46,469 bases of DNA from Blastocatellia bacterium (lineage in GTDB: Bacteria > Acidobacteriota > Blastocatellia > HR10 > J050), in assembly GCA_025054955.1 (NCBI GenBank), contig JANWZE010000060.1, positions 1 to 46,469 of the forward strand, read 5' to 3'. Below, one piece after another: positions 1 through 46,469 of the stretch. The position numbers were made by a program, and so were the translations under genes. The first letter of the stretch is position 1. The number at the start of each line of letters is the position of its first letter. The notes under the pieces are model-generated. The model ran no database searches and was not told the origin of the DNA. It saw nothing but the letters and a program-made list of their open reading frames with translations.

Positions 1-253
1 GGGGAGAACCTCACGCTCTGTAAAACCGCCGTAGGAGTAATCGGACCATCCCCCCGCGCGTGGGGAGAACGTCTAATGAAATCGTTCGACAAGCCATCTG
101 TCTGGACCATCCCCACGCGCGTGGGGAGAACAAGTCCACGACTGCTGCTGTGAAAATCCAGCTTGGACCATCCCCACGCGCGTGGGGAGAACGCTGTGCT
201 GCTATTAAACAGTTCGCGCTGATGCGGACCATCCCCACGCGCGTGGGGAGAAC
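1..253 (-). CRISPR. Type I-E CRISPR array (partial, leader-proximal end)
   Basis: Four full 28-bp repeats lie at 43-70, 104-131, 165-192 and 226-253, plus the last 9 bases of a fifth at 1-9. Start-to-start distance is exactly 61 bp, so spacers are 33 bp (10-42, 71-103, 132-164, 193-225), all different. Read on the minus strand the repeat begins GTTCT, has the palindromic stem CCCCACGCGCGTGGGG and ends ATGGTCC. This is the orientation known for E. coli and Thermus type I-E repeats, so the array is transcribed in the same direction as the cas genes and its first repeat is at 226-253. The repeat at 43-70 has one substitution in the stem. The array continues beyond the left edge, so total length is unknown. 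Spacer targets cannot be judged here. Confidence 0.97.
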
Positions 254-291
254 TCTGCCATCTTGTGGTAAGGCCGACTATACACCACAAC
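254..291 (-). promoter_or_regulatory. Very short leader between cas2 stop and first CRISPR repeat
   Basis: Only 38 bp separate the cas2 stop codon from the first repeat. In type I-E systems the AT-rich leader normally carries the array promoter and integration signals, so here the leader must extend into the 3' end of cas2, or the array must be read from the cas operon promoter. No convincing promoter hexamers are seen in the 38 bp. Confidence 0.45.
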
Positions 292-615
292 TTATTGGGG
301 ACCCGTCTCACTATTGTTTGCATCTGTTGATTCAGGCTCTTCCCATTTTTCAGCGACCAACCACAGTCCGGAGACCTCGATACCCTTGCGGTCGGTCGGC
401 CCGCTTGTTTCGATTTTGTAGCCCTGGCAATTTGGAAAACTGCTGATGATGAGCAAGCCAATGCCAGCAGCGTTGCGCTTGATGTATTCGATTGTCTTCT
501 GGTGTGTGCGTCGGTTCAGCGTGCCGACAAAGACGTTCGGGCGCGGCTCGATGAACCAGCGTTTGAGCATCCCACGAATAGCGTCGGGCGTGTCGTTAGC
601 GACGATGACGGTCAT
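292..615 (-). CDS. cas2: CRISPR-associated endoribonuclease Cas2e
   Basis: 107 residues of the type I-E Cas2 family. In family terms it is the structural partner that bridges Cas1 dimers in the Cas1-Cas2 spacer integrase. The N-terminus (MTVIVAND) and the core RGMLKRWFIE and NVFVGTL match the compact ferredoxin-like Cas2e fold. A C-terminal tail after the core (about residues 85-107) is polar and probably disordered. The start codon overlaps the cas1 stop (ATGA, 612-615), so translation is probably coupled to cas1. It is the last cas gene before the array. Confidence 0.95.
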   Translation of the reverse strand: MTVIVANDTPDAIRGMLKRWFIEPRPNVFVGTLNRRTHQKTIEYIKRNAAGIGLLIISSFPNCQGYKIETSGPTDRKGIEVSGLWLVAEKWEEPESTDANNSETGPQ

Positions 616-1442
616 CGGATGAGCTCCTCTAGGTCTTTAGGCATTCGCGCAAGCAGTTTCTCCTGCTCGATTCGTTCCTTGAGCAGCACGCGCACCAGTT
701 CACCCTTGTCGTCAGGTTGTTGACTGATGGCCTGGAACGCTGCGGGGAACGAGGTGATCTCCTTGTATAGATCAGCCACATCGTAGATGAATGGCAGTGT
801 ACCTGCGTCGTGGATGAAGCCCAGCGACGGCAGGTAGCCGAGTGAACAACAGACCGCTGCGCAGATGGCATAGAGGCTCGCATTGGCTGCCGAGAGCGCG
901 CGGTTGATATTATCGGCGAGGTTCCAGTTGGACTTGTCGTACTGACGTCCTTTCCAGGTGACGCCATACTGTTGTCCGAGTTCCGCGTACTTAGCGCGCA
1001 CACGCAATCCCTCCATGCCCCGGAGTTCCTTGATGCTATATTGGGCGACGTCAACGGTAGGGAAGCGGAGCGCGAACATCCGGCGGGCAATCTCGGCGCG
1101 TTTCTTTTTGTCGGCCCAGAGTGCGGCGTGCTGGCGCGGCTTGGTGTTGTCGTGGTTGGGCGTGATGCCGAAGGCATAAAACCGCATGCCGTCTTCACCG
1201 ATCCAGCAGACGGGCGTGTTGGAATCGGCGCAGGCTTTCATCGCCGCGTGCGTAACCGTCGTGCCGGGACCGAGCAGCACGGCGGAGATAGTGGCTACGG
1301 GCAAGCGATAGACCATGTCGACGCCGATCCACTTGATGCTTGAGTCGTCTACTTCGAGCCGCCCGTGCTCCAGGTAGATCGGCGTCCACCTGTCTTTGGC
1401 CGGTGTCAGTGCTTCTAGTGGTGGTTTCTCGAAGATAGGCAT
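612..1442 (-). CDS. cas1: CRISPR-associated endonuclease/integrase Cas1e
   Basis: 276 residues, the usual length for type I-E Cas1, the metal-dependent integrase that inserts spacers with Cas2. The expected catalytic residues are visible: Glu144 in RGMEG, His211 in GFIHDAG, and Asp221/Asp224 in YDVADLYK. An N-terminal beta domain precedes the helical catalytic domain. The ATG at 1442 was chosen because a good Shine-Dalgarno (CAGGAG) lies just upstream and homology starts at MPIFEKP; the frame stays open further upstream through a CRISPR-like repeat. It overlaps cas2 by 4 nt and is separated from cas5e by about 80 nt containing that repeat. Confidence 0.96.
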   Translation of the reverse strand: MPIFEKPPLEALTPAKDRWTPIYLEHGRLEVDDSSIKWIGVDMVYRLPVATISAVLLGPGTTVTHAAMKACADSNTPVCWIGEDGMRFYAFGITPNHDNTKPRQHAALWADKKKRAEIARRMFALRFPTVDVAQYSIKELRGMEGLRVRAKYAELGQQYGVTWKGRQYDKSNWNLADNINRALSAANASLYAICAAVCCSLGYLPSLGFIHDAGTLPFIYDVADLYKEITSFPAAFQAISQQPDDKGELVRVLLKERIEQEKLLARMPKDLEELIR

Positions 1443-1474
1443 AATTACTCCTGAATGAATGCAGGGACGCGAAT

Positions 1475-1502
1475 CAACCGCCCCCACGCGTGTGGGGAGA
1501 AC
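1475..1502 (-). repeat. Solitary CRISPR-like repeat between cas5e and cas1
   Basis: A 28-bp copy of the array repeat with about five substitutions. On the minus strand it starts GTTCTCCCCAC and keeps the stem arms CCCCAC/GTGGGG around ACGC, while the 3' handle differs from the array (GCGGTTG in place of ATGGTCC). It is transcribed in the same sense as the array repeats and lies 33 nt upstream of the cas1 start codon. There is no second copy at 61-bp distance. Confidence 0.85.
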
Positions 1503-1520
1503 ATGCACACCGGAGTACTT

Positions 1521-2252
1521 TCATTCGGGTTCGCCTCCAGGTTCGGCGGTGCGGCCAACTTCCACGTTCACGCGCCGGAGAGCGAACTGGCGGCCTTCAG
1601 ACGACGAATCTTCTCGACCAAACGATACGGGCACGTCGTTGTAGGAATCCGTGCCTGCGGCGAAACTGGGCGCGTCGGTGACGCGGGTGAACGCTTCCAG
1701 CGGCGTGTCACCGATCAACGTCTTCCGCGCTTCGGCCAACGTCTCGTGTAGTCCGCGAAAGAGTGGTTCGGCAGGGATGCAGCTTTTGCGCCCGAACCAG
1801 ACGCCCCAGGTCGGATTTTCAAGCGCGGCGGCCACGTGTTCAAGCAGCGCGCGATCGCCTGACAGGATGACGCCGAACCGAGCATCAAGTAGGTACTGAC
1901 GGCGAGTCACAACCGGATCGTCGTTTAGTGTGCCGCTGGCGCGCCGAGTCCCTAACACAGTGTGGAAGTCCTCCAATCGGCGCACCGGCCAATCCTCTAC
2001 CTTGCCCTTCCAACGGCTGGCTTGCTGGCGTGGGATGGCGATGCTAGTCATGCTTAACTCAGCTAACTTCGGCAACAGCTCCCTTTCTTTCGCCGAACCC
2101 TTGGCTACTCCCATCGCAGCGCAGATTAGGCCGATGACGCCGCTCTTGGTCGGATGCAATCCGGTAGTGCGGCGCTGGAAGCGGCTCTGAAAGCCCCACG
2201 ACTGAAGCGGAGCATCAAGTAGCAATGCGAGATAACCAATTTCAACTGACAT
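1521..2252 (-). CDS. cas5e: Type I-E Cascade subunit Cas5e (CasD)
   Basis: 243 residues. Cas5e caps the 5' handle of the crRNA in the Cascade complex. Diagnostic N-terminal features are the beta strand YLALLLDAPLQSWG, then the TGLHPTKSGVIGLICAAMG segment typical of Cas5 proteins; a basic VTRRQYLLDARF segment lies mid-protein. The start at 2252 gives the canonical N-terminus and overlaps the end of cas7e by 11 nt, supporting coupled translation. A longer frame upstream exists but lies within cas7e. Confidence 0.95.
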   Translation of the reverse strand: MSVEIGYLALLLDAPLQSWGFQSRFQRRTTGLHPTKSGVIGLICAAMGVAKGSAKERELLPKLAELSMTSIAIPRQQASRWKGKVEDWPVRRLEDFHTVLGTRRASGTLNDDPVVTRRQYLLDARFGVILSGDRALLEHVAAALENPTWGVWFGRKSCIPAEPLFRGLHETLAEARKTLIGDTPLEAFTRVTDAPSFAAGTDSYNDVPVSFGREDSSSEGRQFALRRVNVEVGRTAEPGGEPE

Positions 2253-3468
2253 GGGCGATGATCTCCTTGCAGAAGTCGTCGAGTGATTTGTCGGGGATAG
2301 CAACTTCCAACACTGGCTGGATACCCCAGGTCCTTTTCAACTGTTCGTGATGCTCCTTGAGCGCAGTGATCGAAGCGTCCATCAGACCATTCTTGGAGAA
2401 GACCGGTTTCTCGAAGGCGTTGACCAATTGCAGCGGCTGGCCCTTGTCCTTGACCAAACCCAGCACGTAACAGGGCAGCGTGTGCGCGTTCATCGAGTTC
2501 TTGCGCGCGCCCGGCACCGCCAGAATCGAGGCGCGCACGAACGTTTCCACGACCGACTTGAATTCGTCGGCGGACAGGGCCGCCAGATGCTGTTTGAGCA
2601 GATCAAGGTTCAGTCCCACGTAGCGGTAGTATGTGGCCGATGTGAATTCCAACGTGCCGGTCATACCCGCGCCGGCTTCCTCAGTGGGCTGTAGGTCATC
2701 CACTGCGGAGAAGAAATCAATGTCGTTGTCCGCCTTGTGCGTGGATAGTGCATGACTGAACAGCCCCGCGCCTTCCACCGTCAGCGAATGATCGCTGGCC
2801 ACCATCCGCCCGAAGATGGCAATGTCAGCCGCGTCCTTCACCAGACCTTTCACCGAGCTTTCCTTAAATGTCTTCCGGATTGGTGTCTTCAGCACTTTGG
2901 CCACGAGCTTTGTGAATTGCTTTGCCGTGAGCGGCTTCTCTTTTTCCTTTGTCTTCTTGGTTGAGGTCTCCTTCTCAATCGTCTCTTCCGCGTCACCTTC
3001 GTCGGTTTCTTCAGCCTTCTCCAGTTCTTCCGGACTGATGCGCTCAACTGCTTGGCAGAGCGTGTTCCGGTCATCTTCGGACAATTCCTTCAACAAATCA
3101 GCAAGGCAATTGAACTCGTCCGGCGATAGGAACATCAGGGTCTTGACCTTTCTCTCATCTTTGGGATCGAGCTTGCCAAGATAATGAGCCGCGCATTTGG
3201 CCAAAGCTTCGGCTACTTTTGGGTCTAACTTGTGGCGTTCTACCAGCACTTCTGTGATTTTCTCAGTGAACAGACGGCTGCGCCGCCCTGCGTACAAGGT
3301 GGGCTGTAATTCGGCAGCGGCCTGCCGAATCGCCCGTTTCAGGCACTGGCTGGAGATGCGCGCCCGCGTGACCCCGCCGAACGTGGCGGACTTGGGTGCG
3401 CCTACATCGTCGCGATTCAAACACGAGACGGGGAATGATTGAAGGATGTGCAATTCGATCAGTTTCAT
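2242..3468 (-). CDS. cas7e: Type I-E Cascade backbone subunit Cas7e (CasC/Cse4)
   Basis: 408 residues. Cas7e forms the helical backbone of Cascade that coats the crRNA spacer. The N-terminus MKLIELHILQSFPVSCLNRD, the segment RARISSQCLKRAIRQ and the later TSATYYRYVGLNLDLL are characteristic. A strong Shine-Dalgarno (AAGGAGG) precedes the ATG at 3468. Residues about 145-182 form a highly charged, low-complexity insert rich in Glu, Lys and Thr, making the protein longer than the approximately 360 residues usual in E. coli. It lies 30 nt downstream of cas6e and overlaps cas5e by 11 nt. Confidence 0.96.
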   Translation of the reverse strand: MKLIELHILQSFPVSCLNRDDVGAPKSATFGGVTRARISSQCLKRAIRQAAAELQPTLYAGRRSRLFTEKITEVLVERHKLDPKVAEALAKCAAHYLGKLDPKDERKVKTLMFLSPDEFNCLADLLKELSEDDRNTLCQAVERISPEELEKAEETDEGDAEETIEKETSTKKTKEKEKPLTAKQFTKLVAKVLKTPIRKTFKESSVKGLVKDAADIAIFGRMVASDHSLTVEGAGLFSHALSTHKADNDIDFFSAVDDLQPTEEAGAGMTGTLEFTSATYYRYVGLNLDLLKQHLAALSADEFKSVVETFVRASILAVPGARKNSMNAHTLPCYVLGLVKDKGQPLQLVNAFEKPVFSKNGLMDASITALKEHHEQLKRTWGIQPVLEVAIPDKSLDDFCKEIIAHVS

Positions 3469-3498
3469 ATTGGCCTCCTTTTGTTGGATGTGGATCAC

Positions 3499-4125
3499 TC
3501 AACTAATTGGCGCGATTACCAGCAAGCCGAAGCCGAACGCTCTGGCTGGGCCGATGCCGCGCGTGAATGCGTCGTAAAATTTCGTCGGATCGGTGACGGT
3601 CAGCACACCTTGAAACTCCACAGCGGTGTGCAGGCCGCGCATGCCCTTCTTCTGAAAGTATTCGCGTCCGCGCGGGACGATGCGCAAAGAGCCTTCGTCT
3701 ACGACAAAACCGCCCTGCTCTGCTTTGCGCTTGATCCACGCGATCAACTCCTCTCGGCGAGTGAGTGGGACGCGGCGACTGTTTTTCTTAAAGGTCCCAT
3801 CCGGGTTTTGCACAGCGACTTTTTTGGTCGCGTTGGCGCATAATTGAAAGCGATAGCGCCGGCGGGTGAAGTAGCTCGGCGGAATTTCTTTCGGCCCGCG
3901 CCAGCCCTCGGGCGGACACCACTCAGGCCGTGTGGGCGCAACCGGCGAGACGATGAGCAACTGGAAGCCGCTTTCTTTTTGGTCGAGCCGCGTCAGGAAA
4001 TCGCGCGCGTGGCCGTCTCGTCCGGGAAAACATTCCCAGACACGCTGATGCCAATCGTAAACATCGTGAATGTGCAGCCGGGCAGCGGTCGCGTAATCGA
4101 GCGTGACTTGGGTCAGGTAGCTCAT
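3499..4125 (-). CDS. cas6e: CRISPR RNA endonuclease Cas6e (CasE/Cse3)
   Basis: 208 residues. Cas6e cleaves the pre-crRNA at the 3' base of each repeat hairpin and stays bound in Cascade. Tyr23 and His26 (in DVYDWHQRVW) stand at the positions of the catalytic pair known from Thermus Cse3, and the C-terminus has the glycine-rich GIGPARAFGFGLL signature. The start at 4125 overlaps the cse2 stop (ATGA, 4122-4125). Its position between cse2 and cas7e is unusual, since in the common type I-E order it follows cas5e. It is the enzyme expected to act on the CRISPR-like hairpins found inside this same transcript. Confidence 0.95.
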   Translation of the reverse strand: MSYLTQVTLDYATAARLHIHDVYDWHQRVWECFPGRDGHARDFLTRLDQKESGFQLLIVSPVAPTRPEWCPPEGWRGPKEIPPSYFTRRRYRFQLCANATKKVAVQNPDGTFKKNSRRVPLTRREELIAWIKRKAEQGGFVVDEGSLRIVPRGREYFQKKGMRGLHTAVEFQGVLTVTDPTKFYDAFTRGIGPARAFGFGLLVIAPIS

Positions 4126-4628
4126 GGCACGGCCTCCGTGATCGCGGGCGCACCTGTTTCTTCCGATGCCGGCGCACCCCAAAATTCGGCAGCCCAACGC
4201 ACTTTCACAGCGTCGCTCCAGTACCAGAGATCAACAAACAGTTGCTCATAATTCACCGGGACACCCTTCGACTTCGCAACGAACACGACCGGGCGGATGT
4301 GGTCGCAGATCTCCTCGCGGTCGCAGGCCAACAGCCGGCGGAACCGTCCCTCAAACGTGTTATGTTCAGCGCCAAGTTGTCGGCAGGTCGTGCCGAGATT
4401 GCCGGCATTGGTTTCTTCGGGATGATGCGCGAACAACCCGGCAACGGTCTCGTACCGGGCGTTTCCAATCCCGCCGAATCGAGCCAGCAACGGCCAGGCG
4501 CGGTGACGCTGCGCTGGATTGAGCGCGCGACGCAGATCAGCCATCGCACCCCGGTCATTCTTCAGTTGGCGTAGATACTTCAAAAACTGCGCGGCCAGTT
4601 CTTGTGGATCGGTTTGTTTGGTGTTCAT
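4122..4628 (-). CDS. cse2: Type I-E Cascade small subunit Cse2 (CasB)
   Basis: 168 residues, all-helical. The Cse2 dimer lines the belly of Cascade and stabilises the R-loop. The family pattern is visible in the segments RGAMADLRRALNP, AGNLGTTCRQLG and FRRLLACDREE. GGAG at 10 nt before the ATG serves as Shine-Dalgarno and sits immediately after a degenerate CRISPR repeat (4641-4669), so cleavage at that repeat would leave this gene with a crRNA-like 5' end. The gene overlaps cas6e by 4 nt and is separated from cse1 by 170 nt. Confidence 0.94.
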   Translation of the reverse strand: MNTKQTDPQELAAQFLKYLRQLKNDRGAMADLRRALNPAQRHRAWPLLARFGGIGNARYETVAGLFAHHPEETNAGNLGTTCRQLGAEHNTFEGRFRRLLACDREEICDHIRPVVFVAKSKGVPVNYEQLFVDLWYWSDAVKVRWAAEFWGAPASEETGAPAITEAVP

Positions 4629-4640
4629 GATTCGGTCTCC

Positions 4641-4785
4641 GGACTATCCTCACGCGCGTGGAAAAGAACAACATAGTAGCTTTGCAAAATCCTATTTCGT
4701 GCCGCCATCCCCACGCAGAGAACAAAGGCGGCAGACAGGAATGGCTGCCCCACATCCACCATCCCTCACACGCGTGAGGGAGAAC
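4641..4785 (-). CRISPR. Degenerate mini-CRISPR embedded between cse1 and cse2
   Basis: Three divergent copies of the array repeat fill this 170-nt gap, in the same orientation as the array. Copy at 4756-4785 has the stem CCCTCAC/GTGAGGG, in which both arms changed together relative to the array stem, so the hairpin is kept. Copy at 4701-4723 is truncated and lacks part of one arm. Copy at 4641-4669 keeps CACGCGCGTG but has a weakened base of the stem. The intervals (4670-4700, 31 bp; 4724-4755, 32 bp) are close to the spacer length of the array. The last copy abuts the Shine-Dalgarno of cse2. Part of the second interval also resembles the short palindromes found elsewhere in the window. Confidence 0.8.
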
Positions 4786-4798
4786 AAAGGTCTTGATC

Positions 4799-6295
4799 TT
4801 AAGTTTCATCATTCAGTCTCTTGCGCCCTAGCGCGTAGGCGCGAATTTGCCGGGCCGTTTCGTGCGGGCAGGCACGGTCGAAAGCGGCCAGCGCCGCGCG
4901 CCAGACGGCTTGTCCCCAGGCGGTTTTGTGCCAAGCCTTTTCCAATCCCAACACCTTCGGATTGGCTGCGATGTCCAACAGATCGTTGACGCGGCGCTCA
5001 ACCTCCGTCCAGAATTGAAATGCAGCTTTGCTTTGCACGCGCTGGCGTTGCTCGCGCATCTCTGCCCGGTCAAGATTGTCGCCAAGTTCCTTGTGATAGA
5101 CGCTGACAGCGCGGCGGAGCCGAACCTCGATAGCTTCGGCATGCTTCACACCGGCCTCATAGGTGCGCTGGCCAGGGTCGGTCAGCATTGCTGCGGGCAC
5201 GTGGAAGACGGACTCCAACGTATCAACCAGCTTGGCCTGGTCGGCGACTAACCCGCCCACCCACAGATCAAAGGCCTGGTTGTCGGGTATGTTCTGAAGC
5301 GCGACCGGTCCGCCCAGGCTAGCCTGGCTGAGAGTTTTGACGGTGAGCGAATGCAGCTCTCGCCAGGGGGCCCGATCGAGCGAGGCGCGCAACAGAACAC
5401 GTTCGGACTGACCCTTGGTTTGCCGGATTACAACGGTCGCCGTCGGTTCTCGCCACTGGGGATACGGCGCAAATTTCAGGCCGTTGGCAAGCACCATAGT
5501 GTCGCTGTGCTTGTTCAGAAGCACCGCACGCGACAATGGCACGAGCCGTCCCAAATACGTGTCCGTAGCATTACGAACTGAGTCGCCCTTCGCAGGATCG
5601 TCGGGCATCTGTTCCCACAGCGGGCGGCCCCACCGTCCTTCGCCGTAAAGTTGCACTACTTGCGAACGGGACAACAGATTTATGTGGATTGTCTCGAGCA
5701 AATTCCTACCGCGCACGAGAGCGTGGAGCATGCTGCCAGCGATGCACGGCGCGTGGTCGCTTGAACCCTTTCCTGTTGTTTCCTTGTCGTTCCATAACGC
5801 CACGCCGATGCGTCCTCCGGGGGAAAAGCACTGGAAGGTCAGAAGATTCAGTGCCAGTTGCGCCGTTGAGAGTTCTCGCTTCGAGCCGCCTGCGTTGTCA
5901 AACAGCGTCGGGTTGTTGCCTGTCGCTAATGCCAGGTCGAGTTTGCTCACCGGATTGCCCTCGTCATCGTCCTTGAGCTTCTTCAGGTTGCCAATCTGCA
6001 AGAATCGCTGCCCACTCCCGAAAAGCTCGAATGCGTGTTGCCACTGCTCCAGGTATTTGAGCGCTCTTGGGGTGATTCGCGATTGGCACGTCTTCCAGTC
6101 GTCATAATCAGCCGGGCCGTCCAGCGCCGCTTGGGTCACGCAAATCAGCAGGCGCATCAAGGCAATGCGCTCGTGCGGGCGCACAGCGAGATCGCGGATC
6201 TCGTACCCGCGTGAGAACGCCTCGGTGAGGCTTACCATATCAGGTTTGCCATTCTCCAGGACAATCGGTATCCACGGCTTAGTCGTAAGATTCAT
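4799..6295 (-). CDS. cse1: Type I-E Cascade large subunit Cse1 (CasA/Cas8e)
   Basis: 498 residues, the usual length. Cse1 recognises the PAM and recruits Cas3. The opening MNLTTKPWIPIVLENG and the motif FSPGGRIGVALWN are typical of the family. It overlaps the end of cas3 by 17 nt, so the two are probably translationally coupled. Its 3' end is followed by a 170-nt gap with degenerate CRISPR repeats. No frameshift or internal stop is seen. Confidence 0.95.
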   Translation of the reverse strand: MNLTTKPWIPIVLENGKPDMVSLTEAFSRGYEIRDLAVRPHERIALMRLLICVTQAALDGPADYDDWKTCQSRITPRALKYLEQWQHAFELFGSGQRFLQIGNLKKLKDDDEGNPVSKLDLALATGNNPTLFDNAGGSKRELSTAQLALNLLTFQCFSPGGRIGVALWNDKETTGKGSSDHAPCIAGSMLHALVRGRNLLETIHINLLSRSQVVQLYGEGRWGRPLWEQMPDDPAKGDSVRNATDTYLGRLVPLSRAVLLNKHSDTMVLANGLKFAPYPQWREPTATVVIRQTKGQSERVLLRASLDRAPWRELHSLTVKTLSQASLGGPVALQNIPDNQAFDLWVGGLVADQAKLVDTLESVFHVPAAMLTDPGQRTYEAGVKHAEAIEVRLRRAVSVYHKELGDNLDRAEMREQRQRVQSKAAFQFWTEVERRVNDLLDIAANPKVLGLEKAWHKTAWGQAVWRAALAAFDRACPHETARQIRAYALGRKRLNDET

Positions 6296-8864
6296 CCCAG
6301 TCCTCCTCAGTCAGTTGCGGGACGAACTCGCGCTCGATCATGATACCCTGATCGGCATGATAGGAAAGCCCTGTCTGTCGTTCGTCGTCAGGCCACCGAA
6401 TGCTGCCGTCACAGAGCAATCGCCCTACGGCGGTAGGTTGTGAAACGTGATTGGTCAGCCAGCCAGGCCGCTTCATCAGGGCAGTCTTGACAACGAACCA
6501 CGGCACGCGGACCAGATTGCGGTGTATGGCTTTTGCCGTCTCGAAGTTCCAGTCGCGGTCATGCGCCGTGACCGTTGTGCCATCAAGTAGGCAAAGACGC
6601 GCTGAGTGCAAGTCGAGTGTTGTAATCTCCGTCGCTAAGAGTAGTTGGGCCATCGGATAGGTACTGTAGCGAGTTTGGACGTCTTCTTCGTCCGAGAGTG
6701 CCGGGTTGAACCAAATGTTTGTGGCCGACAACGCGAAACGTTCGAGCTTATGTTTGTGTTTTTCGAGTTGCTCGCGCAGTTCCCGCCAGCCTTGAGGTTC
6801 ATCAGCGGATGGCTCGGCATACGTTGCTTCCAGGATCGCGCGAATATCGGTGGGCAGCGTGATGGTGTTGCGGGCTCGCCACTGTTGGAGAGAACGCAAG
6901 AGCACGTAGGGCGCATACACTTTGGCGCCCTTGCCCAGCGCAGCGCGAAGCTCTTTCTCTGTTGCACTCTCCAATTGGTCGTTGTTCATCGGTACGTCGC
7001 GAATCCAAATCTCCGGCCGCCCAGGCCGGTTTGGCCGGTCGTGTCGCCAGAGCCGTCCAAGACGCTGGAGCAGCATATCGGTTGGAGCGAGATCGGTAAT
7101 GAGTAGATCAGCGTCTATGTCCACGCTTTGCTCAGCCACCTGTGTGGCGACCAGCACGCAACCGGCAGGCCGTTTGGTTGAGTTTTTGCCCAAAGCCTCC
7201 ATCCACTTCGCCTCGAGTTCTTCGCGGCGGAAGAGTGGGAACCGCGCGTGCAGGAGCCCAATTGGCGGTCCGCCCTCGCAATTGGTGGCCATCAGGCGGC
7301 GGTAGGTTTCTTGCGCCTCATCCACGGTGTTGCGAATCCACAAGACGCATTGGCCCTGCCGGGCGCGATCCAGGCAATCAGCAAGCATCGAATCCGGGTC
7401 ATCGAATCTCACAGAGACAATTTTTGCCGGTGGCGGTTTACACGGGACTTGGATCGGTGAGGTTCCGGCAGCGGAAAGCAGTGGGTAGGAATCGCTCAAC
7501 GGTTGGTCTTGGTCCACCTGAAGCAGTTGGCGGCGGCGTGCCTTGGTGAGCGTGGCCGACAGCACGATGACCGTGCAATATAGTTCCCGCAGCCGCTTCA
7601 CCAGCGCGTCAATCAGCGTGCCGGTGTAAAGGTCGTAAGAGTGGACTTCGTCGAGGATCACGACTTTACCGGCCAGCCCGAATTGGCGCACGAAGAAATG
7701 CTTTGCCGCCACGATGCCGAGTAATGCTTGGTCAATCGTGCCGACGCCAAAGGGCGCCAGCAGCGCGCGCTTCGCTGATGCAAACCAAGACCGGCCTGCC
7801 TGTACGTGTTTCTGCGCCTCATCATCCGCTTCGCTCGTTGGGCGGAGCTCCAGCGGCTGTTCTGCTTGTACTAACCAGGAGGTGCTGTGCGCCAGACGCA
7901 CATGTGGTGTATCGGCGCAAATGCGTTGTACAAAGGGTTCCACGCGCAGGTAAATCCGGTTGCTGGTGACTTGCGTGGGTAGTGCAAAGTAGATACCGCT
8001 CGCTTTCCCCGACGCCAGGAGTTGATACGCCGCCGCCAACGCCGCCTCGGTCTTTCCGCAGCCCATCGGTCCTTCGATCACATACACGCCCGGCTCGCGA
8101 ATGGTCTTGATTGCTGCGTTCTGCAAACTGTTGGGTTTATACGATGGGAACAGGTCCTCGAACTCCAGATCATTTCCACGCAGGTGAGGGACGCGCCAGC
8201 CAATCGCTGCCAATGCGGCCTGTGCTCGGCGTCTTCGCTCGCATGGGTCTCCATTCGCCTCCTGCGGGAAATGGGTTTCATTCGAACCAATCCAATCGGC
8301 CACTGTAATCAGTCCGGCCAAGCACCACAGTGCCGCCTCATCAGCCGGCTTAATGGGGAGGTCGCCGAAGGTGCAGATGAGCTCTGCTGCAAGCCGTTGC
8401 CGCTCTTCTTCCCACGGCTCGCAGACCTGAACGCGCTCGCCTTTGATCTGCCCATGGTGCGCGCCGACGACGGCCGCCAAGCGGTGAAGGTGAGAGCTGC
8501 TGAGCATCTGTTGCACGGTAAACTGGCTGATCTTTGCATGGTCTGTCTCTCGCACATGCCAGCATTCTTGCAACGCACGCTCTGCCAAACCGTGTTGCAC
8601 CAACCACGCTTTGCATTTCTGCTGAAATCCTGGCGACACCTTGCCGATGTCATGCAGAGCAGCGAGTGTGGCAGCGCCGGCCTGGTGTAGCGTTTTCACT
8701 TGCGCTGGTAGTAATTCCAGCAACGCTTCCGCAACGCAGCCAACATTCAGGCAGTGATCACGGACGTTAATACCGGGACGGCCATCCGCAGTCGTTTTCG
8801 CCCAGCATTGCTCATGGTTGATGTTAACGCTATCGGTTATCTTTGGTTTGTGAGGCGCCGGCAT
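6279..8864 (-). CDS. cas3: CRISPR-associated nuclease-helicase Cas3
   Basis: 861 residues: N-terminal HD nuclease plus superfamily 2 helicase, the enzyme that degrades target DNA after Cascade binding. The HD domain has His71-Asp72 in HDIGK and further His in VGAHHGQIKG. Helicase motifs follow in order: Walker A GPMGCGKT (265-272), DEVH (405-408), SATLT (436-440), and later EQSVDID and QRLGRLWRH. All key residues look intact. It is the first gene of the cas operon; GGAG lies just before the ATG at 8864. No clear promoter hexamers could be assigned in the 146 bp before tRNA-Asp. Confidence 0.96.
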   Translation of the reverse strand: MPAPHKPKITDSVNINHEQCWAKTTADGRPGINVRDHCLNVGCVAEALLELLPAQVKTLHQAGAATLAALHDIGKVSPGFQQKCKAWLVQHGLAERALQECWHVRETDHAKISQFTVQQMLSSSHLHRLAAVVGAHHGQIKGERVQVCEPWEEERQRLAAELICTFGDLPIKPADEAALWCLAGLITVADWIGSNETHFPQEANGDPCERRRRAQAALAAIGWRVPHLRGNDLEFEDLFPSYKPNSLQNAAIKTIREPGVYVIEGPMGCGKTEAALAAAYQLLASGKASGIYFALPTQVTSNRIYLRVEPFVQRICADTPHVRLAHSTSWLVQAEQPLELRPTSEADDEAQKHVQAGRSWFASAKRALLAPFGVGTIDQALLGIVAAKHFFVRQFGLAGKVVILDEVHSYDLYTGTLIDALVKRLRELYCTVIVLSATLTKARRRQLLQVDQDQPLSDSYPLLSAAGTSPIQVPCKPPPAKIVSVRFDDPDSMLADCLDRARQGQCVLWIRNTVDEAQETYRRLMATNCEGGPPIGLLHARFPLFRREELEAKWMEALGKNSTKRPAGCVLVATQVAEQSVDIDADLLITDLAPTDMLLQRLGRLWRHDRPNRPGRPEIWIRDVPMNNDQLESATEKELRAALGKGAKVYAPYVLLRSLQQWRARNTITLPTDIRAILEATYAEPSADEPQGWRELREQLEKHKHKLERFALSATNIWFNPALSDEEDVQTRYSTYPMAQLLLATEITTLDLHSARLCLLDGTTVTAHDRDWNFETAKAIHRNLVRVPWFVVKTALMKRPGWLTNHVSQPTAVGRLLCDGSIRWPDDERQTGLSYHADQGIMIEREFVPQLTEEDWDESYD

Positions 8865-9010
8865 AAGCTCTCCAATGGTGTATGCCAGACACGGCCAATT
8901 CGCTCAAAACTGTGGACAAAGGGTGAATGGCGAGCTGGGAAGTCAGATCACCCGTGTCTCACATGCTGAAAACAGATGAGCTATTTGATGGTACTTGCCG
9001 TTTTTCGTGG

Positions 9011-9084
<74 letters not shown>

Positions 9085-9166
9085 ACCGATTCGTCACCAC
9101 ACGCGATGCGCTGTCGCTGCTTGCTCTCATCCAGAAAACTCAGCCGTCCCTATGCGAAACAGATGG

Positions 9167-9239
9167 TGGGCGCAGAAGGACTCGAACCTTCGACTTCTCG
9201 CGTGTAAGGCGAGCGTTCTAGCCGCTGAACTATGCGCCC
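9167..9239 (-). tRNA. tRNA-Val (TAC)
   Basis: A 73-nt cloverleaf on the minus strand with acceptor arms GGGCGCA/TGCGCCC and discriminator A. The anticodon loop CTTACAC gives anticodon TAC, and the T loop TTCGAGT is canonical. It lies 82 bp upstream of tRNA-Asp and is probably co-transcribed with it. Confidence 0.97.
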
Positions 9240-9318
9240 TGAGCGTCAACTGCTCATCACGTGGAGCCTGTGCTTCAAACAGCAAGATGGGCATTGTAGT
9301 GAGCGAGTTCCACGCCGT

Positions 9319-9565
9319 CAAGTGACAGAGATAGTCGTGATCGTCTCAATTGCGGGGCTTGAAAAGAAGAATCTGACTCGTTGCCAACAAGTGACGGAGA
9401 CAGTCGTGGTTGTTTCGATTGCGGGTCTGAGGGAAACAGAGATACTCGTGATCGTCTCAATTGTAGGGCTTGAAAAGAAGAATCTGGCTCGTTGCCGTCA
9501 CGTGACAGAAATAGTCGTGATCGTTTCAATCAGGGGGTTTGAAAAAAGAAGAAGAAATTTGGCTT
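9319..9565. repeat. Higher-order tandem repeat upstream of the TPR gene
   Basis: Four copies of a unit whose core reads AGTCGTGATCGTYTCAAT begin at 9333, 9402, 9444 and 9513. The spacings are 69, 42 and 69 bp, so a 111-bp block of two units has been duplicated. Copies 1 and 3 share the following segment GAAAAGAAGAATCTG almost exactly. The fourth copy contains the inverted repeat TTTCAA...TTTGAAA. The intervals are themselves conserved, so this is not an ordinary CRISPR. The block ends about 25 bp before the next gene. Confidence 0.85.
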
Positions 9566-9591
9566 GACCTGGACGTAGCGAAAGCTATACA

Positions 9592-10611
9592 ATGCCGAAC
9601 GTGAAGCGTGGAAAATTCCCTCAGCTTATTTTCCTCAAGCGCCATTGGTGTCTGATTGTGCTGTGGGTTGGCTCGTTGTTGCACATCACGCTGGCCCAAG
9701 GGACAGTGAGCATTCATGGGCAAATTTTTCTACCCACGGGGCAGCCCCTGCAAGAAATCACCCGGTTCATGCTGGCCAGTGAAGATGCACGGATCAGTTT
9801 TCAGTACCATTATACTGACTCCCAAGGTCGGTTCATCCTTCGTGGCCTCGGCGCATTGAAGCCATACACCATCACCATAGAGAGCGATGGCCGCCGTTAC
9901 GGAACGACTACGGTCAACTTCTTTGCCCAGCACCGGGGATATGTTCCGATCACTCTGCGTCCCATCGAGAACAAGCCGGAACCCCCGCCGGAAGCGGTCT
10001 CAGCTCGCCGGCTGGCACATCCGCCAGCGAAGAAAGCCCTCAAGCTTTACCAAGAGGCTATGCAACAAATCCAGGAAGGGAATGCCAAGTCGGCTGAAGA
10101 AAAATTGCGCCGAGCGATTGAAGTGGACCCTGAATTTGTGGACGCATATAACGAGCTGGCGGTCCTGCAGATGGGAAAGAAGGAGTACGCAGCGGCTGTG
10201 ACGCTGTTGCGCCAGGCGCTAGAGAAAGAACCAGAGGCGCTGCATCCGCTGCTGAACCTGGGCATCAGCTTAAACTATTTGGCTCAGCATCAAGAGGCCA
10301 TCAAGCCGCTCCGCCACGTCTTGCAGCAGAGTCCCGACTTCATTGTGGCTCACGTGCACTTGGGCATCGCGCTCCTGGAAACTGATCAAGCAACAGAAGC
10401 TGAGTCGCACTTAGTCCGTGGTAAAGATGCTCGTGGTCTTGAGCAAGCTCTGGCCTATCTCTATTTGGGAAAGCTCTATGCCCAAGTGGGTAATGTCCCC
10501 GAAGCCGTCGCTGCTTGGAAGAGCTATCTGCAGATAGACCCGAACTCGCCCAATGCCGAGCGCATTCGTGCGCTCCTGGCTCAGCTTGGTCATCCGGTGG
10601 ACAAACGCTAG
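9592..10611 (+). CDS. Secreted TPR protein with carboxypeptidase-regulatory-like domain
   Basis: 339 residues. A basic N-terminus and hydrophobic stretch (about residues 16-36, ending in LAQG) look like a signal peptide. A beta-sandwich domain resembling carboxypeptidase regulatory-like domains follows (about 38-110, with VSIHGQIFLPTGQPL and TDSQGRFILRGL). Tetratricopeptide repeats occupy about 145-330 (AKSAEEKLRRAIEVDPEFVD, YAAAVTLLRQALEKEPE, HQEAIKPLRHVLQQSPDF). The combination is common in Acidobacteriota and suggests a periplasmic scaffold; the partner is unknown. No strong Shine-Dalgarno precedes the ATG at 9592, and a GTG at 9601 is an alternative start. Confidence 0.85.
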   Translation: MPNVKRGKFPQLIFLKRHWCLIVLWVGSLLHITLAQGTVSIHGQIFLPTGQPLQEITRFMLASEDARISFQYHYTDSQGRFILRGLGALKPYTITIESDGRRYGTTTVNFFAQHRGYVPITLRPIENKPEPPPEAVSARRLAHPPAKKALKLYQEAMQQIQEGNAKSAEEKLRRAIEVDPEFVDAYNELAVLQMGKKEYAAAVTLLRQALEKEPEALHPLLNLGISLNYLAQHQEAIKPLRHVLQQSPDFIVAHVHLGIALLETDQATEAESHLVRGKDARGLEQALAYLYLGKLYAQVGNVPEAVAAWKSYLQIDPNSPNAERIRALLAQLGHPVDKR

Positions 10612-10620
10612 CGGCCGAAA

Positions 10621-10640
10621 CTACGCTTTTGAAGGCGTAG
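10621..10640. terminator. Short hairpin between convergent genes
   Basis: CTACGC and GCGTAG form a 6-bp stem with an 8-nt loop between the ends of the TPR gene and the oppositely oriented PIN-domain gene. There is no T-tract, so termination is inferred from position only. Confidence 0.35.
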
Positions 10641-10678
10641 CAAGCCCTACCAATGGGTGAGCCTAAACTGAGCACCCG

Positions 10679-11155
10679 TCAGTCTTCTTGACGATGGCGG
10701 TCTAAAAGTGCTTGAAGCAGGTGGGGAGCGGCGCGAAAACTTGTCTGCCGAAGAAGCTCAACGGCTCTCACAAAATCAATGAGCCCGCGCGCGGCCGCGT
10801 AGTCGAGTAATCCGATGGTTCCGGTGACAGCAAGACCACGTTGCTTGGCTGTCTGTCGCCCCCTGCCTTCATCAATAAGAATGAGGTCCGCCTGCATTTG
10901 TTCTGCTAACGTAATACCCTCGCGTTCGCCTGCATCCAAATGCGCTAATGCTGGATCAGTTGTCTCGACCCTCTGCACCATAAGCCACTCTGGAGAAGCG
11001 ATCCAGCGTTGGATTTTATCTGGTGCGGCTGGCGACTGTAGCTCATAGAGGACCGCCTCAGGAATCACGACACGACCAAACAATTCAGGCAAAATGTAGA
11101 TGTGGTCAATCAGGACAAGATAATTGATGGGCGTGGTGTTGGAAATGACGATCAT
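10679..11155 (-). CDS. PIN-like toxin, DUF3368 family
   Basis: 158 residues. The N-terminus IVISNTTPINYL is the DUF3368 form of the PIN nuclease fold, in which SNTTP replaces the usual DTS. Acidic residues expected near the active site are seen in LDAGEREGI and LILIDEGRGR. By family knowledge these are putative ribonuclease toxins. It overlaps the upstream UPF0175 gene by 4 nt (ATGA, 11152-11155), the usual antitoxin-toxin arrangement. Toxicity is inferred. Confidence 0.85.
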   Translation of the reverse strand: MIVISNTTPINYLVLIDHIYILPELFGRVVIPEAVLYELQSPAAPDKIQRWIASPEWLMVQRVETTDPALAHLDAGEREGITLAEQMQADLILIDEGRGRQTAKQRGLAVTGTIGLLDYAAARGLIDFVRAVELLRQTSFRAAPHLLQALLDRHRQED

Positions 11156-11418
11156 TGAGACAGCACTCGATCCAGCGCTTCCCGGTCTTGCTCTAAATCA
11201 GCCTCTGTATAGGGCAGGTAAGCGCCTCTCTCTTTCAAGAAGGCCTCCGTTTCCCAGTAGGAGAGGTTCAGCATCTGTTGGACTTGCCCTCTGGTGAGCA
11301 CACCCGATCGGTAACCCTCGACCGCAATGGCTTCCACCACGCGGCGCGGCAAGTCAGGCCACTGAGTTTCTAATTGGCGCATTATGTCTTCAGGTAATTC
11401 GATGGCAATGTTCGTCAT
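11152..11418 (-). CDS. UPF0175 family antitoxin-like protein
   Basis: 88 residues of the UPF0175 family, which usually precedes DUF3368 PIN genes. The pattern AIELPEDI, then VEAIAVEGYRSGVLTRGQVQQMLNLSYWETEAFLKERG, is characteristic and contains a helix-turn-helix-like segment, suggesting DNA binding and autoregulation. The overlap with the toxin gene supports a two-gene module. Confidence 0.88.
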   Translation of the reverse strand: MTNIAIELPEDIMRQLETQWPDLPRRVVEAIAVEGYRSGVLTRGQVQQMLNLSYWETEAFLKERGAYLPYTEADLEQDREALDRVLSQ

Positions 11419-11512
11419 ACTCCTCTACCAATCAGGCTTTCGATTCCATACTAACGATACCATATCACAGCGGCTTATGCACTCATAGAAATATTTCGCT
11501 GCTGAAAGAGGA

Positions 11513-11620
11513 GCTGGGAGAAGCTTGCTGCAAGCCTCTCCCCTTCGATGAATCAATCACTGTGAGAGTCAAAAAGTGACTGGCTGGGAGAAGCTTGTTG
11601 CAAGCCTCTCCCCTTCGATG
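11513..11620. repeat. Direct repeat of a 38-bp palindromic element
   Basis: Two nearly identical copies lie at 11513-11550 and 11583-11620, differing at one base in the loop. Each contains the inverted repeat GGAGAAGCTTG/CAAGCCTCTCC around a 3-bp centre. They sit downstream of the TonB receptor gene and upstream of the antitoxin gene. They look like REP-type elements and could also work as terminators. Confidence 0.75.
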
Positions 11621-11651
11621 GTGTAGCGCAAGTTGTCAACTTGCGCCACAC
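11621..11651. terminator. Long hairpin after the TonB receptor gene
   Basis: GTGTAGCGCAAGTTG and CAACTTGCGCCACAC form a 15-bp stem with one mismatch and a single central base. It lies 8 bp beyond the stop codon of the minus-strand receptor gene, so it may terminate that transcript. There is no clear T-tract, and it may instead be a dispersed palindromic repeat. Confidence 0.55.
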
Positions 11652-11659
11652 CAAGTCAA

Positions 11660-14600
11660 CTAGAAGTTCACCCGAATCCGGAACTGAATCATGCGTGGCC
11701 CCGGATCCTGGTTACCCAGATCATTGAAGAATTCAGTCGTGCGACCGAAATCAGTGGAGTCAATGCTGTGCGTAATGCCCGCCGCGGTCGGGCCGCCGAT
11801 CAAGAAGTTCTGGTAGTTAAACGCATTGAAAAATTCGGTCCAGAACTCAACATTGATCCGCTCGTTCACGCGCGTCTTCTTGATGATTGAGAGGTCAGGT
11901 TTAACGAAGCGCGGGCCCGTCAGGTAGATGTACGAGCCAAACTCACCCGGCGTCGTCGGCACATCCAGGATGGCTCGGTTCGAGCGTCCATCTGCCCCAA
12001 TCAGGTTCGATGGGACGAAGAAGATGTCGCGGGAGCCAGGATCCTTGCGCACCTTGATCAGCTTTCGCAGCTCCCGGATGGTCATGCCTCTCAAGATCAC
12101 ACCAGAATCAGACTGATTCACCGTCCAGCGACCACTGGTGAGCCTGAAGACGCGGCCCGACTGGATACGCACGACGCCGAGAAAATCCCAGCCCTCGATC
12201 AGCTTGTTGAAGGCAGCGTTCTCGGTGCTCCACTTGCGGCCCGGCCCGAACGGCAGCTCATACACCCAGTGCGTGACGAATGTATGCCGCAGGTCCCACG
12301 GTGATGGCCCTTTGTTCATCTTGGTGTTGCGCAGCGTATGGAAGCTCGAGAAGGAGCTGGCAGCATCGGCATATAGATCGGTGAGCGATTTGCTGAAGCT
12401 ATAATTCGCGTTCAACATCAATCCCTGGGCCATCCGCCGTCGCAATTCAAGCTGCAGGCCGTGATAGGTGGAGAACGACCCGTTGGTCAACATACCTACC
12501 GTGTTGTTGGCTCCGTCCGGGTTCACCTGGAAGAAGTTCGGCGGCAAGGGCCCGGCTGCATCGAAGCCTCGCGCTGCACATGCTGCCAGGCGGTTACCTG
12601 TCATCCGGCAAAGATACGTGGCCAGCCGAGCCAGCTCGTTAGCCAACCTTCCTGCTTGTCCCTGATCGAGCCAGGTAATGAAGGTACCACTGGCGAAGCC
12701 GGCTGCTGGAGACAGAGCCGCTTGTGAGCCTCGGGCGCCAAATGCGGCCTCGAAGATTGGCAGCGGCACTTGGCCAGGCAGACCCTGATTGGAGAAGTTC
12801 GCGCCACGGCCTTGCGCCCGACTGATGGCCAGGTTGTTCTGGGCGTTCCTGAATTCTTGCAAGAATCCGTTCTCGAAGATGTTCACCTCGTTGATATTGA
12901 ACGAGCGCCAGAGCTTCGTCCCGCGATTGCCCACATAGCGAGCTTCGACCACCATATCCTTGGTCAGCTCGCGCTGCCAACCAAACGACCACGACTGCAC
13001 GTAAGGCGTCCGGATGTTCGGGTCAAAAGCCAAGAAGCTGACGCCGCCGAATGTGAACGCCGATTGGGGCGTCGGGAAGCTGAAGCTGGTGGGGAACTGC
13101 CGGAACGCCGGCAGCCGGTCCCGCAACGATAATCCGCCCGCCGTGAAGTCCGATCCGCCCGTGAGTGTGATGGACTGTGTCAGACCGGGACTGCCTCCGG
13201 CAAAGTCGGCGAAGTGCGCCAAACCTTCGCGCGTATACGCGATCGAATAACCACCTCGCAATACCGATTGGCCTTGCCCACCAAACAAGAACCTCAGGAC
13301 GGGATTCTCCACCCGTGGATTCCAGGCCAGGCCGAAGCTCGGCGCCGGGTTGACGAAGTCGCGTTTGTAGACGTTCTTCGAGCGCAAATAAATCTGCGGA
13401 TTCGTGACGCCCGCTAGGACGCCTGGCCGGAACAGATTGCCCACACCCGAGACGCCCCACAAATCCTGGAACGTAGGACTGGTGAAGATGTCATTCTGGT
13501 TGTACACCGCTCCCTGGAATTGCCAGCGCAGTCCGTAGTTGAGCGTCAAGCTCGGCGTGGCGCGCCAGGAGTCCGTGAAGTATAGCCCGAACTCGTTCTG
13601 CCGCGCACGCCGCACAAGCGGTGCCAGGTTGACATATTGCTTGGAGTTCTCGTCCACATTGCGGGTGCCGGAAATCGAAGAAATTCGCCCAGTCAGCAAC
13701 GCATAAAGCGCCCGAGCATTAGCCAGGTCTGTTGTGCTGATGTTCGGCAAGTTTGTGGCACTCAACGGTGTGGCCACTGGATCACCGCCGATCACCCCGA
13801 ATGACACCGTAGGAACACCGGCACCGAGGAATGAATTATCGAGCCAGCTCACAATGGTGGCCGCTCCGCCAAAGTTCCAGGTGTGCTTGCCGCGCACCAC
13901 GCTCAGGTTATCCTGGATGCTATAGGCCGGCGTGTTCCGGCTTGAGGGGAGCGACCGGGAAGTACCAGCCAGTCCGGGCCGCGCATGCAGGCTCTGCAGG
14001 TCCAGTGGCCAGAGGATGCGCAAGCCTGCCGGGTAGATCTCCGCACCTGACTCAGGGAAGAATTGTACCGGAGCCCCCTGCAAGCCAAAGCGGAATTCAT
14101 TAGCAATACTGGGCGTCACTGCCCATTGTAAAGCCGTCGTTACCGAGAAGCGGTTTGAGTATTGACCAGCTGGCTTACCGAGGCCTGGGAAGGTCGGGTC
14201 CATGTTATTAAGTGTGTCGGGGAAGGACGAGAAGTAGTTGTAATGCCATGTGCCATACCACCTTACCTTGTCGGTGATATGATAATCCATCCGCAACGTT
14301 GGGAAGCGCCGCAACTGATTGCTAGGGGCCTCAAACCGGTAACGCTGGCGGAATAAATCAAAGGCGCTGATTGCCCCGCGCCCTCGTGCGCCGTTGATTT
14401 CCCCTAGCATGCTGGCCACAGTTGGGTCAATAGTGCTGGGGAAGCCCGCTGCGCCAGCAATCTGGAGCAAGTTGGCCGTGCGCTCGGCCCCATCGGTCCC
14501 GCGATAGCGGAAGATACCGGTAGCGGCTTCAGGCGTCAGGATCAAGTTCTCCCGTGGACGTGACTCTGGCAAACGAAATTCTTCATAGTTGAAGAAGAAG

Positions 14601-15520
14601 AAGATCTTGTCCTTCCAGATCGGTCCGCCGACATTGCCGCCAAATACGTTGAGCAGGTTTCGGGGTCGGCGCAGGCCGCGTGCGTTGTTGAACCAGGTGT
14701 TGGCATTGAGCGCGTCATTGCGATGATCCCAGAACAGAGTGCCGCGCCAGTCATTTGTACCCCGACGGGTGACGAACTGAATCTGAACCGCTCCTTCACC
14801 GGCGGCATCGGCGCCGGCTGTTGCCGTCGTTACCGTGACCTCTTCAACGGCATCTAGTCGCGGGCGGATGAGCGTGAACATGCCGCCGCCAAAGGCGCTT
14901 TTGAGCAGGTTATCCTGGACATTGACGCCGTCCATCGAGATGTTGATCGCGCCTTTGGGTAAGCCAAGGAACGTGCTTTGACGAGCCGTGCCGCCCTGTT
15001 GAGCGCCCGGCATCAACATCACGAAGTCGAGCGTATCACGGTTATTCAACGGTAAGCCCCGAATGATGTCACCGCGCACGGTCGTCTCAATCGTGGTTGA
15101 GCTTCGCTCTAAAATCGCAGCCCCCTCAGTGACTTCGACAATTTCGGTCACTTCTCCCACTTCGAGTGTGACGGTCACATTAGTCGTGCGTGCAGCATCC
15201 ACTTTCAGACCTGAGTAGACGCCGGTGCGAAAGCCCGGCATGCTCACCGTGATTTTGTAAGTGCCCGCCTGGAGGTTCAAAAAGACGAACCCACCATCGG
15301 GATCCGATTGCCTTGTCTGTGTAGCACCGGTAGCTTCATCTTCTAATTTCACGTTAGCACCGGCAATAACAGCTCCTGCCGGGTCCTGCACGGTGCCGAC
15401 GATCTGGCCAACAGGACGAACCTGAGCCCAAGCGACCGGCGCCCACACCAACATGATCAAGACCGCAACGAGTTTGAATGCGGTCCCGGGTTTAAACACC
15501 ACTGATGTGAGTTGCCTCAT
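11660..15520 (-). CDS. TonB-dependent receptor, Oar-like, with carboxypeptidase-regulatory domain
   Basis: 1286 residues from the ATG at 15520, chosen for its strong Shine-Dalgarno (AAAGGAG) and the signal peptide that follows (about residues 1-33, ending VAWAQ); the frame is open further upstream but without a comparable start. Next comes a carboxypeptidase-regulatory-like domain (GQIVGTVQDPAGAVIAGANV), a plug domain (RGLPLNNRDTLDFVMLMPGA), and a large beta-barrel ending RIRVNF with C-terminal Phe. This architecture is typical of Acidobacteriota and Myxococcota Oar-like outer-membrane proteins. The substrate is unknown; no transporter or glycoside hydrolase lies beside it. Confidence 0.92.
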   Translation of the reverse strand: MRQLTSVVFKPGTAFKLVAVLIMLVWAPVAWAQVRPVGQIVGTVQDPAGAVIAGANVKLEDEATGATQTRQSDPDGGFVFLNLQAGTYKITVSMPGFRTGVYSGLKVDAARTTNVTVTLEVGEVTEIVEVTEGAAILERSSTTIETTVRGDIIRGLPLNNRDTLDFVMLMPGAQQGGTARQSTFLGLPKGAINISMDGVNVQDNLLKSAFGGGMFTLIRPRLDAVEEVTVTTATAGADAAGEGAVQIQFVTRRGTNDWRGTLFWDHRNDALNANTWFNNARGLRRPRNLLNVFGGNVGGPIWKDKIFFFFNYEEFRLPESRPRENLILTPEAATGIFRYRGTDGAERTANLLQIAGAAGFPSTIDPTVASMLGEINGARGRGAISAFDLFRQRYRFEAPSNQLRRFPTLRMDYHITDKVRWYGTWHYNYFSSFPDTLNNMDPTFPGLGKPAGQYSNRFSVTTALQWAVTPSIANEFRFGLQGAPVQFFPESGAEIYPAGLRILWPLDLQSLHARPGLAGTSRSLPSSRNTPAYSIQDNLSVVRGKHTWNFGGAATIVSWLDNSFLGAGVPTVSFGVIGGDPVATPLSATNLPNISTTDLANARALYALLTGRISSISGTRNVDENSKQYVNLAPLVRRARQNEFGLYFTDSWRATPSLTLNYGLRWQFQGAVYNQNDIFTSPTFQDLWGVSGVGNLFRPGVLAGVTNPQIYLRSKNVYKRDFVNPAPSFGLAWNPRVENPVLRFLFGGQGQSVLRGGYSIAYTREGLAHFADFAGGSPGLTQSITLTGGSDFTAGGLSLRDRLPAFRQFPTSFSFPTPQSAFTFGGVSFLAFDPNIRTPYVQSWSFGWQRELTKDMVVEARYVGNRGTKLWRSFNINEVNIFENGFLQEFRNAQNNLAISRAQGRGANFSNQGLPGQVPLPIFEAAFGARGSQAALSPAAGFASGTFITWLDQGQAGRLANELARLATYLCRMTGNRLAACAARGFDAAGPLPPNFFQVNPDGANNTVGMLTNGSFSTYHGLQLELRRRMAQGLMLNANYSFSKSLTDLYADAASSFSSFHTLRNTKMNKGPSPWDLRHTFVTHWVYELPFGPGRKWSTENAAFNKLIEGWDFLGVVRIQSGRVFRLTSGRWTVNQSDSGVILRGMTIRELRKLIKVRKDPGSRDIFFVPSNLIGADGRSNRAILDVPTTPGEFGSYIYLTGPRFVKPDLSIIKKTRVNERINVEFWTEFFNAFNYQNFLIGGPTAAGITHSIDSTDFGRTTEFFNDLGNQDPGPRMIQFRIRVNF

Positions 15521-16142
15521 AATGTGTTTCTCCTTTCCCTGGGAATTCATTGCCTCGCCGGTTAGAGCGGTTTTCTGCCCTTGGCCTGGGGGCCCCGCGT
15601 CTTGCCGACTAAAGGCACGCTGGGCGTGCACCCCAGGATAGACGCATTCACAAACCACTCTAATGTCTGGCAAGACTACCAATGATTGCTGTGCAACTTC
15701 TGTGCCACTAACGGATAAAAAAGCAAGTGATTGAAAATACGGCTGCTTAAAATGGGGTCAACATTGGGAGCATCCAATTTTTTGGAAATCTTTCCAAAAA
15801 TATGTTCGTCACCATTCTAACATCGGTTACATGCAGTGGCTTTTGGTCCTGGAGAACGTCCGGGGAGTCCGCTGAGCCTGACCCCGGGTGAGGCTCTCTC
15901 ACTACTTCAGCGCCGATTGGCAGAGCGACCAATTTTTGGCTGCAAATACAAGCACAATCCGCTTTTGTGAAGGGGGAGTAATTTGGACGTCGTTGAGATG
16001 AGTTTGCTCTATCATTTGATCTGAGGTCCTGCTGCTGCTCGACCGTTCACTCCGAAATCTTGTCGTTTGATAGCAGGTTGAAGTTTGATGGCTCGTTGAG
16101 TATGATGACTGCCCCTGGCTCACTACGAGGCTGTCACCGTTT
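15521..16142. other. Divergent intergenic region between the TonB receptor and glpK
   Basis: A 622-bp region separates the divergent receptor and glpK genes and must hold both promoters, although no convincing hexamer pair could be fixed by eye. The one clear structure is the palindrome at 15779-15800. Short open frames here lack ribosome binding sites and recognisable content. Confidence 0.5.
15779..15800. promoter_or_regulatory. Perfect palindrome, candidate operator
   Basis: TTTTTGGAAA and TTTCCAAAAA are perfect 10-bp arms separated by TC. The site is about 260 bp upstream of the TonB receptor start and 340 bp upstream of glpK. The symmetry suits a dimeric regulator. A T-tract terminator is a less likely reading because no gene ends nearby. 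Confidence 0.5.
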
Positions 16143-17645
16143 ATGAAACCAACTTATGTTTTGGCACTCGATCAAGGCACCACCAGCTCACGTGCTATTC
16201 TGTTTGATCGTCAAGGCGTGCCGGTGGCTATTGAAGCCGAACCGCTCCGTCAAATCTATCCACAGCCGGGTTGGGTTGAGCATGACCCGAATGAAATCTG
16301 GCGCTCCCAACTGACTGTAGCTCGACGAGTCTTACAAAACGCTGGCGTTACGCCTAGTAGCATCGCTGCCATCGGCACCACCAATCAGCGTGAAACAACC
16401 ATTGTCTGGGACCGACAAACAGGCATGCCAATTGCCAATGCCATCGTTTGGCAATGTCGGCGCACAGCGCCGCTGTGCGAAGAACTCAAACGCAGTGGAG
16501 TGGATCAACAGATTTCTGAGAAAACAGGCTTGCCGATGGATGCATATTTCTCCGCGACGAAATTACGCTGGATATTGGATCATGTGCCCAACGCGCGCGC
16601 CAGAGCCGAAGCGGGTGACCTGTTGTTCGGGACAGTGGATAGTTGGTTAATTTATCAATTGAGCGGTGGTCGTCTTCACATCACCGACCCATCAAATGCT
16701 TCGCGCACGCTGCTGTTCAACATCCATGAGCGACGATGGGATGATGAGCTATTGGCGCACTTCGATATTCCGCGACACATGCTTCCTGAGGTGAGATCGT
16801 CGAGTGCGTATTATGGCGAAGCTTGCGCTGATTTGCTTGGCGCCGGTATTCCGTTGGCCGGCTGCGCCGGCGATCAGCAGGCCGCTTTGTTCGGGCAAGC
16901 GTGCTTTGAGGCGGGGATGGTCAAGAACACCTACGGAACCGGCTGCTTTGTGTTAATGACGACAGGTTCCAAGGCGATTGCTTCATCGTCGGGGCTACTG
17001 ACGACAGTTGCCTGGGAGCTCGATGGTCAACTCGAGTATGCTCTTGAAGGCAGCGTGTTCGTTGCCGGTGCGGCGCTTCAGTGGTTGCGTGATCGCTGTA
17101 AATTTTTTGTTGATATGAGTGAGACAGAAGCGATGGCGCGCTCTGTGCCTGACACGGGCGGCGTGTTTTTTGTGCCGGCGTTTGTTGGTTTGGGAGCGCC
17201 CTACTGGGACATGCAGGCGCGAGGAGTGATCGTTGGACTGACGCAGGTCACCGAGCCGGCTCACATTGTCCGCGCAGCGCTTGAAGCAATGGCCTATCAG
17301 TCACGTGATGTGTTGGAATGTTTGCAGGCAGATGCTGCGATGCCTATCAAGTCACTGCGCGTGGATGGCGGCGCTTCGGCTAACAATTTCCTATGTCAAT
17401 TTCAAGCCGATATTCTTGGTCTTCCTGTGGAACGAGCCTCCGTTCAGGAGACCACAGCACTAGGCGCAGCCTTGTTGGCCGGTCTAGCCGTTGGGTTTTG
17501 GGGTGATAAACATGATGTGGCATCGCTTTGGAGAGCAGATCGGATATTCACGCCGGCGATGTCTGCCAATGAGCGAGACAAACTTTACGCGGCATGGAAG
17601 CAGGCTGTTGTGCGCGCTGGTGGATGGTCAGCGGTGGTGATGTAG
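16143..17645 (+). CDS. glpK: Glycerol kinase
   Basis: 500 residues, the family's usual length. GlpK phosphorylates glycerol to glycerol 3-phosphate with ATP in the cytoplasm. The FGGY-kinase signatures are clear: [16 protein letters not shown] at the N-terminus, [12 protein letters not shown], the GVPM-like substrate loop region [23 protein letters not shown], and the C-terminal signature [20 protein letters not shown]. No glycerol facilitator or glycerol-3-phosphate dehydrogenase gene lies beside it. rlmB begins 5 nt after the stop codon, so the two are probably co-transcribed. Confidence 0.96.
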
Positions 17646-17650
17646 GCAAC

Positions 17651-18430
17651 ATGGGTTCTCATCCACAGCATGAACATCTGCGATCTGATCGGCCTGAGAC
17701 TCAGTACATCTGGGGACGTCATTCAGTCCTTGAAGCATTGCGCTCAGGCCGTCGGCCTATCCACAAACTCTATGTTGCCCGCGAAGCGCAAGACCCACAG
17801 ATGCAAACGATGATCGCTCTGTCGCGCGCCAACGGTGCACTGGTTCAAAGAGTGGAGCGGTCAGCGTTAGATCGGTTAACCAATCGGGGCAAGCATCAGG
17901 GCGTTGTCGCTGTTGTTGCGGCGCAGGCGTTTTTTGACGAGGAAGCCCTCTTTGATGAGTTGACCGACAATTCAATTCTAGTCGTCCTCGATCAGGTGCA
18001 AGACCCACATAATCTGGGCGCAATCATACGAACAGCCCATTGTGCAGGCGTTGACGCTGTGATTATCACGAAGCATCGCAGTTCCGGGTTGACGGATGTT
18101 GTAGCCAAGACGGCTGCTGGGGCGCTTGAGTATACGCGGGTGGTCAGGGTGACAAATTTAGCCACATTTCTTGAGCGGTTGAAGCAAGCGGGTTTTCAGC
18201 TCATCGGCGTGTGTCCTGAAGGACAAGTCAGTTATACGTCGGCGAGCTGGGATGGTCGCCTGGCCATTATCTTCGGGTCAGAAGGGAAGGGGCTTCGACG
18301 ATTAACGAAGGAGTCCTGTCACCAACTTGTCTGCATACCGATGCGCGGCAAGATTGACTCGCTCAATGTCTCGGTGGCCGTCGGTGTAGTGCTCTTTGAA
18401 GCTATCCGGCGGAGGAATAGAACCGTGTGA
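17651..18430 (+). CDS. rlmB: 23S rRNA 2'-O-ribose methyltransferase, RlmB-like (SpoU family)
   Basis: 259 residues. The N-terminal substrate-binding domain (WGRHSVLEALRSGRRPIHKLYVA) and the SpoU methyltransferase domain with its knot motifs (LDQVQDPHNLGAIIRTAHCA, IIFGSEGKGLRR and IPMRGKIDSLNVSVAVGVVL) are all present. The family methylates a guanosine ribose in 23S rRNA using S-adenosylmethionine. The ATG at 17651 was chosen because it lies just after glpK's stop; an in-frame start at 17594 would lie inside glpK. An RNA-methyltransferase paralogue such as TrmH is less likely because of the N-terminal domain. Confidence 0.9.
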   Translation: MGSHPQHEHLRSDRPETQYIWGRHSVLEALRSGRRPIHKLYVAREAQDPQMQTMIALSRANGALVQRVERSALDRLTNRGKHQGVVAVVAAQAFFDEEALFDELTDNSILVVLDQVQDPHNLGAIIRTAHCAGVDAVIITKHRSSGLTDVVAKTAAGALEYTRVVRVTNLATFLERLKQAGFQLIGVCPEGQVSYTSASWDGRLAIIFGSEGKGLRRLTKESCHQLVCIPMRGKIDSLNVSVAVGVVLFEAIRRRNRTV

Positions 18431-18447
18431 AGCGACGAATTTGAAGG

Positions 18448-18498
18448 CGAATGACCCTGGCATCTTCTGCGTTGAAGCGCAGAGGCGAGGGTCATTCG
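18448..18498 (+). terminator. Long stem-loop downstream of rlmB
   Basis: CGAATGACCCT and AGGGTCATTCG form an 11-bp outer stem. An inner stem TCTGCG/CGCAGA closes a short loop. The structure begins 17 bp after the rlmB stop and is followed by no T-run, so it is a plausible transcript end or processing signal rather than a textbook terminator. Confidence 0.6.
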
Positions 18499-18548
18499 AT
18501 TCAGCATCAGTGGTGTCGTCGGCTAGAACGATGCTCGATGAGAGTCAG

Positions 18549-18655
18549 TTCCAAAAAGATTAGCCTGAGATTTGAGAGATGAAGCAAAACATGCAGCGGA
18601 CATTTCGGCAGCACGAGCGTTGCAAAAAAGATGAGCGTGCGATTTGAGAAATGAG
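18549..18655. repeat. Imperfect direct repeat before the HTH-repeat gene
   Basis: Two copies of about 35 bp, at 18549-18583 and 18620-18655, share AAAAAGAT...GAGC, GATTTGAGA and ATGA in order. They lie in the spacer between the rlmB hairpin and the next gene. No function is evident. Confidence 0.6.
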
Positions 18656-18710
18656 AGTGCTCTGGCTACAATAAGGGGCGTAACAGCCATCCTACATGAA
18701 GAGGACAAAG

Positions 18711-19646
18711 ATGCCTGAATCACCGGATAAACCCAAGGTCGTTCGATTAATCAAGAAGAGCCAGTTGCCCAGCCTGGCTGACGAATCACCGCCGGTTAAG
18801 GAGAGTAGTCCCAGTCAGCCATCGGAGCCGAGCCAGCTCAGTTCGTCTGCTGAGCCGCCGCAGTGGAAAAGCGAGCGTGGCCCCATACGGTTCAACCGGC
18901 CACGTCGGCCAGGCCCGCCTGGCAAAGGGAGAGTTTCTCCGTGGTCCAAAAAGCCATCAGGCAAAAAAACGAAAGCTCATGCCGGGGCGGCTTCCTCGAA
19001 GGTGCGGACCCAAGCACGCGCATCTGCCCCACGAGCGGCTAAACCGGCTAAACCAGCTCCGGTCGTATTGACGCCAGCTCAGCAAGAGGAAATTCTCAAT
19101 TTGTACAGAGAAATGGTGGGCAAGGGCGAACGACCGCCAGAAGGGCGACGAGTCAAAATTGCCACTCTGTTAAACATTCCCTATGCGGCTGTTGCTCAGG
19201 TGGTCAGAGAGCACGTGACACATGAGCGTTACCGACGAACCAATTTTGAAATTGAGAAGCTGTATTGGCAGCAGGTTCGTCTTGGCCAGAAGAATGCGGG
19301 AACGATCGCTCAACAGATTGCCACGCAATTGAATCTGGATCTCGGGCGTGTGTGGTGGTGGCTGGAAAAGCTTCACGAACCGCGCAAGTCGTTCGTTCAT
19401 GACCCTGAATTGGGAGAAGCGGAGAAAAATGGCATTCTCGCTGCTTATGAGGCATACCTTCAGCAAGCCGAGCCTCCGGAGAAAGGATTGCATCAAACAT
19501 TGGCCGAGCAGATCGGCAATGTGACGCCTCGGCAGGTTCATAAAGTGTTATGGGCCTATCGGGACCAGGTATGGCAAACACTGGAGGGTCGAGAACCTCC
19601 GGTCCCTGTCCCACCAGCCAATGATGAAGTGGTGGCGCCGTCTTGA
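18711..19646 (+). CDS. Unrecognised protein with basic disordered N-terminus and three HTH-like units
   Basis: 311 residues from the ATG at 18711, which has GAGG at proper distance; an ATG at 18696 lacks one. Residues 1 to about 120 are rich in Pro, Ser, Lys, Arg and Ala and probably disordered. Three similar units of about 60-65 residues follow, each a helix followed by an IAxxLxxxxxxVxxV-type segment: RRVKIATLLNIPYAAVAQVV, then AGTIAQQIATQLNLDLGRVW, then LHQTLAEQIGNVTPRQVHKV. This suggests tandem helix-turn-helix units binding nucleic acid. I do not recognise the family. Its close neighbour is the ATP-grasp-like gene 27 bp downstream. Confidence 0.75.
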   Translation: MPESPDKPKVVRLIKKSQLPSLADESPPVKESSPSQPSEPSQLSSSAEPPQWKSERGPIRFNRPRRPGPPGKGRVSPWSKKPSGKKTKAHAGAASSKVRTQARASAPRAAKPAKPAPVVLTPAQQEEILNLYREMVGKGERPPEGRRVKIATLLNIPYAAVAQVVREHVTHERYRRTNFEIEKLYWQQVRLGQKNAGTIAQQIATQLNLDLGRVWWWLEKLHEPRKSFVHDPELGEAEKNGILAAYEAYLQQAEPPEKGLHQTLAEQIGNVTPRQVHKVLWAYRDQVWQTLEGREPPVPVPPANDEVVAPS

Positions 19647-19673
19647 TGTTCCACTGCACGGATAGCCCAGTCA

Positions 19674-21032
19674 ATGCTTCTGCCGCCTATTGTCAGAGAG
19701 CTTTATCGTCGAATCCTTGAGCATGGGACTGCCGGCGTGCGGCGATATTACGACGCGCTGCGCCGACGAGGGATTGAACCGGTTCCTGACCCAAGCCGTG
19801 GTGTCATGGATTTGTATGCTCCGAATCCGGTCATCGTGGGAGGGGAGATTATTCGCCTGATGACGGCTGACGCCAATCGCTTTTGCGCAGCCCTGCGGGC
19901 ATCGGTCAGCGACGCGCAGACGCTGTTGAATCGAGCGCCGGCAGCGATCGCACAAGATTATGCTTCGTTAGAAGTCGCTCAACAGATTCTGGATTCGCTG
20001 CGTGCGGCTCATCCGTTGACCAGCCTGGATGCGTTTTTGGTTGAGCGCGAGGGAACATTGCAGCCGGCCTACCTTGAATGGCAAACGGTTGGCACCTATC
20101 TGACGCTTGGTCGGTGGGTCGTGGAGAGCGTTGCTTCGGCGTGGCCGGAGGTGAAGTCTTATTCCAGCTTAACGGCTTGGCCACATCTGAGCTTGGGAGA
20201 CTTGACGGAGCGATTAAGAACGTTTTACCTGGCCGGCATTGAAGATGATCCACGACATGGCGTCGTCATTGATTATCTTCCGCATCAACAGCCCACCTGT
20301 CGTGAATTTTATGCGATCCGCGAGCTGACCGGTGGCGTGGAGCAAGGCATGGGCATCATTGACCCTCGTGAAATTGTCCGCCGAGAAAGGACGTTTTATT
20401 ACCGGCGCCAAGACACGTGGGTTCCCATCCGTCGCGTCTATTCTCGATTGGTTTACTCAGATATTGTGCGGCTGGAATCCGAAGCATCGTCCGATCAATT
20501 ACACACCATCCATCGGTTTTTTCAAGAAGCAGAGCAGGTGACGTGGATCAACCATCCGCTTCATTTTTTCTATGGGTCGAAGGCTGATTTTGCCGATTTT
20601 CATCAAAGCAATCTGTCGCCGTTTCTGCCGGCCACAGAGCGGATCACAACTGAATTGATCAAGCGTCAGTTTTCACAACGCCATGGTGAGGATAGGCTCG
20701 TCGGATTTGTGCTGAAGCCACCCGACTTGCAAAGTGGCAAGGATGTGACCCTAGACCCGCGGATCTCTGACCTGAAGCCGGGATGGATATTACAACGCCA
20801 AATACATCCGGCAGCATGTCATGCTACGTTGCATGGTCCGCGCACACCCGAAATTCGCATCATGTGTTTGCCCGATGAACAAGGACAACTCATCGCCGGG
20901 TTGATGTTCAATCGTGTCAAAGCGGCTGAGGTATTTCTGTCCAATGCCGGACATACAGCGAAATTGAACATTCCCGGCACCGGCGAAGGTTATGGCATCG
21001 TCGTTTACGAACAGCATGCGCTGGCTAAGTAG
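19674..21032 (+). CDS. Unassigned protein with ATP-grasp-like layout
   Basis: 452 residues with no signal peptide. The order of segments recalls circularly permuted ATP-grasp ligases: a Rossmann-like VVIDYLPHQQPTCREFYAI with a later FYYRRQDTWVPIRRVYSRL, then NHPLHFFYGSKADFADFHQ, and a lysine strand FVLKPPDLQSGKDV followed by WILQRQIHPA. In that family FVLKP carries the ATP-binding lysine. This is a fold guess from motifs, not a family assignment. Substrate is unknown. Its last 8 nt overlap the 3' end of the convergent yebC gene. Confidence 0.7.
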   Translation: MLLPPIVRELYRRILEHGTAGVRRYYDALRRRGIEPVPDPSRGVMDLYAPNPVIVGGEIIRLMTADANRFCAALRASVSDAQTLLNRAPAAIAQDYASLEVAQQILDSLRAAHPLTSLDAFLVEREGTLQPAYLEWQTVGTYLTLGRWVVESVASAWPEVKSYSSLTAWPHLSLGDLTERLRTFYLAGIEDDPRHGVVIDYLPHQQPTCREFYAIRELTGGVEQGMGIIDPREIVRRERTFYYRRQDTWVPIRRVYSRLVYSDIVRLESEASSDQLHTIHRFFQEAEQVTWINHPLHFFYGSKADFADFHQSNLSPFLPATERITTELIKRQFSQRHGEDRLVGFVLKPPDLQSGKDVTLDPRISDLKPGWILQRQIHPAACHATLHGPRTPEIRIMCLPDEQGQLIAGLMFNRVKAAEVFLSNAGHTAKLNIPGTGEGYGIVVYEQHALAK

Positions 21033-21774
21033 TAGCGGCTGCTTCCAGCTCATGCTGAGGAATATCAAAGTTGGCAAACACGTGTTGGACGTCGTCGTGC
21101 TCATCCAATGCTTCATAGAGTTTGAGCATCATCTGAGCATCCTTGCCGGAAATTTTCACGTAGTTTTGCGGCAGTTTCGTGATGCTGGCTGAGGTTGGCT
21201 CCAAGCCGGCTTGTTTCACTGCCGACAGCACAGCCTCGAAGTTCTCAGGCGCCGTGATAATCTCAAACGCGCCCTCTTCTTCGGTGACGTCGTCGGCGCC
21301 GGCTTCAATGGCCAGCGCGTAGATCTGATCTTCAGAGACGCTGCCTTTATCGAACGTGATGTATCCTTTGGTCTCGAACATCCAGGCCACGCATCCGCTT
21401 TCGCCCAGGTTGCCATTATGGCGGGAGAAGAGATGTCGCAGTTCGGACACCGTTCGGTTTTTATTGGAGGTTACCGCTTCCACCATGATGGCCACGCCAC
21501 CGGGTCCATAGCCTTCGTAAACGACTTCTTCAAGGCTCTCGCCGGCGATCTTGCCTGTGCCACGATCAATCGCCCGCTGGATCGTATCGTTGGGCATGTT
21601 GGCTGCTTTCGCATCGCTGATCGCTTTTCTCAGGCGGGGATTGGCATCAGGGTCGCCGCCGCCGCGAGCTGCAATGGTTAATTCACGAATCAGCTTCGTG
21701 AACAGCTTGCCGCGCTTCGCATCGAGCGCCCCTTTCTTATGTTTAATGCTATGCCACTTGGAGTGTCCTGACAT
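21025..21774 (-). CDS. yebC: YebC/PmpR-family protein
   Basis: 249 residues, full length. The start MSGHSKWHSIKHKKGALDAK is the family signature, followed by LFTKLIRELTIAARGGGDPD and NMPNDTIQRAIDRGTG. Members have been described as transcriptional regulators and, more recently, as factors that relieve ribosome stalling. The ATG at 21774 was taken over an upstream in-frame start because conservation begins there. It lies 105 bp downstream of gltX in the same direction. Confidence 0.95.
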   Translation of the reverse strand: MSGHSKWHSIKHKKGALDAKRGKLFTKLIRELTIAARGGGDPDANPRLRKAISDAKAANMPNDTIQRAIDRGTGKIAGESLEEVVYEGYGPGGVAIMVEAVTSNKNRTVSELRHLFSRHNGNLGESGCVAWMFETKGYITFDKGSVSEDQIYALAIEAGADDVTEEEGAFEIITAPENFEAVLSAVKQAGLEPTSASITKLPQNYVKISGKDAQMMLKLYEALDEHDDVQHVFANFDIPQHELEAAATT

Positions 21775-21879
21775 AATCTCCTCGGCGTGTCGAGTTGGAG
21801 CGGAAATATAACATTTGGATAGAGCGCTTGGCAAATTGGCCGGACGGCCGATAAGCGACTGAGCGAGTGTCATCAGCTC

Positions 21880-23319
21880 TCAACTGATCCATCGTGTTGC
21901 CTGACGCAGGCGCAGAGCAGTGCGTTGTTGGCCGATGGTGACGATCACATCAAAAATCCCTGGGGTGGCAGCGCTTCCTGTCAAAGCCGTGCGTACCGCG
22001 TTGATCAGAATGCCTGCTTTCAGGCCTCGCTCGGCAGCCAGTTGTCGCAATACGGCTTCAGTTGATTCCAGCGTGAAGGAGTCCAGTTGTTCATATCTGT
22101 GAGCTAACTCGGGCAGCAGCTCTTTCAGTTCTGGTCGGCTCAGATTTTGAGCAACTGCTTCCGGTTGCATGGTGAAATCGTCAGATAAGTAGGGCCGTCC
22201 GGCCTCAACGAAGTAGGTCAGCGTGCGCGCTCGCGATTTGAGCAGCTCAATAAACTGACAGAACCACTGACGTTGCTCGCCGGCATAGGCTTCATTCCAG
22301 AGGTTGGCCTTGATGAGCTCAGACCGGACAAATGGAATCAAGGCTTCGGTGGACATTTTACCGAGGTGCTGGGCGTTGACCCATAGCGCTTTGTCCGGAT
22401 CAAAAATAGCGTTGGTCTTGCTGATGCCTTCCAGGGAGAATGCGGCAATCAGTTCGGGCGTGGTGAACAGTTCTTGTTTGCTGGCGCCCGGCGACCAGCC
22501 CAGCAACGCCAGAAAATTCCTAAAAGCCTCCGGCAAGAAACCCATGTCACGATAGGCAGTGACGCTGGTGGCGCCGTGGCGCTTCGAGAGGCGTGTGCGG
22601 TCGGGGCCGAGAATGAGCGGCAGATGCGTGAAACAGGGCAGCGACAAGCCCAACGCCTGATAGAGCAGCACCTGTTTGGGGGTGTTGGACAAGTGATCGG
22701 CACCGCGAATGACGTGGCTGATGCGCATTTGAGCATCATCCACCACCACGCTCAGGTGATACGTGGGATGCCCATCCGAGCGCAACAGCACAAAGTCTTC
22801 GATCATGGCGTTCTGCACCTGGATACGTCCGAAGACCACGTCATCAAATTGTGTTGTGCCTTCCAAGGGGACCTTAAACCTGATAGCGCGTGGCGCGCCA
22901 GCGTCAAGCTTTGATTGAATCTCCTGGTTTGTCAGTGAGCGGCAGGCGCGGTCGTATTGGGCATCGCGCTTTTGTTGGAGGGCGCGCTGACGCTTGATGG
23001 CCAATTCTTGTGGTGAGCAAAAACAATAGTAGGCGTGGCCTGATTCGACCAAGGCATGCGCTGTTTGCTGGTAGAGAGGCAATCGCTGAGATTGAAAGTA
23101 AGGTCCTTCATCCCAGTCCAGCTCCAGCCAACGAAGACCCTCCAGGATTCCCTCGACCATCTCTGAGGATGAGCGTTCCGCGTCTGTGTCTTCGATGCGG
23201 AGGATGAACGTCCCGTGATGCTTGCGAGCAAACAACCAATTGAAGAGCGCCGTGCGCGCGCCACCAACGTGAAGAAAGCCGGTGGGTGAAGGAGCGAAGC
23301 GAACGCGAATATCGGTCAT
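21880..23319 (-). CDS. gltX: Glutamyl-tRNA synthetase
   Basis: 479 residues, normal length. It attaches glutamate to tRNA-Glu. The class I motifs are seen as PSPTGFLHVGGARTALFNWL (HIGH-type, residues about 9-28) and RTRLSKRHGAT (KMSKS-type). YYCFCSPQEL carries a CxC of the zinc-binding insert found in many bacterial enzymes. The ATG at 23319 is preferred; an in-frame TTG two codons earlier is possible, and no strong Shine-Dalgarno decides between them. The gene is followed by yebC. Confidence 0.96.
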   Translation of the reverse strand: MTDIRVRFAPSPTGFLHVGGARTALFNWLFARKHHGTFILRIEDTDAERSSSEMVEGILEGLRWLELDWDEGPYFQSQRLPLYQQTAHALVESGHAYYCFCSPQELAIKRQRALQQKRDAQYDRACRSLTNQEIQSKLDAGAPRAIRFKVPLEGTTQFDDVVFGRIQVQNAMIEDFVLLRSDGHPTYHLSVVVDDAQMRISHVIRGADHLSNTPKQVLLYQALGLSLPCFTHLPLILGPDRTRLSKRHGATSVTAYRDMGFLPEAFRNFLALLGWSPGASKQELFTTPELIAAFSLEGISKTNAIFDPDKALWVNAQHLGKMSTEALIPFVRSELIKANLWNEAYAGEQRQWFCQFIELLKSRARTLTYFVEAGRPYLSDDFTMQPEAVAQNLSRPELKELLPELAHRYEQLDSFTLESTEAVLRQLAAERGLKAGILINAVRTALTGSAATPGIFDVIVTIGQQRTALRLRQATRWIS

Positions 23320-23371
23320 ATACAAAAACGAAAGGCAAGCTGCTGCCAGCTTGCCTTGGAATAAGTGCTGG

Positions 23372-23462
23372 CGGAGGGGGTGGGATTCGAACCCACGGAA
23401 GGCTGTTACACCCTCAACGGTTTAGCAAACCGCCGCACTAGGCCGGACTATGCGACCCCTCC
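23372..23462 (-). tRNA. tRNA-Ser (GCT)
   Basis: A 91-nt class II tRNA with a long variable arm. Acceptor arms GGAGGGG/CCCCTCC have discriminator G; the anticodon loop TTGCTAA gives GCT, and the T loop TTCGAAT is canonical. It is read in the same direction as gltX, 52 bp upstream of it. Confidence 0.97.
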
Positions 23463-23576
23463 TGCGTGCTATGTCTCTCTGTTACTAACTCGAATTCATC
23501 GCTCAGTATCTCGCTTGACGTTACTTTATGAAGTGAGTCCCTAGTATCTCCGAACGGCGAGAGCTTTGTCAAGATT

Positions 23577-24602
23577 CTATCGTCGGACGGCATAATATCC
23601 TTCGCGCGCGTAAGCAATGTAGGCTGGATTGCTTGTTTCCACGCGAATGCGGCGGAACCGGCCATCGAAATTCAAGTTTTGCGGAACGTAGTGCAGGACA
23701 TATTGGGCGTTTAGTTCCTGCGCGATGTCGTTGTAGACAGAAGTCAGATCATATTGGCTCACCGGGAAATAGATTTTGCCGCCCGTTCGTTCGGCCAGCG
23801 AGATGAGCCAGCGTTCTGATTCATCTAACGCCTGAAGCAGCCATTGAATCTGCAGGTCGCGCGGGTCTAATGCGCGGAAGATTGAAGGCGAGCGAATGCC
23901 TCGCAGATACTCGCGGAGCGCCTTGGTCTTACTGATGACATAGACGCTGGCCTCCGCCCGTTGTATCGCTTCAAAGGCTTCCGCCGCTGATTTGGGATGT
24001 TTACCTTGGTAGGTATCAACGCCATCAGTCAACAACAGGATCGTGCGGCGGCCATCAATTTGAGATAGCTTGAGCGCTGCTTCGTACAGGGCGTTGTAAA
24101 AGGCTGTGTTTCCCGTGGCCGGCAAATTCATCAAAGCCCGTTCAAGACGGAGTTTGTCTGATGTCCAATCCTCAAGCAGCCGCACGGTGTCGTTAAATTG
24201 GTAAATGCAGACGCGGTCGTTAGGGCGCAATTGCGTGATGACGGAGAGGGCTGCCAACCGGATGTTGTCAATTTCCGTCTGCACGCTGCCGGATACGTCA
24301 ATCAACATCACGATGTGAGCGGCTACCGAGTCAGCGTAAAATCCGGTCAGCTCTTGTCGGCGACCATCTTCGTACAGTATGAAGTCGGATTTGGTCAGAC
24401 CTTGAATAGGCCGACCATAGCGGTTTCGCACGGTGACCGGCACGACAACTTCCGTCGTCGAAAGCCTGACCGCCTCATCGCTCTCGGAAGCGGCTGTGGA
24501 AGGCGGCGGCGATTCACGGCGGTGCCGACCGCTTTGAGCGACCGATGACCCTTGACACAAGATCAAAATGACAAGCGTCAACCAGCAAGAGAATTTTTTC
24601 AT
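23577..24602 (-). CDS. Secreted VWFA-domain protein (acidobacterial VWFA-related type)
   Basis: 341 residues. A signal peptide (residues 1 to about 22, ending SSVAQ) is followed by a low-complexity linker, a short beta domain (VPVTVRNRYGRPIQGLTKSDF), and a von Willebrand A domain with the MIDAS metal site DVSGS in MLIDVSGSVQTE and LLLTDGVDTYQG. The C-terminal FDGRFRRIRV...AREGYY matches the acidobacterial VWFA-related family. Ligand and role are unknown. It is one of three such genes in the window. Confidence 0.92.
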   Translation of the reverse strand: MKKFSCWLTLVILILCQGSSVAQSGRHRRESPPPSTAASESDEAVRLSTTEVVVPVTVRNRYGRPIQGLTKSDFILYEDGRRQELTGFYADSVAAHIVMLIDVSGSVQTEIDNIRLAALSVITQLRPNDRVCIYQFNDTVRLLEDWTSDKLRLERALMNLPATGNTAFYNALYEAALKLSQIDGRRTILLLTDGVDTYQGKHPKSAAEAFEAIQRAEASVYVISKTKALREYLRGIRSPSIFRALDPRDLQIQWLLQALDESERWLISLAERTGGKIYFPVSQYDLTSVYNDIAQELNAQYVLHYVPQNLNFDGRFRRIRVETSNPAYIAYAREGYYAVRR

Positions 24603-24725
24603 GGGGGCTAATTATGCCAGATGCCGGCACGCCGGGACAAGCCAAAGGGCGGGCGGTTGTGCTATCATTACGCCTCAACCTGAACGTGAAAACGTTTCGA
24701 ACTCAGCTAGAAGCGAGGTGATTCA

Positions 24726-25175
24726 TTGAGCACCAAAATTGATCAAACCGGTCAGTCGCCCTATCTGGAATACACCATTCTCTGCGAAGACGTGCGGCTG
24801 GAAGCAGGGAATAAGCTAACGATTGTCGGCGTCTTTCAAGGCATCTTTGTGCCTCAATTGCCCGTCACGATTCTGAAATTTGCTGTGCTGAATCATTGGC
24901 GAGGTGAAGGCCAGTACTTGACAGAGGTTCGGATTCTTACGCCAAACCGCACACAGGCAGTGGTCGCGTCTCATCCCTCCAGTTTTCAGATTCAGCCCAA
25001 TGGGTATGCTGACAACGTCAACATCTTTGCCAATGTGACATTCCCCGTTGAGGGCGAGTACGTCGTGCAAACGCTGATTAACTCGACGCTCTATGCCGAA
25101 CGCCTCTTGCCTGTAGGTGTGGTGCGGCAGGAGGGGAGTTTTGATAGCTTGACAGAAAGTCATCGTATCCACTAA
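24726..25175 (+). CDS. Conserved hypothetical protein (possible DUF6941-like)
   Basis: 149 residues starting at TTG, with GAGGTG as Shine-Dalgarno. There is no signal peptide. The sequence is beta-rich, with LTIVGVFQGIFVPQLP and FAVLNHWRGEGQYLTEVRIL, resembling the small DUF6941-type proteins; this assignment is from memory and uncertain. It lies about 90 bp upstream of the ECF sigma gene on the same strand and is divergent from the VWFA gene at 23577-24602. Confidence 0.7.
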   Translation: MSTKIDQTGQSPYLEYTILCEDVRLEAGNKLTIVGVFQGIFVPQLPVTILKFAVLNHWRGEGQYLTEVRILTPNRTQAVVASHPSSFQIQPNGYADNVNIFANVTFPVEGEYVVQTLINSTLYAERLLPVGVVRQEGSFDSLTESHRIH

Positions 25176-25265
25176 ATCACGTTGTCGTTGGCGATTTTTT
25201 GAAACTTCGTGTGAGAGTAATCGTGTAAGCCGATGGCTCAATTATATGAGAAAGGAGACGGATCC

Positions 25266-25904
25266 GTGGCCATGGAGGCGATCAGCTATCAAGGGCCGGT
25301 AGCTGAGGCGGTCGTGGCCGGCTATGGTGGATTAGATGACCATGGCTTGATGGCGGCCACGTGTCGCGGTGACGAAACGGCATTTTACGAGCTGGTACGG
25401 CGCTACCGGACGCCGATTACCAATTATGTCAATCGGATGCTCAACGATTACGAGATGGCCGTGGATTTGGCGCAAGAGACATTCATTCGGATTTATGCGA
25501 ATGCTCATCGGTATCGGGCTGATCACAATTTTTCGACATACATCTACCGGATCGCTACGAATCTGGCCATCAGCGAGCTGCGCCGGCGAAAAAGATGGAA
25601 GCTGATGTCCGTTGTCTCGTTTTTCCCTTCGACGGATGGGGCTGATGAAGGCGCCGATCTGGACATCGCTGACGAGCGGCCCTCGCCGGACGCAGAGCTG
25701 CTGGAAGATGAACGTCGCCAGGCCATCAAACGCGCGGTGGCATCCTTGCCAGAGAAATACCGGGCGGCATTGGTGCTGCGAGATATTGAAGGATTTGAGT
25801 ATGAACGTATCTCGGAGATTCTCCAGTTGCCGCTGGGCACGGTCAAATCGCGGATCAATCGGGCGCGGAACCTGCTGCGAGAAAAACTTCGCGCTTATTT
25901 GTGA
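25266..25904 (+). CDS. ECF-type RNA polymerase sigma factor
   Basis: 212 residues. Region 2 spans DETAFYELVRRYRTPITNYV and AVDLAQETFIRIYANAHRY, and region 4 spans LPEKYRAALVLRDIEGFEYE with the HTH GTVKSRINRARNLLREKL. The GTG at 25266 is chosen because AAAGGAG lies 8 nt upstream; an ATG at 25233 has no comparable site. The gene is followed by a zinc-finger anti-sigma gene, so its activity is probably controlled by membrane sequestration. The target promoters are unknown. Confidence 0.95.
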   Translation: MAMEAISYQGPVAEAVVAGYGGLDDHGLMAATCRGDETAFYELVRRYRTPITNYVNRMLNDYEMAVDLAQETFIRIYANAHRYRADHNFSTYIYRIATNLAISELRRRKRWKLMSVVSFFPSTDGADEGADLDIADERPSPDAELLEDERRQAIKRAVASLPEKYRAALVLRDIEGFEYERISEILQLPLGTVKSRINRARNLLREKLRAYL

Positions 25905-25990
25905 GGAGTTGTTCATGTCGTCCGGACGACGCGAGAGAAACGATGAAAAACGCCACAGGCAGGAATGCCTGTGCCACTTTTTGTGAGGAG
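25903..25990 (+). repeat. Dispersed 88-bp repeat, copy 1
   Basis: It begins GAGGAGTTGTTCATG within the last bases of the sigma gene, continues through ACGATGAAAAACGC, contains the hairpin ACAGGCAGGAATGCCTGT followed by a T-run, and ends in TGAGGAG, which serves as the Shine-Dalgarno of the anti-sigma gene. Copies 2 and 3 are at 30729-30815 and 42714-42802. The family resembles a REP-type palindromic element. Confidence 0.88.
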
Positions 25991-25998
25991 GGCTGAAG

Positions 25999-26673
25999 AT
26001 GATGGACTGTGAAACCCTGCAACGAGAGTTTGACCCGGCCGCTCCGATAACAGCGGCAATGCAGCGTCATCTGCGGGATTGCCAGAGTTGCCAATGTTAC
26101 GTCCGCGAGCTGACACAGCTTCGTGCGTTATTACGCACATATCCTCCCGTCGCCGTTCCTCATGATTTCAATCTTCGGCTACAGCAACGAGTGGAGCGTC
26201 TTGGGCGACATCCACTGGCGTGGTGGCGATGGGCTGATATTCGGTATGCGTTGCCGATTGCGGCGATGCTGCTGCTTGGTGTGGGCACGCTGGCGTTGTT
26301 GAATGAGCGCACAAGTTCTCCTGAGGTCAGCCGCGCGCCGATGCAGACGGTGACGCCTCGGCCAACGGACATGGCTTCCGACTCGGATGTGAACGGAGAG
26401 CCTCCGAGCTTCCATGCAGTCGGTGTCTGGTCTGGCGCTGCTGCTTTGCCGCCTTCGCCTTCCGAGAGCGCAGGCCGAGAGCTTGTCTCTTCGCGGACTG
26501 TCCGTGCGGGGCGTCAGAGTCGTTTCGCTGAGGGATCGCAAATTTTACTGCGCCTGCGTGATGATCGGCGCGAACGTGAGAAACTCCTGGCGATCCCTTC
26601 AGTCGTTGTTGGAGCGGAACCGTTGTTTGTTTCAACTCGAACAACAACGAGTGAATCGGATCATGTTTACTAA
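25999..26673 (+). CDS. Zinc-finger anti-sigma factor, membrane-anchored
   Basis: 224 residues. The N-terminal zinc-binding anti-sigma motif HxxxCxxC is visible in MQRHLRDCQSCQCYV (His and two Cys at about residues 18-25). One transmembrane helix (YALPIAAMLLLGVGTLALL, about residues 78-96) follows, then a periplasmic tail of low complexity. It lies 94 bp after the sigma gene, and the spacer is a dispersed repeat. Its last 11 nt overlap the HtrA-like gene. By family analogy it holds the sigma factor at the membrane until released by stress. Confidence 0.88.
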   Translation: MMDCETLQREFDPAAPITAAMQRHLRDCQSCQCYVRELTQLRALLRTYPPVAVPHDFNLRLQQRVERLGRHPLAWWRWADIRYALPIAAMLLLGVGTLALLNERTSSPEVSRAPMQTVTPRPTDMASDSDVNGEPPSFHAVGVWSGAAALPPSPSESAGRELVSSRTVRAGRQSRFAEGSQILLRLRDDRREREKLLAIPSVVVGAEPLFVSTRTTTSESDHVY

Positions 26674-28189
26674 GTATTCACACAGGCTCGTCATTAGCAT
26701 TCTCATCTGTGCGATGGGAATCATGCCCGTATGGGGACGTTCGCAAGGGCGCGATCTGCCGGCTGCTTCCACACGGAGCTCGCCGACTCAGCCAATGCCT
26801 TGGCTGGTGACAGTTATTCATGAGGTGAGCGTCAACGAGCTGGTGGCCAACTGGCAGGCTCAAGGCGTGCCTGTATCGGCCTTGGAGGGGCTGCCTGCGG
26901 ATCAGCGCATTACCAACGTTGCCTCCGGTCTCGTTATTGAGCCGTCGGGCCGCATCGTCACTCGATTAGCTGACTTCCGCATTCAGCCGAAGCCGGATTC
27001 AATCACGATTATCACGTCCGATGGCCACAGGTTGAAACCAACGTCGGTCAGTTACGATGCAGCCAGTGGGTATAGCTTGTTAGTGGTTGAGGGGTTGAAA
27101 TCCGATCTGCCACCGTTTGCCGCGTCGGTGGCTGCGCGTGGGACAGACCACGATTTGAGGTTTGTGTTTCCCATGCCTGAACGCAAGGTGGAGGGGACGT
27201 TACAGCGAGATTCGGTTGCCCTCGGACGAATTGGTCAGTCGGAATCGTCCGCAGCGGGCGTGCGCGTTGTTGAGATGGAGGGACGAGTCTTTTCTGGCAA
27301 GGCAGAAGCAGACAGCTTCGGGCTGTCAGATGTGCTGCACATTCGCTGGAAAGCGAGCAGCGCGCCTCCCGGCAGCGTTGTGTTGAACGGGCAAGGACAA
27401 GTCGTTGGGATTGTGGAATCTGCTTGGCCGACACACGGCATGGTCAAAACGATTCAGGAGATTCGGCAAATTACCAGCCGGCTCATGGATCAAAACCGCC
27501 CACGTCGTGGCTGGATTGGTGTCCGTTTAGCGCAACGGCCGGATGTGGCCGTAGCTTTGCCCGCCGGCGGTGATGCTGCTATTGTCATCGGCGAAGTTCT
27601 GGCTGGAAGTCCAGCAGCGCAAGCGCAGCTTCAGCCTGGCGATCAGGTTCGTCGCATCAATGGGCGAGAGGTGCGCAGTATCGCCGAGTTTGCCCGGCTG
27701 GTTGCTGAATCGGCCATTGGCTCTGAGATCATGTTAGATGTTGTGCGGGCAGGAGAACACAGGACGGTGCCGGTTCGCGTTGAGGCTCGACCCGAGACAG
27801 GCGTTGGCCTAGGGCCATCGTTGCCAATGATGGATTCCGTGGTGTTACCAAATAAAGTTTCTCGGAGCGACAATGAGCGCTTGGCGCGGCTCGGCCTGGT
27901 TGTGCAGCCGCTATCAGCCGCGATGCGACGCGCGTTGGGTGTTGAAAGCAAGGGTGGTGTGTTGGTAACCGAAGTCACCATGTCGTCGGTGGTTGGTCAA
28001 GCAGGGATACGGGCTGGTGATGTAATTATGGCCGTCAACAACAAGCCGGTCGCTAATGAGCATACATTGCTCTCATTGATGCGACAGGCTCGCAAAACAG
28101 GCTCGGTGATTCTCTCTGTCATCCGTCATCGTAAAAGTATCACAATCGCGCTTGATCCTTCAAAACTCTCCAAGCCAGGGTCTCGATGA
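26663..28189 (+). CDS. HtrA-like pseudoprotease with two PDZ domains
   Basis: 508 residues. The signal peptide covers residues 1 to about 28. Residues 85-265 retain the trypsin-like beta pattern of HtrA/DegP (ASGLVIEPSGRIVT, TIITSDGHRLKP, QGQVVGIVESAWP), but the catalytic His region reads TRLADF, the Asp region AASGYSLLVV, and the serine loop APPGSVVLNG, so all three catalytic residues seem lost. Two PDZ domains follow at about 283-372 (GWIGVRLAQ, AGSPAAQAQLQPGDQVRRIN) and 405-497. The ATG at 26663 overlaps the anti-sigma gene by 11 nt; GTG at 26651 is an alternative. It probably binds peptides in the periplasm as part of the sigma/anti-sigma circuit. Confidence 0.85.
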   Translation: MFTKYSHRLVISILICAMGIMPVWGRSQGRDLPAASTRSSPTQPMPWLVTVIHEVSVNELVANWQAQGVPVSALEGLPADQRITNVASGLVIEPSGRIVTRLADFRIQPKPDSITIITSDGHRLKPTSVSYDAASGYSLLVVEGLKSDLPPFAASVAARGTDHDLRFVFPMPERKVEGTLQRDSVALGRIGQSESSAAGVRVVEMEGRVFSGKAEADSFGLSDVLHIRWKASSAPPGSVVLNGQGQVVGIVESAWPTHGMVKTIQEIRQITSRLMDQNRPRRGWIGVRLAQRPDVAVALPAGGDAAIVIGEVLAGSPAAQAQLQPGDQVRRINGREVRSIAEFARLVAESAIGSEIMLDVVRAGEHRTVPVRVEARPETGVGLGPSLPMMDSVVLPNKVSRSDNERLARLGLVVQPLSAAMRRALGVESKGGVLVTEVTMSSVVGQAGIRAGDVIMAVNNKPVANEHTLLSLMRQARKTGSVILSVIRHRKSITIALDPSKLSKPGSR

Positions 28190-28199
28190 GAGGCGTTTG

Positions 28200-29099
28200 A
28201 TGAAGCGATGGATTGCAATGCTTTGGCTCGTCGTTGGCATGGTTTGGCTATGGCCTACTGCTGGGAGCGATGGCCCGCGAGCGTTTGATTCAACCCTGGC
28301 ACCGAAGCGAGGAGTACGGCTCTTTGTCAGTGTGTGGGATCAAGCCGGCAAGCCGGTGACGAATCTCACGAAAGATGATTTCACCGTGTTGGAGGAAGGG
28401 CGACCTCAGCCAATACAGCAATGGTTGAAGCCAACGGCGCCGTTGCGGCTCGTGTTAATGATTGATACCAGCGAAAGCATGGCTTATGCCTTTGCTCGCT
28501 TGCAAGAGGGCCTCCAGTATTTTGTTTCTTTATTGGGGCCTTTTCACGAGCTGGCGGTCGTCTCATTTGCGCGATCAACAACCTTGGAGACAGATTTCTC
28601 TGTTGATCCAGAGCGCATCAAGAGAACCATTGCTCGCTTATCGCTGACGGTTGAACGACAGGAGATCACTCGGTTTTATGATGCCATCGAGTCGGTAGTG
28701 AATCTCCTTCGCGACTCTAGCCAGCACGCTCGCGCCGCTGTGCTGTTGTATACCGACGGCGAGGATCAAGGGAGCAAACGTCAGACAAGAAACTCATCAT
28801 TGCAGCTTGCCGCTCAACGGCAGATTCCATTTTACGTGGTTCGCGCCAAAGGGATGGGTAGTCAATCCTACTTGAACCATCTAGCCGAGGTCACAGCCGG
28901 TCAACTGATTCCGGCTGACAAGTTTTTAGAGCGGGAGCTCGAGCGGCTGGCGCAGCATTTAACATCATGCTACGTTCTCGAATACACCTCTGAGGCGACC
29001 TACAAGCAAAACAAGCCGGTTCGTGTGCAAGTCAAGGTGTCAAATCCGGCATGGAAAGTATCTGCTCCATCGCTCTACCGTACTGCGCCAGAAGAATGA
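28200..29099 (+). CDS. Secreted VWFA-domain protein in the sigma-factor operon
   Basis: 299 residues. A signal peptide (MKRWIAMLWLVVGMVWLWP) is followed by a short beta domain (LFVSVWDQAGKPVTNLTKDD) and a von Willebrand A domain with MIDAS residues DTSES in MIDTSESMAYAF and a later LLYTDGEDQGS. The start is 10 nt after the HtrA-like gene's stop, so the genes are probably co-transcribed and the protein may act with the HtrA-like protein at the envelope. The C-terminus lacks the ARxGYY end of the other two VWFA proteins here. Confidence 0.9.
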   Translation: MKRWIAMLWLVVGMVWLWPTAGSDGPRAFDSTLAPKRGVRLFVSVWDQAGKPVTNLTKDDFTVLEEGRPQPIQQWLKPTAPLRLVLMIDTSESMAYAFARLQEGLQYFVSLLGPFHELAVVSFARSTTLETDFSVDPERIKRTIARLSLTVERQEITRFYDAIESVVNLLRDSSQHARAAVLLYTDGEDQGSKRQTRNSSLQLAAQRQIPFYVVRAKGMGSQSYLNHLAEVTAGQLIPADKFLERELERLAQHLTSCYVLEYTSEATYKQNKPVRVQVKVSNPAWKVSAPSLYRTAPEE

Positions 29100-29457
29100 G
29101 CGACCACATCTGACAGCGCATCAGTCCGCGCTTGTTTGTTGGTGTGGGGCTGGCATGCGGTGGTTTTCAAAAAAAGAGCATGCTCGACGATCATACCAAT
29201 TGTGAAGGGAAAGACCACGTTCATGGAGCCAAGAAGCACGGCTGGAGCTAAACTGACTGAGCGGCGCGGTGCGAACTTCACTCGACATTTGGTATCCCCT
29301 TACAATGGGTTTCACTTGCATGTTCATCACTGACAGTAATCCTGCCCACTACTGACGGGCCTTTGATTTTGAACATCAATCTGACAATTGCTGTAACGAG
29401 CAAGTGCCGATGAACTCGGACGCGACGGATTAAGGCGGATGCTAAGACAAATCAAAA
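29100..29457. other. Intergenic spacer without recognised features
   Basis: This 358-bp stretch separates the VWFA gene from a convergent PIN toxin gene. Short open frames lack ribosome binding sites and protein-like content. No clear terminator, repeat or RNA was seen. Confidence 0.5.
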
Positions 29458-29913
29458 TTAGCGGCGATGGCGGTTAGGATTGTCTGCTTTGAGTCCCTCG
29501 GCGATGGCCGCCCGCTCCAGTTGATCATCAGCGGTAAGAAAACAGAACTGGGGTCGCACAGCCGGATGCATCTTGAGGTAATCCAGAGCCGTGGCCAGTT
29601 GAACAGCATCGTAGGCTCGAAGTGGATGATGAGGCAGCAACGCAGTAGCTATAGCGACGATGGGCTCAGTCAGTGGCTGTATTTGGTACAGAGCGCACTT
29701 CACGTGATCAGCGAATTTGTGGCGAGCTTGATAAAATGAGAAGAGGGAGATGGTGCGGGTCCGGTAACGGGCAGCCAAGGCGGCGTGGACTTCCACCACC
29801 GTGATATGAGCAATGATGACCGTGTGGCGATCCACCTCACGGCGAAACCAGCGACTGCCGACCTCCTGGATGTAGCGTTTGACCAGCGCGCTGGCATCAC
29901 AGAACCAGATCAC
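29458..29913 (-). CDS. PIN-domain ribonuclease toxin, VapC-like
   Basis: 151 residues starting at GTG. PIN-domain acidic residues are visible in FCDASALVKRY, ITVVEVHAAL, LRAYDAVQLATAL and FLTADDQLERAA. By family knowledge VapC toxins are RNases that cleave tRNA or rRNA. The start overlaps the stop of the upstream small gene by 4 nt (29910-29913), the usual toxin-antitoxin layout. It is a different PIN subfamily from the one at 10679-11155. Confidence 0.88.
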   Translation of the reverse strand: MIWFCDASALVKRYIQEVGSRWFRREVDRHTVIIAHITVVEVHAALAARYRTRTISLFSFYQARHKFADHVKCALYQIQPLTEPIVAIATALLPHHPLRAYDAVQLATALDYLKMHPAVRPQFCFLTADDQLERAAIAEGLKADNPNRHRR

Positions 29914-30134
29914 GGACGAGGCCCTCGCATCTTGATAATCGTTTCAGAGAGGGGCTCGCCCTTAATCTTGACCGGTTTCCACTCCGCATCGGGTTTCTCC
30001 AGATCAGCTAGCAACTGGGCTTTTTGCTTATCTGTCAGGCGCGGGTCGGCTAACATCTCGGCGATCATCTGCTCGAGGAGCTCGCCCCAAGGTCCGCGCG
30101 CGGCTTTGCGTTTGCGTGTTGTTCGTTTCATCAT
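29910..30134 (-). CDS. Small basic/acidic protein, probable antitoxin partner of the PIN toxin
   Basis: 74 residues from MMKRTTRKRK. The basic N-terminus is followed by a helical stretch (WGELLEQMIAEMLADPRLTD) and a segment that could wrap a toxin (LEKPDAEWKPVKIKGEPLSE). It does not show a recognisable AbrB, Phd or ribbon-helix-helix domain, so the antitoxin role rests on position alone. An in-frame start farther upstream exists, but no Shine-Dalgarno is convincing for either. Confidence 0.6.
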   Translation of the reverse strand: MMKRTTRKRKAARGPWGELLEQMIAEMLADPRLTDKQKAQLLADLEKPDAEWKPVKIKGEPLSETIIKMRGPRP

Positions 30135-30233
30135 GCAGATGAAAGGTACGCAGGTTACTGAAGTAACGTCAAGCCAGCGACTCGCTCTCCCGAAAAATAG
30201 CTCAGGACACACACGACCGACGTGAAAGAATTT

Positions 30234-30365
30234 TTTTCATCCTTCGTGGCGTGCTGTTGCACATGATTCCGGTGAGAGCACCATTTTCAACACTGCGCGA
30301 GCGCGGGTATGAGCTCCTGAGGCGTTTCGTTGCACATGATTCCGGTGAGAGCACATTTTCAGCGT
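30234..30365. repeat. Direct repeats in intergenic spacer
   Basis: A 26-bp core containing CACATGATTCCGGTGAGAGC occurs identically at 30256-30281 and 30329-30354. The flank at 30235-30260 (with TTCGTGGCGTGCTGTTGC) recurs in opposite orientation at 42641-42666 with one mismatch. These look like remains of small mobile or REP-type elements. The surrounding spacer (30213-31097) holds nothing else recognised besides the dispersed repeat at 30729. Confidence 0.75.
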
Positions 30366-30728
30366 CCGTGGTGTGCCCAGAGCACATAGGCGATTCCTTT
30401 GGATATGGGCGATGACGGATGGAAAGCAAGACGAAACGCGGCTGAACACAGAGGCGACGGATCAACGCGAGTTTTTTCTCAGTGTCCTCAGCGTTTTTGT
30501 GAAGAGATCATAAAGGCTTTTATGGCGGGAGCAAGCGAAACGCGCGAATGGGCGATGCCGCCTAGGCACGGAAATCGCTTTGATCGAGAGTCAAAACGGT
30601 ACGCACATGCTCAGAGCCGTCGTGCAAGTCGCCGGTGGCGATGCGGGAGGAACGATGGAAAACAAGCACAGATTTACTGATTGACTGATTCAGACACTGT
30701 TCATCAGTGAATCTATGTCGCATTCTCA

Positions 30729-30815
30729 GAGGAGTTCTACATGTCGTCCGGACGACGCCCAGAAACGATGAAAAACGCTACAGGCAGGAATGCCTGTGCC
30801 ACTTTTTCTGAGGAG
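30729..30815 (+). repeat. Dispersed 88-bp repeat, copy 2
   Basis: It starts GAGGAGTTCTACATG and has the same middle segment and hairpin ACAGGCAGGAATGCCTGT as copy 1, ending in the T-run and TGAGGAG. Here it does not sit directly before a start codon: the next gene, a VWFA protein, starts 282 bp farther on. Small open frames in between lack support. Confidence 0.88.
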
Positions 30816-31097
30816 TTGTGACAGCAATTGAAGACTCGCACGAATTGCTCGAAATAGGTGCGCAACCAAATCCTTATTGGCAATAGTCATCACAGCAGTC
30901 GAAAATCACTTTCGCTCTTGCTGCACCTCGAAGCCCTCATTTATACTCACGCCGATAGCAGTAATGGAGGGGTCGCTCATGCCCCCGAGGCGACACAGCG
31001 TCAACATCATCGGCGAACCCACGCCAATCGGCGCGAAACACAGTTCGTCAGGATTAGCGGGGACTCGTCGAGATTGAGCTTGAACGGAGGTAGGACT

Positions 31098-32189
31098 ATG
31101 ATCCGCTATCACTGGAACAAAATCGTTTGCCTCGTTCTTCTTTGGCCCGCCGTTGTGTTTGGGCTCCCACAGCCACAGGAGCCGGCGATCAAATTAGAAT
31201 CATCATTCATCCTTGTGGACGCGATTGTGCTGAGCAAGAAAACCAACTCGATAGTCGGCGATCTGACGCGCGATGATTTCGTGTTGTTGGAAAACGGAAA
31301 GACGCAAGAGATCACCCATTTCAGCCAGCAGGAGCTACCGCTGTCGGTCGTGCTGCTAGTGGATGTGAGCGGGAGCGTGCAACCGATCATTGACGAAGTG
31401 CAACGGGCGGCGCTGGAGGCGCTCGGGCAGTTGAAACCCGATGACAAAGTCGCGCTGATGATCTTTGGCAGCCGACCCAAATTGGTCGCCGAGCTGACTA
31501 CCGATCGCGATGTGATCGCCAGTAAGCTCGATGACATCTGGAGTGAGGTGACACCTGAGATCGGCTTTGCCACCTTTATAAATGCGGGCATCCATGAAGC
31601 AGCCCGGTACCTGCGGAAGAACACACAACCAACGGAGCGTCGCGCCATCCTGATGGTCACCGATGATATGGACACGAGTTTCTTCCGTGGAGGCCCACCG
31701 CGTGATGTGGTGGCGAGGGAGCTTTACGAGGGCGGCACCACGCTCTGCGGAATCATCGTGGGATACAACAAGAAGATGATGACGGCCGTCACCGTTGGAA
31801 CAGCAGGCGCCATGACTGCGATCAATCCGATCGCCGGAGGCATGCTCATCGCTATGAGACTGATGCAGCATCTTTCTCCACTGCGGGGCAGCGCCAAGTT
31901 TTACGCTGAGAAAACAGGCGGCATCACCGTCAGCACTAAACATGATGAGGTCGGCATCGTTTTGATTGAAATGCTCAAGGTCTTGCGCACGCGCTACACG
32001 TTGGGATACGCGCCTGCCGATCTGACGCCCGATGGCCGATTCCGAGAGATCAAACTCACCGTGAGCAACCGTGTGAAGAAAGAGAAAGGTGATCTGACCA
32101 TCTTGGCCCGGCGCGGCTACTACGTGCGCAAGCCGCTGACGACGGAACCACAGGATGATTCGTTGCGGCTGAAGAAGATCTCTCTCTGA
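31098..32189 (+). CDS. Secreted VWFA-domain protein (acidobacterial VWFA-related type)
   Basis: 363 residues from the ATG at 31098, which has a strong GGAGG Shine-Dalgarno; the open frame extends 80 codons upstream without support. The signal peptide covers about residues 1-24. A VAF-like beta segment (VDAIVLSKKTNSIVGDLTRD) and a von Willebrand A domain with MIDAS DVSGS (LLVDVSGSVQPIID) follow, with an inserted hydrophobic stretch rich in Gly, Ala and Met (about residues 232-258). The C-terminus TPDGRFREIKL...ARRGYYV is the family's signature. Confidence 0.92.
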   Translation: MIRYHWNKIVCLVLLWPAVVFGLPQPQEPAIKLESSFILVDAIVLSKKTNSIVGDLTRDDFVLLENGKTQEITHFSQQELPLSVVLLVDVSGSVQPIIDEVQRAALEALGQLKPDDKVALMIFGSRPKLVAELTTDRDVIASKLDDIWSEVTPEIGFATFINAGIHEAARYLRKNTQPTERRAILMVTDDMDTSFFRGGPPRDVVARELYEGGTTLCGIIVGYNKKMMTAVTVGTAGAMTAINPIAGGMLIAMRLMQHLSPLRGSAKFYAEKTGGITVSTKHDEVGIVLIEMLKVLRTRYTLGYAPADLTPDGRFREIKLTVSNRVKKEKGDLTILARRGYYVRKPLTTEPQDDSLRLKKISL

Positions 32190-32921
32190 GGCGCGGCGCG
32201 TGTCGCACGCTTGAACGGACTGCTCAATCGCTGGGAACACAGGCCGTGGTCGGTGAGTGCACACAGGCCGGAGCCCGCGCTACGCGCTTTGAAAGCCGAT
32301 TTTATGCCAGTTGGCTTTTGAATTAATACCAATGGTCTGGAGAAAGACCGTGTTTGACAGAGCAACATGGCGAGCAGGAGCAGAACGCCCCAAGCGGCAG
32401 TCTACGATTTTCTGTGAGCATTTGGCATTACACATGCCACGCTAGTTTTTGCTGAGCCACGCAAGCGGTGCGTGACAACATTGCCAGACGTGCAACATCT
32501 GCGACAGCAGGACAAGTAACAGTGGCGCGTTGGAGGCGCGCCACAGCAGCGCGTTCGCGGCTCGCAAGTGAACAGCACGAACGAGCCGATGGAAGAACGG
32601 GTGGCGGCTGTTGAAGGCACGAAGGATTGGGAATGATGCCCACCCAGAGGTTGCACGTTTGGCTACCCTCTGGTGTGCTGCCGCCGCTGCTCAGACTCAG
32701 CGGGCGTCCACATAGCGATGTCCCTACAAACATGCGTCGCCGCAACACAAAAACGACACACGTCAGTGGGTGTCCACACAGCAACGCCCTTGCAAAGAAC
32801 ATGGCTTTTTCTCCGCACTTGACGTTAGCCAAGCTTTTGTACAGCGCCAAGATGCGCTGAATTGACAACATGCAGAGGCTCTGCTACTTTGTCGCTTGCT
32901 ACAACACACGTGCGAGGGAGT
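32190..32921. other. Repeat-containing intergenic spacer
   Basis: 732 bp without a credible gene. Two imperfect direct copies of about 36 bp occur at 32700-32734 and 32766-32803, each of the form GGGYGTCCACA...CCCT. Several open frames here have no ribosome binding site or protein-like composition. It precedes the TlpA-like gene and must contain its promoter. Confidence 0.55.
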
Positions 32922-33452
32922 ATGAAACAGGCCTTACGAATCGTGCTGATGTTGGCTCTGTTTGTCACCGCAGTATCAGTGCCGGTCTCCGGGCCGACTT
33001 CATTAGAAGCGGCTCAGGAAATGGTCCCTGATTTTCGATTGCCGATGCTCGATGGTGGCACATTTGAGATGAGGAAACTGATCAACCAGAAAACGGTGTT
33101 GATCAACTTCTGGGCAACCTGGTGTATTCCTTGCCGGAAAGAGATGATCCATTTGCAGAAGTTGTACGATCAGTACAAGGGGCAGGGCTTTGAAGTGTTG
33201 GCCATCAGCATTGACGACGCATCACGACAGAGCCAAGTCAAACCGTTCGTCAAGAAATACAACTACACATTTCCGATTCTCCTAGACACGGACTCACTCG
33301 TGTTGAAGAAGTTTCAGACTCAGCCTGACATCCCGTTTAGTGTGCTGGTAGATCGTCGTGGACGCATCGTGCGGCGCTTTCAGGGATACAAACCGGGTGA
33401 TGAAGAAACGGTGAGACGGGAAGTGGTAAGGCTGTTGGAGAGTCAGCAGTGA
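32922..33452 (+). CDS. Periplasmic TlpA/ResA-like thioredoxin
   Basis: 176 residues. A signal peptide (residues 1 to about 30) is followed by a thioredoxin fold with active site WCIPC in NFWATWCIPCRKEM and the cis-Pro region QPDIPFSVLVD. TlpA-family proteins reduce or handle disulfides outside the cytoplasm. It begins a three-gene run with an outer-membrane barrel and an Omp28-like protein. The ATG at 32922 has GAGGGAG upstream. Confidence 0.92.
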   Translation: MKQALRIVLMLALFVTAVSVPVSGPTSLEAAQEMVPDFRLPMLDGGTFEMRKLINQKTVLINFWATWCIPCRKEMIHLQKLYDQYKGQGFEVLAISIDDASRQSQVKPFVKKYNYTFPILLDTDSLVLKKFQTQPDIPFSVLVDRRGRIVRRFQGYKPGDEETVRREVVRLLESQQ

Positions 33453-33540
33453 GGGCTGAGGGACGGCACCGGAGGTGATGTCCTGCTGCTTTCAATCCCT
33501 GGCTCTTGGGGAGTCAGTAGCGAGGGGGAGAGACTAAAGC

Positions 33541-35256
33541 GTGTTGATTTGTAAGCGCCAGTGGACTATCGTGGTTTGTCTCATGCTCATAATCACTGGT
33601 GTGGCTTGGGCAACGGAAGATAAGCCTGATGGCCAGGCGCCGGTTGAGCAACCGCCTGTTGGCACGGGAGCCATGATCGAGTTGCCAATAGCACGCTTGT
33701 TGCCGACAGAAGAACATCTGGCAACATGGTTGAGTGTTGGGGACGAGGCTGATCGTCGTGGGGGCAATGGTGAGCCTCACGTGCAGGGCGAGCCGGAAAA
33801 ACCGAGAACACGATCCCCACTGCACAGATTGGGCGTGACGGTCACACTTCTGTCCGAATTTGAGCACAACACATTTCAAGAAGAGCAGGCCTACCAGAAA
33901 TACAAGAACCTCGTTGATTTTGTCGGGCATCGAGGCAAATGGCATTTTGGCGCGCAGCTCCGTTCGTTGGTCTTTTCTGATCAAATGCGCGTCTTGCCGG
34001 ATAATTATGAGCAGCCTAAAAAATTTGGCGTGTATCGCAAGTACATCGAATACGTGGGCGAAGGGATTCACTTTCGGGCTGGCGATTTCAATCAATCGTT
34101 GGGCAATGGCTTAACGTTATACTTGCAACAAGACCCTGCATTGCGGTTGGATCACACGATTGATGGTGGGCGCGTTGGTGTCAAGTGGAAATGGCTCGAA
34201 GCGCTTTTCCTGGGTGGTGTGATTGACCAAGTGACGAACGATGCTGGCGGCATTGAGCCGCAGTTGCTCGCTTCGGGGCATCAAGATAAGTTGATCGGAT
34301 TGCGCGTGGTCGGACGGTTGCCACGGCAGACGATGATCGGTATCAATCTGAACCGGTTTGAGTATGAGGGGCGAGAGGCGAACCGCCAGCAGTCAGGCAG
34401 TGTTGAATTCAAAGCCTCCGGCGTGTTGAATCGGTTGGATGTTGCCGGGGAGGTGGCCTTCACGCAACGTCGCTTCGACAATCCTGGTTTCACCGGGCTG
34501 TCTGAGCACGGACGCGCGATTTATTTGTCAGCGACCGGTTATGCGCTGGGCGCGACTGCCTTGGTCGAATATAAGAATTATCGCGATTTTGAATCACCGT
34601 ATGTGAATCCACCCAACCTGGGGCGCGTGGATGATCTGATTGCCAATCAGAATGTGCGGGGTTTTCGCGCGCGCGTGGATCGAACCTTTATCAAAACCGG
34701 CACGACGGCTTTCTTCAGTTATACCCAACAGAACTCTGTCCAGAGCACGGCGCCATTCAGTTTTCCACTGCCCAATTTCAGCACATTGATTTTTGGAGGT
34801 GTCGAACAGTCGTTGCAAGATGATCGCTGGTTCATTCAGGTTGTCATAGGGCGGCGGTACGAGAAAGATGTCGGATTGGATGAAACGCACACAACCGTTG
34901 ATGTGACCCGCCGGCTGGGCGGGCGGCACAGTGTCGGGTTTAATTACGATGGGCGCCACACGAAGCTATTTTTGATCCAGAAGCATGATGATCGCTTTGT
35001 GTTCAGTTATGGAGTTTCGCCTTACGTGATCTTCAGCCTGCTGCTGGCTCGCCAACAGAACGTGTCACGAGAGAGCGGCGAACAACTGGAAGAAAAGTAT
35101 TTCACCGGGCCGGAGGTCGTCTTCACGCCCACTTCATCGTGGTTGGTGAAAGTCTTTGTTGGTCAGCGACCCGGTGGGTTAGTCTGTAGTGGCGGCATTT
35201 GTCGAGAGGAGACGCCATTTCGCGGATTTCGTAGTACAGTGAGTTACCGATTTTGA
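33541..35256 (+). CDS. Outer-membrane beta-barrel protein (possible DUF6029-like)
   Basis: 571 residues starting at GTG with GGGGGAGAG upstream. A signal peptide (about residues 1-22, ending GVAWA) and a proline-rich linker precede a long series of amphipathic beta strands, ending VSYRF with C-terminal Phe typical of barrels. The mature region contains only two cysteines, close together near the C-terminus in LVCSGGICREE. Flanking genes encode two thioredoxin-fold proteins, suggesting that this pair is a disulfide substrate. The DUF6029 assignment is from memory. Confidence 0.8.
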   Translation: MLICKRQWTIVVCLMLIITGVAWATEDKPDGQAPVEQPPVGTGAMIELPIARLLPTEEHLATWLSVGDEADRRGGNGEPHVQGEPEKPRTRSPLHRLGVTVTLLSEFEHNTFQEEQAYQKYKNLVDFVGHRGKWHFGAQLRSLVFSDQMRVLPDNYEQPKKFGVYRKYIEYVGEGIHFRAGDFNQSLGNGLTLYLQQDPALRLDHTIDGGRVGVKWKWLEALFLGGVIDQVTNDAGGIEPQLLASGHQDKLIGLRVVGRLPRQTMIGINLNRFEYEGREANRQQSGSVEFKASGVLNRLDVAGEVAFTQRRFDNPGFTGLSEHGRAIYLSATGYALGATALVEYKNYRDFESPYVNPPNLGRVDDLIANQNVRGFRARVDRTFIKTGTTAFFSYTQQNSVQSTAPFSFPLPNFSTLIFGGVEQSLQDDRWFIQVVIGRRYEKDVGLDETHTTVDVTRRLGGRHSVGFNYDGRHTKLFLIQKHDDRFVFSYGVSPYVIFSLLLARQQNVSRESGEQLEEKYFTGPEVVFTPTSSWLVKVFVGQRPGGLVCSGGICREETPFRGFRSTVSYRF

Positions 35257-35278
35257 GCTTATTGGAGGAATCAATCGC

Positions 35279-36085
35279 ATGATCAAGCGACAATCAACAC
35301 GATGGATGTTTGCAGTCTTCGTGATGCTGACGGCAGCTTTCGTGGCGCTGCCGGCGAGACCGCAGGCATCCTCAGCCATTGTGCAACAACCGCCTGTGAA
35401 GATGGTTTTGGCTGAATACGCCACAGGCACATGGTGTCCATATTGTCCCGGTTCGAGCGGCGCTCTAAAACGACTGGAAGAGCGCGTGGGCACAAACAAT
35501 CTCGCCGTGCTGGCATATCATGACGATAGCCAGTTTGGCAATGAAGCTGCTGAGGCTTGGCTTGCGCAGGCCAGCATCTCAGCTTTTCCTACGGTCATTT
35601 TCAACGGCTTGTACCGTCGAGTTGGCGGCAGCACAAATCCCAATGAGACGTCCATTGATGCTGGCTACAACTCAGTTTACAACTTGGCCAAGCAACGACC
35701 GCTGCCAGTAGATGTAGCTTTGTCGGGCAGGCTGCTGATGGAGTCGCCGGCCGTTTCGCGCATTGAGTTTACGGTGACCGTTACGGCGCTGACCGATGTT
35801 CCATCGCCCGCTCAGCTTCAGTTTGTGTTGTATGAAGACAACATCAACTACCGGGCTTCCAACGGCGAGTCGCATTTTGATTGGGTCGTGCGCAAGAAGC
35901 TGCCACCTGCCCCGCTGACGTTGACGATGGCCGGGCAAACGGAAACGTTCGAGCGGAGCTTTCTGTACGATGGTCGCCAGTATCGCTATCGCAGTAACCC
36001 GATGCAATTAGGCATCGTCGCGTACGTGCATCTGAACGCGTCCCGACCGGAAGTGTTGCAGGCGGCGCGGCTGCAATTGTATTGA
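35279..36085 (+). CDS. Omp28-like thioredoxin-fold protein
   Basis: 268 residues. A signal peptide (about residues 1-30) is followed by a thioredoxin-like domain with CPYC in GTWCPYCPGSSGALKRLEE and the cis-Pro region SISAFPTVIFNG. The C-terminal half is a beta domain. The layout matches Omp28-related proteins. A strong GGAGG precedes the ATG 22 bp after the barrel gene, so they are probably one operon. Confidence 0.85.
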   Translation: MIKRQSTRWMFAVFVMLTAAFVALPARPQASSAIVQQPPVKMVLAEYATGTWCPYCPGSSGALKRLEERVGTNNLAVLAYHDDSQFGNEAAEAWLAQASISAFPTVIFNGLYRRVGGSTNPNETSIDAGYNSVYNLAKQRPLPVDVALSGRLLMESPAVSRIEFTVTVTALTDVPSPAQLQFVLYEDNINYRASNGESHFDWVVRKKLPPAPLTLTMAGQTETFERSFLYDGRQYRYRSNPMQLGIVAYVHLNASRPEVLQAARLQLY

Positions 36086-36225
36086 GTCATAAGAGCCGAC
36101 GTTCATCGAGGTTGCCGACGGTTAGCGTTATTCAGGGCCGGAACTTTCAGAACCGGAGCCTTGCATTTCAGGTCTCAGGCTTCATGATCGGACCGGCTTG
36201 ACTGGGATGCTCGGAAAGCGCCGAT

Positions 36226-37326
36226 TCATCGCGATGTTCGGGAGCGGGATTTCTCGCGGTGGCGTTCCAGTGCTAACTGGATCAAGCGATCCACTAAGTC
36301 GCAGTAGGGAATGCCGCTGGCAGCCCATAATTTTGGGTACATGCTGATGCTGGTGAAGCCGGGGATGGTATTGATCTCGTTGACCAGGATGCGACCTGTT
36401 GTTTTCTCGATGAAGAAATCAACCCGCGCCATGCCTGAACCGTCAATCGCTTGAAAGGCGCGGATGGCGTATTGCTGAAGCGTTTTAGTTTGCAAGCGAG
36501 AGAGCTTGGCCGGGATGATGAGCTGGGCGGCATCGCTCTTGTACTTGTCGTCATAGTCGTAAAATTCAGCGCCGGGGATGATTTCGCCAGGCACGCTGGC
36601 CATCGGTTGTTCATTACCAAGCACGCTGACTTCCACTTCGCGGGCTTCAATCGCTTCCTCGACAAGAATCTTTCGATCATATTGCGCCGCGCGATTGACG
36701 GCTTCAATCAATCCAGAGCGCGTTTTGACTTTGGTCACGCCGACCGATGATCCCAGGTTCGCCGGTTTGACAAATACAGGCAGCTTGAAGTCTTTGAACA
36801 CCTGACGACAGAGCTTGTTTTGAGCTTGTTCCCAGGCAATGCGAGTGAACATCAAATAGCGGACAATCGGCAACCCAGCGGCGCGAAAGAGTCGCTTCAT
36901 CACGTCCTTGTCCATGCCAGCGGCCGAAGCCAATACGCCGCAGCCGACATAAGGGATATCGGCCATTTCTAACAATCCTTGAATGGTTCCATCTTCGCCA
37001 TAGGTTCCGTGTAGCACCGGGAAGACAACATCAATTTTTTGTTGCCCGATCACTTGCATTTTGTCATCGAGTCGGAGCAAGGCACGGTGCGTAGGATCAG
37101 CAAGCAGCGCGATGGTTTGATCTGCTTGCTGGAGGATTTGCTGCGGCGACAATCGAGCTGCATTCTTCGCGGTGAGCCAACGGCCTTCTTTGGTGATGGC
37201 GACCGGGATGACGTGGTATTTTTCTGGGTCCAATGCCTGAATGATTGAAGCAGCCGAGATGAGCGAAACTTCATGTTCGCCGGAGCGTCCGCCGAAGACC
37301 ACTGCGACTCGTAATTTTTTGTTCAT
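36226..37326 (-). CDS. ddl: D-alanine--D-alanine ligase
   Basis: 366 residues. It makes D-Ala-D-Ala for peptidoglycan using ATP. The ATP-grasp pattern is clear: VVFGGRSGEHEVSLISA, HGTYGEDGTIQGLLE, FVKPANLGSSVGVTKV, DYDDKYKSDAA, and the metal site ARVDFFIE and LVNEINTIPGF. The length suits the longer DdlA-like branch. It is the last gene of a minus-strand run that begins with asnS, starting 30 bp after the arginase stop. Confidence 0.96.
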   Translation of the reverse strand: MNKKLRVAVVFGGRSGEHEVSLISAASIIQALDPEKYHVIPVAITKEGRWLTAKNAARLSPQQILQQADQTIALLADPTHRALLRLDDKMQVIGQQKIDVVFPVLHGTYGEDGTIQGLLEMADIPYVGCGVLASAAGMDKDVMKRLFRAAGLPIVRYLMFTRIAWEQAQNKLCRQVFKDFKLPVFVKPANLGSSVGVTKVKTRSGLIEAVNRAAQYDRKILVEEAIEAREVEVSVLGNEQPMASVPGEIIPGAEFYDYDDKYKSDAAQLIIPAKLSRLQTKTLQQYAIRAFQAIDGSGMARVDFFIEKTTGRILVNEINTIPGFTSISMYPKLWAASGIPYCDLVDRLIQLALERHREKSRSRTSR

Positions 37327-37356
37327 GGAGGCTTTTAAGTGGTGGAGTGTTCCCCG

Positions 37357-38283
37357 TTAAAGAATGCGTTGACCAAACGCTGAGAGAATCATACCGACGG
37401 CCAGCTCAGCCGTTTGATTACGTGTATCAAGGACAGGATTGACTTCTACCACTTCCAGCGCCACCAATTTGCCTGTATCGGCGATCATCTCCATCGCCAA
37501 GTGACCCTCGCGATAACTGGCGCCGCCTTGGACAGGTGTGCCGACGCCCGGCGCATGCAATGGGTCAAAGAAATCCATATCCAGGCTGACTAAGATGCCC
37601 GCCGTGTTCCGCGTAGCGATTTCAATCGCCGTTTCCATGATGCTGCGCACACCGCGTTCATCAACGTCTCTCATGGTGAAGACGTGCAAGCCGGAGTCGC
37701 GGATATTATTGCGTTCCAGCTCGTCAATGCTGCGAACGCCGATCAGCGTGCAGGCGCTGGCGTCGAGTTTCGGAGAGAAGCCCTTCAGGTTGGTCAGCGC
37801 CGGAGCGCCCAGTCCTAGTGAAGCGGCATACGGCATGCCATGAATGTTACCCGATGGCGTGGTTTCCGGCGTGTTCATATCAGCGTGGGCATCGAACCAG
37901 ATCACCCCGACTTTCTGCCGGCGCTGACGGAAAAACGACGAAACGCCTGCAATCGTGCCGACCGAGATCGCTTGATCGCCGCCCAACACCAGAGGAATAG
38001 CGCCTTCTTGCAGCGCCGCTTCCACTTTGTCGGCCAGTTCGTCATTAGCTTGGACAATGGCCGACAGATAGCGCAGCCTAGGATCGCCAATTGGCAAGAC
38101 TTGACGAATGGGAACCGTAATGTTGCCCCAATCGGCCACCTCATAGCCGAGTTTCTGCAGTTTTTCACCCAGCCCGACAATGCGCATGGCCGAGGGACCC
38201 ATATCAACTCCTCGCGTCGCTGCGCCGAGGTCCATCGGGACGCCTAAAATCCGAATGCGTTGTTGTTCAAACAGTGTAGTCAT
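37357..38283 (-). CDS. rocF: Arginase family protein
   Basis: 308 residues. Arginase hydrolyses arginine to ornithine and urea with a two-manganese centre. The ligand motifs WFDAHADMNTP (131-138) and SLDMDFFDP (Asp235, Asp237) are present, but the first motif reads GGDQAIS (101-107), so the metal-binding His of the usual GGDHS is Gln104. The substrate could therefore differ. Other residues (IHGMPYAASLG, GTPVQGGASYRE) fit arginase rather than agmatinase. It overlaps the upstream methyltransferase by 4 nt. Confidence 0.9.
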   Translation of the reverse strand: MTTLFEQQRIRILGVPMDLGAATRGVDMGPSAMRIVGLGEKLQKLGYEVADWGNITVPIRQVLPIGDPRLRYLSAIVQANDELADKVEAALQEGAIPLVLGGDQAISVGTIAGVSSFFRQRRQKVGVIWFDAHADMNTPETTPSGNIHGMPYAASLGLGAPALTNLKGFSPKLDASACTLIGVRSIDELERNNIRDSGLHVFTMRDVDERGVRSIMETAIEIATRNTAGILVSLDMDFFDPLHAPGVGTPVQGGASYREGHLAMEMIADTGKLVALEVVEVNPVLDTRNQTAELAVGMILSAFGQRIL

Positions 38284-38999
38284 TTGACAGCCTTAATCAA
38301 CGAAAAGGTCCACGAGTATTTCGTCTTGGGTTTGTGCAGCCCCTGAATCACAACCGGCGCAAATCCGACCTTGCGCAACAGGTCAGCCAATTGGTCGGCT
38401 GAATAGAATGTTGCTTGCGCTTCCAGTGGGTTGCGCGCCAGATGCTTGTAGAACCGCGAGCGAACCCAAAGTCGCCAATCAGTCACCCGTGACAGAGGGA
38501 TAAGGAACTCAGCGATGACAAGTCGGCCGCCGGGGACGAGCAACCGGTATGCTTCCCGGATCAGCGTGTTGGCCGGCAACCAACGGAATGAAAGGCTACA
38601 GGTCACCAGGTCGAACGAGGCGTTGGGGAAAGGAAGCTGAGCGATGGGAGCCAGCCGCCAATCAATTTGCTCTTCTAAGCCGACAGCTTGCGCCTGCTTG
38701 TATGCTTGCTGAATGCTCGCCTCAGTTGGGCAGAGGCATGTGACCTGGCCAGGTTTAATGTGTGAGACCAACTGAAGAGCCAGCGTGGCATCCACCAGAC
38801 CGAGATCAAGCACGTGGTCGCCCGGTTGTGGAGCGATGGCTTGCATGAGCCGGTGCAGCACGAAACGATAGTCGGGCTTGACGCGCCGCGCCCAAGCGCG
38901 TGCAACCTCGTGCGTGAGGCCGATGAATTCATCAGCCTGCTCCACCGAGGCAGGCTGCTTGGCTTGGTTGCCTAATTTGGCGCCAGTGTTCAGGGTCAT
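38280..38999 (-). CDS. Class I SAM-dependent methyltransferase
   Basis: 239 residues. The SAM-binding motif I is VLDLGLVDATLALQLV, followed by motif segments FDLVTCSLSFRWLP and LVPGGRLVIAEF. The motif I core (DLGLVDA) departs from the usual GxGxG, as seen in some family members. The start at 38999 gives an ATGA overlap with the upstream LOG-family gene; a frame extending to 39026 is less likely. Substrate is unknown; ubiquinone/menaquinone-type (UbiE) similarity is possible. Confidence 0.82.
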   Translation of the reverse strand: MTLNTGAKLGNQAKQPASVEQADEFIGLTHEVARAWARRVKPDYRFVLHRLMQAIAPQPGDHVLDLGLVDATLALQLVSHIKPGQVTCLCPTEASIQQAYKQAQAVGLEEQIDWRLAPIAQLPFPNASFDLVTCSLSFRWLPANTLIREAYRLLVPGGRLVIAEFLIPLSRVTDWRLWVRSRFYKHLARNPLEAQATFYSADQLADLLRKVGFAPVVIQGLHKPKTKYSWTFSLIKAVK

Positions 39000-39577
39000 C
39001 GTGCGAGGTCGTGATTCATTTGCCAATAGGAGTGCAAGTAATCAATGGCCTGTTCGGCTGAATCAACAAGCATCACATGGGGCAGGTCACGACCGTCAAC
39101 CGCAAGGTGGGACGACCATGACGCTACGACCGGCCGCCAACACGCGCCAACAAGCACAAATGGCTTAGGCGGATTCAGGCAGCCAAGCACCAGCAGATTC
39201 CACATCAGCGTGACTTCTGTCAGTGTGCCCATTCCGCCGCGTAATGCGATGAACGCATCGCCCATGTCAGCGATGCTCTTCAGCCGGCTGAACAAATCAG
39301 GTTCCCGAATCTCGCGCGTCAGGTACGGGTTGGGCGGGGAAGAAAAAATATCCGAGGTGATGCCGATGGTTTGTCCGCCGGCTGCCTGTGCGGTTCGACT
39401 GGCCGCCTCCATGATGCCCTCGTATCCGCCGGTGCAAACGATCATGCCTGCTTGTGCAATAAGACGGCCGAGCTGCTCGGCTTGATGATACTCTTCGTCG
39501 CCTGGAGCGCAACGAGAATTGCCAAAGAGGCAAATGATTTTTGGTTTGTTCTCAATCGTTCGTTGGTGATTGAACAT
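38996..39577 (-). CDS. LOG-family protein (putative nucleoside-monophosphate phosphoribohydrolase)
   Basis: 193 residues with a Rossmann-like fold: IICLFGNSRCAPGDEEY near the N-terminus, VCTGGYEGIMEAASRTA, and ALRGGMGTLTEVTLMWNLL, the place of the LOG motif PGGxGTxxE, here with Arg instead of Pro. Family members cleave cytokinin-type or other nucleotide monophosphates, but many are uncharacterised. ATG at 39577 is preferred; a GTG at 39589, just 6 nt after asnS, is an alternative. It overlaps the methyltransferase by 4 nt. Confidence 0.85.
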   Translation of the reverse strand: MFNHQRTIENKPKIICLFGNSRCAPGDEEYHQAEQLGRLIAQAGMIVCTGGYEGIMEAASRTAQAAGGQTIGITSDIFSSPPNPYLTREIREPDLFSRLKSIADMGDAFIALRGGMGTLTEVTLMWNLLVLGCLNPPKPFVLVGACWRPVVASWSSHLAVDGRDLPHVMLVDSAEQAIDYLHSYWQMNHDLAR

Positions 39578-39595
39578 GGTGCGATGCACGCGCTG

Positions 39596-40891
39596 TTAAG
39601 GTTTGAGTCGGTAGAGCATGCGAGGGAACGGAATGGCCTCACGGATGTGTTGCAGCCCACAGAGCCACGCCACACATCGCTCGATGCCCATGCCGAAGCC
39701 AGCGTGGGGCACAGAGCCGTATTTCCTCAAGTCCAGGTACCAGTCGAAAGCTTCCAGCGGCAAGTTGTGTTCGCGGATGCGGTCCATGAGCAACTGAAGC
39801 GAAGCAGTGCGCTGGCCGCCGCCGATGATTTCGCCGTAACCTTCAGGCGCCAGCACGTCAACGCATAAAGCCAGTTCGGGGCGCTGTGGGTCTGGCTCCA
39901 TGTAGAACGCCTTGACGGCAGCCGGATAGCGATGAACCATGACCGGACGATCAAATTGCTCGGAGAGATAAGTCTCATCGGGCGCGCCGAAGTCGCCGCC
40001 CCACTCAAATGGCAAGCCGCCGTCTTTCAGTATTTGAACAGCCTCATCATACGAGATGCGCGGGAACGGTCGGGCTATCTTCTCAAGGTTGGCAATGTTG
40101 CGTTCCAGCAGCTCTAGTTGAGGTCGGCGTTTCTCCAGCACGCGCTCAACGATGCTGACGATGAGTTGTTCAGCCAGATCAAACACGTCGTCCAGCGTGG
40201 CGTATGCCATCTCAGGTTCCACCATCCAGAATTCGGTCAGATGGCGGCGCGTTTTGGATTTCTCAGCGCGAAATGTTGGACCAAAGCAATAGGTTTTTCC
40301 AAACGCGGCGGCTGTGGCCTCGTTGTACAACTGGCCGGACTGCGTCAAATAGGCTTTGTTGTCTTCAAAATAATTGACCTCAAACAGTGTTGTTGTTCCT
40401 TCGCACGCTGCCGGCGTGAAAATCGGCGCGTCACACAGTACGAAGCCGTTGTTGTCGAAAAAATCACGAACAGCGCGGATGACCTCGTGGCGAACCAGCA
40501 TAATGGCATGCTGCCGACGTGAACGAAGCCACAAGTGACGATGATCAGCCAGGAATTCGATGCCGTGCTCTTTCTTGGTGATCGGGTATGGGTCGGCCAG
40601 TTGCACAATCTCGATGCCGCTGAGGTCTAGTTCGTATCCGCCCGGCGCACGCGGTTCTGCGCGAACCGTGCCGGTGACAATCAGTGATGATTCTTGAGTC
40701 ACCCGCTCAACATCATTCCAGACGTGCTCCGACACATTGGATTTGACGACGACGCATTGCATGATGCCTGATCCATCTCGCACTTGTGGAAAAGCAATTT
40801 TTCCGCTCGAACGTTTATTGTAGAGCCAGCCTTTGATTACAACTTCTTGCCCGACGAAGCTGGCCGCCTGCGAAATCCACATTCGTTCCAT
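39596..40891 (-). CDS. asnS: Asparaginyl-tRNA synthetase
   Basis: 431 residues. An N-terminal OB-fold anticodon-binding domain ([20 protein letters not shown]) is followed by a class IIb catalytic core with motif 2 [20 protein letters not shown] and motif 3 [15 protein letters not shown]. It charges tRNA-Asn with asparagine. The start at 40891 has GAGAGG upstream; an ATG three codons later is possible. It is the first gene of a tightly packed run through ddl. Confidence 0.95.
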
Positions 40892-41169
40892 CGCGTTGAT
40901 TCGACCTCTCGTTATGAGATTAGGGACCATATCGTACTACAAGAGCTCAGTCAGAGAAAGGGTGGATCAGGCGCGACACGTGCTGGGGCCGTTGCGTGCT
41001 TGCTCAGTTAGCCCGCTCACTGTCCTGCGATGAGCGATTGACTTCGGTAGCCATGAGAAGCTGGCCAACTTGACGCGCCTATATTGAACGTGTCGGGGTA
41101 GCCGCTGCCATGAAGATGCGATATAGTACAAAGCCGTCCAGTGACGAATTTAAGCTACAGGAGGTAGAC

Positions 41170-42336
41170 ATGAAGCTGTCTGAGCGAATGGCTCGGTTGG
41201 GCACGGAAACGGCCTTTGAGGTGCTGGTGCGAGCCAAAGCGATTGAGGCCACAGGGCGTGACGTGATTCACTTGGAAATCGGCGAGCCGGACTTTAATAC
41301 ACCGCCATACATCGTTGAGGCTGCCATTAAGGCGCTGCGCGAAGGGGCGCATCATTATGGGCCGTCCGCCGGTTTGCCTAGCTTGCGAGAAGCGATCGTC
41401 GAGGATTGTTACAAACGTCGAGGGATTCAGTACCAACCGGAACATGTCGTGGTGACACCGGGCGCAAAGCCGATCATGTTTTTTGTTATCCTGGCATTGG
41501 TCAACCCTGGCGATGAAGTGATCTATCCGAATCCGGGTTTTCCAATCTATGAATCAATGATCAATTTCAGCGGCGGCATCCCTGTGCCGGTTCCTTTGCT
41601 CGAAGAGAAGGGATTTGAATTGGATGTTGAACACCTACTGAGCAAGGTCAGCGATAAAACGCGGCTGATTATCATCAATTCGCCGCACAATCCGACAGGC
41701 GGTGTCATCTCCAGTGAAGCGCTTGAAGCGATCGCGCGCGTGGCCGTTGAGCGGGACATCCCGGTGCTGGCCGATGAGATTTATGGCCGCCTTATTTACG
41801 AGGGAAAACACGATACGATTGCTCGATTTCCCGGCATGATGGAACGAACCATCATTCTGGATGGTTTCTCCAAAACCTATGCCATGACGGGCTGGCGATT
41901 AGGGTATGGTATCATGCCCGCTACACTAGCCGAGCAAGTGACGCGGCTGCAAACCAACAGCAATTCATGCACGGCGACGTTTACCCAGTTGGCCGGCGTG
42001 ACGGCCTTGCGTGAAGAGACGCCCGATGTGGAAGCAATGATTGCTCGATTCAAACAGCGAAGAGATTTCATCGTTGATGGATTGAACCAGATCAAGGGCT
42101 TTTCCTGCGCCATGCCCAAGGGAGCCTTTTACGCTTTTCCCAATATCAAAGCAACTGGTTGGAAAAGCAAACCGCTGGCCGACCTCTTACTGGAGAAAGC
42201 CGGTGTTGCGTGTTTGTCAGGCACAGCCTTTGGTGCGTATGGTGAGGGCTATCTGCGCTTTTCGTATGCCAATTCACGAGAAAATTTGGGTCGCGCGTTG
42301 GAGCGCATTGCAAAGCTGATGGAGGAGATTGCCTAG
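41170..42336 (+). CDS. aspC: Aspartate/aromatic aminotransferase, class I PLP-dependent
   Basis: 388 residues from the ATG at 41170 with a strong ACAGGAGG. Family motifs are HLEIGEPDFNTPPYI, SPHNPTGG, the PLP lysine in LDGFSKTYAMTGWRLGY, and LRFSYANSRENL with the carboxylate-binding Arg. Substrate could be aspartate or a broader set; the sequence best suits the aspartate aminotransferase I-gamma type. It is divergent from asnS, with 278 bp between them holding both promoters. Confidence 0.9.
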   Translation: MKLSERMARLGTETAFEVLVRAKAIEATGRDVIHLEIGEPDFNTPPYIVEAAIKALREGAHHYGPSAGLPSLREAIVEDCYKRRGIQYQPEHVVVTPGAKPIMFFVILALVNPGDEVIYPNPGFPIYESMINFSGGIPVPVPLLEEKGFELDVEHLLSKVSDKTRLIIINSPHNPTGGVISSEALEAIARVAVERDIPVLADEIYGRLIYEGKHDTIARFPGMMERTIILDGFSKTYAMTGWRLGYGIMPATLAEQVTRLQTNSNSCTATFTQLAGVTALREETPDVEAMIARFKQRRDFIVDGLNQIKGFSCAMPKGAFYAFPNIKATGWKSKPLADLLLEKAGVACLSGTAFGAYGEGYLRFSYANSRENLGRALERIAKLMEEIA

Positions 42337-42407
42337 TTTGTTCGCGTGGTTCGCGTGGTCAGTACCCGGGCGGGGGAAAGTCCTCTTTGAGGGAAATTCC
42401 AAATCCG

Positions 42408-42590
42408 AAGCCCTCTTCGAGGGAAATCCCAAACACGAAATCCGAAATCCGAAACAAATTCCAATGACCAAACTCCAAATGGCAGACAACGATTGGGCAG
42501 TGTTCGGAACATTGAGATTTTCACTTTTGAACATGTTTCGGATTTCGTGCTTCGGATTTCGGATTTCCGTCGAAGAGGGCTTGGGATTTC
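42408..42590. repeat. Inverted repeat with GAAATCCG units
   Basis: The left arm (42408-42455) contains CCCTCTTCGAGGGAAATCCC and GAAATCCGAAATCCGAAAC; the right arm (42535-42590) is its near reverse complement, with GTTTCGGATTTCGTGCTTCG and TCGAAGAGGGCTTGGGATTT. About 80 bp separate the arms. The spacer 42337-42814 has no gene and looks like layered small repeats, including a piece at 42641-42666 that matches the repeat near 30235 in reverse. Confidence 0.75.
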
Positions 42591-42713
42591 CCCGCAGGGG
42601 CTTGGGATGATGAAAATGTTATTTTCGGGGAATTGCCCCTATGCAACAGCACGCCACGAACGATGAAAATAGAATTCTTTCGTGAGGTTCGTGTGTTTCG
42701 TGGGCTATTTTCA

Positions 42714-42802
42714 GAGGCGTTGTTCATCTCGTGCGGGACGACGCGAGCGAAACGATGAAAAACGCCACAGGCGGGAACGCCTGTGCCACTTTTTCTGAGG
42801 AG
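42714..42802 (+). repeat. Dispersed 88-bp repeat, copy 3
   Basis: The same element as at 25903 and 30729. Its hairpin reads ACAGGCGGGAACGCCTGT, so the pair A-T of copies 1 and 2 has become G-C on both arms together. It ends in TGAGGAG, 12 bp before the ATG of the 2-hydroxyacid dehydrogenase, and probably supplies its Shine-Dalgarno. Confidence 0.88.
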
Positions 42803-42814
42803 TGTTGAAGTGTT

Positions 42815-43924
42815 ATGGCAGAGAAGAAAATCCGCGTTTTTCTGACGTGTGATATTGGTCAAGAGGCCGTTGATGTTCTCAGAAACCGTGGTTATGAGGT
42901 AGAAGTCTATCCTGAGATGGAACCGCCGCCCAAGTCGTTGATCGTAGAGAAAGTCAAGTCAGGCATTGATGGTTTGATAACGACGTTGCGTGATCAAATT
43001 GATGAAGAAGTTTTCGCCGCTGGCGCTGGCACGTTACAGGTTGTGTCGCAAATTGCCGTCGGGTTCGATAACATTGATCGAGCGGCTGCCAATCGCTATC
43101 GCATCCCGTTTACCAACACAGCGGATGTGTTGACGGAAGCGACCGCCGAATTTGCCTTCTTCCTGATGGGGGCTGTTGCACGGAAGCTGCATTCAGCAGA
43201 AAAACTGCTTGAGCAGGGAGAGTGGAAAACGTGGCATCCGTATTTGCCTTTTCTCGGCGATGAGGTGACGGGTAAAACGGTGGCCATCATCGGCACAGGA
43301 CGAATCGGTCAGGCGATGGCCAAAAAATGTATTGGCTTTGACATGAACATTCTCTGCTACGATGCGGTGTATCAGGATGAAGCCTTCATTGGACGAGCCC
43401 GCCGGCTGATGGATGTTCGATATGAGGAAGGATTCTGCAAGACGAGGCAGACAATCGAATACGTTGACTTTGAGCAGGCTCTCTCTCGCGCTGATTATGT
43501 GAGCCTTCATGTGCCATTGATCATGCCGGGGACAGGGCCGACACCAACGTATCATCTCATCAACGAAGCCTCGTTGCGCATGATGAAACCGACAGCTTAT
43601 CTGATCAATACATCGCGTGGGCCTGTTGTTGATGAGCAAGCGTTGGCTCAGGCGTTGTTGAATGACTGGATTGCCGGGGCGGCGCTTGATGTATATGAGG
43701 TCGAGCCATTGCCGATGGACAGTCCCTTGAGGGACCCGCGGTTGGAGCACAAGCTGCGGAAGCTTCCCCATTTTGCCAGTGCGGCTCGCGCCACACGCTT
43801 GAGTGTGGACCCGAACGTCGGCATGGCCGGTCGCTGTATCCAGGGACTCATTGACGTGATCGAGAAAAATTACGGCGGCGACCCCAAACAGATGCCCTAC
43901 GTTGTCAATAAAGAAGCATTTTAG
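42815..43924 (+). CDS. D-2-hydroxyacid dehydrogenase (glyoxylate/hydroxypyruvate reductase-like)
   Basis: 369 residues. The NAD-binding motif VAIIGTGRIGQAMAKK, the catalytic Arg in LINTSRGPVVDEQAL, Glu in DVYEVEPLPMD and His in LPHFASAARATR are all present. An insert of about 40 residues after ILCYDAVYQ makes it longer than usual. It probably reduces glyoxylate or a related 2-keto acid with NAD(P)H; the exact substrate cannot be decided. Confidence 0.88.
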   Translation: MAEKKIRVFLTCDIGQEAVDVLRNRGYEVEVYPEMEPPPKSLIVEKVKSGIDGLITTLRDQIDEEVFAAGAGTLQVVSQIAVGFDNIDRAAANRYRIPFTNTADVLTEATAEFAFFLMGAVARKLHSAEKLLEQGEWKTWHPYLPFLGDEVTGKTVAIIGTGRIGQAMAKKCIGFDMNILCYDAVYQDEAFIGRARRLMDVRYEEGFCKTRQTIEYVDFEQALSRADYVSLHVPLIMPGTGPTPTYHLINEASLRMMKPTAYLINTSRGPVVDEQALAQALLNDWIAGAALDVYEVEPLPMDSPLRDPRLEHKLRKLPHFASAARATRLSVDPNVGMAGRCIQGLIDVIEKNYGGDPKQMPYVVNKEAF

Positions 43925-44119
43925 TGGAGCAGCAGTCCGCGGGTGGTGAATCGCGTTATTGTCCTTGATCGGCATGGCGTGGTTGCTCTGAAAGCGGATA
44001 GCGATTGAGTCATCCTCGGGTGACCAACCTGCTCCACAGAATCATTGCAGAGCGGTTAGGGAAGAATTTTACGGAGCAAACCTGATTGCGGCTCAATGAG
44101 ATTGTGCGGGTGAGCGGCC

Positions 44120-44287
44120 ATGCCACCATCCAATGAAATCGTCAACATGGGAGGAAGCGAAGATTTCTCAAGGTTCCTTCGTCAGCCACCCGATGGTGAA
44201 TTGTTAGGTGTAACTGTCGTGCCCATGCGTTCACTTAGATGTGTTGAATGCTCTCGTCAGGCTTTGGCAATTAAGGAGGGAGAATGA
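44120..44287 (+). CDS. Small ORF overlapping the helicase start
   Basis: 55 codons, from ATG at 44120 to TGA at 44285-44287, ending in an ATGA overlap with the helicase gene. GGTGAG lies upstream at modest distance. The product contains CVEC near the C-terminus and an acidic/basic middle. The Shine-Dalgarno of the helicase gene lies inside it. It could be a leader ORF or a real small protein; I recognise nothing in it. The rest of the 359-bp spacer from 43925 shows no clear feature. Confidence 0.35.
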   Translation: MPPSNEIVNMGGSEDFSRFLRQPPDGELLGVTVVPMRSLRCVECSRQALAIKEGE

Positions 44288-46469
44288 CGGAACGGAGCGC
44301 GCATGCCTCTATATCCGAGCTTGTGGACTATTACCGTCGGTGCTTAGCTCTCGAACGGCAGGGCGAGGCCAGTTTGAGCGATCGTGAGTTTCTTGGCACG
44401 CGCTGGAGGCCGCCGCGCTTTCATGCGATCAGCACAATCGCTACGACGTGGTCAGAGACGTTCGCATCGCCAGCCGCTCAGAAGGGACTTCAGCAGGTTG
44501 AGCGCCAAGAAGCAGCCGTTTTGCTTTTCGCTCCATTTCTGGCGGTTTTCCGCGACGTGGAAAGCGGCGAGCGACGGTGGGAGCCGGTGGGAGGCGTTTA
44601 TTGTCCTCATGGCCCGCAGGGCGTGCGCGTAGACCCGGCCGATCTCTTCATCGGGCGTTGCCTCGGCGATGAAATTGGCGCTGATGAACTGGCTGTGGTG
44701 CGGGCTACGATCGAAGAAAGTGCGCGCCAAAGCCCGCTTGCTCTGCAGCACGCGGTGCGGGAGCTGCTTCAACGCTATGGGCTACCGCTTTCGGCAGCGA
44801 CGGGGCTGTCCGATGTGGCGCCACCGGCTATTGTCCCATGGGCGGGTTTTTGGGTGGTCGGTCAACCAAGTTATGATCGCACGTTGCAGGAGGAGCTGGA
44901 CAGCCTCCAACGACACTCGGCGGCAGGCACGGCGCTTTCGTTTCTGTGGCAACCGCCTATGTCGAGGCCGTTGGATTTCCAAGATGTATTGATGGCATTA
45001 GCGAATCCTGTCAGGCCCACATTGAGTCAAGCGCTCGCGCTGGCAGCGGCCATGCGGTCGCCACTGACAGTGATCACGGGGCCGCCTGGCACGGGGAAGA
45101 CGCGCGTGATCGTGGGGCTTATCATCTCTCATTTGCTCTCCGGTCAATCGGTACTTCTTGCCAGTCGTGTCAATCGTGCGGTGGACGCCGCTGTGGAGCT
45201 GGCCGAGCGCTTGATGGGGAAAGGCTGCGTCTTACGCACGGGCAATGAACAGGCGCGGACGCAACTGGCTGAGACGTTGGGAGAGTTGATCGGACGTTCG
45301 CGCTGGAAGCAAGAGGGCGAGCTGTTCGCCTCATTGTCGAGAGATGGTGATCTCTCTTCGACAAGGGAAGGGCAGCGGATTGATCGGGCGAGCGACGAGC
45401 TGAGGGCCTACGATCAGCGAATCACTCAACTGTGTCATCAGCTCAATCGTTGCGCGCGTCAGTTGCAGAGATTCGGCACAGGGCCGGACGGCGATCGCTG
45501 GAGCCGACTCTGGTGGAGTGTTCGCTGGTGGTTGTGGAAGGGAGAACGGCACATGCGCGAGCTGCATGAGGCCTGGGGAGAGGTCTGTCAGCTTTTTGAC
45601 GAACTGGACAGCCACGCACTTGCGGCTGCGCGTCAGGCGCACACGGTCGCCCTGTGGCATCGCCTTGGCGATATGCTGAAACGTGGTGAATCGAAGCTCC
45701 GCGAGCTGATGTCAGTGGTGACCGACCGGCAGCAACGGTTGCAGGCCTTCGAAGATGTGGGCCGATTGGGCTTCTGCATTGCTGTCACCACGCTCTCGGT
45801 CGGGCAGAATCTTCCACTTTCGGCAGGCCTTTTCGATACGCTCATTGTGGATGAAGCGTCCTCATGTGATCCTGCCTCGCTGCTTCCTCTGCTGTATCGA
45901 GCTCGGCGGGTCGTCATCGTGGGAGACCCCAAACAGCTCGACCACGTGACGCGCGAGCGATGGAGGCGGATCACAACAGTGCCATATTTGCGCTCGGTCG
46001 GAGGAAACCGAATCGAAGCTTCTTTCGCCGTCTCAGCCTTTGCTCTCATGCACAGGCTCGCAGATGAAGAAACGTTTTGGTTGGCCGATCATTTCCGCTG
46101 CCCACCGCCGATCATCGCCTTTGCCAACGAAAGCTTCTACGGCGGTCGGTTGCGCATTCACACGAGCGTGCAGGAGTCAGAGCCGATCGTCGTCCGGCAC
46201 GTGGCTGGCCAACACCGGACGCGCGGCGTGACACGCAGCCTGACCAATGAAGCACAGATAGAGGCGGCGTTGAACCTCTTGGCCGAATGGGCCGAGCAAT
46301 ATCCTGACCGGTCGCTGGGGCTCGTCGCCCCTTATCGAGCGTTCGTGGATGAGATATTTGAGCGATTGCATGAGGATCAGGCACTGGGTGGACTGCACAA
46401 AAAGCGCATGCAGCAACAGCTCATCATCGGGACCGCCCATCGGTTTCAGGGTAGCGAAGTGGACTATCT
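44284..46469 (+). CDS. Superfamily 1 helicase (UPF1/Dna2-like AAA), 3' end outside the window
   Basis: 728 codons are visible and the frame runs off the right edge. AAGGAGGGA precedes the ATG at 44284. An N-terminal domain of about 230 residues of unknown type comes first. Helicase motifs follow: Walker A GPPGTGKT (266-273), a long helical insert, LIVDEASSCDPASLLP (Walker B), GDPKQLDHVT (motif III), DHFRCPPPIIAFAN (motif IV), and the start of motif V in TAHRFQGSEVDYL. This family includes stand-alone helicases and parts of defence systems; the neighbours that would decide lie outside the window. Confidence 0.88.
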   Translation, partial: MTERSAHASISELVDYYRRCLALERQGEASLSDREFLGTRWRPPRFHAISTIATTWSETFASPAAQKGLQQVERQEAAVLLFAPFLAVFRDVESGERRWEPVGGVYCPHGPQGVRVDPADLFIGRCLGDEIGADELAVVRATIEESARQSPLALQHAVRELLQRYGLPLSAATGLSDVAPPAIVPWAGFWVVGQPSYDRTLQEELDSLQRHSAAGTALSFLWQPPMSRPLDFQDVLMALANPVRPTLSQALALAAAMRSPLTVITGPPGTGKTRVIVGLIISHLLSGQSVLLASRVNRAVDAAVELAERLMGKGCVLRTGNEQARTQLAETLGELIGRSRWKQEGELFASLSRDGDLSSTREGQRIDRASDELRAYDQRITQLCHQLNRCARQLQRFGTGPDGDRWSRLWWSVRWWLWKGERHMRELHEAWGEVCQLFDELDSHALAAARQAHTVALWHRLGDMLKRGESKLRELMSVVTDRQQRLQAFEDVGRLGFCIAVTTLSVGQNLPLSAGLFDTLIVDEASSCDPASLLPLLYRARRVVIVGDPKQLDHVTRERWRRITTVPYLRSVGGNRIEASFAVSAFALMHRLADEETFWLADHFRCPPPIIAFANESFYGGRLRIHTSVQESEPIVVRHVAGQHRTRGVTRSLTNEAQIEAALNLLAEWAEQYPDRSLGLVAPYRAFVDEIFERLHEDQALGGLHKKRMQQQLIIGTAHRFQGSEVDY

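Follow-up and report, generated by a model that had tools for sequence, protein, structure and literature searches.

The type I-E cas operon at the start of the window (the whole 46,469-nt stretch of DNA that was analysed) probably received a small ectopic array between cse1 and cse2 in a lineage-specific insertion that is now in decay. Three divergent copies of the array repeat, oriented as in the array, occupy the gap between these genes together with two spacers. The absence of such copies from relatives, together with the broken hairpins of two of the three, argues for a decaying insertion rather than a regulator. Array repeats would have inserted into the cas operon itself and split an overlap of cse1 and cse2, which bears on the origin of ectopic repeats, from which CreA-like regulators can arise.

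The cas operon and its mini-array

Family models identify a complete type I-E operon in the first 9 kb of the window on the minus strand. The gene order is cas3, cse1, cse2, cas6e, cas7, cas5, cas1, and cas2, followed by an array that leaves the contig. The features are as follows, with all genes assigned by family models.

6279–8864, minus strand: cas3
4799–6295, minus strand: cse1, with a C-terminal tail shorter than in relatives
4756–4785, minus strand: ectopic repeat A, whose 8-bp stem is intact and has gained one T:A pair across its two arms
4724–4755, minus strand: spacer S1, 32 nt
4702–4723, minus strand: ectopic repeat B, left stem arm deleted
4670–4701, minus strand: spacer S2, 32 nt
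4641–4669, minus strand: ectopic repeat C, stem damaged, end adjoining the cse2 Shine-Dalgarno
4122–4628, minus strand: cse2
3499–4125, minus strand: cas6e
2242–3468, minus strand: cas7
1521–2252, minus strand: cas5
1475–1502, minus strand: solo ectopic repeat lying between cas5 and cas1, with an intact stem and an altered 3′ handle
612–1442, minus strand: cas1
292–615, minus strand: cas2
1–253, minus strand: end of the main array nearest cas2, with a period of 61 nt, continuing past the contig end

The repeat of the main array is GTTCTCCCCACGCGCGTGGGGATGGTCC, which folds with an energy of −12.8 kcal/mol; the terminal repeats at the trailer end of this array are also degenerate and fold weakly. 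On the minus strand, copies A, B, and C read GTTCTCCCTCACGCGTGTGAGGGATGGTGG, GTTCTCTGCGTGGGGATGGCGG, and GTTCTTTTCCACGCGCGTGAGGATAGTCC, respectively. The spacings from GTTCT to GTTCT along A, B, and C are 62 and 54 nt, compared to an array period of 61, and the second spacing would also be 62 once the 8 nt apparently lost from B are added back. The mini-array has the constant period and unique spacers of a type I-E array, and it lacks the near-identical repeats with intact Cas6e hairpins of one. Against the array repeat, A and C each score 36/56 and B scores 22/56. When the gap was dinucleotide-shuffled 5000 times, scores rose no higher than 28 and never reached the level of A or C (0/5000), and shuffling gave P = 0.0002 for copy B within its own stretch. 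A chance origin of the repeat copies is excluded, and the scores, shuffles, and spacing confirm the original prediction of three divergent sense copies at near-array spacing in a gap of the operon. In the window, a covariance model trained on 21 array repeats, taken from this locus and related ones, detected C (E = 4.9e-6), the solo copy (E = 5.6e-5), and A (E = 5.7e-4), and missed copy B.

Genes for tRNA-Asp and tRNA-Val (window 9008–9239) lie immediately upstream of cas3 on the same strand, and the operon may be located at a tRNA insertion site. A match to Cse1 was absent from both of the same-family genomes searched (n = 2). At 9325–9530 of the window there is a pair of 95-nt direct repeats, 86% identical, inside a short ORF without a known domain. 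At 11513–11620, a palindromic sequence is present as two 38-nt copies 70 nt apart and occurs nowhere else in the genome.

Probable insertion footprint and comparison with relatives

Eighty relatives were retrieved by a query with a Cse1 alignment, an earlier query with Cse1 alone having matched nothing. Among ten that were compared and have a Cse1 identity of at least 55%, cse1 and cse2 overlap as ATGA in seven, and the remaining three have gaps of −1, 2, and 9 bp; the window has a gap of 170 bp. The conserved AYALG motif of Cse1 and the ATG of cse2 are 197 nt apart in the window versus 47–77 nt in seven close relatives, an excess of 120–150 nt that fits an array insertion of 145 bp. This insertion of about 145 bp took the place of the usual Cse1 tail. 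Alignment of the gap in related genomes, which had been proposed as a check on the hairpins, revealed no conservation of hairpins or repeats: none of the 76 relatives with both genes (0/76), in which the median match-to-match gap is 54 bp, has a repeat-like site between cse1 and cse2. Repeat-like sites scoring at least 30 between cas genes were also absent from the other operons scanned, with the exception of one from a Parachlamydiales genome (L062, below).

The insertion is surrounded by a 16-nt imperfect direct repeat, GAGAC[T/C]GAAT[G/C]ATGAA (P about 7e-4 by shuffling).

4805–4820, minus strand: upstream copy, GAGACTGAATGATGAA, like the cse1-end/cse2-start junction of relatives
4624–4639, minus strand: downstream copy, GAGACCGAATCATGAA, including the cse2 start codon

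The junction in relatives that the flanking repeat resembles is GAGGAGACTGAAGCATGAG. This duplication is short and imperfect, and a ribosome-binding site and start codon common to both copies could account for part of it.

A fragment of the genome's own array, in the form repeat-spacer-repeat-spacer-repeat and about 145 bp long, probably inserted in this lineage at a once-overlapping cse1/cse2 junction, where it would have replaced the usual Cse1 tail, separated cse1 from cse2, and probably duplicated part of the junction. A likely route would be off-target integration by Cas1-Cas2 or a repair event. In the decay that would have followed, B lost its stem and the stem of C was damaged, which would leave A as the sole intact hairpin of the mini-array.

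The operons of relatives present several other features. A 419-bp gap without a repeat separates the cse1 and cse2 matches of L030 (4649–5067), and two array-like repeats lie on the same strand about 500 bp upstream of cas3 in L101 (6870–6960). Extra ORFs are frequent at the cas6e-cas7 junction (L031, L035, L038, L039, L041–L045, and L050); in L035 (12690–13409) this gap encodes a DUF2281 protein and a PIN-domain protein with the look of a VapBC-type toxin-antitoxin pair.

Ectopic copies elsewhere in the genome

All of the in-operon copies lie within the two largest intergenic gaps of the operon. The solo copy in the cas5-cas1 gap showed no duplication on its flanks. A fifth copy with an intact stem is located outside the operon, at C133:12199-12228, between sucB-like and pckG-like genes. 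Bracketed by perfect 32-bp direct repeats (L132 3164-3270 = G000:C133:12163-12269), it presents a clean insertion footprint. Type I-E integration is expected to produce a target duplication of 28 bp, a length that the 32-bp duplication exceeds. The 24-nt core of the 32-bp repeat has no other genomic site within 3 mismatches, and a dispersed 32-bp element was rejected as there are just the two flanking copies within 3 mismatches.

Across the whole genome, the hits of the covariance model outside arrays are C, the solo copy, A, and the C133 copy, with other weak hits at chance level. A dispersed genomic family of hairpins was rejected since non-array copies found by the model are confined to the cas operon and C133 (B is below its reach). 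No convincing ectopic repeats were found in the genomes of seven relatives, for which only the best candidates were scored. The weak model hits there (L167–L169) had poor handles or stems, lay in long-ORF regions without flanking duplications, and were taken as chance. The solo and C133 copies suggest that more than one off-array insertion has occurred in this genome. Both the cse1-cse2 and C133 sites look like insertions with target duplication, for which we infer the responsible enzyme or repair process.

State of the hairpins

Copy A folds into an 8-bp stem with an energy of −14.0 kcal/mol, and the solo copy folds at −11.8 kcal/mol. With its own stem destroyed, B adopts a different fold (−4.4 kcal/mol), and the damaged stem of C reaches −3.8 kcal/mol. 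The paired change described earlier for both stem arms of 4756–4785 is present as claimed, and A is the only one of A, B, and C to carry such a change. Its paired T:A insertion is a single case that quasipalindrome (hairpin-templated) mutation can explain, since this process can create a paired stem change in the absence of selection. In the predicted fold of the entire gap, A pairs with C rather than forming its own hairpin. No repeat variant with an A-type stem was found in IMG/VR.

Hairpin retention was assessed by introducing as many random changes into the array repeat as each copy carries and comparing the resulting folds with those observed. The P values were 0.06 for A, 0.41 for B, 0.93 for C, 0.11 for the solo copy, and 0.03 for the C133 copy. 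Combined, they came to 0.28 for A to C; adding the solo copy of the operon gave 0.16, and adding the C133 copy as well gave 0.04. From the combined value for A to C and that for A alone, the stem is retained in A and not across the whole mini-array. The original reading of the hairpin at 4756–4785 as either kept under selection or recently diverged gains no functional support from the mini-array, as A, B, and C together retain no more hairpin than random mutation would leave (P = 0.28). The evidence against an inserted array in decay includes the symmetrical complementary change in A, the intact stems of the solo and C133 copies, and the P value of 0.04 for the five copies, as well as the short, imperfect duplication at cse1-cse2, its lack at the solo copy, and the excess length of the one at C133.

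The operon of L062, a Parachlamydiales MAG (PLXF01000112.1), provides a contrast. It contains at least 18 diverged repeats with a period of about 61 nt, at 6816–7269 upstream of cas3, 12760–13339 between cas6e and cas7, and 15212–15300 after cas5. The 18 copies extracted with a filter that required at least 5 of 6 stem pairs have a mean pairwise identity of 66%. Since the copies were selected for pairing, the proportion of paired stem cells (98.4%), the covariation score, which was above all 500 shuffles, and the combined P value of the random-change test (1.3e-6) are biased towards structure. The 13 cells changed on both sides are still informative despite this filter. No Cas1e was found in this MAG. 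L062 has the pattern expected of selection on in-operon hairpins, and the window shows no such pattern. How selection acts on crRNA hairpins once repeat homogenisation stops can be examined better in L062, as a natural test.

Alternative explanations

With Cas6e cleavage of the polycistronic cas mRNA at both A and the solo copy, the messages for cse1, cse2, and cas1-cas2 might be separated and the subunit ratios tuned. The copies lie in sense orientation within the operon transcript and in its two largest gaps, the folds of A and the solo copy equal or nearly equal that of the array repeat in stability, and the operon, cas6e included, is intact by family models. Such self-processing is nonetheless unlikely: it has no counterpart in relatives, where no hairpin is conserved (0/76), the copy beside the cse2 start is damaged, B is stemless, the gap copies show no excess retention of hairpins, and A is predicted to pair with C. 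Copy C does adjoin the cse2 Shine-Dalgarno as originally predicted; the accompanying proposal, that cleavage there gives the cse2 mRNA a crRNA-like 5′ end, gains no support, the stem being damaged (−3.8 kcal/mol). Cutting by Cas6e may still occur at A or the solo copy, and any such cutting of cas mRNA would probably be incidental. It is quite improbable that cutting at these two copies, acquired by repeat insertion into the gaps, provides feedback control of the Cascade subunit ratio and of the adaptation genes.

The spacers have also been considered as sources of guides. It is very doubtful that the gap retains a small array whose crRNAs, cut from the cas transcript, are still functional, and whose old repeats are under stem selection as apparently in L062. 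While L062 shows that type I-E arrays can occupy gaps between cas genes with strongly covarying stems, two of the three stems in the window are broken, so that neither S1 nor S2 lies between two intact hairpins. Nor do the spacers match a known target: in IMG/VR there is no exact match to a 20-mer of S1 or a 19-mer of S2, and phage records gave nothing meaningful for S1 and only chance-level matches for S2. A CreR/CreA-like regulator, in which a crRNA-like guide made from S1 or S2 would bring Cascade to a promoter on the chromosome, for instance the one that drives the cas operon, is highly improbable. Degenerate repeats around a spacer beside cas genes are the reported anatomy of CreA (PMC9458426), but an 8-nt seed search (position 6 free) of the leader and the region upstream of cas3 found no match to either spacer, and near the cas3 promoter the suggested CreA/CreR-type RNA would need one. 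Neither spacer has an 11-mer in common with the rest of the window, and the 26-nt core of S1 has no second site in its own genome at up to 3 mismatches. Since B, the repeat after S1, has no stem, Cas6e would not produce a 3′ end after S1. Decay of a simple array insertion, originally offered as the null hypothesis, fits the anatomy, the absence from relatives, and the broken hairpins.

Comparison with known systems

The mini-array has the repeat sequence, 61-nt period, 32-nt spacers, and sense of transcription in common with the type I-E array of the same locus. It differs in having two spacers only, a location between cse1 and cse2, strongly diverged repeats, and no apparent leader. With CreA/CreR (PMC9458426, PMC12737573) it shares degenerate repeats outside the array and beside cas genes; in contrast to these systems, no seed-matched target was found, the second repeat has no hairpin, and there is no conservation in relatives.

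The solo copies at 1475–1502 and C133 may be compared with solitary repeat units, or Racr RNA anti-CRISPRs, which are carried by viruses and other mobile elements (PMC10651486). Both are solo repeats; however, the copies described here belong to the chromosome, and the cas operon itself contains one. A function of A and the solo copy is possible, yet unsupported. In the type I-Ea systems of C. diphtheriae, CRISPR loci occur between cas3 and cse1 (PMC9944170), and an array within the cas operon is common to these systems and the window. In C. diphtheriae this is a described locus configuration, whereas the window contains a two-spacer remnant between cse1 and cse2.
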